DNA from: Burkholderiales bacterium
Lineage (GTDB): Bacteria; Pseudomonadota; Gammaproteobacteria; Burkholderiales; Casimicrobiaceae
NCBI GenBank assembly: GCA_905339295.1
Contig: CAJPFI010000031.1
Coordinates: 1-64,000 of the forward strand
Direction of reading: 5' to 3'
Length of the DNA stretch: 64,000 nt
The notes under the pieces: generated by a model
Databases searched by the model: none
What the model saw: the letters and a program-made list of their open reading frames with translations, nothing else
Told to the model about the DNA's origin: nothing
In this document: piece after piece, positions 1 to 64,000 of the stretch
How the letters are laid out: every line of letters starts with the position of its first letter
How positions within the stretch are numbered: the first letter of the stretch is position 1
Made by a program: the position numbers and the translations under genes

Positions 1-1482
<1,482 letters not shown>

Positions 1483-1502
1483 CCCGCTGCGGGTCCGGCT
1501 CC

Positions 1503-1637
1503 GCCGGTCGGGCTTCGGCCCGACTCGTTGTGGGTCGGGATTCGCCCCTGCTCGTTGTGGGTCGGGCTTCAGCCCGACTCCTTGCGGGTCGGGATTCGCC
1601 CCTGCTCGCTGTGGGTCGGGCTTCAGCCCGACTCCTT
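1503..1637. repeat. Tandem array of five 27-bp units with REP-like hairpins
   Basis: Five consecutive 27-bp units begin at 1503, 1530, 1557, 1584 and 1611. Two unit types alternate in an A-B-A-B-A order: A contains GTCGGGCTTCAGCCCGAC (or ...TTCGG...), which folds as a 7-8 bp stem with a tiny loop; B contains GTCGGGATTCGCCCCTGC, which cannot pair fully. The units at 1557 and 1611 are identical. The palindrome resembles the REP/BIME elements of many proteobacteria. A dispersed single copy with the same stem is found at 58554. Possible roles are 3'-end protection of the rpoD mRNA, transcription termination, or mobile REP debris. Confidence 0.85.
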
Positions 1638-1685
1638 CCCGAGGTCAGGCTCCCCGGAGGCTCGTCCGGCGAGCCTCCCGCCATA

Positions 1686-1718
1686 GCACGAACGCCCCGC
1701 GACGCGGGGCGTTCGTGC
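1686..1718. terminator. Strong perfect hairpin downstream of rpoD
   Basis: A perfect 15-bp inverted repeat (left arm GCACGAACGCCCCGC at 1686-1700, loop GAC, right arm 1704-1718) lies 204 bp after the rpoD stop. It is followed by CTTGGGG, not a T-run, so it is a very stable stem rather than a textbook intrinsic terminator. It may act as a terminator in this GC-rich genome or as an mRNA 3' stabiliser. Confidence 0.5.
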
Positions 1719-2279
1719 CTTGGGGCGCGGGACGGTGCACGTCGTCAGCAGCGAAACGATCTCGTCGGCGGAGCCGACACGAGCCCCGATAGCGAAGCCG
1801 CAGGCAGGCGTACGGGATCGACGGTGAGCGTCTCCCTTGCGGCGGTCGCGGGAACGATCGATCGCCGCTCGAAGCGCGCCAGGCAGGGCGAACGCGAGGA
1901 CCCGTACGAACCCACGACGTTCGTGCCGGGCGAGTGGGACGGGATCGCCTTGGCCGTGGCGCGGGCGGGCAAGGCTCGGGGCGCACGGGCGCGGACCTGA
2001 GCCATCGGGGCCGGCTCGAACTGTCGGCGCTTCCCGGTGCACCTCTCGGCTCCCCCGGGCGCAACTCGCCGTCGGGCCACCGCGCCGATCCATGGGCGTG
2101 GCGCCCCGGTATCCGCGTCGGGCGGGTCCGCCCCCCGAGCAGGCGGCACGTCATTGACCGCCGCCACGCCGGCGGCTACGCTCGCGGCGCGAGACAGGAG
2201 CTGAGCCGGGGAGGGGCAAGGCCTGCTGTCCGTCCTCCCTGTCCCCCCGCCTTGGCACGTCGCATTGCATGGGGGGGCC
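1719..2279. other. 560-bp stretch without a recognisable gene
   Basis: Several long frames are open on both strands, as expected at this GC content, but their translations are Arg/Pro/Gly-rich with no family features. I see no tRNA, no inverted repeats bounding an element and no clear promoter. The last ~10 bases (a G-run at 2270-2277) probably serve as the ribosome binding site of the next gene. Confidence 0.5.
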
Positions 2280-2933
2280 ATGCACCTCGGCCGCGTGCAT
2301 TTCCGGCTGGCGCATCGTGACCGGCGGGCGGCGCTCGCGCGGTTCGATGCGGCATCGTGCTACGCGGGGCTGTGCGACCTGGCAGCAAGTCTCCGCGATC
2401 ACCCGTGGATGGTCGTCTCGGGTCTGGTCGAGCCGCTGCGCTGCGGACGCTTCACGCGAGCGCACAGCGACATCGACATCGCTCTGCCTCTGCCGGATCT
2501 GGAAGCGGCGGCGCGGTCCGTCGTGCGAAGCGGCTACGCGCTGACCGTGCGCGTGCTGCGTACGCACGTGAGCCGCGCGTTCGACCTCGAGCTGCACCTG
2601 CGCATCGCTCCGGCCTCGTTGCGCAAGCCCCGCCGGCACCTGCGCCTGTGGCGCCTGACCGCGGGCGGCGACCTCGACGAGCGCGCGTTTCCGCCCTACA
2701 TCGACGTGTTCCCGTACGTCGTCGCCGATCAGCACCTGCACATCCTGGACAGCGGGCAGCGCCTCGCGATGCGGTGCCCGCTCGCGGCCGAGGTGTCGCT
2801 GCCGGGCGGCGCCACGGTGCCGGTCGAGGATCCCTACTACCTCGAGGCGCTGCGGACCGCGCGCAGGCAGGCACAGGCGACGACGTCGCCGCACGCGCCG
2901 GGACGTGGGACGGCGGCGCAACGGAAACGCTGA
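2280..2933 (+). CDS. Nucleotidyltransferase-like protein
   Basis: 217-residue soluble protein. Around residues 40-65 it has the minimal nucleotidyltransferase signature: a Gly-rich strand leading to GRFTRAHSDIDIAL, where HSDIDI resembles the hxDhD metal-binding motif that coordinates Mg-NTP in pol-beta-type enzymes. The remainder looks alpha/beta with an acidic patch (YIDVFPYVVAD) that may supply a third carboxylate. The tail is low-complexity and basic (ATTSPHAPGRGTAAQ). The ATG at 2280 is preceded by a G-run; a TTG at 2265 is the alternative start. The next gene starts 2 bp after its stop, so the two are probably co-transcribed. The substrate is unknown, and the motif alone does not separate an antitoxin-type MNT protein from a sugar or LicD-type transferase. 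Confidence 0.6.
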   Translation: MHLGRVHFRLAHRDRRAALARFDAASCYAGLCDLAASLRDHPWMVVSGLVEPLRCGRFTRAHSDIDIALPLPDLEAAARSVVRSGYALTVRVLRTHVSRAFDLELHLRIAPASLRKPRRHLRLWRLTAGGDLDERAFPPYIDVFPYVVADQHLHILDSGQRLAMRCPLAAEVSLPGGATVPVEDPYYLEALRTARRQAQATTSPHAPGRGTAAQRKR

Positions 2934-2935
2934 CC

Positions 2936-3661
2936 ATGCGCGCAGGGGGACTGACCGAGGCGCTCGTCCTCGCGCACCAGCTGGTCGGCTACCTGACGGC
3001 GTTCGTCGTCGCGCCGATGGCACTGTCGGCGTTCGCCGAACCCCCGCGCCACCGCGTATGGGCCCGGACCTACCTGTGCCTGATGGTCCCGCTCTACCTG
3101 ACGGGGCTCTCGTTCACGTTCCGGCTGCACGAGGCCGGGTCGTTCGTGTGGGCGCGCAACCTCGCGTTCAACTTCACCGGCTTCTTCTTCCTGCTGCTCG
3201 GATGGCGCGCGATCGTGCGCTTCCGCCGCCAGCTCGTCGCGCCGCAAGCGCTCGACCACGCGATGCGCGGCGTGCTGCTGGCCGGCAGCGGAACGATGGT
3301 CCTGCTCGGCGTGCTGCACCACTTCCCGTCGTTCGCGCTGGGCTGCCTCGGCCTGTGGATGGGACTGGCCGTGCTCCGCGAAACCGGCGAGGTTCGCGCG
3401 CTCTACGTCCGGCACCAGCGTTCGATGCTGACCTCGGCCTTCTACGTCTTCACCGTGCTGTCGCTCGTGCACGTGAAGGCGTCGACCGACGTCAAGTGGC
3501 TCTGGCCGGCGCTCGTCGGCGTGCCGCTGGTCGTCTATGCGACCCGCGGACCTCCGGACCGCCGGCGTGTGCGTCTCGCGGTACGCGCGACGCTCGGGAT
3601 CGCGCTCGCGCTCGCCGCCTACATCGCGGCGTTCAGCCCGCCCGAGTTCCTGCGAGCATGA
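2936..3661 (+). CDS. Integral membrane protein, unknown function
   Basis: 241-residue polytopic membrane protein with about seven hydrophobic helices, for example near residues 10-30 (LVGYLTAFVVAPMALSAF), 45-62, 78-95, 118-150, 160-180 and 185-225. A scatter of Arg/His residues sits between helices (FRLHEAG, RHQRSML). No cofactor motif is evident. It starts 2 bp after the nucleotidyltransferase-like gene, which suggests translational coupling, so the pair may form a functional unit. I do not recognise the family; the even helix pattern without charged channel-lining residues does not point to a specific transporter class. Confidence 0.7.
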   Translation: MRAGGLTEALVLAHQLVGYLTAFVVAPMALSAFAEPPRHRVWARTYLCLMVPLYLTGLSFTFRLHEAGSFVWARNLAFNFTGFFFLLLGWRAIVRFRRQLVAPQALDHAMRGVLLAGSGTMVLLGVLHHFPSFALGCLGLWMGLAVLRETGEVRALYVRHQRSMLTSAFYVFTVLSLVHVKASTDVKWLWPALVGVPLVVYATRGPPDRRRVRLAVRATLGIALALAAYIAAFSPPEFLRA

Positions 3662-3884
3662 TCCGGCCGGCGCGCCGGGGGCGAACGGGTCAGGCGCCGG
3701 ACGCGCGGCCCCGAACCGTACAGCGCGAAGTGCAACCATGGCGCCCGACCTCCGCTCGACCTCCCCCCATGGGCACGTCCGCCATCCATCCGATCGCCGT
3801 CTGCCCGTTCCGCCGGCGGCCGGAGACCGTGCTCGCGCCGAAGGACAAGGTCGGGCACCCGGCGTCCGATGAGGCGCCGGGGCG

Positions 3885-4322
3885 ATGACCAGGGCCGGCA
3901 TGCCGACCGCCGCCGACACGATCCTCCGCGACCAGTTCCGTGCCGCGCTGTTCCTCTCGATCCCGCCCGCGACCGTCGGCGTGATCGCGGTGCTGCTGGG
4001 CGAGGCGGGCGACGCGGGCCCGCTCGGGATCGCCGGTCCCGTCGTCGCGCTCGTCCTCGCCTGGGCGGGGTTCATGGCGATCGCGCTCGTGCCGGCGATC
4101 GCGCTCGGCCGGCTCGCCGACGAACGCTTCCTGCTGCGCACGCGCGTCGCCTGCCCGTCCTGCTCGGCGTCGTTGCCGATCATCGCCTGGCGCTGCACGC
4201 AATGCCGGCGCCCGGTCGGAATGCCGGAATCGTCGCGGCCGACCTACGCGATCGCGATGGCGGCCTGGGGCGCCTTCCTGCTCGTCCTCCACCTGAGGCC
4301 GGACCGCTGGCTCGCGTCGTAG
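3885..4322 (+). CDS. Small membrane protein with zinc-ribbon loop
   Basis: 145-residue protein with two hydrophobic helices (about residues 21-40 and 50-75), a cytoplasmic or extracytoplasmic loop, and a final helix (TYAIAMAAWGAFLLVLHL). The loop between helices 2 and 3 holds CPSC and, 14 residues later, CTQC, a classic treble-clef or rubredoxin-like zinc ribbon. Such small ribbon-membrane proteins are common and uncharacterised. The ATG at 3885 gives MTRAGMPTAAD; the second ATG at 3900 is possible. It is separated from the upstream membrane gene by ~220 bp and from the VOC gene by ~40 bp, so it may head a two-gene unit. Confidence 0.65.
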   Translation: MTRAGMPTAADTILRDQFRAALFLSIPPATVGVIAVLLGEAGDAGPLGIAGPVVALVLAWAGFMAIALVPAIALGRLADERFLLRTRVACPSCSASLPIIAWRCTQCRRPVGMPESSRPTYAIAMAAWGAFLLVLHLRPDRWLAS

Positions 4323-4359
4323 GCGGCGTCCGGCCTACAATGCCGCCCGGGTGCCCGCC

Positions 4360-4854
4360 ATGATCCGCATTCGCGACATCGACCATCTCGTGCTGCGCGT
4401 CGTCGACCTCGAGGCGATGGTGCGGTTCTACTGCGACGTGCTCGGCTGCACGGTCGAGCGGCGGCGGGAGTCCCTCGGCCTCGTGCAACTCCGCGCGGGG
4501 ACCTCGCTCGTCGATCTCGTGCCGGTCGACGGCGCGCTCGGACGCGCGGGAGGCGCGGCGCCGGGCAGGGAAGGGCGCAACCTCGACCACTTCTGTTTCC
4601 GCGTCGAGCCGTTCGACGAAGCGGCGATCCGCGCGCACCTCGCCGCCGCGCACGTCGCGGTCGGCGAAACGGGATCGCGCTACGGCGCGGACGGCGAGGG
4701 CCCGTCGATCTACGTCGCGGACCCCGAAGGCAACACGGTGGAGCTCAAGGGACCGCCGTGGGGCCGCGTGACCGGCGCGAGAACCGAGGCGACGACGTCC
4801 GGCGAGGACCCGGAAGCGGAAGCCGCGGGCGACCTGCGCTTCCCGGGGCCGTGA
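4360..4854 (+). CDS. VOC (glyoxalase/dioxygenase superfamily) protein
   Basis: 164-residue vicinal-oxygen-chelate fold protein. The N-terminal beta-alpha-beta module begins IRDIDHLVLRVVDLEAMVRFY, with the first metal ligand in DHLVL. A second module has NLDHFCFRVEPFDE, and the end of the fold carries the usual DPEGNTVELKGP with its Glu ligand. The three candidate ligands (His, His, Glu) suggest a metal enzyme of the kind annotated as 'VOC family virulence protein'. A ~30-residue polar C-terminal tail (TSGEDPEAEAAGD) extends beyond the usual ~130-residue fold. Start chosen at ATG 4360 because the conserved sequence begins there; GTG 4351 would add three residues. The substrate cannot be inferred. 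Confidence 0.85.
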   Translation: MIRIRDIDHLVLRVVDLEAMVRFYCDVLGCTVERRRESLGLVQLRAGTSLVDLVPVDGALGRAGGAAPGREGRNLDHFCFRVEPFDEAAIRAHLAAAHVAVGETGSRYGADGEGPSIYVADPEGNTVELKGPPWGRVTGARTEATTSGEDPEAEAAGDLRFPGP

Positions 4855-5415
4855 AGGCATCGGGCGATTCGCGGTCGCCGCTTCGGCCGCTGCGGCGGCG
4901 ACGCCGCCGCGCGGGCGAGCCGCTCCCAGGGTCCGATCGCGCTGCCGGGACGCTCGCGCGACTCGGAAAACGGGCGCCCTCAACGCGCAAGGCGCAGCAG
5001 CAGCCTCGACAGATGCGAGCCCCTGCGACGCCGCAGGCACCCGTCCTCCCGAGATCGACCGGAGGGTCCGTGTCGCGCTGGCCGAAGGGCGTCGTTGCCT
5101 GCTCGTTGCGTGCCGTGCGGCACACCGCCTCGCGTTCGCGGGCCCTCGAACCAGCGCGACACGGACGCGAGTGCCCCGGTACCGCCGACAGCGCCTGGAT
5201 GCACGCCATCGGCGAGGCGTGACCGCCGCGCGACGTCGCGGCCGGAGGGCGGCCCGGTCGCGGCCCGAGGATCCGGTGCCCGCGAATCCGGGGGCGGACG
5301 AACGGCTCGCTCCGGCGCTCGCGCACGTCGCGTCGACGAACCGCGCCGGCAGGGGTTGCCCGAACGCCGATCCCGACCCCATCATGCGCGGAGCCCATCG
5401 ATCGAGAGGCGCCAC
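4855..5415. other. 560-bp stretch without a supported gene
   Basis: Open frames exist on both strands but all translate to Arg/Pro/Ala-rich sequence without domains or credible ribosome binding sites. No tRNA, repeat boundary or transposase remnant was found. The final few bases contain GAGAGG at 5404-5409, the ribosome binding site of the following secreted protein. Confidence 0.45.
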
Positions 5416-5934
5416 ATGCCGCGAAGGATTGTCGTGCGCCGGCTCCTCGCCGGCGCGGTCACCGCGATGGTTGCCGCGATGGTTGCCGTCCCGGCGGCGA
5501 GCGCCGCGCCATGCGACGCGCCGGCGTACCGGGAGTTCGACTTCTGGCTCGGCGAGTGGAACGTGCGCACGCCGGACGGCAGGCTCGCCGGCGTGAACCG
5601 CATCGAGCGCGAGTACGGCGGCTGCGTGCTGCACGAGCGCTACGACACCGGCAAGGGCTACCGCGGCGAGAGCCTGAACACCTGGGACGCCGCCCGCAAG
5701 GTCTGGCACCAGGCCTGGGTCGACAGCAGCGGCACGCTGCTGCTGCTCGAGGGCCGCCTCGCCGCCGGCAGCATGCTGCTCGAGGGACAGACGATCGAGC
5801 CCGACGGCCGGGCGACGCGCCATCGCATCACGTGGACGCCGGACGCGGGCGGCAGCGTGCGCCAGCTCTGGGAGTCGACCGACGCCAATGGCACGTGGAC
5901 CGTCGCGTTCGACGGCCGCTACACGAGAAAGTAG
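5416..5934 (+). CDS. Secreted DUF1579-like protein
   Basis: 172 residues with a cleavable signal peptide: MPRRIVVRRLL, a hydrophobic core, and an AxA site near AASAA about residue 33. The mature part starts with FDFWLGEWNV, a hallmark of DUF1579 and related lipocalin-like small beta barrels, followed by repeated strand signatures and WESTDANGTWTVAFDG at the end. Members bind small hydrophobic ligands or are uncharacterised. The start has GAGAGG 6 bases upstream. It stands alone between two gene-poor stretches, and no regulation is visible. The DUF family assignment rests on the EFDFWLGEW motif only. Confidence 0.75.
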   Translation: MPRRIVVRRLLAGAVTAMVAAMVAVPAASAAPCDAPAYREFDFWLGEWNVRTPDGRLAGVNRIEREYGGCVLHERYDTGKGYRGESLNTWDAARKVWHQAWVDSSGTLLLLEGRLAAGSMLLEGQTIEPDGRATRHRITWTPDAGGSVRQLWESTDANGTWTVAFDGRYTRK

Positions 5935-5997
5935 CCGGGACCGGTACATTCCGGCCGAAGCGCGCGTCGACGCCACGGCAGGCAAACGGAGGCCCCG

Positions 5998-6198
5998 ATG
6001 GACGATGAACCCGCGTCGCTCGACGCCGACGGCATCCACGCGCCCGTCGATCGCGGTGAGCGCGACTGCCGCTGCCTCGTGCCCGGCAACGTGCAGCGGT
6101 ACGACGCCGCACGCGATCCGGCAACGCATCGGCGGCGAATGACGCCGGCGGGCGCGGCTCGCCGCGCTCGATCGCGCCGCGACCGCCGTCGGCGATGA
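5998..6198 (+). CDS. Possible small coupled ORF (66 aa)
   Basis: A short frame starts at an ATG with a near-ideal ribosome binding site (GGAGG, 5-base spacer). Its TGA overlaps the ATG of the DUF1499 gene in an ATGA arrangement, which is typical of translational coupling. The N-terminal half is acidic (MDDEPASLDADG) and contains DCRC; the C-terminal half is almost pure Arg/Ala (RARSRRDRRRR). No family is recognisable. It may be a leader that couples translation of the membrane gene, or chance. Confidence 0.3.
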   Translation: MDDEPASLDADGIHAPVDRGERDCRCLVPGNVQRYDAARDPATHRRRMTPAGAARRARSRRDRRRR

Positions 6199-6905
6199 GC
6201 GCGATCCGCGCGCTTCCCCTGCTCGCCGTCGCCGCGGCGCTGGCCGTCGCGGCGTCGGGGTTCGGCGCACGGCTCGGCGTGTGGGACTGGCGCGTCGGCT
6301 TCGCCGTCCTGCGCTGGGCGACGTACGCCGCGCTAGGAATCGCGGCGGTCGCGCTCGTCGCGCTGCTGGTCCCGACGCTGCGAAGCGCGCATCGCAACGC
6401 GCTCGCGATCGCGCTCGTCGTCGCGCTGGCTGCCGCCGCCCTGCCGCTGTCATTGCTACAGGTCGCGCGCTCCGTGCCGCCGATCAACGACATCACGACC
6501 GATACGGCGAATCCCCCGGCGTTCGTCGCGATCGTACCGCTGCGGTCGAATGCGCCGGTGCCCGCGGCGTACCCGGGCGAGTCGACGGCAACGGCGCAGC
6601 GCGCGGGCTATCCGGACATCGCGCCGGCCGTGATCGCGAAGGAGCCGCGCGCGGCGTTCGTCGCCGCGCTGGCCGTGGCGCGCGAGGCCGGATGGACGAT
6701 TGTTTCGGCCGACGCGACGGCGGGCCGCATCGAGGCCACCGCGACGACGCCGTGGTTCGGCTTCGAGGACGACGTCGTGATTCGCGTGACACCGGCCGGG
6801 AGCGGGAGCCGTGTCGATGTCCGTTCGGTGTCGCGCGTCGGCAAGGGCGACCTCGGCGCGAACGCGCGGCGCGTGCGCGAGTTCGTCGCGAAGGTCGCGT
6901 CCTGA
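6195..6905 (+). CDS. DUF1499 family membrane-anchored protein
   Basis: 236 residues. The first ~100 form three hydrophobic helices (residues 5-25, 37-57, 68-88). The soluble C-terminal half matches DUF1499: INDITTD near residue 97, then the helix-strand region AVAREAGWTIVSADATAGRIEAT, and the closing FGFEDDVVIRVTP and SRVGKGDLGANARRVREF motifs. DUF1499 proteins are widespread and of unknown function. ATG 6195 overlaps the preceding short frame. The next gene, a thiol-disulfide transporter, lies 86 bp downstream on the same strand and may be co-transcribed. Confidence 0.85.
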   Translation: MSAIRALPLLAVAAALAVAASGFGARLGVWDWRVGFAVLRWATYAALGIAAVALVALLVPTLRSAHRNALAIALVVALAAAALPLSLLQVARSVPPINDITTDTANPPAFVAIVPLRSNAPVPAAYPGESTATAQRAGYPDIAPAVIAKEPRAAFVAALAVAREAGWTIVSADATAGRIEATATTPWFGFEDDVVIRVTPAGSGSRVDVRSVSRVGKGDLGANARRVREFVAKVAS

Positions 6906-6991
6906 GCCGTCCCGTCGCCGCCGGGCGCGACGGCCCCCACGCATCTCGACGACCGCGTCCGGCTACGGTCCGGTTGGGGCATCCTCGCTCG

Positions 6992-8185
6992 ATGCCCGAA
7001 CCGCGCGCCACGCCGCAGGCCTCGCCTGCGTCCCCGGACGGTCGGTTCCTCGTCGCCGGCCTGCGCACGCTGCTTGCGCTGACGGCGGTCCTCGCGATGG
7101 CGCTCGCGTGGGCGTCCGCGCCCGCCCGGGCGGAGATCGCGGCCGTCCCCGCGGCCGCGCGCACGGTCGAGGTCTTCGTGCGCGACGGCTGCCCGCATTG
7201 CGCCGATGCGAAGGCGTACCTCGCGCGGCTTTCCGGCGAGCGGGCCGACCTGACGGTCGTCTACCGGCCGGTCGACCGCGACCCCGCCGCCCTCGACGAG
7301 CTCGTGGCGCTGTCCCGGCGTGCCGGCATCTGGCCGCCCGGCGTCCCCACGTTCGTCGTCGACGGTCGCGTCATGACGGGCTTCGACGCCGACCAGGGCG
7401 GTCCCGCGCTGATCGCATTGATCGACGACGTGCCCGCGCGCGGCGACCAGGTGGAGACGACCGCGTTCGGTACGTTGTCCGCATCGCGGCTCGGCTTGCC
7501 GCTGTTCACGCTCGCGCTCGGGCTCCTGGACGGCTTCAACCCGTGCGCGACGTGGGTGCTGCTGTTCCTGCTGTCGCTGCTCGTGCGCCTCCGGGACCGC
7601 AGGCGCATGGCGCTCGTCGCCGGCACGTTCGTGCTCGCGAGCGGCGCCGTCTACTTCGCGTTCATGGCGGCATGGCTCAACGTGTTCCTGGTCGCCGGGA
7701 TGTCGGCGCAACTCCGCTGGGGACTCGCGCTCGTCGCCATGGCGATCGGCGCGATCAACGTGAAGGACTTCCTCGCCTGGGGCCGCGGGCCGTCGCTCTC
7801 GATCCCGGACGCCGCGAAGCCGGGCATCTACGCGCGCATGCGTTCGGTCATGAACGCGGAAGCGATCGGCGCGTCGCTCGTCGCCGTCGCCGTGCTCGCG
7901 GTCCTGGTGAACTTCGTCGAGCTCCTGTGCACCGCCGGCCTGCCCGCCATCTTCACCGCCGTGCTCGCGCAGCACGACCTGTCGACGGCCGCGCGCTACG
8001 GCTATCTCGGGCTCTACATTGCCGGCTACGTCGCCGACGACGCGCTGATGGTCTCCGTCGCCGTGGTCGCGCTCGGCAGCCGCAGGCTCACCGAGCGGGG
8101 CGGTCGCTGGCTCAAGCTCGCGAGCGGCGCCGTGATGCTCGCGCTGGGCGCCGTGATGCTGCTCAGGCCCGGGTGGCTGACCTGA
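6992..8185 (+). CDS. DsbD/CcdA-like thiol transporter with N-terminal thioredoxin-like domain
   Basis: 397-residue membrane protein likely to move reducing equivalents across the inner membrane. A signal/anchor (about residues 20-48) is followed by a periplasmic thioredoxin- or glutaredoxin-like domain (about 55-145) with redox motif C67-P-H-C70 and the cis-Pro loop VPTFVVDG. Six or more helices follow, carrying the two cysteines characteristic of the DsbD/CcdA membrane core: Cys185 in FNPCATW and Cys313 in ELLCTAGLPAI. In classical DsbD the thioredoxin domain is at the C-terminus; here it is N-terminal. Possible clients are c-type cytochrome apoproteins or periplasmic sulfur proteins. Start ATG 6992; upstream alternatives in frame would lack the signal sequence. 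Confidence 0.85.
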   Translation: MPEPRATPQASPASPDGRFLVAGLRTLLALTAVLAMALAWASAPARAEIAAVPAAARTVEVFVRDGCPHCADAKAYLARLSGERADLTVVYRPVDRDPAALDELVALSRRAGIWPPGVPTFVVDGRVMTGFDADQGGPALIALIDDVPARGDQVETTAFGTLSASRLGLPLFTLALGLLDGFNPCATWVLLFLLSLLVRLRDRRRMALVAGTFVLASGAVYFAFMAAWLNVFLVAGMSAQLRWGLALVAMAIGAINVKDFLAWGRGPSLSIPDAAKPGIYARMRSVMNAEAIGASLVAVAVLAVLVNFVELLCTAGLPAIFTAVLAQHDLSTAARYGYLGLYIAGYVADDALMVSVAVVALGSRRLTERGGRWLKLASGAVMLALGAVMLLRPGWLT

Positions 8186-8206
8186 TGCCGCGCCCGGGGA
8201 CCGACG

Positions 8207-8788
8207 CTACCGCTCCCTGCGCGCCAACGGCTTCAGGAACGTGATCACGCTGGAGCCCGGCGCGTTCTTGGTCGAGCAGCTTCCCTCGTCGACGCCCGCA
8301 TCGCGCTCGGCCTCGTGCAGCAGGTTGATGACGTCGACGTAGAATTTCTCCTTGACCATCATCAGCGCGGTGAGGCCGCCCTCGTTGCGCGCGACGACGT
8401 CGGCGCCCGCGGCGAGCAGCGCCTCGACGACCGCCGTCTCGCCATAGCCGGCGGCGAGCATCAGCGGGCGGATGCCGTAGCCGATCGGCGCCTCGACGTC
8501 CGCGCCGCGACCGGCGAGCAGCGCCACGACGTCCGCGAATCCGCGGTCGAGGTCGGCGTTGTGGCAGGCCTTCGCGAGCGCCCCCCAGCCGCGCTCGTCG
8601 GTGGCGTTCGCGTCGGCGCCGGCGTCGAGCAGCGCGCGCACGACGTCGAGCCGCCCCGCGTGCGCCGCGTGCATCAGCGCCGTCGCCCCCCCGGCATCGC
8701 GCGCGTCCGCGTTTGCGCCCGACGCCAGCAGCTCGCGCACGCGCGCGAGATCCCCGCCGGCGGCGGCCTCGATGAGCGCCTCGTCCAT
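8207..8788 (-). CDS. Ankyrin-repeat protein
   Basis: 193 residues with about five ankyrin repeats. Typical turns include GGDLARVRELLASGANADARD, GATALMHAAHAGRLDVVRALLDAGAD, IRPLMLAAGYGETAVVEALL and GLTALMMVKEKFYVDVINLLHEA. There is no signal peptide, so it is presumably a cytoplasmic protein-protein interaction module. The last 25 residues (CSTKNAPGSSVITFLKPL) are outside the repeats and include a single Cys. The start is supported by an excellent GAGGAGG ribosome binding site 6-7 bases upstream on the minus strand. It is divergent from the hydrolase gene at 8948 across 159 bp. The partner is unknown. Confidence 0.9.
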   Translation of the reverse strand: MDEALIEAAAGGDLARVRELLASGANADARDAGGATALMHAAHAGRLDVVRALLDAGADANATDERGWGALAKACHNADLDRGFADVVALLAGRGADVEAPIGYGIRPLMLAAGYGETAVVEALLAAGADVVARNEGGLTALMMVKEKFYVDVINLLHEAERDAGVDEGSCSTKNAPGSSVITFLKPLARRER

Positions 8789-8947
8789 CGTCGTCCTCCT
8801 CGGGCACGGATGCGCACCCGTCGATCCCGCGATTATAGGCGGTGGCCGGCGACGGCGCGGCCGACGGACCGCCGGGCAGGGACCCTGTCGAACCGCCCGT
8901 TCGTGGTATGGTCGAACGGCACCGACGACACTCCGACCGGACCGCCC

Positions 8948-9802
8948 ATGCCCCGCCTCGTGCGCACCACGCTGCTCGCCGCGCTGCTCGTCTGTGCCGC
9001 CCACGCGACGGCGCAGACCGCGGGCACGCTCGGACGCACGACGGCGATCGAGATCGACGGGCGGCCGATGCAGGTCGATGTCTACCTGCCGGGCGCGGGC
9101 GAGCCGGTCGGCTACGCCATCGTCGCGCACGGCTGGACGCGCTCGCGCGAGCGCCACCGCGACGCGGGTCGCGCGCTCGCCGAAGCGGGCGTCGTCGCGG
9201 TGATCCCGGACCTGCCGAACGTCATCGACCTGTGGGGAAACGGCTCGGCGATCGTCGAGCTCGCGCAGCGGCTCGAGCAGGGGGCGCTCGGCCTGCCGCC
9301 GGTCGAGCGCTCGTCGCTCGTCCTGATCGGCACCTCCGCGGGCGGGCTCGCCACCGTGCTCGCCGGCTCGAAGCTTCCCGGCATCGCGGGCTGGGTCGGC
9401 CTCGATCCGGTCGACCGGACCGGCACCGGCATGTATGCCGCATCGAAGCTCGACGCGCCGGCGATCGTGCTGCTCGGCGACGCGTCGGCCTGCAACCTGT
9501 TCGGAAGCGGCCGCACGCTCGCCTGGTCGGTGCCGCACCTGCTCCGCACGAGGAAGATCGAGGGCGCGTCGCACTGCGACTTCGAGAGCCCGACGAACAG
9601 CTTCTGCACGCGCATGTGCGGCGGCTCGTCGCGCGAGATGCAGCTCGCCGCGCGCAACGAGACCGTGCTCGCGGCGCTCGAATTGCTCGCCGCCGCGCGC
9701 GTGGCCCGCGTCGGCGAGGCCCGCGTCGCCGGCGGGCCCGGGGGCGCCGCGCTCGCGCTGCCCGCGCCTGCCGTCGCCGTACCGCCCAGCTGGACGCCCT
9801 AG
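8948..9802 (+). CDS. Secreted alpha/beta hydrolase
   Basis: 284 residues. An N-terminal signal peptide (residues 1-22, ending AHATA) is followed by an alpha/beta-hydrolase core: oxyanion-hole region IVAHGWTRS, nucleophile elbow G-T-S130-A-G-G, the acid strand around GLDPVDRTGTG, and a probable catalytic His in EGASHCDFESP. The overall organisation resembles the chlorophyllase/dienelactone hydrolase group. Four cysteines in the second half (ACNLF, SHCDF, FCTRMCGG) are consistent with an oxidised periplasmic protein. The C-terminus is Ala/Pro-rich. A TATGGT box at about 8905 could be its -10. The natural ester substrate is unknown. Confidence 0.85.
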   Translation: MPRLVRTTLLAALLVCAAHATAQTAGTLGRTTAIEIDGRPMQVDVYLPGAGEPVGYAIVAHGWTRSRERHRDAGRALAEAGVVAVIPDLPNVIDLWGNGSAIVELAQRLEQGALGLPPVERSSLVLIGTSAGGLATVLAGSKLPGIAGWVGLDPVDRTGTGMYAASKLDAPAIVLLGDASACNLFGSGRTLAWSVPHLLRTRKIEGASHCDFESPTNSFCTRMCGGSSREMQLAARNETVLAALELLAAARVARVGEARVAGGPGGAALALPAPAVAVPPSWTP

Positions 9803-9907
9803 CGTCGCCGCGTCGTACCGGCGCGACCGCGCCAGGAGGCCGCGTGCCCGTCCGCGCCAACCGGCAGGGCCGCAGGTCGGGGCGCGGTCCGCGTCAGGCG
9901 GGGATTT

Positions 9908-9916
9908 TGGTATAAG
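9908..9916 (+). promoter_or_regulatory. Extended -10 promoter for the MgtE-like gene
   Basis: TGGTATAAG is an extended -10 element (TGn plus TATAAG) in an otherwise very GC-rich intergenic region, 95 bp before the ATG. No good -35 is visible, as is common with extended -10 promoters. The implied ~90-nt leader was inspected for an Mg2+ riboswitch fold; I could not recognise one. Confidence 0.5.
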
Positions 9917-10011
9917 GGCGCGTTGTCGGGTTCCGTCGTCCCGGTCTTCCGGACGCGGCCCCGGCCGAGGCGCCTCACGCCGATCAACGCAGACACGACA
10001 CCGGGACTCCC

Positions 10012-11028
10012 ATGCGACTGACGAGGAAGCGGAAGGACGCGAGCGACTCGCCGTATCCCGAGGACTCCATCGGTCGCCTGATGGAGCCCCCCCGCGCGGT
10101 CTTCCTGCCGCAGCAGACCGTGGGCGAGGCGATCGAGTCGATCCGCGAGCTGGTCAAGCAGGCGTTCATCACCTACGCGTGGGTGCTCGAGGCGGACGGC
10201 AAGCTGGTCGGCGTGATCACGATGCGCGACCTGCTGTTCAACGAACGGTCCGCGCGGCTCGAAGAGGTCATGCTGCGCGACGTCTTCGCGCTGAAGGCGA
10301 CGATGCCGCTGATCGACGCGATGAAGCTCACGCTCGACAAGCACTTCCCGGAATATCCGGTCGTCGACGCCGACGGCCGCCTGCAGGGCACGGTGCGCGG
10401 ACAGCGGATGTTCGAGGAGCAGGCGGTCGAGCTCTCGGCGCAGGCGGGCGAGATGGTCGGCGTCACCAAGGAGGAGCGCCTCGCGACGCCGTGGCCGACG
10501 AGCCTCCTGTTCCGCCATCCCTGGTTGCAGCTCAACCTGCTCACGGCGTTCATCGCGGCGTTCGTCGTCGGCCTGTTCGAGGGCACTCTGCAGCAGATCG
10601 TGCTGCTCGCCGTGTTCCTGCCGGTGCTTGCCGGACAGTCCGGAAACACCGGCTGCCAGGCGCTCGCCGTGACGCTGCGCGGCATGACGCTCGGCGAAAT
10701 GAAGCCGGGCGGCACGCGCGTCGCCGTGATGAAGGAGGCGATCCTCGGCTTCACGAACGGCGCGCTCGTGGGCGTCTCGGCCGGCGCCGGCATGTTCGTC
10801 TACGCCTGGATGTCGGGCAATCCGCAGGCATGGATGCTCGCCGTGGTCACGTGGCTCGCGATGGTCGTCGCATGCGTGATCAGCGGCGTCTCCGGCGTGC
10901 TCGTCCCGACCACGCTGCAGCGTCTGGGCGCCGATCCCGCCACCGCCTCGTCGATCTTCCTCACGACCGCGACCGACGTCGTGAGCATGGGAGCGTTCCT
11001 CGGGCTGGCGACGCTGCTGCTGCTCTAG
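10012..11028 (+). CDS. MgtE-family magnesium/cation transporter lacking the N domain
   Basis: 338-residue inner-membrane transporter. Residues ~20-145 form a pair of CBS domains (MEPPRAVFLP, VLEADGKLVGVITMRDLL, VEYPVVDADGR-like strand). Residues ~160-338 form the five-helix MgtE pore domain, with the signature SGNTGCQALAVTLRGM and the last helix motif PATASSIFLTTATDVVSMG. Classical MgtE proteins (~450 aa) carry a ~100-residue N domain before the CBS pair; here it is absent, so Mg2+ gating may rest on the CBS domains alone. A promoter lies just upstream. It is followed convergently by a sulfotransferase gene. Specificity (Mg2+ or Co2+) is inferred from family. Confidence 0.9.
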   Translation: MRLTRKRKDASDSPYPEDSIGRLMEPPRAVFLPQQTVGEAIESIRELVKQAFITYAWVLEADGKLVGVITMRDLLFNERSARLEEVMLRDVFALKATMPLIDAMKLTLDKHFPEYPVVDADGRLQGTVRGQRMFEEQAVELSAQAGEMVGVTKEERLATPWPTSLLFRHPWLQLNLLTAFIAAFVVGLFEGTLQQIVLLAVFLPVLAGQSGNTGCQALAVTLRGMTLGEMKPGGTRVAVMKEAILGFTNGALVGVSAGAGMFVYAWMSGNPQAWMLAVVTWLAMVVACVISGVSGVLVPTTLQRLGADPATASSIFLTTATDVVSMGAFLGLATLLLL

Positions 11029-11075
11029 GGCGCAGGCGATCGCCGCGGCGTGCCGGCCTTTCGGGCAGCGCGGCG

Positions 11076-11801
11076 TCAGTCGGGATGGCGCGAGCGCATG
11101 ACCGGGAGCAGCGCCGCGTAGTCGTCGACCGCCGACTGCATCAGGTCCGCCGGGACGTCGACCGGCCCGGCGTTCCCGCGGTCGCGCTCGTCGTCGCGCA
11201 GCACCCTGCCCGCGAGGATGTTGGGCGAGGGATCGCCGTGCCCGACCACCCCGCTCAGCGGAAAGCGGCGGTACGCGGGATCGAGGGGCGTCGCGAGTCC
11301 GAGGTAGCGCGTCAGCCGCGCCAGCACGGCGCCGGTGTCGGAGACCAGCCGCTCGGCCTCGACGAGCGCGGCGCGCGACCCCATGAGCGCGCTGTACTTG
11401 CCGATGCGCGCCAGACGGGTGACGTAGTACCTGGTCGCGCCCGCGGGCGTGGCGACCGCGAGATCGCCACCCTGCGCGCGCCCGACGCGCATGATGCTCG
11501 GGATCGCGTCGACCGGGCTGCGGATCAGGAACACGACCTTGACGTCGTCGCGACGAAGGATCGCGGCGTCGACCAGCCCCGCGTTGTGCAGAAGCTTGTC
11601 GAGCGCGTAGCGCCCGTGCCTGCGCTCGCCGGTCGCCGCCTCGATCCGGCGCGTCATCGCGCGGAGGTCCATCGGGCTCTCGTAGTGCTGGTGCAGCTCG
11701 CTGTAGCCGTCGATCTCCGGATGGCTGCCGAGGATGTGGCTGAGCAGCGACGAATGGCTGCGCATGTGGCTGATCAGCAGGATGTAGCCGCGGGATGGCA
11801 T
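11076..11801 (-). CDS. Sulfotransferase-family protein
   Basis: 241 residues. The N-terminus YILLISHMRSHSSLLSHIL is the 5'-phosphosulfate-binding loop of PAPS-dependent sulfotransferases, and VVFLIRSPVDAIPSIMR around residues 88-105 is the 3'-phosphate-binding segment with conserved Arg and Ser. No membrane segment is present. It starts 35 bp downstream of the CPA2 antiporter stop on the same strand, so the two may be co-transcribed. The acceptor is unknown; small bacterial sulfotransferases act on lipids, carbohydrates or peptides. A second, larger sulfotransferase-like protein is encoded at 36724. Confidence 0.8.
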   Translation of the reverse strand: MPSRGYILLISHMRSHSSLLSHILGSHPEIDGYSELHQHYESPMDLRAMTRRIEAATGERRHGRYALDKLLHNAGLVDAAILRRDDVKVVFLIRSPVDAIPSIMRVGRAQGGDLAVATPAGATRYYVTRLARIGKYSALMGSRAALVEAERLVSDTGAVLARLTRYLGLATPLDPAYRRFPLSGVVGHGDPSPNILAGRVLRDDERDRGNAGPVDVPADLMQSAVDDYAALLPVMRSRHPD

Positions 11802-11835
11802 GGCGGGAGGCGCGCGGCGGCGCGCGCGACGTCGA

Positions 11836-13623
11836 TCAGCGCCCGGTTCCGTCGGGCTCGTCGCCGAGCGCGCCCTTCGCCGCCTCGACGGCCTGCTCCG
11901 CCCGCAGGCGGTTCATCTCCTCCCGCTTCGCCGCCTGGTCGACGATCTGCGCGCGGATGTCCGGATAGCGGCGCAGGATCTCGTCGAAGTCGCCGGTCGT
12001 CAGCTTGAGGAACCTGCTGTAGTCGAGCGCCGTGACGTCGGCCGAGCGCGGCTGTCCGCTGACGAGCGCCATCTCGCCGAAGAAGTTTCCGGGGCCGAGC
12101 CGGATGTGCTGGCCCCCGACCGACACCTCGACCTCGCCCGCGGAGATGAAGTAGGCCGCATCGGCCTCGTCGCCCCGGTGGATGATGCGCTCGCCCGGTT
12201 GCGCCGCATGCGGCTGGAGGTGCAGCAGCACGACCTCGCGCTGCTCGGGCGCCAGGCTGCCGAACATCGGGAAGTGGTCGACCAGCTCCTCGGGCGAGAG
12301 CGTGCGGTGCGCCGCCGCGCGCTCCTCGGCGCGCGCGCGCGCCACCTCGAGATCGGCGGCGACCTGCGCGAGCCTCGCGGCGTGGGCCTCCTCGAAGCGC
12401 TCCCTCAGGCGCGGCCGCGACCCGACGACCCCGTTGAGTCCGTCGGCGACGACGAACGCGAACTGGTTCAGCGTGATCGAGATCAGCGCGCCGGCGAGGA
12501 TCAGGCTCAGCCCCTCGGGCGGCATCAGCCCGTACGCGATGCCGAGCCCCGCGAGGATGAACGAGAACTCGCCCACCTGCGCGAGCGCGGCGGCGACGTA
12601 GATGCCGGTCGACAGCGGGAAGCCCATGACCATCACGACGCCGAGCGCGATGATCGACTTCCCGATGAGGATCAGCAGCAGCACCGCGGCGAGCATCATC
12701 GGCTCGCGCACGACGATCGTCGGGTCGAACAGCATCCCGACCGACACGAAGAACAGCACGGCGAACGCATCCTGCAGCGGCAGAGAATTGGTCGCGGCCT
12801 TGTGCGAGAGATCCGACTCGTTCAGCACGACGCCCGCGAAGAACGCGCCCAGCGCGAACGACACGCCGAACAGCTCCGCGGAGCCGTACGCGATGCCGAC
12901 CGACAGCGCGAGCACGGAAAGCGTGAAGAGCTCGCGCGACCCGGTGCGCGCCACCTGGCGCAGGATCCACGGCATCACGCGCGGCCCCACCGTGAGCACG
13001 ATCGCGCCGAACGCGGCGACCTTGACGAGAGTGATTCCCAGCGACACGAGGACGCCGTGGTCGGCGCCGCCGTGGCCGCCGCCCGGCACCGTGCCGCCGA
13101 GCGCCTCGGCGAGCGCGGGCAGCAGGACCAGCACGAGGACCATCGCGAGGTCCTCGACGATCAGCCAGCCCACCGCGACCCGGCCGTTGGTCGTCTGGAT
13201 GGCGTTGCGCTCCTCGAGCGCCTTGAGCAGGACGACGGTGCTCGCGACCGACAGGCACAGGCCGAGCACGATGCCGGCGCCGAGCGTCCAGCCCCACAGC
13301 ATCGCCATCGCCGTGCCGATCGCGGTCGCGATGCCGATCTGTCCGACCGCGCCGGGTATCGCGATGCGCCTCACCGCCATCAGGTCGGCCACCGAGAAGT
13401 GCAGGCCGACGCCGAACATCAGCAGGATCACGCCGATCTCGGCCAGTTGGCCGGCGATCGCCGCGTTGGCGACCAGGTCGGGCGTGAACACGCCGATCAC
13501 GACACCCGCGATCAGGTAGCCCACCAGCGGCGGCAGGCGCAGCCGGTTCGCGATGTAGCCGAAGATGAATGCCAGCACGAAGCCGACGGCGAACGTGGCG
13601 ATCAGCGTGACGTCATGCGGCAT
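11836..13623 (-). CDS. CPA2 cation:proton antiporter with C-terminal cyclic-nucleotide-binding domain
   Basis: 595 residues. About 12-13 transmembrane helices (residues 5-395) are of the KefB/KefC/YbaL type, including PPLVGYLIAGVVIG, the ion-binding helix region SVASTVVLLKALEERN and GVSFALGAFFAGVVLNESDLSH. A linker coiled coil (RLRERFEEAHAARLAQVAADLE) leads to a complete cNMP-binding domain at ~465-575 (RIIHRGDEADAAYFISAGEVEV, LGPGNFFGEMALVSGQPRSADV). The usual RCK/TrkA-N domain is missing; the phosphate-binding cassette (FGEMAL...PRSA) is well preserved, so cAMP or another nucleotide may gate it. Start ATG 13623 fits the conserved N-terminus; the frame stays open far upstream but that is non-coding. 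Transported ion: K+ or Na+, inferred. Confidence 0.88.
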   Translation of the reverse strand: MPHDVTLIATFAVGFVLAFIFGYIANRLRLPPLVGYLIAGVVIGVFTPDLVANAAIAGQLAEIGVILLMFGVGLHFSVADLMAVRRIAIPGAVGQIGIATAIGTAMAMLWGWTLGAGIVLGLCLSVASTVVLLKALEERNAIQTTNGRVAVGWLIVEDLAMVLVLVLLPALAEALGGTVPGGGHGGADHGVLVSLGITLVKVAAFGAIVLTVGPRVMPWILRQVARTGSRELFTLSVLALSVGIAYGSAELFGVSFALGAFFAGVVLNESDLSHKAATNSLPLQDAFAVLFFVSVGMLFDPTIVVREPMMLAAVLLLILIGKSIIALGVVMVMGFPLSTGIYVAAALAQVGEFSFILAGLGIAYGLMPPEGLSLILAGALISITLNQFAFVVADGLNGVVGSRPRLRERFEEAHAARLAQVAADLEVARARAEERAAAHRTLSPEELVDHFPMFGSLAPEQREVVLLHLQPHAAQPGERIIHRGDEADAAYFISAGEVEVSVGGQHIRLGPGNFFGEMALVSGQPRSADVTALDYSRFLKLTTGDFDEILRRYPDIRAQIVDQAAKREEMNRLRAEQAVEAAKGALGDEPDGTGR

Positions 13624-13754
13624 GCACGGACCCGATTCCCTTCCGACTCGACATCGATCGACGCACCGCGGGTTTCTGCCCGCGGAAGCGGGGCGATTGT
13701 GCCATGCAACCGCCGATTCGCGGAATGCCGCGGGTGGATGCCCGGCCGCGGACG

Positions 13755-14762
13755 TCAGGCCGACGCCCGCCGCGAGGCGAGCACGCGCCGCGCCGCGCCG
13801 ACGACGCCGACGACCGCCGCGCCCGCGACGATGCCGACGATCGCGTCGAGCAGCAGCGGCGCGGTCGCGCCAAGCATCGCGCCGATCCCCGGCACGGCGG
13901 CCGCTTTCGCGGCGAGCGCCTCGATGGCGTGCCCCAGCGCGGGGACGCCGTGCGCGAGGATGCCGCCGCCGACGAGGAACATCGCGGCGGTGCCCGCGAC
14001 CGACAGCCCCTTCATGAGCCAGGGAGCCGCCGACAGGATCGCCGCGCCCGTCGCGCGCTCGAACCGCGCCCACGCGCCGCCTCCCGCCCGGCGGGAGAGC
14101 CAGAGTCCGGCGTCGTCGAGCTTGACGATGCCGGCCACGAGTCCGTAGACGCCGAAGGTCATCAGGACCGCGATGCCGACCAGCACCGCGACCTGCGTCG
14201 GGAACGCCGCGCCGGCGACGATTCCGAGCGCGATCACGATGATCTCGGCCGACAGGATGAAGTCGGTCCGCACGGCGCCCCTGATCCTGTCGCGCTCGAG
14301 CGCGACCAGGTCGACCGACGGGTCCGCGAGCGCCTCGATCAGCTTCGACTTCCCGGCCGCCTCGTCGCCGCCGTGCAGGAACCTGTGCGCGACCTTCTCG
14401 AATCCTTCGTAGCAGAGGAACGCGCCGCCCACCATCAGGAGCGGCGTGATCGCCCACGGCGCGAATCCGCTGATCGCGAGCGCGGACGGCACGAGGATCG
14501 CCTTGTTGACCATCGACCCCTTCCCGACCGCCCACACCACCGGGAGCTCGCGATCGGCCCGCACGCCCGAGACCTGCTCGGCGTTGAGCGCGAGGTCGTC
14601 GCCCAGCACGCCCGCCGTCTTCCTCGTCGCGGTCCCGGTCAGGACCGAGACGTCGTCGAGCGTGGCCGCCGCCTTGCGGCCGGCGACCTTGGTCATCAGC
14701 GCCACGTCGTCGAGGATCGTGGCGATGTCGTCGAGCAGGGCGATCAGGCCGATGCCGGCCAT
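13755..14762 (-). CDS. yedI: YedI/DUF808 family inner membrane protein
   Basis: 335 residues matching the DUF808/YedI family over its length: N-terminal LIALLDDIATILDDVALMTKVAGRKAA-type segment, KAILVPSALAISGFAPW, and the KVAHRFLHG segment followed by several glycine/alanine-rich helices. About seven membrane segments. The family is widespread in proteobacteria, and its function is unknown. It lies 75 bp downstream of the formyltransferase-ACT fusion gene on the same strand and 131 bp upstream of the antiporter, so the three may share transcription. No regulatory site is visible. Confidence 0.9.
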   Translation of the reverse strand: MAGIGLIALLDDIATILDDVALMTKVAGRKAAATLDDVSVLTGTATRKTAGVLGDDLALNAEQVSGVRADRELPVVWAVGKGSMVNKAILVPSALAISGFAPWAITPLLMVGGAFLCYEGFEKVAHRFLHGGDEAAGKSKLIEALADPSVDLVALERDRIRGAVRTDFILSAEIIVIALGIVAGAAFPTQVAVLVGIAVLMTFGVYGLVAGIVKLDDAGLWLSRRAGGGAWARFERATGAAILSAAPWLMKGLSVAGTAAMFLVGGGILAHGVPALGHAIEALAAKAAAVPGIGAMLGATAPLLLDAIVGIVAGAAVVGVVGAARRVLASRRASA

Positions 14763-14837
14763 CGGATCGTTCCCGGGTCGGGTGGCGAACCGGATCCCCG
14801 TTCGGGCGGCCGCATCGCCGCGCGCGCACGGGCCGCG

Positions 14838-15992
14838 CTACGCATGATGGGCATTGCGCTCGCCCAGCGCGAGGTCCATCTTCATCTCGCTCGCGAGCGC
14901 GTCGAGCCCGCGCTCGAGATCGTCGTTGGACAGCGCGTTCGGCACGAACAGCATCGCGCGCACCTTGAACACGTGCTCGGCCGCGGTGGCGCCGTCGACG
15001 ACTTCCGTGTGCAGCTCCTCGATGGACACGCCGCGGTCGGCGAGACTCGCCGACAGGTCGCGCACGATGCCGGGGCGATCCGGGCCGGCGAGCTCGAGCT
15101 TCACGATGCGGCGCCCTTCCGGCGCGGCGACGACGTCGCTCCTGGCGATCACGACGCGCAGGCCCGAGGATTCGAGCGCGGAAAGCGCGTTCGCGAGCGC
15201 CTCGGCGTTCTCCGGGGGCACGTCGAGGTGGACGATGCCCGCGAACTGCCCGGCGAGGTTGGCCATGCGGCTCGCGGTCCAGTTCGCGCCGAAGCCCCTG
15301 GCGCGCTCGGACATCAGCCTGACGATGCCGGGGCGGTCGGCGCCGATGACGGTCACGACGAGCGAGGCGCTCGGCGCGCGCCGCTCGTCGGTCAGCGTGA
15401 CCGTGCGCCTGATCATCGGCGCCCGGGTCGCGAAACGCTCGTCCTGCCTGTGCGCGGGAAGCGCCCCGTGCTCCCGCGCGTGCCGCACGACGCGCTTGAG
15501 CAGGTCGAGGCCCATCGGGGCGAGCGCACGCTCCCACAGCTCGCGCGCCGTCTCGCCCTTGGCGACGAAGCACCAGTCCTGCACGGCGACCGCGCCCGCG
15601 TCCCAGCCGTCGGCCAGGTGATAGACCGACCCGCCGGCGATCGGGTCGCCTTCCATGATCGTCCACTCGACCGCGGCGATGCCGCGATGGCGCGGCAGCA
15701 GCGACGGGTGGTAGCCGATGCCGCCCAGTCGCGATCGCGCGAGCGCCTCGTTGGAGACACGCGCGTGCGTGTGCGCCGCGATGATCAGGTCGGTCCCGTC
15801 GGCGATCGCCTCGCCCGGAACGATCTTCGGGTTCGCGAGCACGTGCACCGGGATGCCCGCCTGTTGCGCGCCGAGCGCGAGCCGGTCGTCGGCGGCGGGT
15901 GCGACGACGCGCGCGATCGCCACGCCGTCCTTGACGAGCGCGTCCAGCACCGCCGAACCGAAGTAGCGTGATCCGACCAGCGTGCATTTCAT
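14838..15992 (-). CDS. Formyltransferase-like protein fused to two ACT domains
   Basis: 384 residues. Residues 1-~185 are a formyltransferase N-terminal (Rossmann) domain: MKCTLVGSRYFGSAVLDAL, the folate-site motif GIGYHPSLLPRHRG with its His, and the catalytic-loop-like segment GDPIAGGSVYHLADGWDAG. Residues ~205-290 and ~293-375 are two successive ACT domains (SLVVTVIGADRPGIVRLMSE and KLELAGPDRPGIVRDLSASL), arranged as in the glycine cleavage regulator GcvR. In PurU (formyl-THF deformylase) an ACT domain precedes the formyltransferase domain; here the order is reversed and the ACT domain is doubled. Likely role: one-carbon/folate metabolism under amino-acid control. This is inference. Confidence 0.85.
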   Translation of the reverse strand: MKCTLVGSRYFGSAVLDALVKDGVAIARVVAPAADDRLALGAQQAGIPVHVLANPKIVPGEAIADGTDLIIAAHTHARVSNEALARSRLGGIGYHPSLLPRHRGIAAVEWTIMEGDPIAGGSVYHLADGWDAGAVAVQDWCFVAKGETARELWERALAPMGLDLLKRVVRHAREHGALPAHRQDERFATRAPMIRRTVTLTDERRAPSASLVVTVIGADRPGIVRLMSERARGFGANWTASRMANLAGQFAGIVHLDVPPENAEALANALSALESSGLRVVIARSDVVAAPEGRRIVKLELAGPDRPGIVRDLSASLADRGVSIEELHTEVVDGATAAEHVFKVRAMLFVPNALSNDDLERGLDALASEMKMDLALGERNAHHA

Positions 15993-16014
15993 CGGGGGCT
16001 CCCGGGGCGAGGCA

Positions 16015-16032
16015 CGACGGGACGTCCCGTCG
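16015..16032. promoter_or_regulatory. 18-bp perfect palindrome upstream of the formyltransferase-ACT gene
   Basis: CGACGGGACGTCCCGTCG is a perfect 18-bp palindrome whose near edge lies 22 bp upstream of the start codon at 15992 (minus strand). With no loop it is better read as a dimer-binding operator than as a hairpin. No regulator can be named. Confidence 0.35.
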
Positions 16033-16126
16033 CGCCAAAAGCCGCAAGTCTACGACGCGCGGGCGGCGCGAGCGAGCGGCGCCCGACGACGCGGCCAGCC
16101 GCCGTCGTGCGGGCCGCGCGCGAGGG

Positions 16127-16915
16127 TCAGGGCCGCACGCCCGGAGCGTCGACGATCATCCCCGCCGCACGCGAAGCGAGATGCAGTGCCAGGTCGACGA
16201 GGTCAGGTGCGTCGTACGGCGGCACCTCGGCACGCACGCCGCCCATGCAGCCGCGCAGGCGGCGTTGCAGCGAGCCGGCCGACTGCCATTCGAGGCGGTA
16301 GATCGGGTAGCCGGTCGGGTGCGCCTCGGGAATCGTGCTGCCGCCGAGCCGCTTGCCCGCGTTCGCGTCGTGGCACTGCGCGCAGGCAAGGTCGAGCTGC
16401 CCGATGCGCTGGTGGAAGAGCGCGCGACCGCGCTCGCGGTGCGCGTCGAGCCGCGGATCCGCCGGCGGCGCGACGGCCATGCCGCGCGACTGAAGCGCGA
16501 CGTAGGCCTCGAGGGCGAGACGCTCGTGGCTCTCCGGCGCAAGCGGACCGGCTTGCTGGTGCCGCTGCCGGCAAGCGGCGATGCGCTGACCGAGGTCGAC
16601 CGGGCGTCGCGACGCCTCGTCGTACGCGGGATGGCGGGCCGCGACGCCGCGCATCGACGCACGCGCGTCGCCGTGGCAGTCGGCGCACGCCCTGCCCGCA
16701 GGACCCGCCGCGCGCGACCACAGCGCCTCGCCGTCGGCGACCCACAGCATCGCCGGGTTCTGCGCGTCGTCGCGCTGCATCGCGCGCGTTTGCGGACTCA
16801 TGGTCGCGGAACCCGGGCGCCGGGCATCGGATTGCACGCAGGCCGGCGAGGCGGCGAGGACGACGGTGGCGGCGACGAGCGCGAGGACGCGCGCGCCTGC
16901 GGCGACGCGACTCAT
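16127..16915 (-). CDS. soxA: Sulfur oxidation c-type cytochrome SoxA
   Basis: 262 residues. With SoxX it forms the SoxAX cytochrome that couples thiosulfate to the SoxYZ carrier in the periplasm. A hydrophobic export signal covers residues ~5-25. Two CxxCH haem sites are present (C77-A-D-C80-H81 and C178-A-Q-C181-H182), plus the conserved active-site cysteine C223 in RGCMGGVRAE, which forms the persulfide haem ligand in characterised SoxA. PTGYPIYRLEWQ is the usual SoxA signature before it. The ATG overlaps the soxZ stop in an ATGA junction. It is the last gene of the soxXYZA unit; soxB, which normally follows, is absent here. Confidence 0.93.
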   Translation of the reverse strand: MSRVAAGARVLALVAATVVLAASPACVQSDARRPGSATMSPQTRAMQRDDAQNPAMLWVADGEALWSRAAGPAGRACADCHGDARASMRGVAARHPAYDEASRRPVDLGQRIAACRQRHQQAGPLAPESHERLALEAYVALQSRGMAVAPPADPRLDAHRERGRALFHQRIGQLDLACAQCHDANAGKRLGGSTIPEAHPTGYPIYRLEWQSAGSLQRRLRGCMGGVRAEVPPYDAPDLVDLALHLASRAAGMIVDAPGVRP

Positions 16916-17232
16916 GTCACCCGGATCGCCACCGTCTCGGTCTGAGCGAATCCGCGGTCGCCTTCCCACGTGAACGCCAGCGTGCCGCTGTCGACCGCCA
17001 CGGTGCAAAAGACGAGGTAGGGATTCGCCGCCGTCGCCGGGAAGAGCTCCGCGGCGAACACGACTTCGCCGTTGTAGCGGCAGGTGAAACGGCGGACGAG
17101 GTCGCGCGCGACACGCTGCCCGTCCGCGGCGACGCGGTAGCCCGTCTCCATCGGGTGCGCGATCAGCGTCCGGATCTCGATCACGTCGCCGCGCCTCGCG
17201 GTCGCCGGGACGTTGACGATCGCGCGCGCCAT
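16912..17232 (-). CDS. soxZ: Thiosulfate oxidation carrier complex protein SoxZ
   Basis: 106 residues, the usual SoxZ length. Immunoglobulin-like fold: GDVIEIRTLIAHPMETGYR near the N-terminus is the family signature, followed by FTCRYNGEVVFAAEL and the C-terminal strand TLAFTWEGDRGF. SoxZ has no export signal and is co-transported with SoxY, which provides the Tat or Sec signal. Its ATG shares one base with the soxY stop codon (TGATG) and its stop overlaps soxA, so translation of Y, Z and A is coupled. Confidence 0.95.
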   Translation of the reverse strand: MARAIVNVPATARRGDVIEIRTLIAHPMETGYRVAADGQRVARDLVRRFTCRYNGEVVFAAELFPATAANPYLVFCTVAVDSGTLAFTWEGDRGFAQTETVAIRVT

Positions 17233-17705
17233 CACACGTCCCCTTCGATGCACGCGGCCAGCACGACGACGACGTCGACGGCGTGCGACCGGTAGCTGCC
17301 GTCGCTCATGCGCGCGACCGCGACGATCGTCTGCGACGTCGCGAGGCGCATGCGCGTCGACACCCGGGCGCGCCCCGCGCGGGGTCCGAGCGTGTAGCGC
17401 GCGACGTCGCGCTCCGGATTGCGCTCGTTGAAGATCGCGATCGCCGCGACGTGGTCCGCGGCGGTCATCGGCGAGTCGACGTCGACCGTGACCGGCACCG
17501 AATTGCCGTTGTCGACGAGCTCCGGCACGTCGAGCGTCACGCCGCCGCCGCGGACGTCGGCGCCGCCGGCATACATTCGGATCGCCGCGGCGAGGTCGTC
17601 CGGCGCGGCGCGCGCCGGCCGCACGGCCAGCCATGCGCCGGCGCCCGCGGCGAGCGCGAGAAGGCGGCGCCGCGAGCGGTCCGCAGGATCGATACGATCG
17701 TTCAT
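17232..17705 (-). CDS. soxY: Sulfur carrier protein SoxY, atypical C-terminus
   Basis: 157 residues. A basic N-terminus (RSRRRLLALAAGAGAWLAV) looks like a twin-arginine export signal; the mature SoxY fold includes VTLDVPELVDNGNSVPVTVDVDSP and the strand FNERNPERDVARY. In characterised SoxY proteins the C-terminus is GGCGG, whose cysteine carries the sulfur substrate on a flexible arm. Here the chain ends AACIEGDV: a cysteine (Cys152) sits six residues from the end, but no glycine arm exists. The DNA shows a clean TGA overlapping soxZ, so this is not an obvious frameshift. It may be a functional variant or specialised carrier, or mean that SoxY is compromised. Confidence 0.88.
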   Translation of the reverse strand: MNDRIDPADRSRRRLLALAAGAGAWLAVRPARAAPDDLAAAIRMYAGGADVRGGGVTLDVPELVDNGNSVPVTVDVDSPMTAADHVAAIAIFNERNPERDVARYTLGPRAGRARVSTRMRLATSQTIVAVARMSDGSYRSHAVDVVVVLAACIEGDV

Positions 17706-17724
17706 CGCGCCGTCCGGATCGCGA

Positions 17725-18279
17725 TCAGTCGGTGAGCGTCGCGAGCAGCGCGACGACGTCCTCGACGGCTTGCGCGTCGAGCAGCGGCTTGCCGCGCCAC
17801 GCGTTGCCGACGCGCGCGAGCCCGTCGACCCGGTGGTACGCCGGCATCGTCGTCGCGGGATTGAGGCGCCGTCCGTCCACGACGCGCAGCCGCAGCTGGG
17901 CGGCCGAGAGTCGCGCGCCGACACCGCGGAGGTCGGGGCCGAGCGTTCCCTGGAAGCGCTCCTCCGGGAACGGTCCTGCGTGGCACAGCAGGCACAGCCC
18001 CGACCGGCGGCTCGTCACGATCGCGCGGCCGCGCGCCGCGTCGCCCGGCACTCCGGTGAGCGACGCGGGGATCGCGTCGCCGACGACGGTGACGGGAACG
18101 ACGGACGGCTGCGCGAACGCCGGCGCTCCCGCCAACGCCAGCGCGAGCGCCGCGATGGAGGCGAATCGCGCACCGGCTCCGCTCGCGCGAGCGGACCGCG
18201 GGGCGCGCCGGCACGCTGCCGCCCTCCCGCGGCCATGACAGGGCCGGGGCGGGGGCGGAGTCGCGCGGAGGTCACGCAC
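17725..18279 (-). CDS. soxX: Sulfur oxidation c-type cytochrome SoxX
   Basis: 184 residues, mono-haem partner of SoxA. A long N-region precedes a hydrophobic signal (about 40-56, ending APAFA). One haem site, C96-L-L-C99-H100, is followed by the distal Met in NPATTMPAYHRV. C-terminal LDAQAVEDVVALLATL is the usual SoxX ending. The only in-frame start candidate before the signal is GTG 18279, which overlaps the stop of the upstream molybdenum hydroxylase large subunit by 8 bp (GTGCGTGA), so soxX is translationally coupled to that gene. The soxY start is 19 bp further on. Confidence 0.92.
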   Translation of the reverse strand: MRDLRATPPPPRPCHGRGRAAACRRAPRSARASGAGARFASIAALALALAGAPAFAQPSVVPVTVVGDAIPASLTGVPGDAARGRAIVTSRRSGLCLLCHAGPFPEERFQGTLGPDLRGVGARLSAAQLRLRVVDGRRLNPATTMPAYHRVDGLARVGNAWRGKPLLDAQAVEDVVALLATLTD

Positions 18280-20446
18280 GCTTCAGGCTGTGGTTCTTGA
18301 GCGGCAGTTCGCGGATGCGCTTGCCGGTCGCCGCGAAGATCGCGTTCAGCACCGCGGGTGCCGCGACCGCGATCGTCGGCTCGCCGACGCCGCCCCAGAA
18401 TCCGCCCGACGGCATCACGATCGTCTCGACGCGCGGCATCTCGTTCATGCGCAGGATGCGGTAGGTGTCGAAATTGGCCTGCTCGATGCGCCCGTCCCTG
18501 ACCGTGCATTCGCCGTAGAGCGCCGCCGACAACCCGTAGGCGAACGAGCCCTCGACCTGCGCCTCGATCTGCTGCGGGTTCACCGCGTGGCCCGGGTCGG
18601 TCGCCGCGACGATGCGGTGGATCCTGAGCCTGCCGTCCTGCGTCACCGACACTTCCGCGCACGCCGCGACGTAGCTCCCGAAGCCCATCGCCTGCGCCAG
18701 CCCGCGGTGCACGCCCGCGGGCGCGGGCTTCCCCCATCCCGCGCGCTCGGCGGCGGCGTTCAGCACGGCGAGGTGCTTCGGATGATTCGCCATCAGCGCG
18801 CGCCGCAGCGCGAGCGGATCCCGCCCGGTCGCGTGCGCGACCTCGTCGAGGAAGCACTCGAGGTAGATCGTGTTCTGGTTCAGGTTCACGCCGCGCCAGA
18901 ATCCCGGCGGCACGTGCGGATTGCGCATCGCGTGGTCGATCAGGAGCGCCGGGAACGTGTAGCCGATCGACGACTCCGGCCCCGGCGGATTCAGTCCCTG
19001 GAACACCACCGGGTCGCGCCCGTCGCGCACGTTCTGCGGGAACACGCCGGCCAGGATCGACTGACCGGAAATGCGCATGTGCAGCGCGGTCACGTTGCCC
19101 TGCGCGTCGAGCCCCGCGGCGAGCCTGCACTGCGTGACCGGATGGAAGCGGCCGTGCTGCATGTCCTCCTCGCGCGACCAGACGAGCTTGACCGGCACGC
19201 CCGGCATCTCCTTCGCGATCGCGACCGCCTGGCGCACCCAGTCGTGCACCGCGCCGCGGCGGCCGAAGCCGCCGCCGAGCAGCATCTTGTAGACCTCGCA
19301 CCTCTCGAGCGGCAGCCCCGACGCCTCGGCGGCCGCGGCGAGCGCCGCCTCGCCGTTCTGGGTCGGCGTCCAGACCTCGCAGCGCTCCGGCGTCCAGCGC
19401 GCCGTCGCGTTCATCGGCTCCATCGTCGCGTGGTTCTGGTGCGGATACGAGTAGACCGCCTCGAGCCGGCGCGGCGCCGCGGCGATCGCCGCGCGCGCGT
19501 CGCCCACCCGATTGCCCACCGCCGCGTCCGGGGCGTCGAGCCCGGCCTTCATGACGTCGGCGAACTTCGCGCTCGACGCGCCCGCGTCGGGTCCTTCGTC
19601 CCACTCGATCGGCAGCGCGTCGAGCGCCGTCTTCGCGTGCCACCACGTGTCCGCGATCACGGCGACCGCCGAGTCGCCGACTCGCACGACCTTCCTGACG
19701 CCGGGCCGCCGCATCGCGGCTGCCTCGTCGACCCGCTTCACCTTGCCGCCGAACACCGGGCAGTCGCGTATCGCCGCGTTGAGCATCCCCGGCGGCCGGA
19801 GATCGATGCCGTAGCGCTGCGCGCCGGTGGTCTTGTCGACGGTGTCGAGCCGCGCGACGCGCTTGCCCGCGATCGTCCAGTCCTTCGGATCCTTGAGCGG
19901 CACGTCCGTCGGGAGCGGGAGCCTCGAGGCGGCCGGCGCGAGCCTCCCGTAGCTCGCGCTGCGGCCCGTCGGGCGATGCGTGACGACGCCTTTCGCCGCG
20001 ACGCACTCGGCCTCCGGGACCTTCCACTGGTCGGCGGCCGCCTTCACGAGCATCATGCGCGCCGCGGCGCCTCCCTTGCGGACGTACTCGTGCGAGTCGC
20101 GGATGCCGCGACTGCCTCCGGTCGAGAAGCTGCCCCACACGCGCTTTCGGGCGAGGTTCTGTCCGGGCGTCGGGTACTCGGTGCGAACGTTCGACCAGTC
20201 GCACTCGAGTTCCTCCGCGACGAGCTGCGCGAGGCCGGTGAGCGTCCCCTGCCCCATCTCCGAACGGGCGATGCGGACGACGACGGTGTCGTCCGGGTGC
20301 ACGACCACCCACGCGTTGACCTCCGGCGACGGCGTGCCTTGCGCCGACGCGACGCCGGAGAGCGGAACGTGGAAGCCGACGACGAGACTGCCCGAGGCCG
20401 CTGCCGACGCGGCGAGGAAACGGCGGCGCGAGATCGACGCGGTCAT
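18272..20446 (-). CDS. Periplasmic molybdenum hydroxylase large subunit (IorB/aldehyde oxidase type)
   Basis: 724 residues. The N-terminus [21 protein letters not shown] is a twin-arginine export signal. The rest is the molybdopterin-cytosine-dinucleotide binding domain of the IorB group: [18 protein letters not shown] near 65, [16 protein letters not shown] near 380, [11 protein letters not shown] near 500 and the C-terminal [19 protein letters not shown] containing the active-site Glu that deprotonates Mo-OH. With the 2Fe-2S subunit it would hydroxylate an aldehyde or N-heteroaromatic (isoquinoline-like) substrate with a cytochrome as acceptor. ATGA overlap with the small subunit; the soxX start lies within its last codons. 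Substrate not deducible. Confidence 0.92.
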
Positions 20447-20943
20447 GTCGTGCTCCCGTCCGCGTGCAGGATCGACAGGCCGGCGGCCTTCGCGTCGCCC
20501 CTCGCCGCGGCCTTGATCGCCGCGCGCACGCGGTTGTAGGTGCCGCAGCGGCAGAGGTTGGTCATCGCCGCGTCGATGTCGGCATCGCTCGGGTCCGGCG
20601 TGGAGGCGAGCAGGGACGCGGCGGCCATGATCATGCCGGACTGGCAATAGCCGCACTGCGGCACGTCGAGTGCGGACCATGCCTTCTGCACCGGATGCGA
20701 GCCTGTCGGCGACAAACCCTCGATCGTCACGATCTTCTCGCCCGGGCCGACCGTCGACACCGGGCGCACGCAACTGCGCACCGCCGCGCCGTCGATGTGC
20801 ACGGTGCACGAGCCGCACTGCGCGATGCCGCAGCCGTATTTCGTGCCCGTCAGGCCGAGCTGCTCGCGCAGCACCCAGAGGAGCGGGGTATCCGGCTCCG
20901 CTTCGACGTCGAGTACCTTGCCGTTGACGGTCAGGCGAGCCAT
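20443..20943 (-). CDS. 2Fe-2S small subunit of molybdenum hydroxylase (IorA type)
   Basis: 166 residues. Plant-type [2Fe-2S] domain with [15 protein letters not shown] near residues 38-52 and the second, helical [2Fe-2S] domain with [10 protein letters not shown] near 103 and [13 protein letters not shown] near 140. This is the electron-transfer subunit of the two-subunit (no FAD protein) isoquinoline oxidoreductase family. It has no signal peptide, so it is expected to be co-exported with the Tat-bearing large subunit. First gene of the unit that continues through soxXYZA; start ATG 20943, 172 bp divergent from the DUF938 gene. Confidence 0.93.
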
Positions 20944-21115
20944 GTCGTCGCTCCTGCTTGGGCAATCGGGGGGAAGTGCCCCGGCGGGCACCGTCCGCGC
21001 CATTGAACCGGACTCCGGCGCGAAGCGCAATTCGACAGTGTCCGACACGCGATTCGACGGAGCGCGGCCAAAGGTGGTAAACATCGATGCAGCCACGGGC
21101 ATTCCGGAACGCGCG

Positions 21116-21715
21116 ATGGACAAACCCTACGCCCCCTCCTGCGACCGCAACCGCGACCCGATCCTGGCGGTACTGCGCGAGCACTTCGCGGATCGGCGCG
21201 AGGTGCTCGAGATCGGCAGCGGGACCGGACAGCACGCGGTCCACTTCGCCGCCGCGCTGCCGCATCTCGTCTGGCAATGCTCCGACCGGCCCGAGAACCT
21301 GCCCGGCATCCGCCTGTGGCTGGCGGACGCGTCGCTCGGCAACACGCCCGAGCCGATCGCGCTCGACGTCAACGGCGCGTGGCCGACGCGCCCCTACGAT
21401 GCGGTCTTCAGCGCCAACACACTGCACATCATGGGGTGGCCGGAGGTCGAGCGCCTGTTCGAGCGCCTGCCCTCGGTCCTTGCGGCCGATGCCGTGGTCG
21501 CGGTCTACGGGCCGTTCAAGGTCGGCGGACGCCACACGAGCGAGAGCAACGCGGCGTTCGACGCGACGCTGAAGGCGAAGGCCGCGCACCAGGGCCTGCG
21601 CGACGTCGAAGCCGTCGATGCCCTGGCGCAGGGGGCGGGACTCGCGCTCGCCGTGGACCGGGCGATGCCCGCCAACAACCGGTGCATCGTGTGGCGCCGC
21701 GCGCCGGCGGCTTGA
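21116..21715 (+). CDS. DUF938 SAM-dependent methyltransferase
   Basis: 199 residues of the DUF938 family. It starts [18 protein letters not shown] and has the SAM-binding motif I sequence [16 protein letters not shown] near residue 33. It continues with the DUF938 hallmark [13 protein letters not shown] and the acidic motif II/III region [22 protein letters not shown] is strongly conserved in the family; acceptors are unknown. Start ATG 21116 fits the family N-terminus. The 172-bp divergent spacer with the molybdenum hydroxylase operon contains TGTCCGACA, a small dyad that could be an operator. Confidence 0.88.
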
Positions 21716-21754
21716 TCCGGATACGGCCGACCACGCGAGATCGCGCCCGGCCCG

Positions 21755-22207
21755 CTATGCCTGGCGGCGCCGCGGAACCGGTATCTCGGGCGCCGAGAGC
21801 GCGCCGCGGAACGACAGGAGCTCGACGCGGTGCAGGTTCGCGAGCACGTCGACGAGCCCCTTCCCCTTCGCGGTCAGGCGGACCTCGACGCAGCGCCGGT
21901 CCTCGGTGCTGACGCTTCGCCTGACGAGGCCGGCGGCCTCGCAGCGCGACACCAGCGAGACGACGCCGTGGTGTTGCGCCTGCAGCCGCTCGGCGAGCTC
22001 GGTGATGGTCGCCCAGTCGCGGCCGGGGTAGCCGCGAATCTGCAGCAGGAGCAGGTATTGCAGCGGCGTCACGCCGTGCTCGTGCGCGACCTCCTCGGAA
22101 AAGCGCAGGAACCGGCGCAGCTGGTAGCGGAAGTGCGCGAGCGCCTGGATGTCGGCCTTCGCCATCGGCGTGGCCGGGGCGTGTGCGCGGGTCTTCTTCC
22201 GGACCAT
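21755..22207 (-). CDS. MarR-family transcriptional regulator
   Basis: 150 residues. Dimerisation helices around FRYQLRRFLRFSEEVAHEHG precede a winged helix-turn-helix: TPLQYLLLLQI, TITELAERLQAQHHGVVSLVSRCEAAGLV (recognition helix) and the wing RRSVSTEDRRCVEVRLTAKG. It most likely represses itself and/or the divergent phosphoesterase gene, whose start lies only 41 bp away. On the minus strand TATGAT at 22218-22213 is a good -10 whose predicted start site falls at or next to the ATG, so the mRNA may be leaderless. The ligand is unknown. Confidence 0.92.
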   Translation of the reverse strand: MVRKKTRAHAPATPMAKADIQALAHFRYQLRRFLRFSEEVAHEHGVTPLQYLLLLQIRGYPGRDWATITELAERLQAQHHGVVSLVSRCEAAGLVRRSVSTEDRRCVEVRLTAKGKGLVDVLANLHRVELLSFRGALSAPEIPVPRRRQA

Positions 22208-22248
22208 GTTCCATCATACTGTTACGCTTCGGCGGCGTCGAGGGCGCG

Positions 22249-23013
22249 ATGCGACTCCACATCCTGTCGGACCTGCACCTGAGCCAGGGAGCGTTCGTCG
22301 TTCCCGAGACCGGTGCCGACCTCGTCGTGCTCGCCGGCGACATCGCGCGGCCGAAGGAGGCACTGGCGTGGGCGACCGCGCTCGCGAAACCCGTGCTCTA
22401 CGTACCGGGCAACCACGAGTTCTACGGGTCGAGCATCGACGGCACGCGGCGCGAGCTCGCCCGCCTGAGCGCGGGGACGAACGTCCGCGTGCTCGACGAC
22501 GACGAGGCGATCGTCGGGGGCGTGCGCTTCCTCGGCAGCACGCTGTGGACCGATTTCCGGCTGTTCGGCGACGGCGCCGGGCGAGAAGCGGCGATCGCGG
22601 ACGCGCTCAGGCACATTCGGGACTTCAGTCGCATCGTCGCCGACGACGCTTCCGGCGACCTCTTCACGCCGGAAGCGTCGGCGGCGCGCTTCGCGAGCCA
22701 TGCGGCGTGGCTCGCGGCGAAGCTCGCGACGCCGCACGCCGGGCCGACCGTCGTGGTCACGCACCATGCGCCGTCGCGCGGGAGCATCCATCCGCGCTAC
22801 GCCGATTCGCTGCTCAACGCCGGCTTCGTGTCGGACGTTGCGCATCTTGCCGGCGGGGATCGCGCGCGCCTGTGGATCCACGGGCATACGCACGACAGCT
22901 TCGACTACGACCTGGGGGGCACGCGGGTCGTATGCAATCCGCGCGGCTACGCGAAGAACGGCGTGAACGAGAACGCGGCGTTCGACCCGGCGTTCACCGT
23001 CGACGTCGACTGA
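22249..23013 (+). CDS. Calcineurin-like metallophosphoesterase
   Basis: 254 residues. The dimetal motifs are all visible: LHILSDLHLS (DxH), LVVLAGDIARP (GDxxx), VPGNHEFYG (GNHE), VVTHHAPSRGS and the final GHTHDSFDYDLGGTRVVCNPRGYA (GHxH). Such cytoplasmic enzymes hydrolyse phosphomonoesters or diesters. The start at ATG 22249 places the DxH motif seven residues in, as is usual. It is divergent from the MarR gene with a 41-bp spacer, so MarR is the likely regulator. Confidence 0.92.
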   Translation: MRLHILSDLHLSQGAFVVPETGADLVVLAGDIARPKEALAWATALAKPVLYVPGNHEFYGSSIDGTRRELARLSAGTNVRVLDDDEAIVGGVRFLGSTLWTDFRLFGDGAGREAAIADALRHIRDFSRIVADDASGDLFTPEASAARFASHAAWLAAKLATPHAGPTVVVTHHAPSRGSIHPRYADSLLNAGFVSDVAHLAGGDRARLWIHGHTHDSFDYDLGGTRVVCNPRGYAKNGVNENAAFDPAFTVDVD

Positions 23014-23068
23014 CCGCCGCGACGGGGCCGGCCGGACTGACTCGCCGGCGGGCAACAGGAACGTCAGG

Positions 23069-23428
23069 TCACTCGTCCTCGGGCGGATCGTCGCGCGAGA
23101 CGAGGCAGCGCCACCGCGACCACTCGCCGGGGCCGGTAGGCCCGCCCGCGACGATGCGGTCGCCGCGCGCGCGGGCGACGGCGCCGTCGTCGTCGTCCGC
23201 GAGGTGTGCGTCCGGAACCGTGTCGCGCGTGCGTGCCCCGGGGTCGACGTCGCCGTCCAGGCGACGGGCCTCCGCGTCGTCCCCGAGAAGGCCGCGCGCC
23301 GTCCGGAAGAGCGCCCGGCCATGCCTGCGCATCAGCCGGGCAAAGGCGCCGAGGTCGTTGCCGGCCGCGCGGTCGGCGATCGCTTCGTCGGTGAGGGTCG
23401 TGCCGGGGGTTCCGGCCGTGGCACGCAT
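23069..23428 (-). pseudogene. Remnant of an ECF sigma factor gene
   Basis: The N-terminal ~45 residues from ATG 23428 read like region 2.1 of an extracytoplasmic-function sigma factor: LTDEAIADRAAGNDLGAFAR and RRHGRALFRTARGLLGDDAEA. The normal continuation (EDALQE... and the region 2.3/2.4 and region 4 helices) is missing. The rest is Asp/Arg-rich sequence without similarity, so the frame ends after ~119 residues instead of ~180. I read it as a 3'-truncated or internally rearranged gene. A good extended -10 element still precedes it. A GTG at 23449 is an alternative start. Confidence 0.5.
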
Positions 23429-23491
23429 CGTCGGTGGCTCGCTGGTCACGGTATCGGACGGCCATGGCAGCCGCGGCGCTCCCGTCGCGCC

Positions 23492-23500
23492 GTTATATCA
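23492..23500 (-). promoter_or_regulatory. Extended -10 promoter upstream of the ECF sigma remnant
   Basis: On the minus strand 23500-23492 reads TGATATAAC, a TGn-TATAAC extended -10 in one of the very few AT-rich spots of the region. The predicted start of transcription (~23485) is about 57 bases before ATG 23428. Confidence 0.5.
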
Positions 23501-23667
23501 CACGATGAGAGGCCGGCCCGGGCGGCGCGACGCGACGGCCGCGTCCCGGTCGGTGGCAGCGCCCGGGCGGACCGCCGCATGCCGCACGCCGGCCGTACCG
23601 CGCCGGCGCGGCCCCTCGGCGCCACCGGAAGGCGCCCGCCCGGGCGGCGCCGGCCGGCAGCCCGCGA

Positions 23668-23698
23668 TTGAAACCGGCGATCCCGGACCGACTATGCT
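23668..23698 (+). promoter_or_regulatory. Sigma-70 promoter of the rhomboid gene
   Basis: TTGAAA at 23668-23673 and TATGCT at 23693-23698, spaced by 19 bp, form a reasonable sigma-70 promoter 36 bp before the rhomboid ATG. The spacing is slightly long; the hexamers are good for such a GC-rich background. Confidence 0.5.
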
Positions 23699-23733
23699 CT
23701 ACTGGCCCGGAACTCCCGCCGTGCCCCCCGTCA

Positions 23734-24522
23734 ATGCAGTTCGACACGCCGCACCCCACCTATACCGGCTCGCCGAACGTGCGCGCCGGGTTCCGGCTCG
23801 CGGTGAAGCTCGCGCTCGCGTTCGTCGGCCTGCTCTGGGCGATTCAGATCCTCAACTGGGGGCTCGACCTCGACGCCGCGCCGTTCGGCGTGAAGCCGCG
23901 CAGCATCGCGGGGCTCGCCGGCATCCTGTTCGCGCCGCTCGTGCATGGCGGGTTCGATCACCTGATCGCGAACACGCTGCCGCTCGCGCTGCTGGGCGCC
24001 GCGATGCTGCATCTCTATCCGCGCGCGAGCCCCGTGGTAATCCCGGCGATCTGGCTCGGTCCGGGCATCGCGGTGTGGCTGTTCGCGCGCGGCGGCGTCC
24101 ACGTCGGCGCGAGCGGTCTCGTCTACGGGCTCATCGCCTACGTGTTCGTGGCGGGCGTGCTGCGCCGCGACCGGCGCGCGATCGCGGCGTCGATGGTCGT
24201 CGCGTTCCTCTACGGCACCGCGGTGTGGGGCGTACTCCCGATCCAGCGCGCCCATTCCTGGGAGACGCACCTTTCCGCCGCGCTGATCGGCCTTGCCCTC
24301 GCGCTGGCGCTGCGCCGACGCGACGCCATTCCCACGGTGCGCTACGACTGGGAGAACGAGGGCGTCGTCGACCTCGACGCGGACGGCGAGCGGGACAGCG
24401 CGTCGCGCTCCCCGTTCACCGCGCCCGCGCCGTACGTCTGGGACGGCGAGCGCTACCGCGCTCCCGACGGCCCGGACGAGCCGGGCGAGCCGGGCGAACC
24501 GGAGCGCCGCACGCTGCGTTGA
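23734..24522 (+). CDS. Rhomboid-family intramembrane serine protease
   Basis: 262 residues with six core helices. The catalytic dyad is visible: Ser127 in GVHVGASGLVYG (GxSG motif) and His179 in ETHLSAALIGLAL. HGGFDHLIANTLPL near 71-85 matches the rhomboid HxxxxHxxxN segment that shapes the oxyanion site. A polar C-terminal tail (residues ~205-262) has acidic and proline-rich sequence (DGPDEPGEPGEPE). It would cleave single-pass membrane proteins within the bilayer. Start ATG 23734 lies directly after a recognisable promoter; in-frame upstream sequence is non-conserved. Confidence 0.92.
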   Translation: MQFDTPHPTYTGSPNVRAGFRLAVKLALAFVGLLWAIQILNWGLDLDAAPFGVKPRSIAGLAGILFAPLVHGGFDHLIANTLPLALLGAAMLHLYPRASPVVIPAIWLGPGIAVWLFARGGVHVGASGLVYGLIAYVFVAGVLRRDRRAIAASMVVAFLYGTAVWGVLPIQRAHSWETHLSAALIGLALALALRRRDAIPTVRYDWENEGVVDLDADGERDSASRSPFTAPAPYVWDGERYRAPDGPDEPGEPGEPERRTLR

Positions 24523-24550
24523 TCGCGCCGCGCGCGCGCCGCACCCTCGC

Positions 24551-25828
24551 TCACAGGACCTCGCAGGCCGGCCGGGCGCGCTGCGTGAGGCGAAACACCG
24601 GCGTCCCGTCGCCCAGGCTCTCGAGGAACGCGACCAGATCGGCGCTCTCCGGCTCGGTGAGCCGCAGCGGCCTGAGGATCCGCTCCCCGTGGACGTGCAG
24701 CCGCTCCTCGTCGATCTCCGAATAGTGCCGCACGACCTCGCGCAGCGACTTCAGGCTTCCGTCGTGCATGTAGGGCGCCGTGGCGGCGACGTTGCGCAGG
24801 CCCGGCACGCGGAACTCGCCGAAATTGCGGTGCTCCTGCACGACGTGGCGCGTCGACGTCGCGGTCGTTCGTGCGGGGTCGTCGCTGTAGCGGCCGAGCA
24901 GGTTGTACGAGTTCGCCCTGAGGCGCGCGATGCCGGCGTGGCGGCCCGGATCGACGCGACCGGGGGCGGCGAAGAAGCCGAGGCCGATGTCGTGGAATTC
25001 GCCGTTCGTGAACGCGGGCCCGACGTGGCACACGCTGCACGATCCGCGGCCGACGAAGATCTTCAGCCCGCGCTTCGCAGCCTCGGGATAGCGCGCCATC
25101 GCCGCGCGATCGCCGCGCGCGAGCGCATCGCGGAAGTCGTCGAACGGCGTGCGGCCGCTCGCGAGCGATTCCTGGAACGCGGCGAGCGCCTTCGCGACGT
25201 CGACCAGCACCTGGCGATCGTCGGCCGGCGGGTCGCGGTGGTAGGTCATGCGATAGCGGCACGCGAAGTCCTGCTCGCGCCGGATGGTCCGCGCGACCGT
25301 CGCCGGCGTCATGCCCATCTCGCGCGGGTCGAGGAGCGGCCGGATGCTCTGCGACCAGAGGTTGTCGTGCGAGCCGTCCCAGCCGTACCAGCGCCGTCCG
25401 CGCACGTCGACGACCGTGGGCGCGTTGCGGTCGGTCGGGGCGATCCCGATCGAGCGCTCGTGGCCGTCGGTGAAATAGCGGCCCGGCTGGTGGCAGCGCG
25501 CGCACGACACCAGACCGGTCGACGACAGCCGCGTGTCGAAGAACAGGCGCTCGCCGAACGCGATGGCGTCGGCGTTGCCGGACACGCGGTTGCTCGGATC
25601 GCGGCCCGGCACGGGCGGCGGCCACGGGCCGTGCGACAGGATCCGCGCGACCTCGTCGGGCGCGAATCCCGTGCCGGCGGTGTCGTCGCCGCTCGCCGGC
25701 GCGGCGACCGCCGCCAGGGCGGCGGAAACGACGAGCGCACAACGCCCCGCGAGGGCGGCGACCCGCCGCCCCGGACGCGCGGCCTGCCTCGCGGAAGGCG
25801 CGCGCGGCGAGCCCAGGGAGGACGTCAC
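24551..25828 (-). CDS. Di-haem cytochrome c peroxidase / MauG family protein
   Basis: 425 residues. A signal peptide (about residues 20-45) is followed by two haem c sites: CARCHQPGRYFTDG near 105 and CSVCHVGPAFTNGEFHDIG near 255, as in bacterial CcpA/MauG proteins. The C-terminal domain has the family motif FRVPGLRNVAATAPYMHDGSL. These periplasmic enzymes reduce H2O2 or oxidatively modify a partner protein. GTG 25828 overlaps the stop of the preceding YtkA-like gene in a GTGA junction. It is the last of three tightly coupled genes (amidohydrolase, YtkA-like, MauG), which suggests a shared process. Peroxidase and MauG-like activity cannot be separated from sequence here. Confidence 0.9.
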   Translation of the reverse strand: MTSSLGSPRAPSARQAARPGRRVAALAGRCALVVSAALAAVAAPASGDDTAGTGFAPDEVARILSHGPWPPPVPGRDPSNRVSGNADAIAFGERLFFDTRLSSTGLVSCARCHQPGRYFTDGHERSIGIAPTDRNAPTVVDVRGRRWYGWDGSHDNLWSQSIRPLLDPREMGMTPATVARTIRREQDFACRYRMTYHRDPPADDRQVLVDVAKALAAFQESLASGRTPFDDFRDALARGDRAAMARYPEAAKRGLKIFVGRGSCSVCHVGPAFTNGEFHDIGLGFFAAPGRVDPGRHAGIARLRANSYNLLGRYSDDPARTTATSTRHVVQEHRNFGEFRVPGLRNVAATAPYMHDGSLKSLREVVRHYSEIDEERLHVHGERILRPLRLTEPESADLVAFLESLGDGTPVFRLTQRARPACEVL

Positions 25829-26232
25829 CTCGCCATCTCCTCCGCGCTGATGCGCTCGGTCGTGGCGCCGTCGCTCACGTCGAACGCGAACACCCAGCGG
25901 CCCGGCATGTGGAACATCATTCCTTCGGCGCGGAAGCGGCCGCCGCCGAGCGCCGTCACCGACGCCCGGTAGTTCATGCCGTGCCGGTGATCGGGCATCT
26001 GCGCGTCGACGCGAACCGCCGACGCCGCCCGGGCGCCCGGCTTCGCGCACACCGCGAGGTCGACCGTGAAATGCTCGCCGACGACCGGCGGAGACGGCGT
26101 CGTGCGCCAGACGACGACATGGCGCGGCGACTCCGCGGTGCGCTTCGGCGCCGGCAGCGCGTCGCCGCAGCCGGAAGCGTGGCCGGCGCCGAGCGCGACG
26201 GTCGCGGCGAGCAGCGGCAGGCACCGCTTCAC
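25825..26232 (-). CDS. YtkA-like (FixH-type) exported domain protein
   Basis: 135 residues. N-terminal signal (KRCLPLLAATVALGAG) with a Cys in ASGCGDA that could be a lipid attachment site, then a single beta-sandwich domain: VVVWRTTPSPPVVGEHFTVDLAVC, the copper-type loop MPDHRHGMNYRASV and FHMPGRWVFAFDV near the C-terminus. His/Met residues in DHRHGM and MMFHMPG resemble copper-binding YtkA/FixH/PCu-type domains. GTG 26232 overlaps the stop of the amidohydrolase (GTGA), and its own stop overlaps the MauG start. Probably a periplasmic metal- or partner-binding accessory of the MauG protein. Confidence 0.75.
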   Translation of the reverse strand: MKRCLPLLAATVALGAGHASGCGDALPAPKRTAESPRHVVVWRTTPSPPVVGEHFTVDLAVCAKPGARAASAVRVDAQMPDHRHGMNYRASVTALGGGRFRAEGMMFHMPGRWVFAFDVSDGATTERISAEEMAR

Positions 26233-27065
26233 GAGCCGCGCTTCGCGATCTCGGCGCCGAACAGCGCGTCGCCGTTTCGCCAGGCGATGCGCTCGGCGAG
26301 CGGCCGCGGCAGCGAGGCGAGCCATGCCCGCGACCAGCTCGCGTGCTCGCCGATGTAGTGCCAGCGCTCCGGCGTGAAGGTGTCGGTGCCGACCATGAAG
26401 CGGTCCGGGAACTCGTCGAACGCCGCGCGCCACGCCGGGTCCACCGCGCCGCCCGTGCCGTGCTCGCTGCGGAACGCGAGGTCGCACCACAGCGTGCGGT
26501 GCCTGCGCAGCATCTCGCGCACGGCCTCCGGGCGCTCGAAGCCCGAATGTGCCCACAGGATGCGCGCCTGCGCGTCGTGACGGAACAGGCGCTCGATGGC
26601 GTCGGCGTCCGCGTGCGCGTGCAGCACGAGTCCGTGCTCCTTCGCCAGCGCGACCGCGCGCCGGACGTTGGGCAGGTCCGCGTCGGCGCCGTAGACGTGG
26701 AACTCGCCGATCGCGACGTAGCGGAAGCGGCGAAGCCGATCCTCCAGGTACGGAACCAGCGTCTCGTCGCGCACCCAGGTCCCGAGTTCGCCGCGCGTCC
26801 GGTAGGGCCGCAGCGAGGGCAGGATCAGGTCGGGCGCGAGTGCGACGAGCCGCTGCGTGCCGTCGTCGCCGGAGCTCGACACGAGCGCTCGCGTCACGCC
26901 GGCCTTGCGCAGGATCGCGACCGCGTCCGCGGGCGGCACCGACTCCCACGCATCGTGGCTGTAGTGGATGTGCGCGTCGAAGACAGGCAGGTCGGCCGCG
27001 GGCGCGGGCGGGGCGGTCGCGGCCAGCGCGGCGGCGAGCGCGAGCGTCATCGCACTGGAGCGCAT
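26229..27065 (-). CDS. Exported amidohydrolase-like TIM-barrel protein
   Basis: 278 residues. A signal peptide (MTLALAAALAATAPPAPAA) is followed by an amidohydrolase-2-type barrel: FDAHIHYSHDAWES at the start (HxH metal motif), IGEFHVYG near 118, LVLHAHADADAIERLF near 148, ILWAHSGFERPEAV near 168 and RFMVGTDTFTPERW near 220 with the metal Asp. All usual metal ligands are present. Start: AAAGGAGG lies 6 bases before ATG 27065, an ideal ribosome binding site; the ATG at 27071 would abut it. First gene of the three-gene MauG operon. The substrate is unknown; an extracytoplasmic amidohydrolase is unusual. Confidence 0.85.
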   Translation of the reverse strand: MRSSAMTLALAAALAATAPPAPAADLPVFDAHIHYSHDAWESVPPADAVAILRKAGVTRALVSSSGDDGTQRLVALAPDLILPSLRPYRTRGELGTWVRDETLVPYLEDRLRRFRYVAIGEFHVYGADADLPNVRRAVALAKEHGLVLHAHADADAIERLFRHDAQARILWAHSGFERPEAVREMLRRHRTLWCDLAFRSEHGTGGAVDPAWRAAFDEFPDRFMVGTDTFTPERWHYIGEHASWSRAWLASLPRPLAERIAWRNGDALFGAEIAKRGS

Positions 27066-27603
27066 CGGCATCCTCCTTTGCCCGTAGCTTATCGCGACCG
27101 CGACCGCCGCGCTCGACCGGCCGGTTCGCCTTCGCCACAATGGCGCAGCCCGGCCACTCTGCCGGTCCGGGGCCCGACGATGCCGCCCGCACCGCCGCCC
27201 GGACCGCCCTCGCGCCCGTCGCCACGCCGGCGCGTGGCGCACGCTCGCCCGCGCGCGTGTTCATCGGCCGTGACGGCGGGGACCTCGACGTCGCCGACAC
27301 GCTCCGTGGCCTGTCCGCGCTTTCGGGAAGAACGGGCCGGACGGCATCGTAAGCGGGAAGGCGTGGCAGGATGTCCTCGCGGCCGGCGCCGCGCCGCGCC
27401 TCCCGCAGCGATTCGCGCCGTGGCGCGCGTCGGGACCGCGGCGCTCGGGGTCGCTCGGGCGCGAGGCATCGAACGCGCTCCGGCTCCCGCACGCGGGAAC
27501 CTGCGCGCGACGCACGCCGCGGTGCGCGAGGTGATTGCGCGCTACCCGGCGTGCTTCGAGCGGGAGGCGGGGCTGCGCGTCCGGCGGCCGGCCGGCATCT
27601 CGC
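27066..27603. other. ~540-bp stretch without a supported gene
   Basis: Frames on both strands are open but lack starts with ribosome binding sites and give Arg-rich sequence. One plus-strand segment around 27505-27600 (AAVREVIARYPACFERE) faintly resembles a DUF542/DUF1858-like helix, but there is no start or continuation, so I do not call it. The first ~15 bases are the ribosome binding site of the amidohydrolase. Confidence 0.4.
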
Positions 27604-28020
27604 TCAGGGAGCGAGGACCTGCGGATCCTCGCCGGGCGCGGCCGAGGCCGCCACCGTTCCGCGCAGCGCATGCGACAGGTGCACGAGGTCGCGCCGAAGC
27701 TCGGGCGTCCCTGCGACGATGCGCGCCCACGTTTCCGGACGCTCGCGCACATCGCGGCCGACCGCGCGCAGGTACGCCACCGGGTCGAGGCCGTCCGGCC
27801 CGGGACGGCGCGCCATCAGCGCGCACAGCGCGAGCGCGCTGTCGTGACCACGCCAGCGGCGGGAGAACTCGACGACCTCCCGGCCGAGCGCGGGCGAGCG
27901 GTCGAACAGCGACGCGTACCACGCGGGACGCGTCTCGATGTCCTGCCCGGCGCAACGGAACGAATAGATCGGGCCCGTGGCGACGAACATGCCGGTGGAT
28001 GCGGGTGCCGCCGGATTCAC
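27604..28020 (-). CDS. Hypothetical protein under predicted FNR control
   Basis: 138 residues, no signal peptide, no membrane helix, no recognised domain. It is rich in Arg/Ala/Trp with segments such as AWYASLFDRSPALGREVVEFSRRW and HLSHALRGTV, and is predicted mostly helical. Start GTG 28020 is supported by AGGAGG with a 7-base spacer on the minus strand. About 71 bp upstream is a perfect FNR/ANR-type dyad correctly spaced from an extended -10, the strongest class-II FNR promoter in the window, so the protein probably belongs to the anaerobic regulon. The gene stands alone and ends before the non-coding stretch at 27066-27603. Confidence 0.65.
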   Translation of the reverse strand: MNPAAPASTGMFVATGPIYSFRCAGQDIETRPAWYASLFDRSPALGREVVEFSRRWRGHDSALALCALMARRPGPDGLDPVAYLRAVGRDVRERPETWARIVAGTPELRRDLVHLSHALRGTVAASAAPGEDPQVLAP

Positions 28021-28057
28021 TTTGTCGCCTCCTCGTCGCAGTCCGCCTCGTGGACCG

Positions 28058-28098
28058 ACGCTAGCAGCGCCCCCCGTCCCGACCTTGACGCCGGTCAA
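28058..28098 (-). promoter_or_regulatory. Class-II FNR-type promoter
   Basis: TTGACGCCGGTCAA at 28085-28098 is a fully symmetric FNR/ANR-like dyad (TTGAC-N4-GTCAA; consensus TTGAT-N4-ATCAA). On the minus strand TGCTAGCGT (28066-28058) is an extended -10 whose centre is 31 bp from the dyad centre. This places the dyad at -41.5, the exact class-II activator position. It would drive the hypothetical gene starting at 28020. Confidence 0.6.
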
Positions 28099-28247
28099 AC
28101 CGGGCGTTCGCTTTCCGCGCGCGGCGGTCACGGAACCTCGATATTTCCGGAACGGGTCGGCCGGACGACCGGCGAGCGGGGCGTCGCGATCGCGCCCGCC
28201 TGGAGGACGACCGCGCCGCGCGCGGCCGGACGGACCGGGGCGGCGGC

Positions 28248-29474
28248 TCACGCGACCGCGTGGCGCATCCGCGTGCGGGCGAGCAGCCACCACGCGATCG
28301 ACATGTTCACGAGGTTCCACGCGATTCCGTGGACGAACGCCGCGCGGTACGAACCGGTCAGGTCGAAGACCGCGCCCGACGCCCAGCCTCCGAGCGCCAT
28401 GCCGACCAGCGTCGCCATGATCACGATGCCGATGCGCCCGCCGGCCTCGCCGGGCGGAAAGTACTCGCGCACGATGATCGCGTAGGACGGAACGATTCCG
28501 CCCTGGAACAGGCCGAACAGTCCGGAGATCAGGAACAGCGACACCATCCCGTCGAACGGCAGGAACAGAAACAGCGCGACGCACTGCAGCGTCGAGCCGA
28601 GCAGGAGCGTGCGCAGGCCCCCGATGCGGTCGCTGACGAAGCCGAACGTGATCCGGCTCACGATGCCGCACGCGAGCATCAGCGACAGCATCTGCGCGCC
28701 CCGCGCGGGGCCATAGCCCAGGTCGCTGCAGTAGGCGACGATGTGGACCTGCGGCATCGCCATCGCGACGCAGCACGCGAGGCCCGCGACGACGAGGAGT
28801 CCCTGCAGCGCGTCCTTCGACAGCCCGAGGTCGCGCGGCGTTCGCGGCGTCGCGACGGGAGACCCGGGAGAGCCGTCGTCCGCGTGCGCAGGCGGGTGCC
28901 GCTTCAGCAGGAACGCGAGCGGCAGCATCGTCGCGACGATGAATACGCCGATGCCGAAATACGCGGCGCGCCAGCCCGACGTCTCGATGAAGTGCTGCAC
29001 GATCGGGGGCCATACGGCGCCGGCGAGGTAGTTGCCGCTGGCGACGATCGCGACGGCGATGCCGCGTCGCCGCGCGAACCACATCGAGATGTGCGCGATC
29101 AACGGGCCGAACGTCACCGAACTGCCGGCGCCGATCAGGAGCCCCTGCGCGAGCGCGAACTGCGTGAGCGTGGTCGCGTAGCCCGACGCGACGTAGCCGG
29201 CGCCGAGCGCGCCGGCCGCGGCGAGTACCGGGAGCATGATGCCGTAACGGTCCGACCAGCGTCCCAGCACGATGCCTGCGGCGCCGAACCCGAGCATCGT
29301 CAGCGTGTACGGGAACGACGCCGCCGCGCGAGCGACGCCGAACTCCGCCTGCACGGGCGGCAGCGCGACGACGACGGACCACATGCCGACGCCGCCGATC
29401 GTCGCGATCGCCAGCGCGATCGCGAGGCGCGTCCAGGACTGGGGCGAGTCGACGGCGGCGCGGGACATTCGCAT
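28248..29474 (-). CDS. MFS transporter (oxalate/formate-antiporter-like or monocarboxylate type)
   Basis: 408 residues with 12 transmembrane helices in two bundles and a central loop at ~190-215. The family loop 2-3 motif appears as GAAGIVLGRWSDRYGIMLPV, and the matching loop in the second half as GFVSDRIGGLRTLLLG. The overall pattern (helix 1 GVGMWSVVVALPPVQAEFG) is like OFA/monocarboxylate porters of betaproteobacteria. Start ATG 29474; ATG 29468 is equally possible. The gene is monocistronic between the FNR-promoter spacer and a gene-free stretch. The substrate is probably a small organic anion, inferred from family only. Confidence 0.85.
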   Translation of the reverse strand: MRMSRAAVDSPQSWTRLAIALAIATIGGVGMWSVVVALPPVQAEFGVARAAASFPYTLTMLGFGAAGIVLGRWSDRYGIMLPVLAAAGALGAGYVASGYATTLTQFALAQGLLIGAGSSVTFGPLIAHISMWFARRRGIAVAIVASGNYLAGAVWPPIVQHFIETSGWRAAYFGIGVFIVATMLPLAFLLKRHPPAHADDGSPGSPVATPRTPRDLGLSKDALQGLLVVAGLACCVAMAMPQVHIVAYCSDLGYGPARGAQMLSLMLACGIVSRITFGFVSDRIGGLRTLLLGSTLQCVALFLFLPFDGMVSLFLISGLFGLFQGGIVPSYAIIVREYFPPGEAGGRIGIVIMATLVGMALGGWASGAVFDLTGSYRAAFVHGIAWNLVNMSIAWWLLARTRMRHAVA

Positions 29475-30117
29475 TTCGCGGTGCGTGGCGGGCGCCGCGA
29501 GAGTCGCGTGTGGGGGGTCTCCGGCGCGTCGCCGGCGGAAGGTCGCGGCGGAAGCCCGCCGAGCCGCAAGTGTAGCGGACCGGCGCCCGCCGGTGGCGAG
29601 CCGGGCCGCGTCGGGCGGTCAGTCCGCGGCGAAGCAGCAGACCGGCCCCGCACCGCCGGTGGCCCCGAGCGTGGCGTCGCCGCAGCCGCTCGAGCCGTGC
29701 GACGAACGCGACGTCCGCGCCGTCGGGCTCGTGTCGGGCCCATGCGGTCGTGATGGCCGACGGATGCCGAGCCCTCGCCGCCCTGGTTCGATTGCCGCAG
29801 GTCCGGTCCCCGCCGGGAGCGAACGCCGCGCCGACCGGCTGCGTGCCGGTGAGGTTGTCGTGGCGGTCGGGCGAGCCGCGGCGACCGTCGACGACCCCGC
29901 CCTACTCGTCGAGCGCCGTCTGCCTGGTCGGGTCGTTCGTTCCGTGCCGCTCGGCGACGTTCGCCGCCACGACGGCGCCGCTCGAACCGCGCCACCGCCC
30001 GCGGCCGATGCGGTCGCGAGCGCCGCGTCCGCACCGGCGCGGCATGGCGCAGCACGCGCGGGGAGGACGACGCGCAATGCCGGTAGACTCGCGCACATTC
30101 CCGCTTCGCGCGGAGCC
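29475..30117. other. ~640-bp stretch without a supported gene
   Basis: Both strands have long frames, but the translations are low-complexity Arg/Ala/Pro/Gly and no start has a convincing ribosome binding site. No tRNA, insertion sequence ends or obvious repeats were found. The short spacer before 30118 (CGGAGCC) is a weak ribosome binding site for the next gene. Confidence 0.45.
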
Positions 30118-30909
30118 ATGCCCTCGCTCGCCCTGCCGGACGTCTCGCTGCACTACGAAGCCCGCGGCCGCGGAGCGCCGCTCCTGCTCGTCGCGGGACT
30201 CGCGTCGGACTCGCTCTCGTGGCTGACCGTCTGGACCGGGCTCGCGGCGCGGTTCCGAGCCGTCGCGCCGGACAACCGGGGCGTCGGGCGCACGGCTCCG
30301 CAGGACGCCGCCGCGTCGGTCGACGCGATGGCCGACGACTGCGCGGCGCTGCTCGCGAGCCTCGGCATCGCTCGCGCGCCCGTGCTCGGCCACTCGATGG
30401 GCGGGTTCGTCGCGCAGCGCCTCGCCCTCCGCCACCCGCGGCTGGTCGAGCGGCTGATCCTCGTCGCGACCGGCGCCCGGGCCGGGCCGGGCAACGTGGC
30501 GCTGTTCGACGACCTGGCCGCGAAGCTCGCGTCGGGCGAGGATCCTTCGCGCTGGTTCCGGCGGCTGTTCGACCTGATCTTCACCCGACGATTCATGAGC
30601 GATCCGCAGAACGTCGAGGCCGCGACGCGCTGGGCGCTCGAGTATCCCTATCCGCAATCCGCGGCGGGGTTCCGGCGCCAGGTCGATGCGATCGCCGCGT
30701 TCGACGGCTCCGGCGACCTGTCCGCGATCGCGGCGCCGACGCTGGTCGTCGCCGGACGCGAGGACGTGCTGTTTCCCGCGACGGCGTGCGGGGCCTTCGC
30801 CCGGCGAATCCCCGGCGCCGCGTTCGTCACCATCGACGGCGCGGCGCACGCCGTGCACACCGAGCAGCCGGCGGCGTTCGTCGAGGCGGTCTCACGGTTC
30901 GCGGCGTAG
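30118..30909 (+). CDS. Alpha/beta-fold hydrolase
   Basis: 263 residues, cytoplasmic. Oxyanion-hole strand PLLLVAGLASDS, nucleophile elbow G-H-S93-M-G-G, acid in VVAGREDVLFPA near 220 and catalytic His in IDGAAHAVHTEQP near 245, a complete triad. PDNRGVGRTAP is the usual NRGxGxS-type strand. Closest in style to 3-oxoadipate enol-lactonase or non-haem haloperoxidase-like hydrolases, but the substrate is not determinable. Its last 18 bases overlap the end of the convergent chaN gene, so the two stops lie within each other's coding sequence. Confidence 0.9.
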   Translation: MPSLALPDVSLHYEARGRGAPLLLVAGLASDSLSWLTVWTGLAARFRAVAPDNRGVGRTAPQDAAASVDAMADDCAALLASLGIARAPVLGHSMGGFVAQRLALRHPRLVERLILVATGARAGPGNVALFDDLAAKLASGEDPSRWFRRLFDLIFTRRFMSDPQNVEAATRWALEYPYPQSAAGFRRQVDAIAAFDGSGDLSAIAAPTLVVAGREDVLFPATACGAFARRIPGAAFVTIDGAAHAVHTEQPAAFVEAVSRFAA

Positions 30910-31728
30910 CGGGACGTTCGCGCAGGGATCCTCGCGCGCCTGCGGGGCGATCGCGACCCGCTCGTCGTACTCGCCGTCGGCCGGCTCCTCGAGGTAGCCG
31001 ACGCTGCGGGCGCGCGCGACGCCGACCGCGCCGAGCCAGCGCGGCACGCCGAGATCGCGGCGCACGTGGCCGTTTCCCGCGAGCAGCACGACGCCACGCG
31101 GCGCGGCCGCCTCCGACACGACCTTCGCCATCCAGACGTCGCGCGCCACCTGCGCGAGCACCATGCGTTCGGCGACCGCCGGCGGAAGGCGATCGCAGTG
31201 GCCGACCTCGATCGCCCGCCGCTGCCCGTCGGCGAGATCCCGCGGCAGCGCACGATCGAGGCCGAACGCCTCGATCGTCGCGGCGTCGAACGCCGTGCGA
31301 AAGCCCTCGCGCACGACCCGCGCGGCCTCGGCCCGCGAGAGGTTCGCCGCCTTCAGCGGCAACCGGTGCGCGAGCGACAGCGCGATCACCGGCTCGTAGT
31401 GCTCCCAGTCCCACAGCCCGCCCGGCGCGCCCGCGAGGCGGATCACGCATGCGGCATCCGCGCATTCCGAGGCCGCGCGATCGAGGTCGGCCTGCCGTTC
31501 GCGGTCGAACTGCTCCATGGCGACCGCCGGACGCCAGCCGGCCTCGACTTGCGCCTTCAGCCTCGCGAAGCGCCGTGCATGGCCGTCGGCGTTGTCGTGC
31601 ACCTCGCCGAGCAGCACGATGGGCGGCACGGCGCCGTCCGACGCCATCGGCGGGGCCGGACCCGCGCACGCAGCCAGCGCGCACGCCGCAACGGCGGACA
31701 GCAGGTCGCGGCGGGTGCGCGGGCTCAT
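30892..31728 (-). CDS. ChaN-family (DUF399) lipoprotein
   Basis: 278 residues. The N-terminus RRDLLSAVAACALAACAG is a lipoprotein-like signal with Leu-Ala-Ala-Cys as lipobox. The mature part has ChaN features: IVLLGEVHDNADGHARR near 38 with Glu/His ligands, VAMEQFDRERQADLD, GLWDWEHYEPVIALS and VVLLAGNGHVRRDLGVP with the second His. ChaN of Campylobacter binds stacked haems and is linked to iron uptake. Start ATG 31728. Divergent from the cytochrome b561 gene, which starts 122 bp away. Confidence 0.87.
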   Translation of the reverse strand: MSPRTRRDLLSAVAACALAACAGPAPPMASDGAVPPIVLLGEVHDNADGHARRFARLKAQVEAGWRPAVAMEQFDRERQADLDRAASECADAACVIRLAGAPGGLWDWEHYEPVIALSLAHRLPLKAANLSRAEAARVVREGFRTAFDAATIEAFGLDRALPRDLADGQRRAIEVGHCDRLPPAVAERMVLAQVARDVWMAKVVSEAAAPRGVVLLAGNGHVRRDLGVPRWLGAVGVARARSVGYLEEPADGEYDERVAIAPQAREDPCANVPLRREP

Positions 31729-31850
31729 CGACGGACGCGATGCGGCGCGACGGCGTTCGCGCGCGCCGGACGCGGCGCGAGATTGCCGGTGCGCGCCGGC
31801 GCGGTTAGCATCGGCGCGCGAGCGCCCCGCCGGTCGCGAGGCGCACACCG

Positions 31851-32444
31851 ATGACTCCCGCCCCACCGTCCGCGCACGTGATCGACGCCCCGCCCGACCG
31901 TTACGGCGGCGGCGTCATCGCGCTGCACTGGCTCGCGCTCGTGCTGATCGCCGGCGCCTACGCGACGATCGAGCTGCGCGAGTTCTACCCGCGCGACAGC
32001 CCCGAACGCGCGCTCCTGCGGCTGTGGCACTACGGCTTCGGGCTCGCGGCGCTCGCGGCCACGCTCGTGCGCATGCTGGCGCGTGCCTCGCGCCGCGCAC
32101 CGGCCATCGTGCCGCCGCCGCCGGTGTGGCAGGAGGAGCTCGCGCGGTTCGGCCACATCGTGCTCTACGCGCTCATGCTCGGGTTGCCGATCCTCGGGTG
32201 GCTCGCGCTCGGCGCCGAGGGGAGACCGGTCGCGCTGGCCGGCGTCATGCTGCCGATGCTGACCGGGCCGGACCAGGCGTGGGTGAAGCCGCTGGAGAAG
32301 ACGCACGAGATCGCCGGACAGGCCGGCTACGCGCTGATCGGGCTGCACGCCGCCGCGGCGCTGTGGCACCACTACGTGATGCGCGACAACACGCTCGCGC
32401 TGATGTGGCCGTTCGCGAGGGCGCCGCGACGCGACGCCGACTGA
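31851..32444 (+). CDS. Cytochrome b561 family protein
   Basis: 197 residues with four membrane helices. The haem-ligating histidines are in the expected places: IALHWLALVLIA (helix 1), LRLWHYGFGLAAL (helix 2), ELARFGHIVLYALML (helix 3) and AGYALIGLHAAAALWHHYVMRDN (helix 4). These diheme proteins transfer electrons between the quinone pool and periplasmic acceptors, or scavenge superoxide (CybB). The proline-rich loop between helices 2 and 3 (AIVPPPPVWQEE) is typical. Divergent from chaN. Confidence 0.9.
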   Translation: MTPAPPSAHVIDAPPDRYGGGVIALHWLALVLIAGAYATIELREFYPRDSPERALLRLWHYGFGLAALAATLVRMLARASRRAPAIVPPPPVWQEELARFGHIVLYALMLGLPILGWLALGAEGRPVALAGVMLPMLTGPDQAWVKPLEKTHEIAGQAGYALIGLHAAAALWHHYVMRDNTLALMWPFARAPRRDAD

Positions 32445-32451
32445 AGCTCGC

Positions 32452-32473
32452 AGCGGTCCGCCCACGGGCCGCT
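32452..32473. terminator. Hairpin between convergent cytochrome b561 and Usp genes
   Basis: AGCGGTCCG, loop CCCA, CGGGCCGCT forms a 9-bp stem with one G-U pair on one strand. It lies in the 27-bp spacer between two convergent genes and overlaps the stop codon of the minus-strand gene. There is no T-run; probably a bidirectional terminator. Confidence 0.4.
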
Positions 32474-32696
32474 ACCTGAACCGCAGCACGGGCAGCTTCG
32501 AGCTGGCGACGACCCTGGCCGCGACGGGTCCCGTCGCGAGGTCGGCGAGACGCGCGCGGCCGTGCGTGCCCGTCGCGGTCGACTCGCCGCCGGACGACGG
32601 CGCGTGGGCGAGCTCGATCGCCGGCGCCCACCACGTGAACGCCTCGAGCGCGGCCGGCGAGCGCGGCGAACCGGCGGTGGCGACCGCAACCTTCAT
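32472..32696 (-). pseudogene. Internally deleted universal stress protein (UspA) gene
   Basis: 74 residues that join the two ends of a UspA domain: the N-terminal strand and helix (MKVAVATAGSPRSPAALEAF) run almost directly into the C-terminal nucleotide-binding part GTHGRARLADLATGPVAARVV and the last strand KLPVLRFR. A normal Usp is ~140 residues, so the middle ~65 are missing without a frameshift. The conserved G-2x-G-9x-G-S/T loop is only partly kept. It may be a decaying gene or a minimal Usp; decay seems more likely. It lies 70 bp downstream of the Pat-type acetyltransferase gene on the same strand, a known type of neighbour for Usp proteins. Confidence 0.6.
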
Positions 32697-32766
32697 CGCA
32701 TGTCTTCCATTGCGCGGGAATGCCGCCGCAGTCTAACCGATCGGACGCGATCGGCGACGCGCGGGA

Positions 32767-35406
32767 TCAATCGCGCGCGAGCGGAAGCGTCACGATCAGC
32801 TGCTCGGGATCCTCGGGATCGTCCGCCGTCGAGAATCCCATCGCCGCCGTGAAGCGGAGCATGCCGTGGTTCGTACGCAGCACGGCGCCCTCGAGGCGCG
32901 CGAGGCCGCGCTTCCTCGCGCACGCGATCAGGCGCTCCATCAGCCCGCGCGCGACGCCCCGGCCCTGCCAATCGTCTGCGACGACCACCGCGAACTCGGC
33001 GCTCTCGCCGTCCGGATTGGCGATGTAGCGCGCGACGCCCACGATCCTCTCCCCGCCGCCGGCCGCGGCAGCGGGCGCGAGCGCGACGAGCGCCATCTCG
33101 CGGTCGTAGTCGACCTGCGTGAAGCGCGCGAGCATCTGCGGCGTGAGCTCGTGCAACCGGTAGAAGAAGCGGAAGTAGCGCGACTCCTCCGACAGCCCGA
33201 GGACGAAGTCGCGCTCGAGTTCCGCGTCCTCGGGGCGGATCGCGCGCACCGTGAGCGGCACCGAATCGCGCACCTCGATCGTGCCGGCGGTCTCCGACGG
33301 GTACGGGTGGATCGCCATGTGCCCGTACCCGCGGCGCGACTTCTGCCGCGGGTCGACGGCGAGGCGCGCCGCGCCGACCGTCGCGACGCCCGGCTCCGCG
33401 AACACCGGATCGAGCTCGAGCTCGCGCACCCACGGGCACGCGCACACCAGCGCGGACAGCTGCAGCAGCAGGCGCACCACCGGCTCGACCACGTCGTCCG
33501 GCGCGGCGGGCGCGCCGTCGCGGCCGGTGTGCCGCCGCGCGCCGGCGATCAGGTCCAGCGCGAGGCGCCGGTTGAGCGGCGGCAGCGCGAGCGCGCGCCC
33601 GGCAGGCGTCAGCGGCGAGCCCCCGCCGATGCCGAGCGAGATCACCGGCCCGAACACCGGATCGGTCGCGACGCCGATCGCGAGCTCGCGGGCGCGCTCG
33701 CCGTGCGCCGCCTTGCGCACGAACGCGTGCCCCTCGCGCTCCTGTCCGGCGCGCGCCCGCTCCTGCAACTTTCGCCACGCGCGGAGAAGCGCGCGACCGT
33801 CGGGGATCGGGCCGATGGCGGGACCGGTCGCGTCGCCCGAAAGCGACACCGGATAGCCGAGGCGCCGCGCGACGACGCGCGCCTCGTCCAGCGTGCCGGC
33901 GCGCGCGACGCGCGGCACCGGCAGCCGGAACGCAGCGAGCAGTCGCGCAAGCTCGTCGGGATCGAGCGTGCGCCGATCGCCGATCGCCGCACGCAGCCGC
34001 TCGACCGCCACGAAGTCGGGCGGGGCGGGCTCCAGCAGCGGGGGCGGCACCTCGAGCAGAAGCTCCTGGTGGCGCCGGTAGGCGGCGAGGAACGCGAACG
34101 CCTCGACAGCGTTCTCGGGCGTGTAGAAGTTCGCGATGCCGCCGGCCTCGAGGGCGTCGCGCGCCTCGGGCCGTTCGATCGCGCCCAGCCATGCGCCGAG
34201 GATCGGCTTCCTCGATCCGCGGGCGACCGCGGCGACGGCGCGCGCGGCATCCGTCGGCGAGTCGACCGGCCGCGGCACGTGCAGCACGACGACCGCGTCG
34301 ACGTTCGGGTCGGACACCACCGCGCCCACGGCCGCGGCGAACCGTTCCGGCGGCGCGTCGCCGCGCACGTCGACCGGGTTGCCGCGCGGGCTCTCGTCGG
34401 GAAGGAGCGCGTCCAGTGCCGCCACGGTCGACGCATCGAACTGCGCGAGCTCGATGCCTGCGTCGCGCGCGCTGTCCGCCGCGAGCATCGCCGGCCCGCG
34501 TCCGTTGGCGACGACCGCGATGCGCTCGCCGCGCGGGATGCGCCCGGTGCCGAGCAGGCGCGCGGCGGCGAAGAGCTGCGTGTAGGTGCGCACGCGCACC
34601 GTGCCGCAACGCCGCATCGCCACGTCGAAGACCGCGTCCGGCGAGGGTCCCGACGGCGGCGCCGCCTCGAGCGAGCGCCCCGCCTTCAGCAGCACGACGG
34701 GCTTCGTGCGCGCCGCCGCCCGCAGCGCGGACAGGAAACCGCGTGCATCGTGCACGTGCTCGACGTAGAGCAGGATTCCGTCGGTCTCCTGGTCGGCGAG
34801 CAGCGCGTCGAGCAGCTCGCCGAAGTCGACGTCGAGGACGCCGCCCAGGGAGATCACGGTCGAGAAGCCGATGCCCGCGGGCCGCGCGAAATCGAGCATC
34901 GCCGTGCACACCGCCCCCGATTGCGCGACCAGCGCGAGCCGGCCCGGCAGCACGTCGACGTCGGAGAACGACGCGTTCAGGCCGACGCTCGTGCGTATCA
35001 CGCCGAACGCGCCCGGACCGACGAGACGGATGCCTCCTTGCTTCGCGAGCGCGGCCACGTCGCGCGCCCAGCGCTTCGCGGCGGCCGCCGGGCCGGCCGG
35101 CGCGGCGGTCAGCAGGATCGCCGCCTTCGCCTTCACGCGCGCGGCATCCTGGAGCACGCGGGGCACGGCGTCGCACGGCGCGGCGATCACGACGAGCTCG
35201 ATCGGCTTGCGGATCGACGGCAGGCTGGGCCAGCTCTTCTGGCCCAGCAGCTTGCGGTGCGCGGGATTGACCGCGTGGAATTCACCGGTGTAGCCCGCCG
35301 CCGCGACGTTCTCCATCACGACGCGCCCGAGCGAACCCGGCCGCTCCGAGGCGCCGACGAGCGCGAACGAGGCGGGGACGAGCAGCGGGCGCAGGTAGTG
35401 ATGCAT
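32767..35406 (-). CDS. Pat/PatZ-type protein lysine acetyltransferase (ADP-forming acyl-CoA synthetase-like with GNAT domain)
   Basis: 879 residues. A CoA-binding Rossmann domain (residues ~5-125: PASFALVGASERPGSLGRVV) is followed by succinyl-CoA-synthetase-like flavodoxin domains (~145-450) and an ATP-grasp domain (~470-690: SLSGDATGPAIGPIPDG and the glycine-rich IGIGGGSPLTPAGRALALPPLN segment). A C-terminal GNAT domain (~715-870) has VRAIRPEDAELERDFVLGLS and the acetyl-CoA loop VVADDWQGRGVARGLMERL. This is the architecture of E. coli PatZ and Salmonella Pat, which acetylate and inactivate acyl-CoA synthetases. In an aromatic degrader a natural target would be benzoate- or acetate-CoA ligase; that is inference. 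Confidence 0.9.
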   Translation of the reverse strand: MHHYLRPLLVPASFALVGASERPGSLGRVVMENVAAAGYTGEFHAVNPAHRKLLGQKSWPSLPSIRKPIELVVIAAPCDAVPRVLQDAARVKAKAAILLTAAPAGPAAAAKRWARDVAALAKQGGIRLVGPGAFGVIRTSVGLNASFSDVDVLPGRLALVAQSGAVCTAMLDFARPAGIGFSTVISLGGVLDVDFGELLDALLADQETDGILLYVEHVHDARGFLSALRAAARTKPVVLLKAGRSLEAAPPSGPSPDAVFDVAMRRCGTVRVRTYTQLFAAARLLGTGRIPRGERIAVVANGRGPAMLAADSARDAGIELAQFDASTVAALDALLPDESPRGNPVDVRGDAPPERFAAAVGAVVSDPNVDAVVVLHVPRPVDSPTDAARAVAAVARGSRKPILGAWLGAIERPEARDALEAGGIANFYTPENAVEAFAFLAAYRRHQELLLEVPPPLLEPAPPDFVAVERLRAAIGDRRTLDPDELARLLAAFRLPVPRVARAGTLDEARVVARRLGYPVSLSGDATGPAIGPIPDGRALLRAWRKLQERARAGQEREGHAFVRKAAHGERARELAIGVATDPVFGPVISLGIGGGSPLTPAGRALALPPLNRRLALDLIAGARRHTGRDGAPAAPDDVVEPVVRLLLQLSALVCACPWVRELELDPVFAEPGVATVGAARLAVDPRQKSRRGYGHMAIHPYPSETAGTIEVRDSVPLTVRAIRPEDAELERDFVLGLSEESRYFRFFYRLHELTPQMLARFTQVDYDREMALVALAPAAAAGGGERIVGVARYIANPDGESAEFAVVVADDWQGRGVARGLMERLIACARKRGLARLEGAVLRTNHGMLRFTAAMGFSTADDPEDPEQLIVTLPLARD

Positions 35407-35481
35407 CGCGATCCTCGGGCGCTCGTGCGAGTGTAGCCGACCGCCGCGGCGCGGGCGCGCGTCCCGCGGCGCGCGCTTCGC

Positions 35482-35487
35482 TATACT
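35482..35487 (+). promoter_or_regulatory. -10 element of the tRNA-Met gene
   Basis: TATACT at 35482-35487, in the context CGCTATACTCGC, is the only AT-rich hexamer before the tRNA. It would give a ~45-nt 5' leader to the mature tRNA end. No good -35 is visible at the standard distance. Confidence 0.5.
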
Positions 35488-35537
35488 CGCTTCGGCGTCC
35501 GGACGCGTCCGCCCGATGAGGGGCGTCCCCGCGCAAC

Positions 35538-35611
35538 GGGCCCGTAGCTCAGTCGGTCAGAGCAGACGACTCATAATCGTTTGGTCGCTGGTTCGATCCC
35601 AGCCGGGCCCA
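35538..35611 (+). tRNA. tRNA-Met (CAT), elongator type
   Basis: A full cloverleaf can be drawn: acceptor stem GGGCCCG (35538-35544) with CGGGCCC (35604-35610), D-arm with AGCTCAGTCGGTCAGAGC, an anticodon arm with loop CTCATAA and anticodon CAT at 35572-35574, and the T-arm GCTGG-TTCGATC-CCAGC (35587-35603). The discriminator base is A35611, and the following bases are CCC, so the CCA end is not encoded. The CTCATAA loop and lack of three G-C pairs at the bottom of the anticodon stem point to elongator Met rather than initiator; tRNA-Ile2 (lysidine) cannot be fully excluded. Confidence 0.93.
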
Positions 35612-35954
35612 CCCCACTCCCGCGCGGCGGCAGGCCCGCAGCCACCCGAGACCCGCTTCGACCGCCAGTCCGCGCAGAGGCCGGCGACCCCGCGGCGATG
35701 GGCGGTGGTCTCCGGCATTCCGCCGCGCGAACCCGTTCCTGCAGGGCCGGCGCCGCCGTGCCGCGGAAGACATCTCGGCCGGAGCCCGTTCCGCACACCC
35801 CCGTGGGGGCGCGGCGCACCCGGGACGGCAGCCGGGCAGCTCCGATCCTCGCCGCGCCCGCGTCGACGACGGGAGCGGCGACCTCCGCGCGGTTGGCCGA
35901 TCGCGCAGGCGTGGCCCCGATGCTCGCCATCCCCCGTCCCGCTACACTCGCGTC
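35612..35954. other. ~340-bp stretch after the tRNA without a gene
   Basis: No supported coding frame. I looked for a phage or island attachment repeat of the tRNA 3' end within this window and did not notice a second copy. The end of the stretch (CGCTACACTCG) contains TACACT at ~35942, a possible -10 for the channel gene. Confidence 0.4.
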
Positions 35955-36665
35955 GTGCCGTACTCGCTCGCCCTCCGCGCCTACCGCTTCGTCCGAGGCG
36001 ACGGCAGCCTGACGATCACCGTCGCGCTCATCGCGCTGTTCCTGTTCGCGCTCTACCCGATGGCCGAGGTCGGCGTGGTCCGGACATGGTGGCTCGATGT
36101 CGCCTTCGCGATCTGCCTCGTCGCCGGGGCGATGCTCGTATCCGAGCCGCGACAGGTCCGCAACGTGGTGCTGGCGCTGGTCGCGACGACGGTCGTGCTC
36201 CGGCTCGCCGAGTCCTACGACCGATCGCTCGCGATCGTGACGCTCGACGCCGCGTTCGTGATCGCGACGGCGTTCGCGCTGGGCGTGCTCGTGCTCGCGC
36301 GCTCGACGCGCGACGGCCGCATCAACATCCACCGGATCCTGGGCGCCTGCGGCACGTTCCTGCTGCTCGGCCTCGTGTTCTCGCAGGGATACCGCCTGCT
36401 GGCGCTCTACATCCCCGATGCGTTCGCGATCGAGGGCAGGCGGGTCGGCACCGCCGACCTCCAGCACGCGTTCACCTACTACAGCTTCGTCACGCTGACG
36501 TCGACCGGCTACGGCGACATCGTCCCGGTGCATCCCTACGCCCGCTCGCTCGCGATGTTCGAGGCGGTCACGGGCCAGCTGTACCTGGCGGTGCTGATCG
36601 CGCGGCTGGTCGGGCTCGAGATGGAGTGGCGCGAGACGCAGCGCGAGGCGCAGGCCGGGGAGTGA
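35955..36665 (+). CDS. Two-pore-helix (Kir/KcsA-like) potassium channel
   Basis: 236 residues. Several N-terminal hydrophobic helices (about 22-40, 45-62, 70-86, 92-112, 130-150) precede the pore module. The pore helix and selectivity filter read FVTLTSTGYGDIVPVHP (filter TGYGD, about residues 185-190), followed by the inner helix SLAMFEAVTGQLYLAVLIARLVG. The extra N-terminal helices suggest a non-charged voltage-sensor-like part, as in six-TM bacterial ion_trans_2 proteins. The C-terminal tail is short (EMEWRETQREAQAGE), without RCK domain. The start is GTG 35955; TACACT just upstream may be the -10. Confidence 0.9.
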   Translation: MPYSLALRAYRFVRGDGSLTITVALIALFLFALYPMAEVGVVRTWWLDVAFAICLVAGAMLVSEPRQVRNVVLALVATTVVLRLAESYDRSLAIVTLDAAFVIATAFALGVLVLARSTRDGRINIHRILGACGTFLLLGLVFSQGYRLLALYIPDAFAIEGRRVGTADLQHAFTYYSFVTLTSTGYGDIVPVHPYARSLAMFEAVTGQLYLAVLIARLVGLEMEWRETQREAQAGE

Positions 36666-36723
36666 CGCGGCGCCTGCCCCCGCTTCCCCGGCTGGCACGC
36701 GCCTTGCGACCGATCGGGCAGTC

Positions 36724-38460
36724 ATGGCTTCCCCGGTGCTTCTGCTGCTCGGAGTGCCCGAGAGCGGCACGTCCGCGCTCGCGGACGCGCTTGTCCGCGC
36801 GGGGGCGGCGCTGGCCGGCCCGCCGGGCGGAGATCCGGGCGGGGTCTCGCAACACGCGCTGGCCGCGTGCGGGATGCGCTGGGACTCGCTCGCGCCGATG
36901 CCCGCGAAGCTCGCCAGGACCCCGGGGCTCGATGCCGCCCGCGCGGCCCTCGACGTGTTCCTCGAGCGCACGCCCGGCGACGCGCCGCTGGTCGTGGCCG
37001 AACCGCTCGCGACGCGCATCGTCGGGATGTGGCGCGAGCGGATCGAGGGATCGGGACGACCGCTCGCCGCCGTGCTGTGGCTCACCCACCCGGGCAGCGC
37101 GGCCGCCGCGCTGGCCCGCCGCCGCCAGTTCGCGCCCGAGAAATCGCTCGCGCTGTGGCTCGCCCACCTGGTCGAGTTCGAGCAGGCCACGCGCGGGCTC
37201 TCGCGCACGATCGTGACCGAGGAGGCGTTCCTCGCCGATCCCGCCGCGGGGATGAAGCGCATCGCGCAAGCCACCCGGTTCCCGCCGGCGATGCAGGCCG
37301 CGAAGGCGCCCTCGGCCACGAAGCATCCGACGCCGGCCCCGCCTCCGCTCGGGCTGGGGTCGGGACTCGACACCGCGCTTGACGCGGGCTACCGCAGGCT
37401 CGCGTCGACCGTCTCGGGGGAGCTGAAACGCGCCGTCGACGCGCTCGCCGCCGCCGCGCGCCCCGCGGTGCAGAGCGCGATTCCTCCCTGGATCGCGCAG
37501 GAGATCGAGGCGGACCGCACCCGGATGCAGACGCTCGCGGACATGGCCGCCGGCCACGCGGCGCGCGCCGACCGCGCCGCGCGGGATCTCGCGGCCACGC
37601 CGCGCGACGCACGGGCGCTGGCGGCGGAGGTCGAGGCGATGCGCGCGGAGCAGGCGCGCGAGCGCGACGCGCTGACCGGCCAGCTCGACGCGCTGCACGG
37701 CGCGCAGGCACGCGAACGCGACGCGCTGACCGCCGAGCTCGCGTCGACGCGCGGCGAGCTCGCGCGCCTCGCCGCCAGGCTGTCCGAGGTCCCGCAGTCG
37801 GAAGCCGCGTTGCGGATCGAGCTCTCGCAGGCGCAGCGCGAATTGTCCGACGAGCGCACCTCGATCGCGCGGCTGTCCGACGCGCTCGAGACCGCGCGCC
37901 GGGAGGCGGACGGCCACGCGCACCGGTTCGAGTCGGCGCGCCACCACCTCGAGCGGTTCGCGATCGAGATCGAGGAGGCGCGCGCGACGCTCGCGTTGCG
38001 CGAGGACCACTGCGCCCGGCTCGCCGAGGAGGCGGACGGGCTGCGCGTCAGGGAATCCGATCTCCTGCGCGAACGCGAGGCGTTGCGCCGCGAGCGCGAC
38101 GAGGCCGTCCGGGAGCTCGAGCGCGCGAAGCGCGAGCACGGCCGCCACGCGGCCGAGCGCGAATCGACGCTGCATCGCACGTCAGCCGAGCTTCGCACGG
38201 CGATCGAGGAGCGCGAAAGCCGCATCGCCGGGCTGTCCGGCGAGGCCGACCGCATGGCCGACGCGATCACGGACGCAGCGGTGCGCACCGCGGGCCTCGA
38301 GGAGCAGCTCGAGCTGCGCGCCGCGGAGCTCGCGGAGCTCCAGTCCCGGTACGACGAGCTCGCCGCGCGCATGCGAACGCTGGAGAGCCGTTCCCTCGTG
38401 CGTGCGGCCGTCTGGCTGGGCGGCGAGAAGCACCCGCGCGAGGCGTCGACGGGCGGCTGA
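36724..38460 (+). CDS. Sulfotransferase-like P-loop domain fused to a long coiled coil
   Basis: 578 residues. The first ~190 look like a sulfotransferase-type P-loop domain: VLLLLGVPESGTSALADALVRAG (phosphosulfate-binding PxSGTS loop), the middle RPLAAVLWLTHPG and RTIVTEEAFLADP. Then, from ~270 to the end, an almost continuous charged coiled coil with heptad-like Leu/Ala spacing (ELARLAARLSEV, ARLAEEADGLRVRESDLLRER). No signal or membrane segment. Two direct sub-repeats (AQARERDALTAEL-like) are visible around residues 312-340. The C-terminus is SLVRAAVWLGGEK. Such fusions occur in bacterial surface-polysaccharide loci, but none is present nearby. Catalysis is uncertain because the 3'-phosphate-binding RxxxxS motif is not obvious. 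Confidence 0.6.
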   Translation: MASPVLLLLGVPESGTSALADALVRAGAALAGPPGGDPGGVSQHALAACGMRWDSLAPMPAKLARTPGLDAARAALDVFLERTPGDAPLVVAEPLATRIVGMWRERIEGSGRPLAAVLWLTHPGSAAAALARRRQFAPEKSLALWLAHLVEFEQATRGLSRTIVTEEAFLADPAAGMKRIAQATRFPPAMQAAKAPSATKHPTPAPPPLGLGSGLDTALDAGYRRLASTVSGELKRAVDALAAAARPAVQSAIPPWIAQEIEADRTRMQTLADMAAGHAARADRAARDLAATPRDARALAAEVEAMRAEQARERDALTGQLDALHGAQARERDALTAELASTRGELARLAARLSEVPQSEAALRIELSQAQRELSDERTSIARLSDALETARREADGHAHRFESARHHLERFAIEIEEARATLALREDHCARLAEEADGLRVRESDLLREREALRRERDEAVRELERAKREHGRHAAERESTLHRTSAELRTAIEERESRIAGLSGEADRMADAITDAAVRTAGLEEQLELRAAELAELQSRYDELAARMRTLESRSLVRAAVWLGGEKHPREASTGG

Positions 38461-38485
38461 CGCCGCGGCCGCGGGACCCGTCCTC

Positions 38486-38704
38486 CTACGCCCCGGCCGG
38501 ACCCGGCCGCACGCCGAGCCTGCGCAGGACGATCTCGAGCGGGCAGAAGCGCGTGAAGGCGCTCTGCAGCAGGTTCGCGCCCACGAACGCGGCGACCCAC
38601 AGCCAGTTCGCGTTCACGAACAGCGGGCTGCCCGGCGCGCCGAGCGCGAGCGAAGCGAGGATGAAGAGTCCGGCGAAGACGCGGATCGTGCGTTCGATGG
38701 TCAT
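38486..38704 (-). CDS. DUF2892 small membrane protein (YgaP-type TM domain)
   Basis: 72 residues: TIERTIRVFAGLFILASLALG, a helix hairpin, then LQSAFTRFCPLEIVLRRLG. This is the DUF2892 pattern with N-terminal ERxIRxxxG, two helices and the CP motif, found alone or attached to rhodanese domains (YgaP). It is the last gene of the RND/SQR cluster, 44 bp after the RND permease. A second copy of the same family opens the cluster at 44848. DUF2892 proteins are often near sulfur-transfer genes; function unknown. Confidence 0.85.
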   Translation of the reverse strand: MTIERTIRVFAGLFILASLALGAPGSPLFVNANWLWVAAFVGANLLQSAFTRFCPLEIVLRRLGVRPGPAGA

Positions 38705-38748
38705 GGGAAGGAAGCTCCGGGGGGAAGTACGAGGGACGAGGGCCGCGA

Positions 38749-41982
<3,234 letters not shown>

Positions 41983-41991
41983 GGGTCGCGG

Positions 41992-43275
41992 TCAGGCGGG
42001 CGGGCGGCCCTTGAGGCGGGTGATGCCGATCGCCTTCATCACGTACTTCTCGTAGAACGGCTCCGACGTGCCCTTCTTCATCTTGCGGATGAAGTACTTC
42101 TCGAACGCGATCTTCGCGAAGTGGACCCACCTGCCCTCGGAGAACCAGTTCACGTTGCGCGGCGGGATCTGCGGCAGCGCGACGAACGCGATCCCCGTGT
42201 CGCCCATGTCGGCGAGGCAGATCGCGTTCCACGTCGCCTTCTCGGACGGCGGGCGGCCGTCGATCCCGGCGCGGATGTTCGCGGCGGTGGCCGCGACCAT
42301 CGACTCGATCATGTAGCCGGTCTTCGGGGCCCCGGTCGGAACCGGCGTCACCTCGACCGGCGGGATCGCGACGCACACGCCGACGGCGTAGACGTTCGGG
42401 TAATTCGGACTGCGCTGGTGGGCGTCGATCAGGACGAAGCCGCGCGGGTTCACGAGCCCCTCGACGCCGGCGACCGCGTCGATGCCCTTGAACGCGGGCA
42501 GCATCATCGAATGGCGGAACGGAAGCTGGTGCTCGCGTTTCGGCTTCCCGTCCTCGTCGTGCTCGGTGACGTGCATGACGCCCGGCTCGACCTTCGCGAC
42601 CTTCGCGTTGCAGATCCACTTGATGTGGCGCTCGCGCAATGCCGACTCGAGCATCGTCTTCGAGTCGCCGACCCCGCCGAGGCCCAGATGGCCGATGTAC
42701 GGCTCCGACGTCACGAGCGTCATCGGCACGCGGTCGCGGATCTTCCTGCGGCGCAGGTCGGTGTCCATGATGAACGCGAACTCGTAGGCGGGACCGAAGC
42801 ACGACGCGCCCTGCACCGCGCCGACGACGATCGGGCCCGGGTCTCCGACGAACGACTGCCAGGCCTGCGCGGCCTTCTCGGCGTGGTCGACGTGACACAC
42901 CGAGTGCGTGTGGCCCGAGGGTCCCAGCCCCTCGATCTCGTCGAAGGCGAGCTTCGGGCCGGTGGCGATCACCAGGTAATCGTAGTCGAGGTAGCGCCCG
43001 TCGGCGAGCTCGACGCGGTTGTCGGCGGGATGCACGCGCTTCGCGCCGGCGGGCTCGAAGGCGATGCCGCGCTTCGCGAGCGCCGGCGCGGCCGGGAACT
43101 CGATGTCGGCGCGCTTGCGCCAGCCGACGGCGAGCCAGGGGTTCGACGGGACGAAGTGGAAGTTCGGGCCGTTGCCGACGACCGTCACGCGGTCCTGCGC
43201 GCGCAGCGCTTCCTTCATCTCGTAGGCCATCGGCATGCCGCCCAGTCCGGCTCCCAGAATCACGACGTGTGCCAT
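41992..43275 (-). CDS. sqr: Sulfide:quinone oxidoreductase
   Basis: 427-residue membrane-associated flavoprotein. FAD-binding site HVVILGAGLGGMPMAYEM at the N-terminus and the second GG/ATG segment DYLVIATGPKLAFDEIEG. The three catalytic cysteines of type I SQR are all in place: Cys127 (HSVCHVDHA), Cys159 (GAVQGASCFGPAYEF) and Cys353 (NAICLADMGDTG). The C-terminal amphipathic region (VHFAKIAFEKYFIRKMKKG) is the membrane anchor of SQRs. It oxidises sulfide to polysulfide and feeds the quinone pool. GAGGAG lies 6 bases before ATG 43275. Embedded between an RND adaptor (321 bp upstream) and the RND permease (9 bp downstream). Confidence 0.92.
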   Translation of the reverse strand: MAHVVILGAGLGGMPMAYEMKEALRAQDRVTVVGNGPNFHFVPSNPWLAVGWRKRADIEFPAAPALAKRGIAFEPAGAKRVHPADNRVELADGRYLDYDYLVIATGPKLAFDEIEGLGPSGHTHSVCHVDHAEKAAQAWQSFVGDPGPIVVGAVQGASCFGPAYEFAFIMDTDLRRRKIRDRVPMTLVTSEPYIGHLGLGGVGDSKTMLESALRERHIKWICNAKVAKVEPGVMHVTEHDEDGKPKREHQLPFRHSMMLPAFKGIDAVAGVEGLVNPRGFVLIDAHQRSPNYPNVYAVGVCVAIPPVEVTPVPTGAPKTGYMIESMVAATAANIRAGIDGRPPSEKATWNAICLADMGDTGIAFVALPQIPPRNVNWFSEGRWVHFAKIAFEKYFIRKMKKGTSEPFYEKYVMKAIGITRLKGRPPA

Positions 43276-43597
43276 AGCGTTCTCCTCGTTGATGGCGAAG
43301 CGGGGAAGTCCCGCGCGGATCCGCGGCGGCGCGACGCGCCGGACGGAGACGACGGCGCGACGCCGCCCGGCGGGCGTGGCAGGCCCCGCGCCCGGGGGCG
43401 GCAACAAGGCCGCCGCACGGATGGCGCGTCCCGAACGATCGACGCATCCACCGAACGTGCGTCCTCCGGGCATTGGCTCGTGTGCGTCCACGCGCTGCGT
43501 GGACCCGTGCAGCGGTTCCCTGGCGTGCCGTCCCGCAGGTTCCGACGACAACGGGGCTTTCGCCGTCGCCCGTCGGGCAGACTTGCGGAAAGGCACA
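43276..43597. other. ~320-bp spacer between RND adaptor and SQR genes, with a hairpin
   Basis: No coding frame is supported. At 43486-43504 GTCCACGC-GCT-GCGTGGAC forms a perfect 8-bp stem with a 3-base loop, ~95 bases after the adaptor stop on the transcribed (minus) strand. It could be a partial terminator or attenuator separating the adaptor from sqr-RND. No promoter for sqr is obvious. Confidence 0.4.
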
Positions 43598-44632
43598 TCA
43601 GCGCGTCGCCGTTCTCATGCCGGCCTCGACCGGGTCGGCGGCGAGCGTCTCGCCGCCGGCCAGTCCGGCCAGGATCTCGATCTCGCCGTCGCCGACGCGC
43701 TCGCCGGTGCGCACCTGGCGCAGTCGCGGGCGGCCCTCCCCGTCGAGCACGTAGACGGCCGTCACCTCGCCGCGGCGGATCACCGCGGCCTCGCGGACGG
43801 CGATCGTCGTGACGACGCCGACCGGCAACCGCACGCGCGCGAACTGTCCGGGCCGGACGCCGTCGACCGGGGGCAGGTCGAAGCGCACCCGCGTCGTGTG
43901 GCTTCTCGTGTCCGCGACCGGGATCACCGTCGCGCGAAGCGGCGTCACCGACCGGTCGATCGCCGGCAGGTCGACGCGCGCGCCGTCGAGCCTCGCCCGC
44001 GCGATCGTCGCCTCCGGGACGCCCGCGACCACGCGGAGCTCGCGCGGATCGAACACGGTCACGAGCGCCTTGCCCGGGGTGGCCATGTCGCCCAGCTCGG
44101 CGTGCGTCTCGCCGACGATGCCGGCATACGGCGCGACGATGGTCGTCCAGTCCCGCGCGACCACGGCCGATCCCGCGTTGGCGCGCACCGCGTCGACCTG
44201 CGCCTGCGCGGCCCGGTAGGTGGCCTCGGACTGGTCGACCGCGGCCTGGCTCACGAACTTCTGCGCGGCGAGCGCCTTGTTGCGCTCGTGGACACGCCTC
44301 GCGTTGGCGAGGTTGGCCTCCGCCTCGGCCACCTGCGAGCGTCCCGCCGCCACCGCCGCGTCGGCGGCGCGCGGATCGATGCGCGCGAGCACCTGGCCCG
44401 CTCGCACGGCGTCGCCGGCCTTGACGGGAAGCTCGACGATCCGGCCCGCGACCTGCGCGCCCACCGTGGCCTGCCGTACGGCCTCCACCGTCGCCTCCAC
44501 GACGACGGTCTGCGCGAGTTCGCGCGGGGCGACCTTCAGCGTCGCCAGCGCGTGCTCGGCTGCGCCGAGCGCCGGCGCTGCGGCGAGGCCGAGCGCGAGC
44601 ACGAGCGCGGCGAGGCAAGTCGAGCGTCGCAT
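43598..44632 (-). CDS. RND efflux periplasmic adaptor (membrane fusion protein)
   Basis: 344 residues. Signal peptide (CLAALVLALGLAAAPALGA), a first half-lipoyl motif TVVVEATVEAVRQATVGAQVAGRIVEL, an alpha-helical hairpin (~90-160: AAVAAGRSQVAEAEANLANARRVHERN), a second half-lipoyl segment TTIVAPYAGIVGETHAELGDM, then beta-barrel and membrane-proximal domains. This is the partner of the RND permease at 38749. Start ATG 44632 gives the signal at residue 3; GTG 44647, 15 bp upstream, is a possible alternative that would lie 3 bp from the DUF2892 stop. The operon is DUF2892-adaptor-sqr-RND-DUF2892. Confidence 0.9.
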   Translation of the reverse strand: MRRSTCLAALVLALGLAAAPALGAAEHALATLKVAPRELAQTVVVEATVEAVRQATVGAQVAGRIVELPVKAGDAVRAGQVLARIDPRAADAAVAAGRSQVAEAEANLANARRVHERNKALAAQKFVSQAAVDQSEATYRAAQAQVDAVRANAGSAVVARDWTTIVAPYAGIVGETHAELGDMATPGKALVTVFDPRELRVVAGVPEATIARARLDGARVDLPAIDRSVTPLRATVIPVADTRSHTTRVRFDLPPVDGVRPGQFARVRLPVGVVTTIAVREAAVIRRGEVTAVYVLDGEGRPRLRQVRTGERVGDGEIEILAGLAGGETLAADPVEAGMRTATR

Positions 44633-44650
44633 GGACCGAACCCGCACCCG

Positions 44651-44848
44651 TCAGCGCTTCGTCGCGCAGGTCCGGATGCCGAACGGCAGGTAGGCCGGGC
44701 ACCAGGCGGTCAGGCCGGTCACCAGCGGCAGCAGGCCGACCAGGCCCCACCAGCGCGCATTGCCCTCGAGCACGAAAACGAGCGACAGGATCACGACACC
44801 GAGGACGATCCGGACCGTGCGATCGACACCACCGACATTGGCTTGCAT
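44651..44848 (-). CDS. DUF2892 small membrane protein, first gene of the RND/SQR operon
   Basis: 65 residues: NVGGVDRTVRIVLGVVILSLVFVLEGN, then LPLVTGLTAWCPAYLPFGIRTC. DUF2892 pattern with ExTVRI-G, two membrane helices and the WCPxYxPFGxxTC ending, as found in the membrane part of YgaP-type sulfurtransferases. It opens the cluster directly after a Crp-like dyad, 18 bp before the adaptor start. The two cysteines at the C-terminus (WCPAY, RTCA) are typical of the sulfur-associated branch. Function unknown. Confidence 0.88.
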   Translation of the reverse strand: MQANVGGVDRTVRIVLGVVILSLVFVLEGNARWWGLVGLLPLVTGLTAWCPAYLPFGIRTCATKR

Positions 44849-44889
44849 GGGAATCTCCGCGTGATTGTGGGACTGGGGCTGCGGATTCC

Positions 44890-44932
44890 ACTATGCGGGC
44901 GGGGGGGGCCGGCGTCCGTGATCTGGGTCACA
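44890..44932 (-). promoter_or_regulatory. Crp/Fnr-type dyad and -10 upstream of the RND/SQR operon
   Basis: CGTGATCTGGGTCACA at 44917-44932 matches the Crp consensus TGTGA-N6-TCACA at 9 of 10 defined positions. On the minus strand CATAGT at 44895-44890 is a fair -10; its centre is 32 bp from the dyad centre, placing the dyad at about -42, a class-II activator position. Start codon of the first gene is 42 bases beyond the -10. A Crp/Fnr regulator is encoded ~0.8 kb away at 45707. Confidence 0.5.
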
Positions 44933-44972
44933 CACCGGGGAATGGCCGCCACGGCGGCGCCCGGGAAGGCCG

Positions 44973-45620
44973 CTACGGCCCCCGCCAGGTCGCGACCCAC
45001 TCGGGTCGGTAGGCCGCACAGAGCGCGATCGACATGCCGGTTAGCGTCGCCTCGCCGACCGCGAGGATCGCGAGGTAGAGCAGGTAGTCGCCGAACGCGA
45101 GCGCCGGCGGAACGTCGAGCGCGGCGACGAGCACCACCGCGCCGGCAGCACCGCTCGCGAGCCACGCGACGGCCGAGCCGAGGAACGCGGCGACGAACAC
45201 GTACACGAAGTAGTTCGCCGGCAGCAGGCGTTCGGTCATGCGCAGGACGCCGATCGCGACGGCGGCGGGCAGCGCGACGGCGAGAAGCCAGACCAGCGCC
45301 GCGTTCACCCATGGCGCGCCGCCGAGCGCGAACGTCGCGGCGACGACGACCGCGCCGCCGGCGAGCGCGAGCCAGGGCCCGGTCGCGAGCGCGAGCGCGG
45401 CGACACCGGAGAGATGGAACGCGAAATGCGGCTCGACGCTGCCCCGAATGCTCCACAGGAGCACGAGCGCGGCGAGCGCGGCCGGCCACACCTGCGCGGC
45501 GGCGCCGGACGCCGCCTCGCGCCAGCGGGCCCTGCCCGCCGCGAAGGCGAGGATCGGCAACGCGGCCAGCCATGCCGCGGTCGTCCACGCGTCCGGCAAT
45601 GCGAGTCGCGACAGATCCAT
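44973..45620 (-). CDS. CbiM-like energy-coupling-factor permease
   Basis: 215 residues with six to seven helices, of the CbiM/NikM (PF01891-type) permease superfamily: AFHLSGVAALALATGPWLALAGG, the conserved LPANYFVYVFVAAFLGSAVAWLASG and the end segment ALAFGDYLLYLAILAVGEATLTGM. GEATLTGM is the last-helix signature, and the AFHLSG segment carries the His near helix 2. ECF-type CbiM proteins take up Co2+ or Ni2+ with CbiN/Q/O partners, none of which is present here; it may be an orphan S-component. GGGGAGG precedes the ATG. It is divergent from the Crp/Fnr gene with an 86-bp spacer. Confidence 0.8.
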   Translation of the reverse strand: MDLSRLALPDAWTTAAWLAALPILAFAAGRARWREAASGAAAQVWPAALAALVLLWSIRGSVEPHFAFHLSGVAALALATGPWLALAGGAVVVAATFALGGAPWVNAALVWLLAVALPAAVAIGVLRMTERLLPANYFVYVFVAAFLGSAVAWLASGAAGAVVLVAALDVPPALAFGDYLLYLAILAVGEATLTGMSIALCAAYRPEWVATWRGP

Positions 45621-45656
45621 GACCTCCCCGGGCGCGGGACGCGCGCGCGATGATTG

Positions 45657-45662
45657 TAGAAT
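45657..45662 (+). promoter_or_regulatory. -10 element of the Crp/Fnr gene
   Basis: TAGAAT, in the AT-rich island GATTGTAGAATCC, is a good -10 that lies between ATG 45650 and ATG 45707 of the regulator frame. It supports the downstream ATG as the real start, with a ~40-nt leader. Confidence 0.45.
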
Positions 45663-45706
45663 CCCCCTCGACCCGCGCGTCGGCGAACGAGGCCGGCCGT
45701 CTCGCC

Positions 45707-46393
45707 ATGAACGACTCCGCCCCCTCGCTCGCCGATCGCATCGGCGCGGCCTTTCCCGCGCTCGCGCTCGCCGGCCGGCGCACGCTCGAGCGCATCGCGA
45801 GGGCGAGCGCCCTTCGACGCGTCGGCGCGGGCACGGAGCTGTTCGGCGAGCGCCAGCCCTGCTCCGGGTTCCCGCTGGTGCTGTCCGGCACGATCCGTGT
45901 CGCACAGCACTATCCGAACGGACGCGAGATGCAGCTCTACCGCGTCCGGCCCGGCGAGTCGTGCGTGCTGTCGTCGTCGTGCCTGCTCGGACGCACGCAG
46001 TACCCGGCCAGCGGCACCGCCGAGACCGACGTCGAGCTCGCCGTCGTGCCGCCGGGCGAGTTCCGCGCGCTGATCGTCGAGGAGGCCGCGTTCCGCGAGT
46101 ACGTGTTCTCGCTGTTCGGCGACCGGCTCGCGTCGCTCCTGTCGCTGGTCGAGGCGATCACCTACCAGAAGCTCGACCAGCGCCTCGCGGCGCTCCTCGC
46201 AAGCCGCGCCAGCGGCGACGCGACGATCGTCGCGACGCACCAGGCGCTCGCCGACGAGCTGGGAAGCGTGCGCGAAATCGTCACGCGCCTGTTGCGCGTG
46301 TTCGAGGACCGAGGCTGGGTCGAACTGGGGCGCGAGCGCATCCGCGTCGTCGACGCGAGGGCGCTGGCCGACCTGGCGCGGACCTCGCCGTAG
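45707..46393 (+). CDS. Crp/Fnr-family transcriptional regulator
   Basis: 228 residues. N-terminal cNMP-type effector domain (residues ~20-140: SALRRVGAGTELFGERQPCSGFPLVLSG; LYRVRPGESCVLSSSCLLG), dimerisation helix (FSLFGDRLASLLSLVEAITYQKLDQRLAALL) and a C-terminal winged HTH (ATHQALADELGSVREIVTRLLRVFEDRGWVEL). The FNR N-terminal cysteine cluster is absent; two clustered cysteines (RPGESCVLSSSCLLG) lie in the effector domain and could sense a thiol, sulfide or haem. The cNMP arginine/serine signature is degenerate. ATG 45707 fits the family length and the promoter. It may control the divergent CbiM-like gene and the SQR/RND operon. Confidence 0.9.
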   Translation: MNDSAPSLADRIGAAFPALALAGRRTLERIARASALRRVGAGTELFGERQPCSGFPLVLSGTIRVAQHYPNGREMQLYRVRPGESCVLSSSCLLGRTQYPASGTAETDVELAVVPPGEFRALIVEEAAFREYVFSLFGDRLASLLSLVEAITYQKLDQRLAALLASRASGDATIVATHQALADELGSVREIVTRLLRVFEDRGWVELGRERIRVVDARALADLARTSP

Positions 46394-46411
46394 GCCGCGG
46401 CCGTCCCCGGA

Positions 46412-46819
46412 CTACGGCGCCGGCCCGTCGGGAATCACCGCCGTGGCCTCGAGTTCGATCTTGCCCGGGTTGTCGAGCAGGTCGGACACGAAGATCATGC
46501 TCATCGCCGGGAAGTGCCTGCCCATCAGCGCGCGCCAGATGCGCCCGAGCTCCGGGCGCGCGGCGAGATAGGCGGGCTTGTCGCAGCAGAACGCGGTGAT
46601 CCTGCAGATGTGCTCGGCGCGCCCGCCGGCCTCGGCGAGCACGGCGAGCACGTTCGCGAGCGCCTGCTCGAACTGCGGGGCGATGTCCTCGGACGCGAAG
46701 CGCTGCCGGGCGTCCCAGCCGACCTGCCCGGCGACGAACACGATGCGCCCGGGCCGTGCGGCGATCCCGTTCGCGTAGCCGATCGGCGGCGCCCAGCCGG
46801 GCGGAAGCAGCACGTCCAT
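46412..46819 (-). CDS. RidA-family (YjgF/YER057c/UK114) protein
   Basis: 135 residues. RidA fold: IGYANGIAARPGRIVFVAGQVGWDARQRFASEDIAPQFEQAL at the start, IELEATAVIPDG at the end (conserved EATA/V). The family's imine/enamine deaminase arginine (R-x(2)-F type) region maps to CRITAFCCDKPAYL, where the usual VxxF has Cys residues; the conserved Arg may be R-I in ICRITAF. RidA enzymes hydrolyse 2-aminoacrylate; other branches act on unrelated enamines. Last gene of the korA-korB-ferritin-RidA unit, starting 8 bases after the ferritin gene's stop. Start ATG 46819. Confidence 0.88.
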   Translation of the reverse strand: MDVLLPPGWAPPIGYANGIAARPGRIVFVAGQVGWDARQRFASEDIAPQFEQALANVLAVLAEAGGRAEHICRITAFCCDKPAYLAARPELGRIWRALMGRHFPAMSMIFVSDLLDNPGKIELEATAVIPDGPAP

Positions 46820-46827
46820 CGGCACCC

Positions 46828-47625
46828 TCAGTCGGTGTAGCGCGGCGGATCGGGATCGTCGCGCCAGCCGTCGTCGGGCGGCGGCACCCTGGCCATCCAG
46901 TTCTTCACGAGCGCGACGTGCTCGCGTTCCTCGTCGGCCATCTCGGCGGCGGCACGCTTCACGGCCGGGACGCTCGCCGCGCGCTCGAGCGCCTCGAAGA
47001 AGCGCAGCGCCTGCTCCTCGCCCTTCAGCGCCAGCGCGAGCGCGTGGTACGGCTGCATCAGGTAGTGGACTTCCTCGTGCGCGACGGTCTCGGGGCCCTC
47101 GGCCCCGGCCCACGGCGCCGGTCCCGCCGGCGGCGGCGGCACCTTCGACCAGTCCATCTGCTTCATGATCCGGTCGGCGTGCTTGCTTTCGATGGCAGCC
47201 ATCCTGCGGAACAGGTCGGCGACGTCGCGATTGTTGTGCATCTCCATCGCGTCGGCCAGCTCGCGGTAGCGCTCGACCGCGTCGAGCTCGAGCCACAGCG
47301 CGTAGCCCATGAGCGCGGGAATCGAGGCGGGCGCTGCCGCGCGGGCGCGCGCGGGGCGGGCCGCAGGTTTCCTCGCCGACGGCTTGCCTGCCAACGGCTT
47401 CCCGGCCGCGGACCTGCGTGCCACGGGCTTCCTCGCGGCGGGCTTCTTCGCGGCGGGCTTCTTCGCGGCGGGCTTCCTCGCGGCGGGCTTCCTCGCGGCG
47501 GGCTTCCTCGCGGCGGGCTTCCTTGCGGCGGGCTTCCTCGCGGCGGGCTTCTTCGCGGCGGACTTGCGCGCCACGGACTTCTTCGCGGCGGACTTGCGTG
47601 CGACCTTTCTCCGCGCGGCGGTCAT
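46828..47625 (-). CDS. Ferritin-like (rubrerythrin-type) protein with histone-H1-like basic repeat tail
   Basis: 265 residues in two parts. Residues ~6-90 are about 16-17 pentapeptides of type K-(P/S)-A-A-(R/K), the AAKKP/AARKP pattern of histone-H1-like bacterial DNA-binding tails. Residues ~100-245 form a four-helix ferritin-like domain with carboxylate/His positions in LWLELDAVERYRELAD, RRMAAIESKHADRIM, VHYLMQPYHALALALKGEEQALRF and EMADEEREHVALV (ExxxEExxH). No signal peptide, so it is cytoplasmic and presumably nucleoid-associated. Its ATG overlaps the korB stop (ATGA), so it is co-translated with the ferredoxin oxidoreductase. Plausible role: iron/oxygen or H2O2 protection of DNA or of the FeS enzymes (inference). 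Confidence 0.85.
   Translation of the reverse strand: MTAARRKVARKSAAKKSVARKSAAKKPAARKPAARKPAARKPAARKPAARKPAAKKPAAKKPAARKPVARRSAAGKPLAGKPSARKPAARPARARAAAPASIPALMGYALWLELDAVERYRELADAMEMHNNRDVADLFRRMAAIESKHADRIMKQMDWSKVPPPPAGPAPWAGAEGPETVAHEEVHYLMQPYHALALALKGEEQALRFFEALERAASVPAVKRAAAEMADEEREHVALVKNWMARVPPPDDGWRDDPDPPRYTD
47420..47605. repeat. 15-bp coding repeats for the K-P-A-A-R tail
   Basis: About a dozen near-identical 15-bp units (GCGGCGGGCTTCCTC and close variants, plus-strand reading) in direct succession encode the lysine-rich pentapeptides of the ferritin-like protein. Unit differences are mostly C/T in the fourth codon position (TTC/CTC). Such arrays expand and contract by slippage, so tail length may vary between strains. 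Confidence 0.85.
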
Positions 47626-48479
47626 GGCGCGAACTCCGCTTCGAGGTCGGCGACCGCCACCGGGTGCGCCCGCCGGGCGAGCGGGTACGGCGTCCGGCCG
47701 CCCGCATAGAGCACGCCGATGTTGAAGCCGTCGTCGGTCATCACGCGCCTCGCGGCGCGCGCCGGGTCGTCGGTGACCGTGACGGAGGCCGGGTGGACGA
47801 GGTCCTTCCAGCTCCGCTGGTCGGGGCGGAAGGTCACGCACGGCGACAGGATCTCGACGAACGAGAAGCCGGGATGCCGGACCGCCTGCGCGATGATGTC
47901 CGCCGTGCCGTTCGGGTCGCCCGAGAACGCGCGTGCGACGAAGTTGGCGCCCGAAGCGAGCGCGATCACGAGCGGGTGGAACGCGCGCACCCCCGTGCCG
48001 CCCGGCGCGAGCTTCGAGTCCCAGTCGGGCTCGGTCGTCGGCGACGGCTGACCCTTGGTCATGCCGTAGACGTGGTTGTCCATCACGACGTAGGTCATGT
48101 CGACATTGCGCCTGCACGCATGCAGGAAATGGTTGCCGCCGATCGAGTAGCCGTCGCCGTCGCCGCCCGCGACCAGCACGGTCAGTTCGGGCCGCGCGAG
48201 CTTGACGCCGGTGGCCGCCGCGAGCGCGCGGCCGTGCACGCCGTGGAAGCCGTAGCAGGTCGTGTAGGCGGGAATGCGGGAGCTGCACCCGATGCCGGAG
48301 ACGACGACGGTCTCCTCGGGCTTCAGCGCGAGCATCGCGAACGCCTTGGTGATCGACGAGAGGACCGAGTAGTCGCCGCAGCCGGGGCACCAGATCGGCT
48401 TCGTGGCGGACTTGAAGGTCGCGGGCGTGCTCGCGGCCGGACGTTCGGTGACGGCAGTGGCGGTGGCGGTCGGGGTCAT
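47622..48479 (-). CDS. korB: 2-oxoglutarate:ferredoxin oxidoreductase subunit beta
   Basis: 285 residues. TPP- and 4Fe-4S-binding beta subunit: IWCPGCGDYSVLSSI near 30 (first cluster cysteines), VVSGIGCSSRIPAYT, the TPP signature GGDGDGYSIGGNHFLHACRRNVDMTYVVMDN and HVYGMTKGQPSPTTE. Cys residues in CPGCGD, GIGCSS and ILSPCVTF can form the cluster. With KorA it decarboxylates 2-oxoglutarate to succinyl-CoA and reduces ferredoxin, the electron source for benzoyl-CoA reductase in Thauera. The stop overlaps the ferritin-like gene's ATG; the korA stop lies 7 bases upstream. In Thauera this pair is oxygen-tolerant and adapted to ferredoxin reduction for dearomatisation. Confidence 0.93.
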   Translation of the reverse strand: MTPTATATAVTERPAASTPATFKSATKPIWCPGCGDYSVLSSITKAFAMLALKPEETVVVSGIGCSSRIPAYTTCYGFHGVHGRALAAATGVKLARPELTVLVAGGDGDGYSIGGNHFLHACRRNVDMTYVVMDNHVYGMTKGQPSPTTEPDWDSKLAPGGTGVRAFHPLVIALASGANFVARAFSGDPNGTADIIAQAVRHPGFSFVEILSPCVTFRPDQRSWKDLVHPASVTVTDDPARAARRVMTDDGFNIGVLYAGGRTPYPLARRAHPVAVADLEAEFAP

Positions 48480-48486
48480 CGGTCGC

Positions 48487-50271
48487 TCAGGCGGAAACGG
48501 CGGTGCGCGCTTGCGCGCCGGTCGCGCGGCCCGCCGCGGCGACGATGGCCTGGGCGAGCTCGGCGGGCTTCAACGGCAGGGGACCCGGGCGGTGGAAGCT
48601 CTCCGGGCGGCCCGGCAGGTCGAACCAGGCGCGGAGGTAGCGGTAGAACTGCGCGCCGTGGTTCTGCTCGACGACGAGCACCTGGCTCACGCCGGCGAGC
48701 GCCAGGTCGAGCTTCTCGGGCAGCGCCGGCGCGATCAGCCGCATCGCGACGAGCTTCGCGCGCACGCCGGACGCCGCCGCCCGCCCGATCGCCTCGCGCA
48801 CCGGGCCGGTCGCCGAGCCGAACGTGATCACCGCGAGCTCGCCGTCGCCCTCGACGTCGGCCCACATGTCGCCGTAGTCGTGCAGCGTGAGCTTGCGCGC
48901 GCGCTTGTCGAGCTGCATCAGGTGGTCGCGCGCGCCCGACGACGGCGTTCCCGCCTCGTTCTTCTCGAGCCCGTCCGCCGTGTACGCGGTGCCGGGATTG
49001 CCCGGGACCGCCATCGGCGAGACGCCGGACGGGGTGTCGCGGTAGCGCTTGTAGTCGGGCGCGTTCGGCTCGGCGACGACGCGTTTGCCGACGAACGCGA
49101 GGTCGGCCGGCCGGTCGACGATCGCGCGCGACTGGCCCATGAACTGGTCGGAGAGCACGATCGCGGGCGCCTGCAGCGCTTCCGCGAGATGCACCGCCCA
49201 CTGCGTGGTCGCGAGGCAGTCGGCGATCGACGTCGGCGCGACGACCAGCCGCGGCGCGTCGCCGTGCAGGCCGGACACCGCATACGAGAGGTCGCTCTGC
49301 TCGCTCTTGGCGGGTATGCCGGTCGACGGTCCGCCGCGCATCACGTCGACGACGACGAGCGGCACCTCGGCGCTCACCGCGAGTCCGATGCCCTCGGTCA
49401 TCAGCGCGAGCCCGGGTCCCGCGGTCGCCGTGAGCGACGGGACGCCCGCGAACGACGAGCCGACGATCATGTTGATCGACGCGAGCTCGTCCTCCGCCTG
49501 CAGCAGCGAGCCGCCGACCTTGGCGAGCGCGGGCGCCATCCACTCGAGCAGCTCGGTCGCCGGCGTGATCGGGTAGGCGGCGACGAAGCGCACGCCGCCG
49601 CGGATCGCCCCCAGCCCCGCCGCCTCGTTGCCCGAGATGAGCCAGCGCCCGCCGCCCGGCGCGAGCGACGGGAGCTTCGCCATGCCTTCGAAGCCGGCGG
49701 CCGCCTGCGCCCCCGCGTCGATCGCCGCGAGGTTGGCCGCGAGCGACGCCGCGTCGCGCTTCCAGGAGTCGCGCAGCGCCGCGACGATCGCCTCGCGCGG
49801 CAGGCCCGCGAGCGCGCCGGCGAGCCCGAGCGCGACCATGTTGGTCCAGCTGCCCGGAATGCCCTTGGCGATCTTCTTCAGCGGCACGGCCTCGTACCGG
49901 GCGCCGGTGGCGACGAACGCCGCCGGCGGCTCCCCCTCGGCCGCGTCGCCGACGATCAGGCTCGAGGGCCCGAGCGGGATCTCGTCCGCGAAGCGATGGA
50001 CGTTCTGCCAGTCGAACGCGAGCAGCAGGTGGAAGCGGTCGTCGAGCGACTCGACCGGCGCGCGCGCGATGCGCAGCAGCGCGGCCGCCTCGCCGCCGCG
50101 GATCTGCGGCCCGCTGGTGCGGACCATGAGCCCGTACGCGCCGGCCTTCGCCGCCGCCGAGAGGAACAGCGTGCCGGCCGTCATCACGCCCGAGCCGCCG
50201 CTGCCCGCCAGTGCGATCGACAGTCCGGCGCGGGCCGGGTCGTTCGCGTTCGCCGTCGTGTGTGCCATCAT
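48487..50271 (-). CDS. korA: 2-oxoglutarate:ferredoxin oxidoreductase subunit alpha (gamma-alpha fusion)
   Basis: 594 residues. Residues ~15-185 form the gamma domain (GLSIALAGSGGSGVMTAGTLFL), and from ~200 the alpha/transketolase-like domain with FVAAYPITPATELLEWMAP, VVVDVMRGGPSTGIPAKSEQSDL and, near the C-terminus, VLVVEQNHGAQFYRYLRAW. KorA binds 2-oxoglutarate and CoA and pairs with KorB. Start chosen at ATG 50271 (MMAHTTANAN); ATG 50268 and GTG 50295 are alternatives. The 187-bp divergent spacer to the bcr operon holds an FNR-type dyad 42 bp upstream of korA and a second regulatory element. So korAB and bcr are probably co-regulated, matching the electron flow 2-oxoglutarate to ferredoxin to benzoyl-CoA. 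Confidence 0.93.
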   Translation of the reverse strand: MMAHTTANANDPARAGLSIALAGSGGSGVMTAGTLFLSAAAKAGAYGLMVRTSGPQIRGGEAAALLRIARAPVESLDDRFHLLLAFDWQNVHRFADEIPLGPSSLIVGDAAEGEPPAAFVATGARYEAVPLKKIAKGIPGSWTNMVALGLAGALAGLPREAIVAALRDSWKRDAASLAANLAAIDAGAQAAAGFEGMAKLPSLAPGGGRWLISGNEAAGLGAIRGGVRFVAAYPITPATELLEWMAPALAKVGGSLLQAEDELASINMIVGSSFAGVPSLTATAGPGLALMTEGIGLAVSAEVPLVVVDVMRGGPSTGIPAKSEQSDLSYAVSGLHGDAPRLVVAPTSIADCLATTQWAVHLAEALQAPAIVLSDQFMGQSRAIVDRPADLAFVGKRVVAEPNAPDYKRYRDTPSGVSPMAVPGNPGTAYTADGLEKNEAGTPSSGARDHLMQLDKRARKLTLHDYGDMWADVEGDGELAVITFGSATGPVREAIGRAAASGVRAKLVAMRLIAPALPEKLDLALAGVSQVLVVEQNHGAQFYRYLRAWFDLPGRPESFHRPGPLPLKPAELAQAIVAAAGRATGAQARTAVSA

Positions 50272-50306
50272 GTCGCGAAGCTTCGCGCGCCTCACTCGAA
50301 CGCGAA

Positions 50307-50320
50307 TTGACGTGGATCAA
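50307..50320. promoter_or_regulatory. FNR-like dyad between korA and the bcr operon
   Basis: TTGACGTGGATCAA: half-sites TTGAC and ATCAA around a 4-bp spacer, one mismatch from the FNR consensus. It lies centrally between the divergent korA and had starts and could serve both. The corresponding element upstream of the hemerythrin gene is TTGACCGGCATCAA at 62437. Confidence 0.6.
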
Positions 50321-50362
50321 GGCCCCCGCACGCGGGCTTCGGCACAGTGATCGGCGTATTGT

Positions 50363-50392
50363 GGTATTGCAGTACCGGAATACCGAATTAGG
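50363..50392 (+). promoter_or_regulatory. bcr operon operator: near-palindrome followed by a conserved element
   Basis: GGTATTGCAGTACC (50363-50376) is a near-perfect 6-2-6 inverted repeat. It is immediately followed by AATACC within the core AATACCGAATTAGG (50379-50392). The stretch 50371-50392 recurs with 20 of 22 identities, in the same orientation relative to its gene, at 62408-62387 (minus strand) before the hemerythrin gene. The core lies 66 bp before had. Interpreted as the operator or promoter element of a regulator of anaerobic aromatic metabolism; the protein is not known. Confidence 0.55.
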
Positions 50393-50458
50393 GGGCCGGG
50401 ACGCCCCGGAACGACCCGGTCGCCGCCCCCGCCAGGCCCCGTCCAACGAGGATCCCCG

Positions 50459-51526
50459 ATGCCGATCGCCGCCCACCGCTGGCTCATGACCGCGCCCGGC
50501 GCGCCGCTTCTGCGCGCCGAGTTCGACGCGACGCCGGGCGCGGGCGAGGTCGCCGTCGAGGTCGCCGGCTGCGGCGTGTGCCACACCGACCTCGGCTACT
50601 ACTACGACGGCGTGCGGACCAACGCCCCGCTCCCGCTCGCGCTCGGCCACGAGGTGTCGGGCCGGGTCGTGGCGGCCGGCGCCGGCGCCGACGGGTGGAT
50701 CGGCCGCGCGGTGATCGTCCCGGCCGTGCTGCCCTGCGGCGAATGCGACCTGTGCCGACGCGGGCTGGCGCCGATCTGCCGCCACCAGAAGATGCCCGGC
50801 AACGACATCCAGGGCGGCTTCGCGTCGCACATCGTCGTCCCGGCCCGCGGGCTGTGCAGCGTGGACGAGAAGCGCCTGGCGGCCGCCGGGCTCTCGCTCG
50901 CGCAGGTGTCGGTCGTCGCCGACGCGCTCACCACGCCCTACCAGGCGGTGCGGCGCGCGGGCGTGACCCCCGGAAGCCTCGCGATCGTCGTGGGCGCGGG
51001 CGGCGTCGGCGGCTATTGCGTGCAGGTCGCCGCCGCGGCCGGCGCGAAGGTCGTCGCGATCGACGTCGACCCCGCCAGGCTCGAGGCGATCTCGCGGCAC
51101 GGCGCGGCGCTCACGCTGAACGCGAAGGAACACGACGCGAAGTCCCTCAAGGCGGCCGTCGCCGGGTTCGCGAAGGCGCAGGGGCTCAGGGCCACCGAGT
51201 GGTTCGTCTTCGAGTGCTCCGGCACCGCGGCGGGCCAGCTGACCGCGTGGAGCCTGCTCGTGCACGGCGCGACGCTGTCGGTGGTCGGCTTCACGATGGA
51301 CAAGGTCGAAGTGCGGCTGTCAAACTTGATGGCGTTCGACGCCCGCGCGCTGGGCAACTGGGGCTGCCCGCCGGACGCCTACCCTGGCGCGCTCGACCTC
51401 GTGCTCGACGGCAAGGTCGCCCTCGCGCCCTTCGTCGAGACCCATCCGCTCGCCGACATCAACCGCGTGTTCGACGCCGTCCACCACCACGCCATCCGCG
51501 CCCGCGCGGTGCTGGTCCCGGCATGA
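50459..51526 (+). CDS. had: 6-hydroxycyclohex-1-ene-1-carbonyl-CoA dehydrogenase
   Basis: 355-residue zinc-dependent alcohol dehydrogenase. Catalytic Zn site: [14 protein letters not shown] and LALGHEVSG. Structural Zn site: [18 protein letters not shown] site: [19 protein letters not shown]. It oxidises 6-hydroxycyclohex-1-ene-1-carboxyl-CoA to the 6-oxo compound in the Thauera branch of the benzoyl-CoA pathway. Head of the plus-strand operon had-oah-dch-bcrCBAD-fdx; GAGGAT lies 6 bases before the [24 protein letters not shown]-type sequence near 285-300 is the Had-specific insert region rather than general ADH. Confidence 0.92.
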
Positions 51527-51539
51527 AGGAGACTCCCGC

Positions 51540-52652
51540 ATGATCGCCCCCCAGCCGATCCTCGCATTCAAGGATCACGATCTCGTCGCCGACTTCTCGC
51601 GGCCCGGCGTGCGCTTCGAGCGCAGGCCCGCGCGCACGCCCGACGGCAAGGTCGCCGACGGCCTGGTCAACGTCTGGATCACGCTCGACAACCCGTCCCA
51701 GTTCAATTCCTACACGACCGACATGGTCAAGGGCGTGATCCTCGCGTTCCGCGCGGCGTCCGACATGCGCGACGTGAACGCGGTCGTGTTCACCGGCGCG
51801 GGGGACCGGGCGTTCTGCACCGGCGGCAACACGAAGGAGTACGCCGAGTACTACGCGGGACAGCCGCAGGAATATCGGCAGTACATGCGGCTGTTCAACG
51901 ACATGGTGAGCGCGATCCTCGCCTGCGACAAGCCGGTGATCTGCCGCGTCAACGGCATGCGCATCGGCGGCGGGCAGGAGATCGGCATGGCCTGCGACTT
52001 CTCCGTCGCGCAGGACCTCGCGCGCTTCGGCCAGGCCGGCCCCAAGCACGGCTCCGCGCCGATCGGCGGCGCGACCGACTTCCTGCCGCTGATGGTCGGC
52101 GCCGAGCGCGCGATGGCCGCGTGCGTGCTGTGCGAGCCGTTCTCGGCGCACAAGGCCTACCAGATGGGGATCCTGACCGACATCGTGCCCGCGCTGCGCG
52201 TCGACGGCCACTACGTCGCCAACCCGCTGGTCGAGACCGAGCGCATGACCGACGCGTACGGCCGCTTCGTCTACGGCGAGCCGAAGACCGGCGACGCGGC
52301 GAAGGAAGGCAAGGCGCTCCTCCAGCGCGGTACCGTCGATCTCGCGCTGCTCGACGCGAAAGTCGAGGAGCTGTGCGCGAAGATGCTGCTCACGTTCCCC
52401 GACTGCACGACCAAGACGCTCGAGGAGCTGCGCAAACCCAAGCTCGCCGCGTGGAACGGCAACAAGGAGGACTCGCGCGCCTGGCTCGCACTCAACATGA
52501 TGACCGAGGCGCGCGCCGGCTTCCGCGCGTTCAACGAGGGCACGAAGGCGTCGCGCGAGGTGGACTTCGTCGCGCTGCGCCAGGCGCTCGCGCGCGGGCA
52601 GGCGTGGACCGAATCGTTCACCGACAGCCTGATGCCCGGCGCCCGCGGGTAG
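51540..52652 (+). CDS. oah: 6-oxocyclohex-1-ene-1-carbonyl-CoA hydrolase
   Basis: 370 residues of the crotonase superfamily, longer than ordinary enoyl-CoA hydratases, as is usual for Oah. DNPSQFNSYTTDMVKGVILAFRAASD, the oxyanion-hole segment DRAFCTGGNTKEYAEYY and MRIGGGQEIGMACDFSVAQD are the family hallmarks. The long C-terminal half (MTDAYGRFVYGEPKTGDAAKEG; NMMTEARAGFRAFNEGTK) is Oah-specific. It hydrates and cleaves the six-membered ring to give 3-hydroxypimelyl-CoA, the first linear product. AAGGAG precedes ATG 51540. 13 bases after had. Confidence 0.93.
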   Translation: MIAPQPILAFKDHDLVADFSRPGVRFERRPARTPDGKVADGLVNVWITLDNPSQFNSYTTDMVKGVILAFRAASDMRDVNAVVFTGAGDRAFCTGGNTKEYAEYYAGQPQEYRQYMRLFNDMVSAILACDKPVICRVNGMRIGGGQEIGMACDFSVAQDLARFGQAGPKHGSAPIGGATDFLPLMVGAERAMAACVLCEPFSAHKAYQMGILTDIVPALRVDGHYVANPLVETERMTDAYGRFVYGEPKTGDAAKEGKALLQRGTVDLALLDAKVEELCAKMLLTFPDCTTKTLEELRKPKLAAWNGNKEDSRAWLALNMMTEARAGFRAFNEGTKASREVDFVALRQALARGQAWTESFTDSLMPGARG

Positions 52653-52656
52653 TCCG

Positions 52657-53427
52657 ATGGCCGACACCCCCCTCCGGACCGGCGTCGAGCGCGACGGCGC
52701 GCTGCTGCGCCTGACGCTCGCGCGGCCGAAGGCGAACATCGTCGACGCGGCGATGATCGCGGCGCTGTCCGGCGCGCTCGCGCGGCACGCGGGCGATCGC
52801 GAAATCCGCGGCGTGCTGCTCGATGCCGACGGCCCGCACTTCAGCTTCGGCGCGAGCGTCGAGGAGCACCTGCCCGCGACCTGCGGCGCGATGCTCGCGA
52901 CGCTGCACGCGCTCGTCATCGCGATGCTGGATTTCCCCGCGCCGATCCTCGTCGCCGTCCGCGGCCAGTGCCTGGGCGGCGGCCTGGAGGTCGCGATGGC
53001 CGGCAGCCTGATCTTCGCCGCGCCCGACGCGCAGATGGGCCAGCCGGAAATGAAGCTGGGCGTGTTCGCGCCGGCCGCCTCGGTGCTGCTGCCCTACCGC
53101 GTCAACGCGGCCGTCGCGGAAGACCTGCTGCTGTCCGGCCGGTCGGTCGACGCCGCCGAAGCGCGCGAGATCGGGCTCGTCCACACGATCGCCGACGACC
53201 CGGCCGCGGCCGCGCTCGCCTGGTTCGACGCGCACCTCGCGCCGAAGAGCGCGGCGTCGGTGCGCCACGCGCTCGCCGCGGCGCGCCTCGGACGCCTCGG
53301 CGCGATCCGCGAGGGCCTCGCGGCCGTCGAGCGCCTCTACCTGCAGGGACTGATGAACACGCGCGACGCGAACGAGGGGCTTGCCGCCTTCCTCGCCCGC
53401 CGAGCGCCCGTCTGGGAGCACCACTGA
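52657..53427 (+). CDS. dch: Cyclohexa-1,5-diene-1-carbonyl-CoA hydratase
   Basis: 256 residues, crotonase fold: RLTLARPKANIVDAAMIAAL, oxyanion region DADGPHFSFGASVEEHLP, VAVRGQCLGGGLEVAMAGSLIFA and the Glu-containing QPEMKLGVFAPAAS. Dch adds water to the product of benzoyl-CoA reductase, giving 6-hydroxycyclohex-1-ene-1-carboxyl-CoA. The HFSFGASVEEHLP segment and C-terminal GLMNTRDANEGLAAFLARRAP are shared with Thauera/Azoarcus Dch. ATG 52657; its stop shares bases with the bcrC start (TGATG), coupling the pathway enzymes to the reductase. Confidence 0.92.
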   Translation: MADTPLRTGVERDGALLRLTLARPKANIVDAAMIAALSGALARHAGDREIRGVLLDADGPHFSFGASVEEHLPATCGAMLATLHALVIAMLDFPAPILVAVRGQCLGGGLEVAMAGSLIFAAPDAQMGQPEMKLGVFAPAASVLLPYRVNAAVAEDLLLSGRSVDAAEAREIGLVHTIADDPAAAALAWFDAHLAPKSAASVRHALAAARLGRLGAIREGLAAVERLYLQGLMNTRDANEGLAAFLARRAPVWEHH

Positions 53428-54611
53428 TGAGCGCCGCCACGCAACCCCGAGCCCTCGCGATCGTCGAGCGCTGCCAGTCGCTGTTCGAGGACCTCGACTT
53501 CAACGCCGTCAAGCAATGGAAGGCCGCGGTCCCGGGGCGCAAGGCGATCGGCTACATGCCGGTCTACGTCCCGCGCGAACTCGTGCACGCCGCGGGCATG
53601 CTCCCCGTCGGCATCCTCGGCGGCGGCGACGCGCTCGAGGTGATCCAGGGCGACGCCTACTACCAGAGCTACATCTGCCGCATCCCGCGCTCGACCATCG
53701 AGCTGGGGCTGACCGGGCGCCTCGACTGCCTCGACGGCATGCTGTTCCCGTCGATCTGCGACGTGATCCGCAACCTGTCCGGCATGTGGCAGATCCTGTT
53801 CAAGGACAAGTACGTCCGCTACTTCGACGTCCCGCAGAACTACGAGGACGCGATCGGCGGCCGGTTCTACGTGCAGGAGCTCGAGGTGCTGCGCGAGGAC
53901 CTGGGCAGGCTGCGCGGCAGGCCGGTCACCGACGACGAGCTCAACGCGTCGATCGCGGTCTACAACGAGAACCGCGCGGCGATCCGCGACCTGTACGCCT
54001 ACCGGGCCGCGGAGCCGTGGCAGGCGCCGACCTCCGAGGTCTACCTGCTGCTGCGCGCGGGCATGGTGCTGCCGCCCGAGGAGCACACGGCGCTGGTGCG
54101 CGAGTACCTCGCGGCGGCCCGCGAGTTCGGGCGGCCGAGGCGCGACAACGCGCGCATCGTGATCAACGGCGCATTCTGCGAGCAGCCGCCGCTCGGGCTC
54201 ATCAAGTCGATCGAGATGGCCGGCTGCTACATCGTCGACGACGACTTCATGCTGGTGACGCGCTGGCTCCTCGACGACCTCCCGACCGACCGCAACCCGC
54301 TCGACGAGCTGTCGAAGGCGTTCCTGCACCGGTCCGCGTCGACCGCCGCCAAGTACGACGCGAAGCGCGAGGACAAGGGGCAGTTCCTGCTCAGGCAGGT
54401 GAAAACCGGCGGCGCCGAGGGCGTCGTGTTCGCCGCGCCGTCGTTCTGCGACCCCGCACTGCTCGAGCGCCCGATGCTGCAGGACGTCCTCGCGAAGCAC
54501 GGCGTCCCCTACACCGCGTTCAAGTACGCCGAGAACACGGGACAGATGGCGCCGATCCGCGAGCAGGCCGGCACCTTCGCCGACTCGATCAAGCTGTGGA
54601 GCGCCGCGTAG
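53427..54611 (+). CDS. bcrC: Benzoyl-CoA reductase subunit C
   Basis: 394 residues, homologous to component D of 2-hydroxyglutaryl-CoA dehydratase. VPRELVHAAGMLPVGILGGGDALEVIQGDAYYQSYICR, LDGMLFPSICDVIRNLSG (cluster cysteine), VINGAFCEQPPLGLIKSIEMAGCYIVDDDFM and KYAENTGQMAPIREQAGTFADSIKLW (C-terminal hallmark). With BcrB it forms the benzoyl-CoA binding and reducing module holding a double-cubane-like or 4Fe-4S cluster. Four subunits reduce benzoyl-CoA to cyclohexa-1,5-diene-1-carbonyl-CoA with 2 ATP per 2 electrons. ATG shared with the dch stop; 49 bp before bcrB. Confidence 0.95.
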   Translation: MSAATQPRALAIVERCQSLFEDLDFNAVKQWKAAVPGRKAIGYMPVYVPRELVHAAGMLPVGILGGGDALEVIQGDAYYQSYICRIPRSTIELGLTGRLDCLDGMLFPSICDVIRNLSGMWQILFKDKYVRYFDVPQNYEDAIGGRFYVQELEVLREDLGRLRGRPVTDDELNASIAVYNENRAAIRDLYAYRAAEPWQAPTSEVYLLLRAGMVLPPEEHTALVREYLAAAREFGRPRRDNARIVINGAFCEQPPLGLIKSIEMAGCYIVDDDFMLVTRWLLDDLPTDRNPLDELSKAFLHRSASTAAKYDAKREDKGQFLLRQVKTGGAEGVVFAAPSFCDPALLERPMLQDVLAKHGVPYTAFKYAENTGQMAPIREQAGTFADSIKLWSAA

Positions 54612-54660
54612 CGGCGCCCGCCCCCCCGTCCGCCAGCCGCCCAGGAAACGAGGCAACCCG

Positions 54661-55977
54661 ATGACCGCCACCGCCGCGATGCCCGCCAGCGCGAAGAAGC
54701 CGCAGAACGTCCAGAAGGAGGACGCGATGTGGCTCCAGAAGGAGATGATCAACCGCAACTACATGGAGCTCGCGACCGCGCGCGCGCAGAACCGCAAGGT
54801 CTCCGCGACGTTCGTGCCGGGCAACCTGAACGAGCTCCTGATGTGCTTCGACTTCGCGCGGAGCCTGCCGGAGACCAACGCGCTGCAGAACGGCATGCGC
54901 AAGAAGTCCGGCAAGTTCATCATGGACGCCGAGCGCGACGGCCAGTCCGAGGACGTGTGCACCTACGTCAAGGCCGACCTCGGCATGATGCTGGGCGGCG
55001 AGATCGGCCCCACGGGCGACCCGCTGCCGACGCCCGACATCCTGCTGCTGTCGTACACCGGCTGCTTCACGTTCATGAAGTGGTTCGAGCTGATCCGGCA
55101 CAAGTACGGGTGCGAGACCGTGATGCTGCACGTGCCCTACCAGGGTGAGGGGAAGATCGCGCCGAACATGCGCGAGTACGTCGTCAAGCAGCTCAAGGAG
55201 ACGGTGATCCCGACGCTGGAGCGCGTGTCGGGCGTCAAGTTCGACATCGACCGGCTGCGCCAGTACATGAAGGAATCGGCGAAGGCCGAGGAGGACCTCG
55301 TCAGGGTGCTGCAGTCGGCGAAGAACCGGCCCTCGCCGATCGACGGCTACTTCGGCGCCGTCTACTACATCGGGCCGATCTTCACCGCCTTCCGCGGCAC
55401 GCCGGAGGCGACGCTCTACTACGACGTGCTGCGCCGCGAGATCGAGCAGCGCGTGCGCGACGGCAAGGGACCGGTGACGCCCGAAGGCGAGATGGGCGAG
55501 GAGAAGTACCGGCTGATCGTCGAGGGTCCGCCGAACTGGACCAGCTTCCGGGACTTCTGGAAGATGTTCTACGACGAGGGGGCGGTCGTCGTGTCGTCGA
55601 CCTACGCGAAGGTCGGCGGGCTCTACGACTTCGGCTTCCGCCACGATCCCGACCGGCCGCTCGAGTCGCTCGCCGAGTACTGCCTCGGCTGCTACACGAA
55701 TCTCAACCTGCCGTCGCGGATCGACATGATCTGCAAGTACATCGACGAGTACCAGGCGGACGGCCTGCTGATCAACTCGATCAAGAGCTGCAACAGCTTC
55801 TCGGCCGGACAGCTCCTGATCCTTCGCGAGGTCGAGAAGCGCACCGGGAAGCCGGCGGCGTTCATCGAGACCGACCTGGTCGACCCGCGCTACTTCTCGG
55901 CGGCGAACGTGAAGAACCGGCTCGAGAGCTACTTCCAGATGATCAAGCAGAAGCGCGTCTCGACCGCTGCGCACTGA
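54661..55977 (+). CDS. bcrB: Benzoyl-CoA reductase subunit B
   Basis: 438 residues, HgdA/HgdB-related. MWLQKEMINRNYMELATARAQNRKVSATFVPGNLNELLMCFDFARSLPETN-type N-terminus, then ILLLSYTGCFTFMKWFELIRHKYG, a Tyr/Pro-rich FGAVYYIGPIFTAFRG segment, and a C-terminal half with LAEYCLGCYTNLNLPSRIDM and INSIKSCNSFSAGQLLILREVEK carrying candidate cluster cysteines. This is the longest Bcr subunit and the partner of BcrC. ATG 54661 follows a purine-rich AAACGAGGC. The gap to bcrA contains an imperfectly explained hairpin element. Pathway and operon context make this assignment very safe. Confidence 0.95.
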   Translation: MTATAAMPASAKKPQNVQKEDAMWLQKEMINRNYMELATARAQNRKVSATFVPGNLNELLMCFDFARSLPETNALQNGMRKKSGKFIMDAERDGQSEDVCTYVKADLGMMLGGEIGPTGDPLPTPDILLLSYTGCFTFMKWFELIRHKYGCETVMLHVPYQGEGKIAPNMREYVVKQLKETVIPTLERVSGVKFDIDRLRQYMKESAKAEEDLVRVLQSAKNRPSPIDGYFGAVYYIGPIFTAFRGTPEATLYYDVLRREIEQRVRDGKGPVTPEGEMGEEKYRLIVEGPPNWTSFRDFWKMFYDEGAVVVSSTYAKVGGLYDFGFRHDPDRPLESLAEYCLGCYTNLNLPSRIDMICKYIDEYQADGLLINSIKSCNSFSAGQLLILREVEKRTGKPAAFIETDLVDPRYFSAANVKNRLESYFQMIKQKRVSTAAH

Positions 55978-56014
55978 GGCGGCATGACGGCACGGACCAC
56001 GCGCCCACCCCGGC

Positions 56015-56036
56015 CCTCTCCCGCGCGCGGGAGAGG
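56015..56036. repeat. Hairpin (REP-like) between bcrB and bcrA
   Basis: CCTCTCCCG-CGCG-CGGGAGAGG is a 9-bp perfect stem with a 4-base loop in the 82-bp gap between bcrB and bcrA. CTCTCCCGC-N-GCGGGAGAG palindromes are common dispersed elements in proteobacterial intergenic DNA. Located inside an operon it may act as an RNA processing or stability site that sets BcrA/D levels relative to BcrB/C. Confidence 0.55.
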
Positions 56037-56059
56037 CGGCCGAGACTGAAGAGGAACCC

Positions 56060-57397
56060 ATGCGCTGCTTCATCGGCATCGACCTCGGCTCGACGACGAC
56101 CAAGGCGGTCGTCATCGACGAGAACCAGAACGTCCTGGGCCGCGGGATCACGAACTCGCGGTCGAACTACGACACCGCCGCGGCGATCGCGAAGCAGGAG
56201 GCGCTGGTCAACGGGCGCTTCCACCTGTTCCGGCAGGCGCTCGGCTCGACCGGCGCGCTCGAGGGCGACCTCGACGTGTTCCTCGGCCAGCTCGAACGCG
56301 ACTTCCGGCTCGAGCAGTACCTCGAGCAGCTCGCGGACCTCGAGGCGACCTGCCAGCGCAACCTCGAGAACGCCAAGTTCGGCGACGCGACCCGCGACGT
56401 GAGCGTGGCGCTGACCGAGGTGTTCCGGCGGCTGTCGGGCGAGGCGGCCGCGCTGTTCGCGCCGGGCGCGAAGCGGAAGAGCGACTTCTTCCGCGACATC
56501 GCCGGCAGCCAGTACCTCGCGACCGGCGAGGCGGTCGCCAAGGAGTCCGGGATCCGGTACGACTTCCTTCTCAACGTGTTCGACCGCTCGATCATCGAGG
56601 TCGAGAACCGCGTCTACGGCGACTCGATCAGGCGGCACCTGATGAGCGCGCTCGAGCGCGCGTTCGTCGCGTTGCCGGGCATGGCCGGCCGGCGCGGCCG
56701 GGTCGAGGCGCCGATCAAGGGCATCCTCGACATGGAGATGGAGGAGACGTACGTCGTGGGCACCGGCTACGGCCGCGCGCGGCTGCCGTTCTCCAAGGAG
56801 CACATCCGCTCCGAGATCCTGTGCCACGGCCTGGGCGCGCACATGATGTACCCGGGAACCGCCACCGTCCTCGACATCGGCGGCCAGGACACCAAGGCGA
56901 TCCAGGTCGATCCGCACGGCATCGTCGAGAGCTTCCAGATGAACGACCGCTGCGCGGCGGGCTGCGGCCGCTACCTCGGCTACATCGCCGACGAGATGAA
57001 CATGGGGCTGCACGAGCTGGGGCCCATGGCGATGAAGTCGACCAAGACGATTCGCATCAACTCGACCTGCACGGTGTTCGCGGGCGCCGAGCTTCGCGAC
57101 CGCCTGTCGCTCGGCGACAAGCGCGAGGACATCATGGCGGGGCTGCACCGCGCGATCATCCTGCGCGCGATGTCGATCCTGGCCCGCTCCGGCGGCATCC
57201 GCAACGAGTTCACGTTCACCGGCGGCGTCGCGAAGAACGAGGCGGCGGTCAAGGCGCTGAGGTCCCTCGTGCAGGAGAACTACGGCGACCTGACGCTCAA
57301 CATCAACCCCGACTCGATCTACACCGGCGCCCTCGGCGGCGCGACGTTCGCCTGGCGCGCGGTGGTCGAGGAAGGCCGGACCGTCGAAGCGCGCTAG
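56060..57397 (+). CDS. bcrA: Benzoyl-CoA reductase subunit A (ATPase)
   Basis: 445 residues, ASKHA-fold ATPase that couples ATP hydrolysis to electron transfer. ATP motifs: [20 protein letters not shown] (phosphate 1), [15 protein letters not shown] (phosphate 2), [19 protein letters not shown] (adenosine). The bridging [4Fe-4S] cluster ligands are visible as Cys298/Cys302 in [10 protein letters not shown] and Cys337 in [11 protein letters not shown]. BcrA and BcrD share this cluster and pass electrons to BcrBC. ATG 56060; GAAGAGGAAC precedes it. About 150 residues longer than BcrD due to an N-terminal insert (~40-190), as in Thauera BcrA. Confidence 0.95.
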
Positions 57398-57431
57398 GGG
57401 CCCCGACCCCGGGAGCGAAGGAGACCTGCGA

Positions 57432-58277
57432 ATGACCCCCACCACCACGATCGGCATCGACATCGGCTCGGGCGCGGTCAAGTCCGTCCTGTTCCGCACG
57501 ACCGGCGGGAAGCCCGAGTGGCTCGCGAAGCGCTGCGAGCGCATCCGCCGCCGCGACCCGATGACGCTCGCGCAGGAAGGCCGCGACGGCGTGCTCGCCG
57601 ACGCCGGCCTCGCGCCCGGCGACATCGACTACGTCGCCACGACCGGCGAAGGCGAGAACGTGAAGTTCGCCACCGGCCACTTCTACTCGATGACGACGCA
57701 TGCGCGCGGCGGCGTGTTCCTGAACCCGGACGCGCGCGCCGTCGTCGACATCGGCGCGCTCAACGGCCGGGCGATCTACGTCGACGAGCGCGGGAAGGTC
57801 CTGTCGTACAAGATGACGAGCCAGTGCGCGTCGGGCTCGGGCCAGTTCCTCGAGAACATCGCGCGCTACCTCGGCGTCGCGGTCGAGGAGATCGGGCCGC
57901 TGTCGCAGAGCTCGACGAATCCCGAGAAGGTCAGCTCGATCTGCGCGGTGCTCGCCGAGACCGACGTCATCAACATGGTGTCGCGCGGGATCGCCACGAC
58001 GGACATCCTCAAGGGCATCCACCTGTCGATGGCGTCGCGCATCGTCAAGCTGCTGAAGGTCACGGGCGTCAAGGAAGGCACGGCGCTGCTGACCGGCGGC
58101 CTCGCGCTCGACACCGGACTGCTCGCGGCGATCCAGGAGGAGATGGTGAACGAGAAGGTGACCGTCACGGCGGTGAACCACCCGGACTCGATCTACGCGG
58201 GCGCGGTCGGCGCCGCGCTGTGGGGCGCGTTCCGGCACGCGAAGCTCCAGGAACTTCAGCAGAAGGCCGCCGCGTGA
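57432..58277 (+). CDS. bcrD: Benzoyl-CoA reductase subunit D (ATPase)
   Basis: 281 residues, ASKHA ATPase partner of BcrA. GIDIGSGAVKSVLFRTTGGKP (phosphate 1), ARAVVDIGALNGRAIYVD (phosphate 2), GTALLTGGLALDTGLLAAI (adenosine). Cluster ligands: Cys132 in TSQCASGSGQFLEN and Cys171 in SSICAVLAETDVINM. It has no BcrA-like insert. GGAG lies 9 bases before the ATG; 34 bp after bcrA. The IARYLGVAVEEIG segment is typical of the HgdC/BcrD/BadG family. Confidence 0.95.
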   Translation: MTPTTTIGIDIGSGAVKSVLFRTTGGKPEWLAKRCERIRRRDPMTLAQEGRDGVLADAGLAPGDIDYVATTGEGENVKFATGHFYSMTTHARGGVFLNPDARAVVDIGALNGRAIYVDERGKVLSYKMTSQCASGSGQFLENIARYLGVAVEEIGPLSQSSTNPEKVSSICAVLAETDVINMVSRGIATTDILKGIHLSMASRIVKLLKVTGVKEGTALLTGGLALDTGLLAAIQEEMVNEKVTVTAVNHPDSIYAGAVGAALWGAFRHAKLQELQQKAAA

Positions 58278-58299
58278 GGCGGCCGGACGGGAGACCACG

Positions 58300-58545
58300 A
58301 TGGCCCTCTTGATCAACGAGAACTGCACCTCCTGCGATGCCTGCAAGCCGGTGTGTCCGAACGAGGCGATCAGCGTCGGCGATCCGATCTACGTGATCGA
58401 CCCGATGAAATGCACCGAGTGCGTCGGCGCCGAGGACGAGCCCCAGTGCAAGCTCGTCTGCCCGGCCGACTGCATCGTGCAGCATCCGGACTTCGTCGAG
58501 TCGCCCGACGACCTGATGGCGAAGTACGAGTCGCTCCACGGCTGA
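58300..58545 (+). CDS. fdx: 2[4Fe-4S] ferredoxin, electron donor of benzoyl-CoA reductase
   Basis: 81 residues with two 4Fe-4S motifs: C-T-S-C-D-A-C-K-P-V-C-P near residues 9-20 and C-T-E-C-x(8)-C-K-L-V-C-P near 38-55, the YfhL/Alvin-type long insertion between cysteines two and three of the second cluster. Low potential, as needed for BcrCBAD; reduced by KorAB. Last gene of the operon, 22 bp after bcrD, and followed within 9 bp by a REP-like hairpin that may end the transcript. The same gene ends the bcr operon of Thauera aromatica, an arrangement I recall from the literature. Confidence 0.95.
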   Translation: MALLINENCTSCDACKPVCPNEAISVGDPIYVIDPMKCTECVGAEDEPQCKLVCPADCIVQHPDFVESPDDLMAKYESLHG

Positions 58546-58553
58546 CGCGGCGG

Positions 58554-58571
58554 GTCGGGCGTCGGCCCGAC
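58554..58571. repeat. REP-like hairpin after the ferredoxin gene
   Basis: GTCGGGC-GTCG-GCCCGAC is a 7-bp stem, 4-base loop hairpin located 8 bp after the fdx stop. Its stem GTCGGGC/GCCCGAC is the same as in the 27-bp array downstream of rpoD. It sits between convergent fdx and hemolysin III genes and probably serves as the operon terminator. Confidence 0.6.
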
Positions 58572-58598
58572 GCCGCGTCGAGCGTCGCCCGGCGCGGC

Positions 58599-59237
58599 TC
58601 AGATCGCGTGGCCGAGCACCGCGAAGAAGTGGCAGGCGGTGCCCGCCACGACGAACAGGTGCCACACGAAATGGCCGTAGCGCATCCGCGAGTCGAGCGC
58701 GAAGAACGCCACGCCCGCCGTGTAGGCCAGTCCCCCGGCAGCGAGCAGCACGAGCCCGCCGGTCGCGACCCGCTCGACGAGCGGACCGAGCGCGAGCAGC
58801 ACCGACCAGCCCATCGCGAGGTAGAGGCCGGCGGAGGCCACCGGATGCGACATCCAGTCGAACGCCTTCAGCGTGACGCCGACGGCCGCGAGCGTCCAGA
58901 CGAGGCCGAACAGCGCCCAGCCCCAGGGTCCGCCCAGCACGCCCAGCGTGAAGGGCGTGTACGTGCCGGCGATCAGCAGGTAGATCGCGCCGTGGTCGAG
59001 CCTGCGCAGCAGGCGCTTCGCGCGCGGCTGCGGAACCGCGTGGTAGAGCATCGACGCGGCGTACACCAGCACCATCGTCGCGCCGAACACGCTGGCGGCC
59101 GCGACGTCCACCGCCGTGCCGCGGTACGCCGCGGTCAGGACCAGGATCGGCAGCGCCGCCACGGAGGCCACCAGCGCGGCGCCGTGGCTGACGCTGTTGG
59201 CGATCTCCTCGCCGCGGGTCTGCGTGCGCTCGCCCAT
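58599..59237 (-). CDS. Hemolysin III / PAQR-family membrane protein
   Basis: 212 residues, seven helices. The family motifs are clear: EEIANSVSHGAALVASVA (first helix His), MLYHAVPQPRAKRLLRRLDHGAIYLLIAGTYTPF and, near the C-terminus, HFVWHLFVVAGTACHFFAVLGH with the His pair that binds zinc in PAQR proteins. Distantly related to adiponectin receptors and YqfA. Function in bacteria is unclear (lipid or ceramide hydrolase-like activity suggested for the fold). Last of the minus-strand group; convergent with fdx. Confidence 0.9.
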   Translation of the reverse strand: MGERTQTRGEEIANSVSHGAALVASVAALPILVLTAAYRGTAVDVAAASVFGATMVLVYAASMLYHAVPQPRAKRLLRRLDHGAIYLLIAGTYTPFTLGVLGGPWGWALFGLVWTLAAVGVTLKAFDWMSHPVASAGLYLAMGWSVLLALGPLVERVATGGLVLLAAGGLAYTAGVAFFALDSRMRYGHFVWHLFVVAGTACHFFAVLGHAI

Positions 59238-59269
59238 GCCCCCGATGGTCGCGCTCCGGCGGCAGCGCG

Positions 59270-59671
59270 TCAGCGACGCAGGATGAAGCGCCACGCGAGC
59301 GCCGCGATCGCGAGCCAGACCGTGCTGCGGAGCGCCATCGCCGCCACGGTGCGCGCCTCGTACGCGCCGCCGGCGGCGACGAGGAGACCGAACAGCGCGA
59401 ACACGACGATCGTCGCACCCGCGATCCCGACCGCGATCCACGCGGCCCAGCGCCGGCGCGCCCACAGGCCGCTGCCCGACGCGACGTACGCGAAGCCCGC
59501 GAGGAAGTTGAACCACAGCACGAAGGCGACGTAATCGCCGGCGGCGCGGCGCGCCTCGCCGTCGCCGAACAGCACGGCGCCGCCCGCGCGGAGGGTCAGG
59601 AGCCCGAACGCGACCGCGACGACGGACCCGAGAAGCAGCGGCCACGCGCCACGGGTCTTCAGGTCGACCAT
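59270..59671 (-). CDS. Four-helix membrane protein, unknown
   Basis: 133 residues with four hydrophobic helices (about 11-30, 47-66, 75-95 and 108-128), short polar loops and the N-terminus MVDLKTRGAWPLLLGSVVAV. No metal or redox motif is seen. It lies 19 bp after the NnrS-like gene and 32 bp before hemolysin III, so probably part of the same transcript. Family not recognised. Confidence 0.75.
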   Translation of the reverse strand: MVDLKTRGAWPLLLGSVVAVAFGLLTLRAGGAVLFGDGEARRAAGDYVAFVLWFNFLAGFAYVASGSGLWARRRWAAWIAVGIAGATIVVFALFGLLVAAGGAYEARTVAAMALRSTVWLAIAALAWRFILRR

Positions 59672-59690
59672 GCCCGCCCTCTCGCCATCG

Positions 59691-60791
59691 TCAGGTCCGG
59701 ACCCGCGGTGGCGGCGCGGCGGGCGGCGTGCGCCGGCCGCGCATGACCGACGCGACGGCCGTGGCGATGAACGCGCCCAGCGCGACCGCATTCGCGATCC
59801 CGCCGGCCTGCAGGACCGGCCAGAAGCCGGTCGCGTCGCCGGCGAGCCGGATCGCGACGCTCGCGTGCAGGAGCGCGAGCGGCAGGTAGAACGAAGGCCC
59901 GTACGGCACCTTCACGCGCAGCACCGCCGGAAAGATGATCGGCGCGTGCCCGAACACCATCGCGAACACGAAGCCGACGAACAGCGCGTGCAATGCCGCG
60001 TCGTAGCTTGCCGTTCCCGGCACGAGGCCCGCGGCGGCGATCGTCGCGCCGGCGACCGCGAGCCACACGTAGCCGGAGAGCAGGCACACCGCGGTGTAGC
60101 GCGTCAGCCCGGTGTCGCGCACCGTTCGCCGCGCAAGGTCGTTGACCGCGAGCCACGCCGCGAGCGCGAGCATCGCCGCGCCGAAGGCCCGCGCGCCGCG
60201 CGGATCGGCGGCAAGCACCGACCCGGCGGCGATCGCCAGCGCGATGGCCACGAACGCGTTGCGCGCGGGCGTCGAGCGCGGCAGGAAGCGCGTAAGCTCG
60301 AGCCGCTCACCGGCGATCGTGAGCACGAGGAACGCGGCCCACGCGGGCACCGCGGCCGCCGGGTTCCCGCTCGCGTACCAGACGAGGTTGCCGGCGACGA
60401 GCGCGACCGCCCCGGCGGCGATTGTCGCCGTGTGCAGCTCCGGCTGCATCGCGACGAAACGCAGCGACGCGTAGGCGAGCACCGCGGCGCCGAAGGTGGC
60501 GAGCGCGGCGGCGACCGCGGGCTCGCCGGCGAAGAGCGCGACCGCCGCGAGTCCGCACGCGAGCGGCGCCGAATAGGCCCAGATCCTCGCGGCGGCGACC
60601 GCGCGCTCGAGCGAGATCACGACGCCGAAGAATCCGGCGATCATCAGCGGGCCGTGGTAGGCGGCGAGGACCGCCGCGCGATCGTCCACCGCGAGCCCCA
60701 GCCGCGCCAGCCCCGCGAACACGCCGAGCACGAGCGCGAGGAATCCGAGCGCGAGGATCGGAACGCGCGCGCGCGGCGGGACGTCGGTCAT
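59691..60791 (-). CDS. NnrS-like polytopic membrane protein
   Basis: 366 residues with about twelve helices. The segment ALHALFVGFVFAMVFGHAPIIFPAVLR near residue 265 resembles the haem-contacting HALLVG/GxMxxxMxTRxxLG helix of NnrS. The helix AAYHGPLMIAGFFGVVISLERA near 40 also carries the His-Gly pattern. NnrS-family proteins bind haem and copper and alleviate nitric-oxide stress. ATG 60791 chosen because the upstream frame is non-hydrophobic and lacks a ribosome binding site. It follows the tandem acetyltransferase gene by 52 bp. The assignment to NnrS rather than another helical DUF is moderate. Confidence 0.6.
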   Translation of the reverse strand: MTDVPPRARVPILALGFLALVLGVFAGLARLGLAVDDRAAVLAAYHGPLMIAGFFGVVISLERAVAAARIWAYSAPLACGLAAVALFAGEPAVAAALATFGAAVLAYASLRFVAMQPELHTATIAAGAVALVAGNLVWYASGNPAAAVPAWAAFLVLTIAGERLELTRFLPRSTPARNAFVAIALAIAAGSVLAADPRGARAFGAAMLALAAWLAVNDLARRTVRDTGLTRYTAVCLLSGYVWLAVAGATIAAAGLVPGTASYDAALHALFVGFVFAMVFGHAPIIFPAVLRVKVPYGPSFYLPLALLHASVAIRLAGDATGFWPVLQAGGIANAVALGAFIATAVASVMRGRRTPPAAPPPRVRT

Positions 60792-60843
60792 CGTCGGTGG
60801 CTCCCCGTCGGCGGCGACGGCGGTGCGCACCTGCGCCTTCGCG

Positions 60844-61863
60844 TCAAACGGCGATCGAGCGCATGAAGGGAAGTCGCTGCGACGGGGCGAATCCGGCATC
60901 GTAGAGGAAGCCGAGCAGCGCCAGGTCGCGCGGCGCCACGACGGTCTCGACGCGCTCGATGCGGAGCGCCGCGAGGTTGAGGAACAGCTGCGAGAGCATC
61001 GCGTGCCCGATGCCCTGGTGCGCGTAGTCCGGGTCCACGCCGATCGTGTCGAGGATGGCCGTGGGATCGGTGCGCCCGAAGTCGCCCAGGTCGGCGCGCG
61101 CCATCGCGTAGCCGACGATCGCGCCGTCGCGCCGCGCCGTCATCGAGACGCGCACGCCGCTCTCGTCCATCGCCTCGTCCAGCTTGTGCCGGATGTAGCC
61201 CGACCGGTCGCGCCGCGTGATCGCCCGGTCGATGCGCGCGATCTCGGGGAGATCCGCGGGCGACATCGCGCGCACGTCGCAGGTGTCGCGCGCGAGGCGC
61301 TCGTAGTCGTTGCCCTCCGGCGCGCCGTAGTCGATCTCGTGCCCCGGCCCGTGGCCTTCCCGGACCGTCACCGGCCCGTCCACCGGCGCCTCGATCGCGG
61401 TCGCGTCGATCACGCGGTCCACGACGTGGTTCGGCGCGATCACGAAGCCGTGCTCGTCGAGCCAGCGCAGCATCGCGTGGTCGTTCCAGCGCGCCGCGGT
61501 CCGCAGCTCGACGACCCCGCGCCGCCCCGCCTCGGCCGCGAGCGCGTCGAGCAGGCGCCCGCCGACGTTGCGCCCCTTCGCGTCGGGCCGCACGCCGATG
61601 GTCTCGAGGCGCACGCCGGGCGCCGCGCGCCCGAACTCGCCCTCCATCACGCGCCCGAGGATGTAGCCCGCGAGGCCCTCGCCGTCGTCGATCGCGAACT
61701 GCAGGTGCAGGTCCGGTTCGCGCAGCGCCGAGGCCAGGCGGCGCTCGAAGTAGGCGCGCCGCGTGCGCCCTTCCAGGCGCGCGTCGATGGCCACCACGGG
61801 ATCGAGATCGTGGCGCGCGAGGGGACGCGCATCCGCGGCGTGGATCGGTGCGATCGTTTCCAT
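60844..61863 (-). CDS. Tandem GNAT-domain N-acetyltransferase
   Basis: 339 residues with two GNAT domains: first at ~20-150 with VRLETIGVRPDAKGRNVGGRLLDALAAEA (motif A, Q/RxxGxG variant RNVGGR), second at ~205-335 with AILDTIGVDPDYAHQGIGHAMLSQLF (motif A, HQGIGH). Both have the acetyl-CoA pyrophosphate loop. The second domain starts VRAMSPADLPEIARIDRAIT. Two-domain GNATs can acetylate two substrates or use one domain as a pseudo-enzyme. Start ATG 61863 has GGAGG with a 5-base spacer. 28 bp after the hemerythrin gene, so the two share a transcript and the promoter module at 62387-62450. Confidence 0.88.
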   Translation of the reverse strand: METIAPIHAADARPLARHDLDPVVAIDARLEGRTRRAYFERRLASALREPDLHLQFAIDDGEGLAGYILGRVMEGEFGRAAPGVRLETIGVRPDAKGRNVGGRLLDALAAEAGRRGVVELRTAARWNDHAMLRWLDEHGFVIAPNHVVDRVIDATAIEAPVDGPVTVREGHGPGHEIDYGAPEGNDYERLARDTCDVRAMSPADLPEIARIDRAITRRDRSGYIRHKLDEAMDESGVRVSMTARRDGAIVGYAMARADLGDFGRTDPTAILDTIGVDPDYAHQGIGHAMLSQLFLNLAALRIERVETVVAPRDLALLGFLYDAGFAPSQRLPFMRSIAV

Positions 61864-61891
61864 GAAGGCCTCCGGAGGCGTGATGCCCGGG

Positions 61892-62365
61892 TCAGGCGGA
61901 AGTGTAGGCGAACGACAGCTCGCGGTCGGTGTCGTCGTCGAGGAGGTCGTCCAGCATCGGCAGCAGCGCCATCGACTCCTTCTGGATGTGGGCGACCTGG
62001 CGCTCGACCAGTTCGAGCGCGTGCCGGCGGAATTCGACGGACTGCTCGGTGTCGAGCGCGTCCATCCCGGCCTCCGCGAGCGGGAGCAGCGCGGCGGCGA
62101 CCTCGCGGATCGCGGCATGCTCCTCCAGCAGGAGCTCGGCGATGTCGCCCTCCCCCGCCTCGGCGAGGCGCGGGAACAGCTCGCGCTCCTCGAAGTCGAA
62201 GTGATGCACGACCTCGGCCTGCAGATGGCGGGCGAGCGGCTTCGCGAGCCGAGCGAGCGCCTCGCGATCGCGGGCGACGAGCGCCTGCTCGAGCTTGCCG
62301 TACAGGGCCAGCGCCGCGCGGTGCTCGGCGTCGAGGGCCTGGGGGGTCTGGCGTCGGTAGTCCAT
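61892..62365 (-). CDS. Hemerythrin-like HHE protein
   Basis: 157 residues, four-helix HHE fold with di-iron ligands: H15 in DAEHRAALALY, the LQAEVVHHFDFEERELFPRLAE segment (His-His...Glu), LLEEHAAIREVAAALLP and VERQVAHIQKESMALLPML (last His). In denitrifiers such proteins sit beside NnrS and DUF2249 and bind O2 or NO or help repair FeS clusters. The start ATG 62365 is only 21 bases from the conserved element shared with the bcr promoter and 72 bases from an FNR-like dyad, so it likely belongs to the anaerobic regulon. Confidence 0.92.
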   Translation of the reverse strand: MDYRRQTPQALDAEHRAALALYGKLEQALVARDREALARLAKPLARHLQAEVVHHFDFEERELFPRLAEAGEGDIAELLLEEHAAIREVAAALLPLAEAGMDALDTEQSVEFRRHALELVERQVAHIQKESMALLPMLDDLLDDDTDRELSFAYTSA

Positions 62366-62386
62366 CGGGAGCGGGGGTGGGTCGCG

Positions 62387-62422
62387 CCTAATTCGGTATT
62401 ATGGTACTTGTTTACCGGTATT
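62387..62422 (-). promoter_or_regulatory. Hemerythrin-operon copy of the bcr promoter element
   Basis: On the minus strand the core AATACCGAATTAGG occupies 62400-62387, with AGTACC at 62408-62403 and a further AATACC at 62422-62417. Over 62408-62387 it matches the bcr element (50371-50392) at 20 of 22 positions. The stretch is strikingly AT-rich for this genome. The core ends 21 bases before the hemerythrin ATG, so it overlaps or directly follows the promoter. Confidence 0.6.
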
Positions 62423-62433
62423 GCCGACGGCGG

Positions 62434-63714
62434 TCATTGACCGGCATCAAGCGGCGATGCCGCCATGCGCCGCACCACGATCGCGAAGAACGTCGCGTAG
62501 GCGACCGCGCCCGCCGCGCCCGCCGCCAGCGCCAGCGCGCCGCTGTCCGCGGCGATGGCGGCGGCGAGGAGCGCGAGCGCGGCGACGTGCAGCCGGAAGT
62601 GCAGCACGAGCGGCCGCTCGGCGGTGAGCGACGAGGGCGTGGGCGGTCGGCGCCTGCCGCGCGCCGCGTGCATCGACGCGAGGAACGGGACGATGCGCTG
62701 CATGATACCCAGCACGAAGGTCAGGAGCCAGCCGGCGACGAGCGTGGCGCCGAACAACGTGGGAAGCCGGGGCGCCGGCAGCCCGAGCGCGATCGCGAGC
62801 GCCAGCGCGAGGCTCCCGATCAGCGCGCCCCACGCGATGCGCACGAGCCGGAACCCGATCCCCAGCTCGCGGCGCAGCCCCTGCGCCGTGGCGTCGCGCA
62901 TCAGCTGCACGTGCAGGATCGCCGCGACCGCGCCGAAGCCGGCGGCCGCGACGCCGAGCACGCCGGGCAGGATCCCCGCCGCTGCGCCCGCCGCCAGCAC
63001 GAGCGCCGCGCAGCCGAGCGCGAACGACGCCCAGCCGCGGTGCGCGGGCGGGCTGCCGGACAGCGCGAACATCGGCACCAGCACGTACGACAGGCCGAGC
63101 GCGAGCATGCCCATGAAGCCGTAGCCGGCGAGCGCGAGGTGCAGCTCGACCATCGTCGCGCGGTCGACCGGCGTGCCGATCGTGTACGCGGCGACGACGG
63201 CGAGCGCGGTGGCGAGCGTCGCGGCGAGCGAGATCGCCGCGACCGTGCCGTGCGCCACGACCAGCGGCATGCCCCTGGCGCCCGACAGGTTGAGCGCGAA
63301 CAGCACGACGAACACGACGAGCGCGCACGCTACCGCGATCGCGCCCGCGCCGAGCAGCGTCGGGGACGGGATCCCCATGCCTGCCACGACCAGCGCGACG
63401 CCGGGGACGTAGCCCCAGAAGACCCCGGCCGCCAGCCCGGCGTGCACGATCGGCCGCCGCGTCGCGACGGGAAAGAGCTGCAGGCTCGCGCCGATCGCGG
63501 TCATCGCGAGCACGCCGAGCGTGACTGCATGCAGCGACGCGAGCGGCCATCCGAGCCCCCCCGCGAACGCGGGCAGCCCGTCCGCGCCGGCCATCGCGGC
63601 GAGCCATGCGATGACGTGGAAGACCACGGCCGCGCCGAAGAACCGGAACGGGATCGAGGCCGGAAGGAGCCGGCTCCCCGCTCCGGCGAGGAAGGTCGCC
63701 GCCACGGCGCTCAC
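62434..63714 (-). CDS. NnrS-like or haem-copper-oxidase-like 12-helix membrane protein
   Basis: 426 residues, about twelve helices. Histidines in hydrophobic helices occur in AVVFHVIAWLA (helix 1), SLHAVTLGVLAMTAIGASLQLF (helix 2-3), VVAHGTVAAI, ELHLALAGYGFMGMLALGLSYVLVPM and VLHFRLHVAAL, the pattern expected of a haem protein. The middle ELHLALAGYGFMGMLALGLSYVLVPMFAL resembles the NnrS/subunit-I core. The start is GTG 63714, sharing GTGA with the DUF2249 stop. Its stop lies inside the FNR-like dyad that precedes the hemerythrin gene. Probable role: NO or quinol-linked redox protein; the exact family is uncertain. Confidence 0.55.
   Translation of the reverse strand: MSAVAATFLAGAGSRLLPASIPFRFFGAAVVFHVIAWLAAMAGADGLPAFAGGLGWPLASLHAVTLGVLAMTAIGASLQLFPVATRRPIVHAGLAAGVFWGYVPGVALVVAGMGIPSPTLLGAGAIAVACALVVFVVLFALNLSGARGMPLVVAHGTVAAISLAATLATALAVVAAYTIGTPVDRATMVELHLALAGYGFMGMLALGLSYVLVPMFALSGSPPAHRGWASFALGCAALVLAAGAAAGILPGVLGVAAAGFGAVAAILHVQLMRDATAQGLRRELGIGFRLVRIAWGALIGSLALALAIALGLPAPRLPTLFGATLVAGWLLTFVLGIMQRIVPFLASMHAARGRRRPPTPSSLTAERPLVLHFRLHVAALALLAAAIAADSGALALAAGAAGAVAYATFFAIVVRRMAASPLDAGQ
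62437..62450. promoter_or_regulatory. FNR-like dyad upstream of the hemerythrin gene
   Basis: TTGACCGGCATCAA: TTGAC and ATCAA half-sites with a 4-bp spacer, the same pair of half-sites as at 50307. It overlaps the last codons of the upstream membrane gene. TAAACA at 62414-62409 (minus) lies 32 bp away, a plausible -10 for a class-II promoter. Confidence 0.55.
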
Positions 63715-63971
63715 CGCGTCCGCTCGACCTTCAGCCGCACCTCGCCGGGGTCGCCGTCGATCCGCGTCGCCGTCCAGCCGCGCTCGGCCAGTTCGGGGTA
63801 CAGGAACACCGGATCGCGTTCGAGATGCACGATGAACGCCGACAGCGCCGGCCCGCCGTCGATCAGCGACAGGATCGCCACCATCGGCTCGGGCGGCTTC
63901 AGGCCGCGCACGTCCAGGTGCGTGCCGTCCGCCGCGTCGAAGCGGCGCGCGAACGGATCGGTGGCGTTCAT
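63711..63971 (-). CDS. DUF2249 protein
   Basis: 86 residues. DUF2249 hallmarks: THLDVRGLKPPEPMVAILSLIDG near the N-terminus (LDVRGLxPPEPMVxIL), then LERDPVFLYPELAERGWTATRI and a final strand VRLKVERT. Fold resembles TusA/SirA; members stand next to NnrS and hemerythrin genes in denitrifiers. Its start overlaps the stop of the truncated upstream gene (ATGA) and its stop overlaps the next gene (GTGA). Function unknown, possibly sulfur or redox transfer. Confidence 0.9.
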   Translation of the reverse strand: MNATDPFARRFDAADGTHLDVRGLKPPEPMVAILSLIDGGPALSAFIVHLERDPVFLYPELAERGWTATRIDGDPGEVRLKVERTR

Positions 63972-64000
63972 GCGATCGCCTCCGCGAGCTCGCGCACCAG
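63968..64000 (-). CDS. C-terminal end of a gene cut by the window edge
   Basis: Only the last ten codons (LVRELAEAIA) are inside the window, ending in a TGA that overlaps the DUF2249 ATG (ATGA). The coupling indicates an operon continuing beyond the window. In comparable clusters this place is often a second DUF2249 or a metal-sulfur cluster assembly protein; nothing here can prove that. Confidence 0.5.
   Translation of the reverse strand: MVRELAEAIA

Follow-up and report, generated by a model that had tools for sequence, protein, structure and literature searches.

The 2-oxoacid:acceptor oxidoreductases Por and Oor of Campylobacter jejuni are rapidly inactivated in air, and the hemerythrin HerA helps to protect both enzymes (PMC4257069). 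Ferriperoxin (Fpx) of Hydrogenobacter thermophilus, a rubrerythrin without a rubredoxin domain, acts as a peroxidase that draws on an NADPH/FNR donor, and aerobic growth depends on it (PMC3317640). In Thauera aromatica, it is KorAB that gives benzoyl-CoA reductase its reducing power (PMC9973337). Basic tails have been described on other bacterial proteins: the flexible N-terminal lysine tails of Dps bind DNA (PMC9103930, PMC7023142), as do the KPAA-repeat tails of AlgP and PhaF (PMC9239181, PMC3574117), and AlgP also spaces polyphosphate granules (PMC9239181).

Here we analyzed fer, a gene of a Burkholderiales bacterium (Casimicrobiaceae) located in a 64,000-nucleotide stretch of contig CAJPFI010000031.1, the whole of which is referred to as the window. 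HerA resembles fer as proposed below in being a di-iron protector of 2-oxoacid:acceptor oxidoreductases, but it belongs to the hemerythrin family and the abstract of PMC4257069 does not mention genetic linkage to oor. Ferriperoxin, likened to fer by its description only, is also of the rubrerythrin type without a rubredoxin domain and offers a plausible model for the chemistry, whereas the relevant parts of PMC3317640 mention neither a basic tail nor linkage to korAB. Dps shares with fer membership of the ferritin superfamily and a basic N-terminal tail, which Dps uses to bind DNA; its tail usually carries 3-7 lysines and reaches 52 residues in D. grandis, compared with 99 residues and 36 K/R in fer, which scores as Rubrerythrin, falls under the PF00210 cut-off and is linked to korAB. 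AlgP and PhaF likewise carry a basic tail of 4-5-residue repeats (KPAA in AlgP, with variable copy number) on a helical domain, but that tail is C-terminal rather than N-terminal and the carrier domain is a different one.

The original prediction regarded a DNA-binding tail on a di-iron protein within the operon for low-potential ferredoxin electrons as undescribed. In view of Dps, a DNA-binding basic tail on a protein of the ferritin superfamily is not new in kind, but the combination of tail, domain and korAB linkage is unreported in the open-licence literature searched. As the search covered open-licence PMC articles only, this absence of any report on fer or on the combination is weak evidence. 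Nothing was found there that brings together korAB, rubrerythrin and benzoyl-CoA. The passages found in PMC2996986 treat benzoyl-CoA reductase and rubrerythrin in separate contexts, those in PMC11304471 do the same for korAB and ferritin, and those in PMC9674854 concern histone H1-like protein and rubrerythrin as separate genes.

The fer gene and its operon

The features of the window that concern fer are as follows.

46412..46819, minus strand: RidA-like (Rid family) gene (PF01042, 4.3e-17)
46828..47328, minus strand: rubrerythrin/ferritin-type four-helix domain of fer, residues 100-265 and stop codon (Pfam Rubrerythrin, AlphaFold2, 2oh3)
47329..47625, minus strand: basic histone-H1-like tail of fer, residues 1-99, predicted to be disordered (HC2, composition, AlphaFold2)
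47424-47595, minus strand: 15-bp tandem repeat, 11.5 copies, mostly K-P-A-A-R/K codons (Tandem Repeats Finder, 89% matches)
47622..48479, minus strand: korB, 2-oxoacid:ferredoxin oxidoreductase beta subunit (TIGR02177, 268.3 bits, cut-off 261.9)
48487..50295, minus strand: korA, 2-oxoacid:acceptor oxidoreductase alpha subunit with POR (gamma-type) and POR_N domains (TIGR03710, 528.3, cut-off 482.75; PF01558, PF01855)
50459..58277, plus strand, divergent: had, oah, bcrC, bcrB, bcrA and bcrD of the benzoyl-CoA pathway (NCBIfam models)

On the minus strand, korA, korB, fer and the Rid-family gene follow one another in a single run. The had-to-bcrD set scored above cut-off throughout (TIGR03201, TIGR03200, TIGR02263, TIGR02260, TIGR02259 and TIGR02261). 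As had been predicted, fer lies in an operon with korAB and ridA; this operon adjoins a bcr-type benzoyl-CoA cluster. The true start of korA may be internal to the called ORF, and TIGR00004 scored below its cut-off on the RidA-like gene. The fer ORF occupies 46828-47625 and encodes 265 amino acids. Its coordinates had been given correctly in the original prediction, the strand being minus, and the predicted junctions on both sides were also recovered: the fer ATG overlaps the korB stop by four bases (47622-47625), and 8 bp separate the fer stop (ending at 46828) from the ridA start (46819).

Other readings of this region were considered. A plus-strand reading of 46828-47625 was rejected, as was a longer ORF starting from GTG 48390, since the korB-overlapping start is kept in 75 of 80 relatives (ATGA in 61, GTGA in 14). 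The tail is unlikely to be an untranslated leader: the start position is identical in tailed and tail-less relatives, and in the window gene the first in-frame ATG after the overlapping start does not come before residue 106, although GTG and TTG codons are present in that interval.

A palindrome, TTGA-N6-TCAA, is found at 50307..50320 between the divergent korA and had; the pattern has three matches in the 64 kb and the site is put forward only as a candidate FNR-box-like element. A gene for a CRP/FNR-type regulator (45650-46393, plus strand) is convergent with the operon, and such a regulator was seen close by in just 2 of the 80 relatives.

A ferritin-like domain with a predicted di-iron site

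Pfam Rubrerythrin (PF02915) matched residues 100-265 at 70.9 bits (cut-off 22.8; 1.8e-19), in agreement with the predicted rubrerythrin/ferritin-type domain joined to the tail. AlphaFold2 placed helices from residue 102 of the full protein onward, and the domain modelled alone formed four helices with a mean pLDDT of 82.4. Scores fell below cut-off for classical rubrerythrin (NF045767, 16.4 versus 200 bits), for Ferritin/Dps (PF00210, 16.5 versus 24.5 with the whole protein) and for the encapsulin-cargo ferritin models (NF058679, 36.5 versus 90; TIGR04535, 28.9 versus 125). The C-terminal rubredoxin domain that characterizes classical rubrerythrins was not detected, and cysteine is absent from all 265 residues.

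Six residues, numbered within the domain as E14, E47, H50, E104, E134 and H137, do not vary in any of 81 sequences, comprising the window gene and 80 relatives. They are predicted to be the di-metal ligands from the E/ExxH/E/ExxH pattern of ferritin-like di-iron proteins. The original prediction had allowed for helices lacking metal ligands; the predicted ligands were instead retained throughout. An H88-Y-L-M-x-P motif (residues 88-97) and W155, D158, D160 and P161 are also invariant.

The best solved match of the domain in both sequence and fold was 2OH3, a COG1633 protein from Magnetospirillum magnetotacticum MS-1 described as uncharacterized, which aligns with nearly the whole domain at 3.4e-29 by sequence and ranks first in Foldseek with 33% identity. 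It differs from fer in that its solved chain could not accommodate a long tail (residue 6 of the query is matched to residue 9 of the chain) and in carrying Ser at the helix-B Glu position. The same replacement is found in the korAB-linked L142 (1498-1989), while L141 retains Glu; judged from these sequences, relatives outside the order do not always have all six ligand residues. The main text of the Magnetospirillum literature examined mentions neither ferritin nor rubrerythrin. Ranks 2-10 of the Foldseek search were bacterioferritins, with E values under 0.001 for ranks 1 and 2 only. Peroxidase, ferroxidase and iron storage functions are indistinguishable at the level of sequence.

Linkage of fer to korAB among relatives

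We compared the best 80 of 142 matching loci, nearly all titled as metagenome-assembled genomes of beta- or other proteobacteria; these named loci overlap with an unnamed survey (L026 and L004, for instance, represent a single contig). korB lies directly upstream of fer in 79 of them, the exception being cut by the contig end 134 bp upstream, and the loci without korB (one) or korA (four) have merely 134-689 bp of upstream sequence. Downstream, ridA follows within 131 bp in 52 of the 80. At least one of had, oah, bcrC and bcrB, at 60% identity or more, was present in the flanks of 63 loci; oah was detected in 61 at E 1e-15 and in 59 at 60% identity or more. In the remaining 17, none of the had, oah and bcr genes was seen in the flanking sequence; a full 5 kb upstream is available for three (L098, L099 and L102) and less for the others. 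A search for plasmid relatives gave no match.

Genomes were also surveyed at three taxonomic levels. Within the family, 19 of 64 genomes matched the domain at E 1e-3, and korB linkage was found in the window and 15 others (L018/L022 counted once). For the order, 399 genomes were sampled, of which 32 matched at 1e-20 and 13 had BcrC over cut-off; all 13 of the latter have a korAB-linked gene (Fisher p 1e-22, with G085 and G392, both weak matches, entered as unlinked because the neighbourhood of the best hit was inspected for the other 30 of the 32). Linkage of that hit to korAB was seen in 15 of the 30 genomes, each with an E value of 2e-48 or better. The other 15, with best hits of 1e-39 or weaker, served as a negative control: neither korA nor korB lay within 1.5 kb of them, although contig ends cut three of these loci short. 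In G327, BcrC is partial and scores below cut-off, and the fer matches are fragmented, the best of them not being korAB-linked. In a phylum-wide sample of 398 genomes, the own genome and two others matched at 1e-35, and both others are korAB-linked without a long tail.

G192 and G282 in the order sample are korAB-linked and gave no BcrC or BzdN match, and in the phylum-wide pair G635 has BcrC while G608 has neither protein. As three korAB-fer operons in all (L139, L140 and L142) come from genomes without detected BcrC or BzdN, it is apparently KorAB, and not dearomatisation itself, that is the steady partner of fer. Some genomes with the korAB-linked copy also carry an additional, weaker relative of the domain, at E 1e-37 to 1e-42 (G073:C106, G409:C58, G383:C58 and G410:C20).

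A labile basic tail

The tail of the window gene contains 36 K/R, 36 A, 14 P and no D/E in residues 1-99. The run of about 85 residues of pentapeptides in the original prediction is a real repeat, but its strict part is shorter, the 15-bp array coding for approximately residues 11-67, and the basic region as a whole spans residues 1-99. AlphaFold2 gave block mean pLDDT values of 45-58 over residues 1-100 and no helix before 102. The description of the tail as H1-like is borne out by Pfam HC2 (PF07382, histone H1-like), which matched residues 1-99 at 62.1 bits against a cut-off of 40 and found no other match in the own genome. This match is likely driven by composition; Extensin_1 also matched the tail, below its own cut-off, and the whole protein stayed below the NCBIfam H1-like models (NF038052, 37.6 versus 135; NF038053, 35.6 versus 80).

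The charge of the tail is higher than expected by chance: among 13,624 segments of 99 residues from 46 ORFs of the window, which were picked mechanically and did not include fer, 6 reached its net charge of +36, and all six fall in the ORF at 58599-59645. This minus-strand ORF is of the HlyIII family and has an arginine-rich mechanical N-terminus. The stretch is probably not real protein, because it precedes the likely true start of the HlyIII gene at residue 137.

For the comparison of relatives we defined a tail as an extension of at least 25 amino acids with a net charge of at least +5. By this criterion 25 of the 80 named relatives are tailed, the longest tail having 102 residues (L026), and 55 are not, including L043, which was counted as tail-less although its contig starts 134 bp upstream; shorter basic N-termini occur in L087, L057, L075 and several more. 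The original prediction had allowed that homologues might lack the tail in all other genomes, which is not the case, and had centred on the tail as such. The tail does recur, but it does not define the family, in which it is the linkage to korAB that is conserved.

On a quick gene tree of 82 rows (the 80 named relatives, the window and L005; 28 of 79 inner branches open), the tail label requires at least 9 changes, or 3 with starred branches only, compared with a mean of 22 for shuffled labels. In alignment A2, the start of the L034 row is one codon too early, and that of the L099 row falls inside its tail. The small clade of the window, which is not starred, contains the tailed window gene and L026 together with the tail-less L027, L005 and L092. 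Because of these tail-less members, and because the repeat units differ (K-P-A-A-R in the window, A-P-K-A-K-T-A in its nearest relative L026), the sequences suggest that the two tails are separate expansions, the alternative being shared ancestry with later turnover. In several clades the basic tails are, by eye, not perfect repeats.

Composition was further examined in 25 N-terminal extensions of at least 26 amino acids that were chosen regardless of charge, a set that differs slightly from the 25 tailed relatives. Net charge was positive in 24 of them, with 31% K+R and 1.4% D+E. The korB N-extensions of the same loci contained 11% K+R and 8% D+E (scored in 74 of 80 loci, with some of the extensions probably called too long). 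Across seven partly overlapping pairs of related tails there were 17 K/R swaps and 19 basic/non-basic changes, and D or E was involved in 2 of 81 substitutions. As K/R swaps occur and D/E are rare, while single changes from lysine codons reach Arg and Glu equally often, this small sample points to selection for positive charge rather than for sequence. From these comparisons the tail appears as a labile, charge-conserved and recurrent lineage-specific addition. Its presence was not associated with that of ridA, which is absent from 10 of the 23 loci with a tail and from 17 of the 54 without one (p 0.43; three of the 80 loci were dropped for having <600 bp downstream).

Possible roles of the domain and the tail

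We propose, with a probability of roughly 0.5, that fer encodes a rubrerythrin-like protector of KorAB without a rubredoxin domain, whose tail serves as a tether to a polyanion, most likely DNA. A KorAB-dedicated protector is favoured because of the precedents of HerA, ferriperoxin and the KorAB of T. aromatica. The domain would bind two irons, and the di-iron centre would remove peroxide, or else O2 or free iron, in the vicinity of KorAB, possibly with electrons from the same ferredoxin system. Protection would be called for when cells using the benzoyl-CoA pathway meet oxygen, the FeS chemistry of KorAB being expected to be oxygen-labile, and damage control would also be a fitting task for the Rid protein encoded in the operon. 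The fast-evolving tail would grow and shrink by tandem duplication under selection for positive charge and not for sequence, and in tailed lineages the protein might also work like Dps at the nucleoid.

One alternative keeps the service to KorAB and departs from the proposed reading in the tail, which would be a nearly neutral by-product of slippage in GC-rich repeats that happen to code for K, A and P and are tolerated at a flexible N-terminus. The tandem-repeat core, the differences between near relatives in both presence and repeat unit, and the absence of the tail from most relatives all agree with this. We nevertheless think it unlikely, given that the basic tails of several clades are not perfect repeats by eye, that related tails swap K for R and nearly lack D/E (in a small sample), and that the korB extensions are less basic. 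It is similarly doubtful that the tail binds a protein or polyphosphate instead of DNA, be it the ferredoxin, the ferritin domain of a neighbouring subunit or polyphosphate granules. That domain is indeed acidic (net -11, pI 5.0), and AlgP, with its KPAA repeats, associates with polyphosphate granules (PMC9239181). On the other hand, domains of tailed proteins are on average less acidic than those of tail-less ones (-11.8, n=25, versus -15.2, n=55), and KorA and KorB are near neutral (net charge -5 and +1), which leaves the idea of the tail as a partner of an acidic KorAB unsupported.

The domain itself might store or deliver iron and thereby buffer the supply to the FeS clusters in KorAB, in ferredoxin and in benzoyl-CoA reductase, peroxide playing no part. 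The bacterioferritins below 2oh3 in the Foldseek ranking lean this way, whereas Pfam groups the domain with rubrerythrins and PF00210 stays below cut-off, and we regard iron buffering as improbable beside the protector with a tether. Since 55 of 80 relatives have no tail by our criterion, DNA tethering cannot be the core job of the family.

A wider interpretation, which we offer more tentatively than the reading for fer itself, is that an as yet unnamed KorAB-dedicated di-iron family guards the low-potential electron supply, and that several lineages have independently made a Dps-like nucleoid protein of it by repeat expansion. If so, one polypeptide would protect both an FeS enzyme and DNA, as a convergent DNA-tethered ferritin-like protein outside Dps. 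It is a practical question by what means facultative degraders of aromatic compounds preserve their oxygen-labile 2-oxoacid:ferredoxin oxidoreductases. Locked to korAB in every BcrC-bearing genome of the order sample, fer is a strong candidate for a dedicated protector, and one that is open to deletion. The tailed and tail-less natural orthologues provide a ready experiment on H1-like bacterial tails with a defined carrier.

The own genome already has a Dps-like gene, so that the tail would not be its only route to iron chemistry at DNA. This gene (L143, 1402-1917) is the only PF00210 match in the genome and has a short basic N-terminus of its own.
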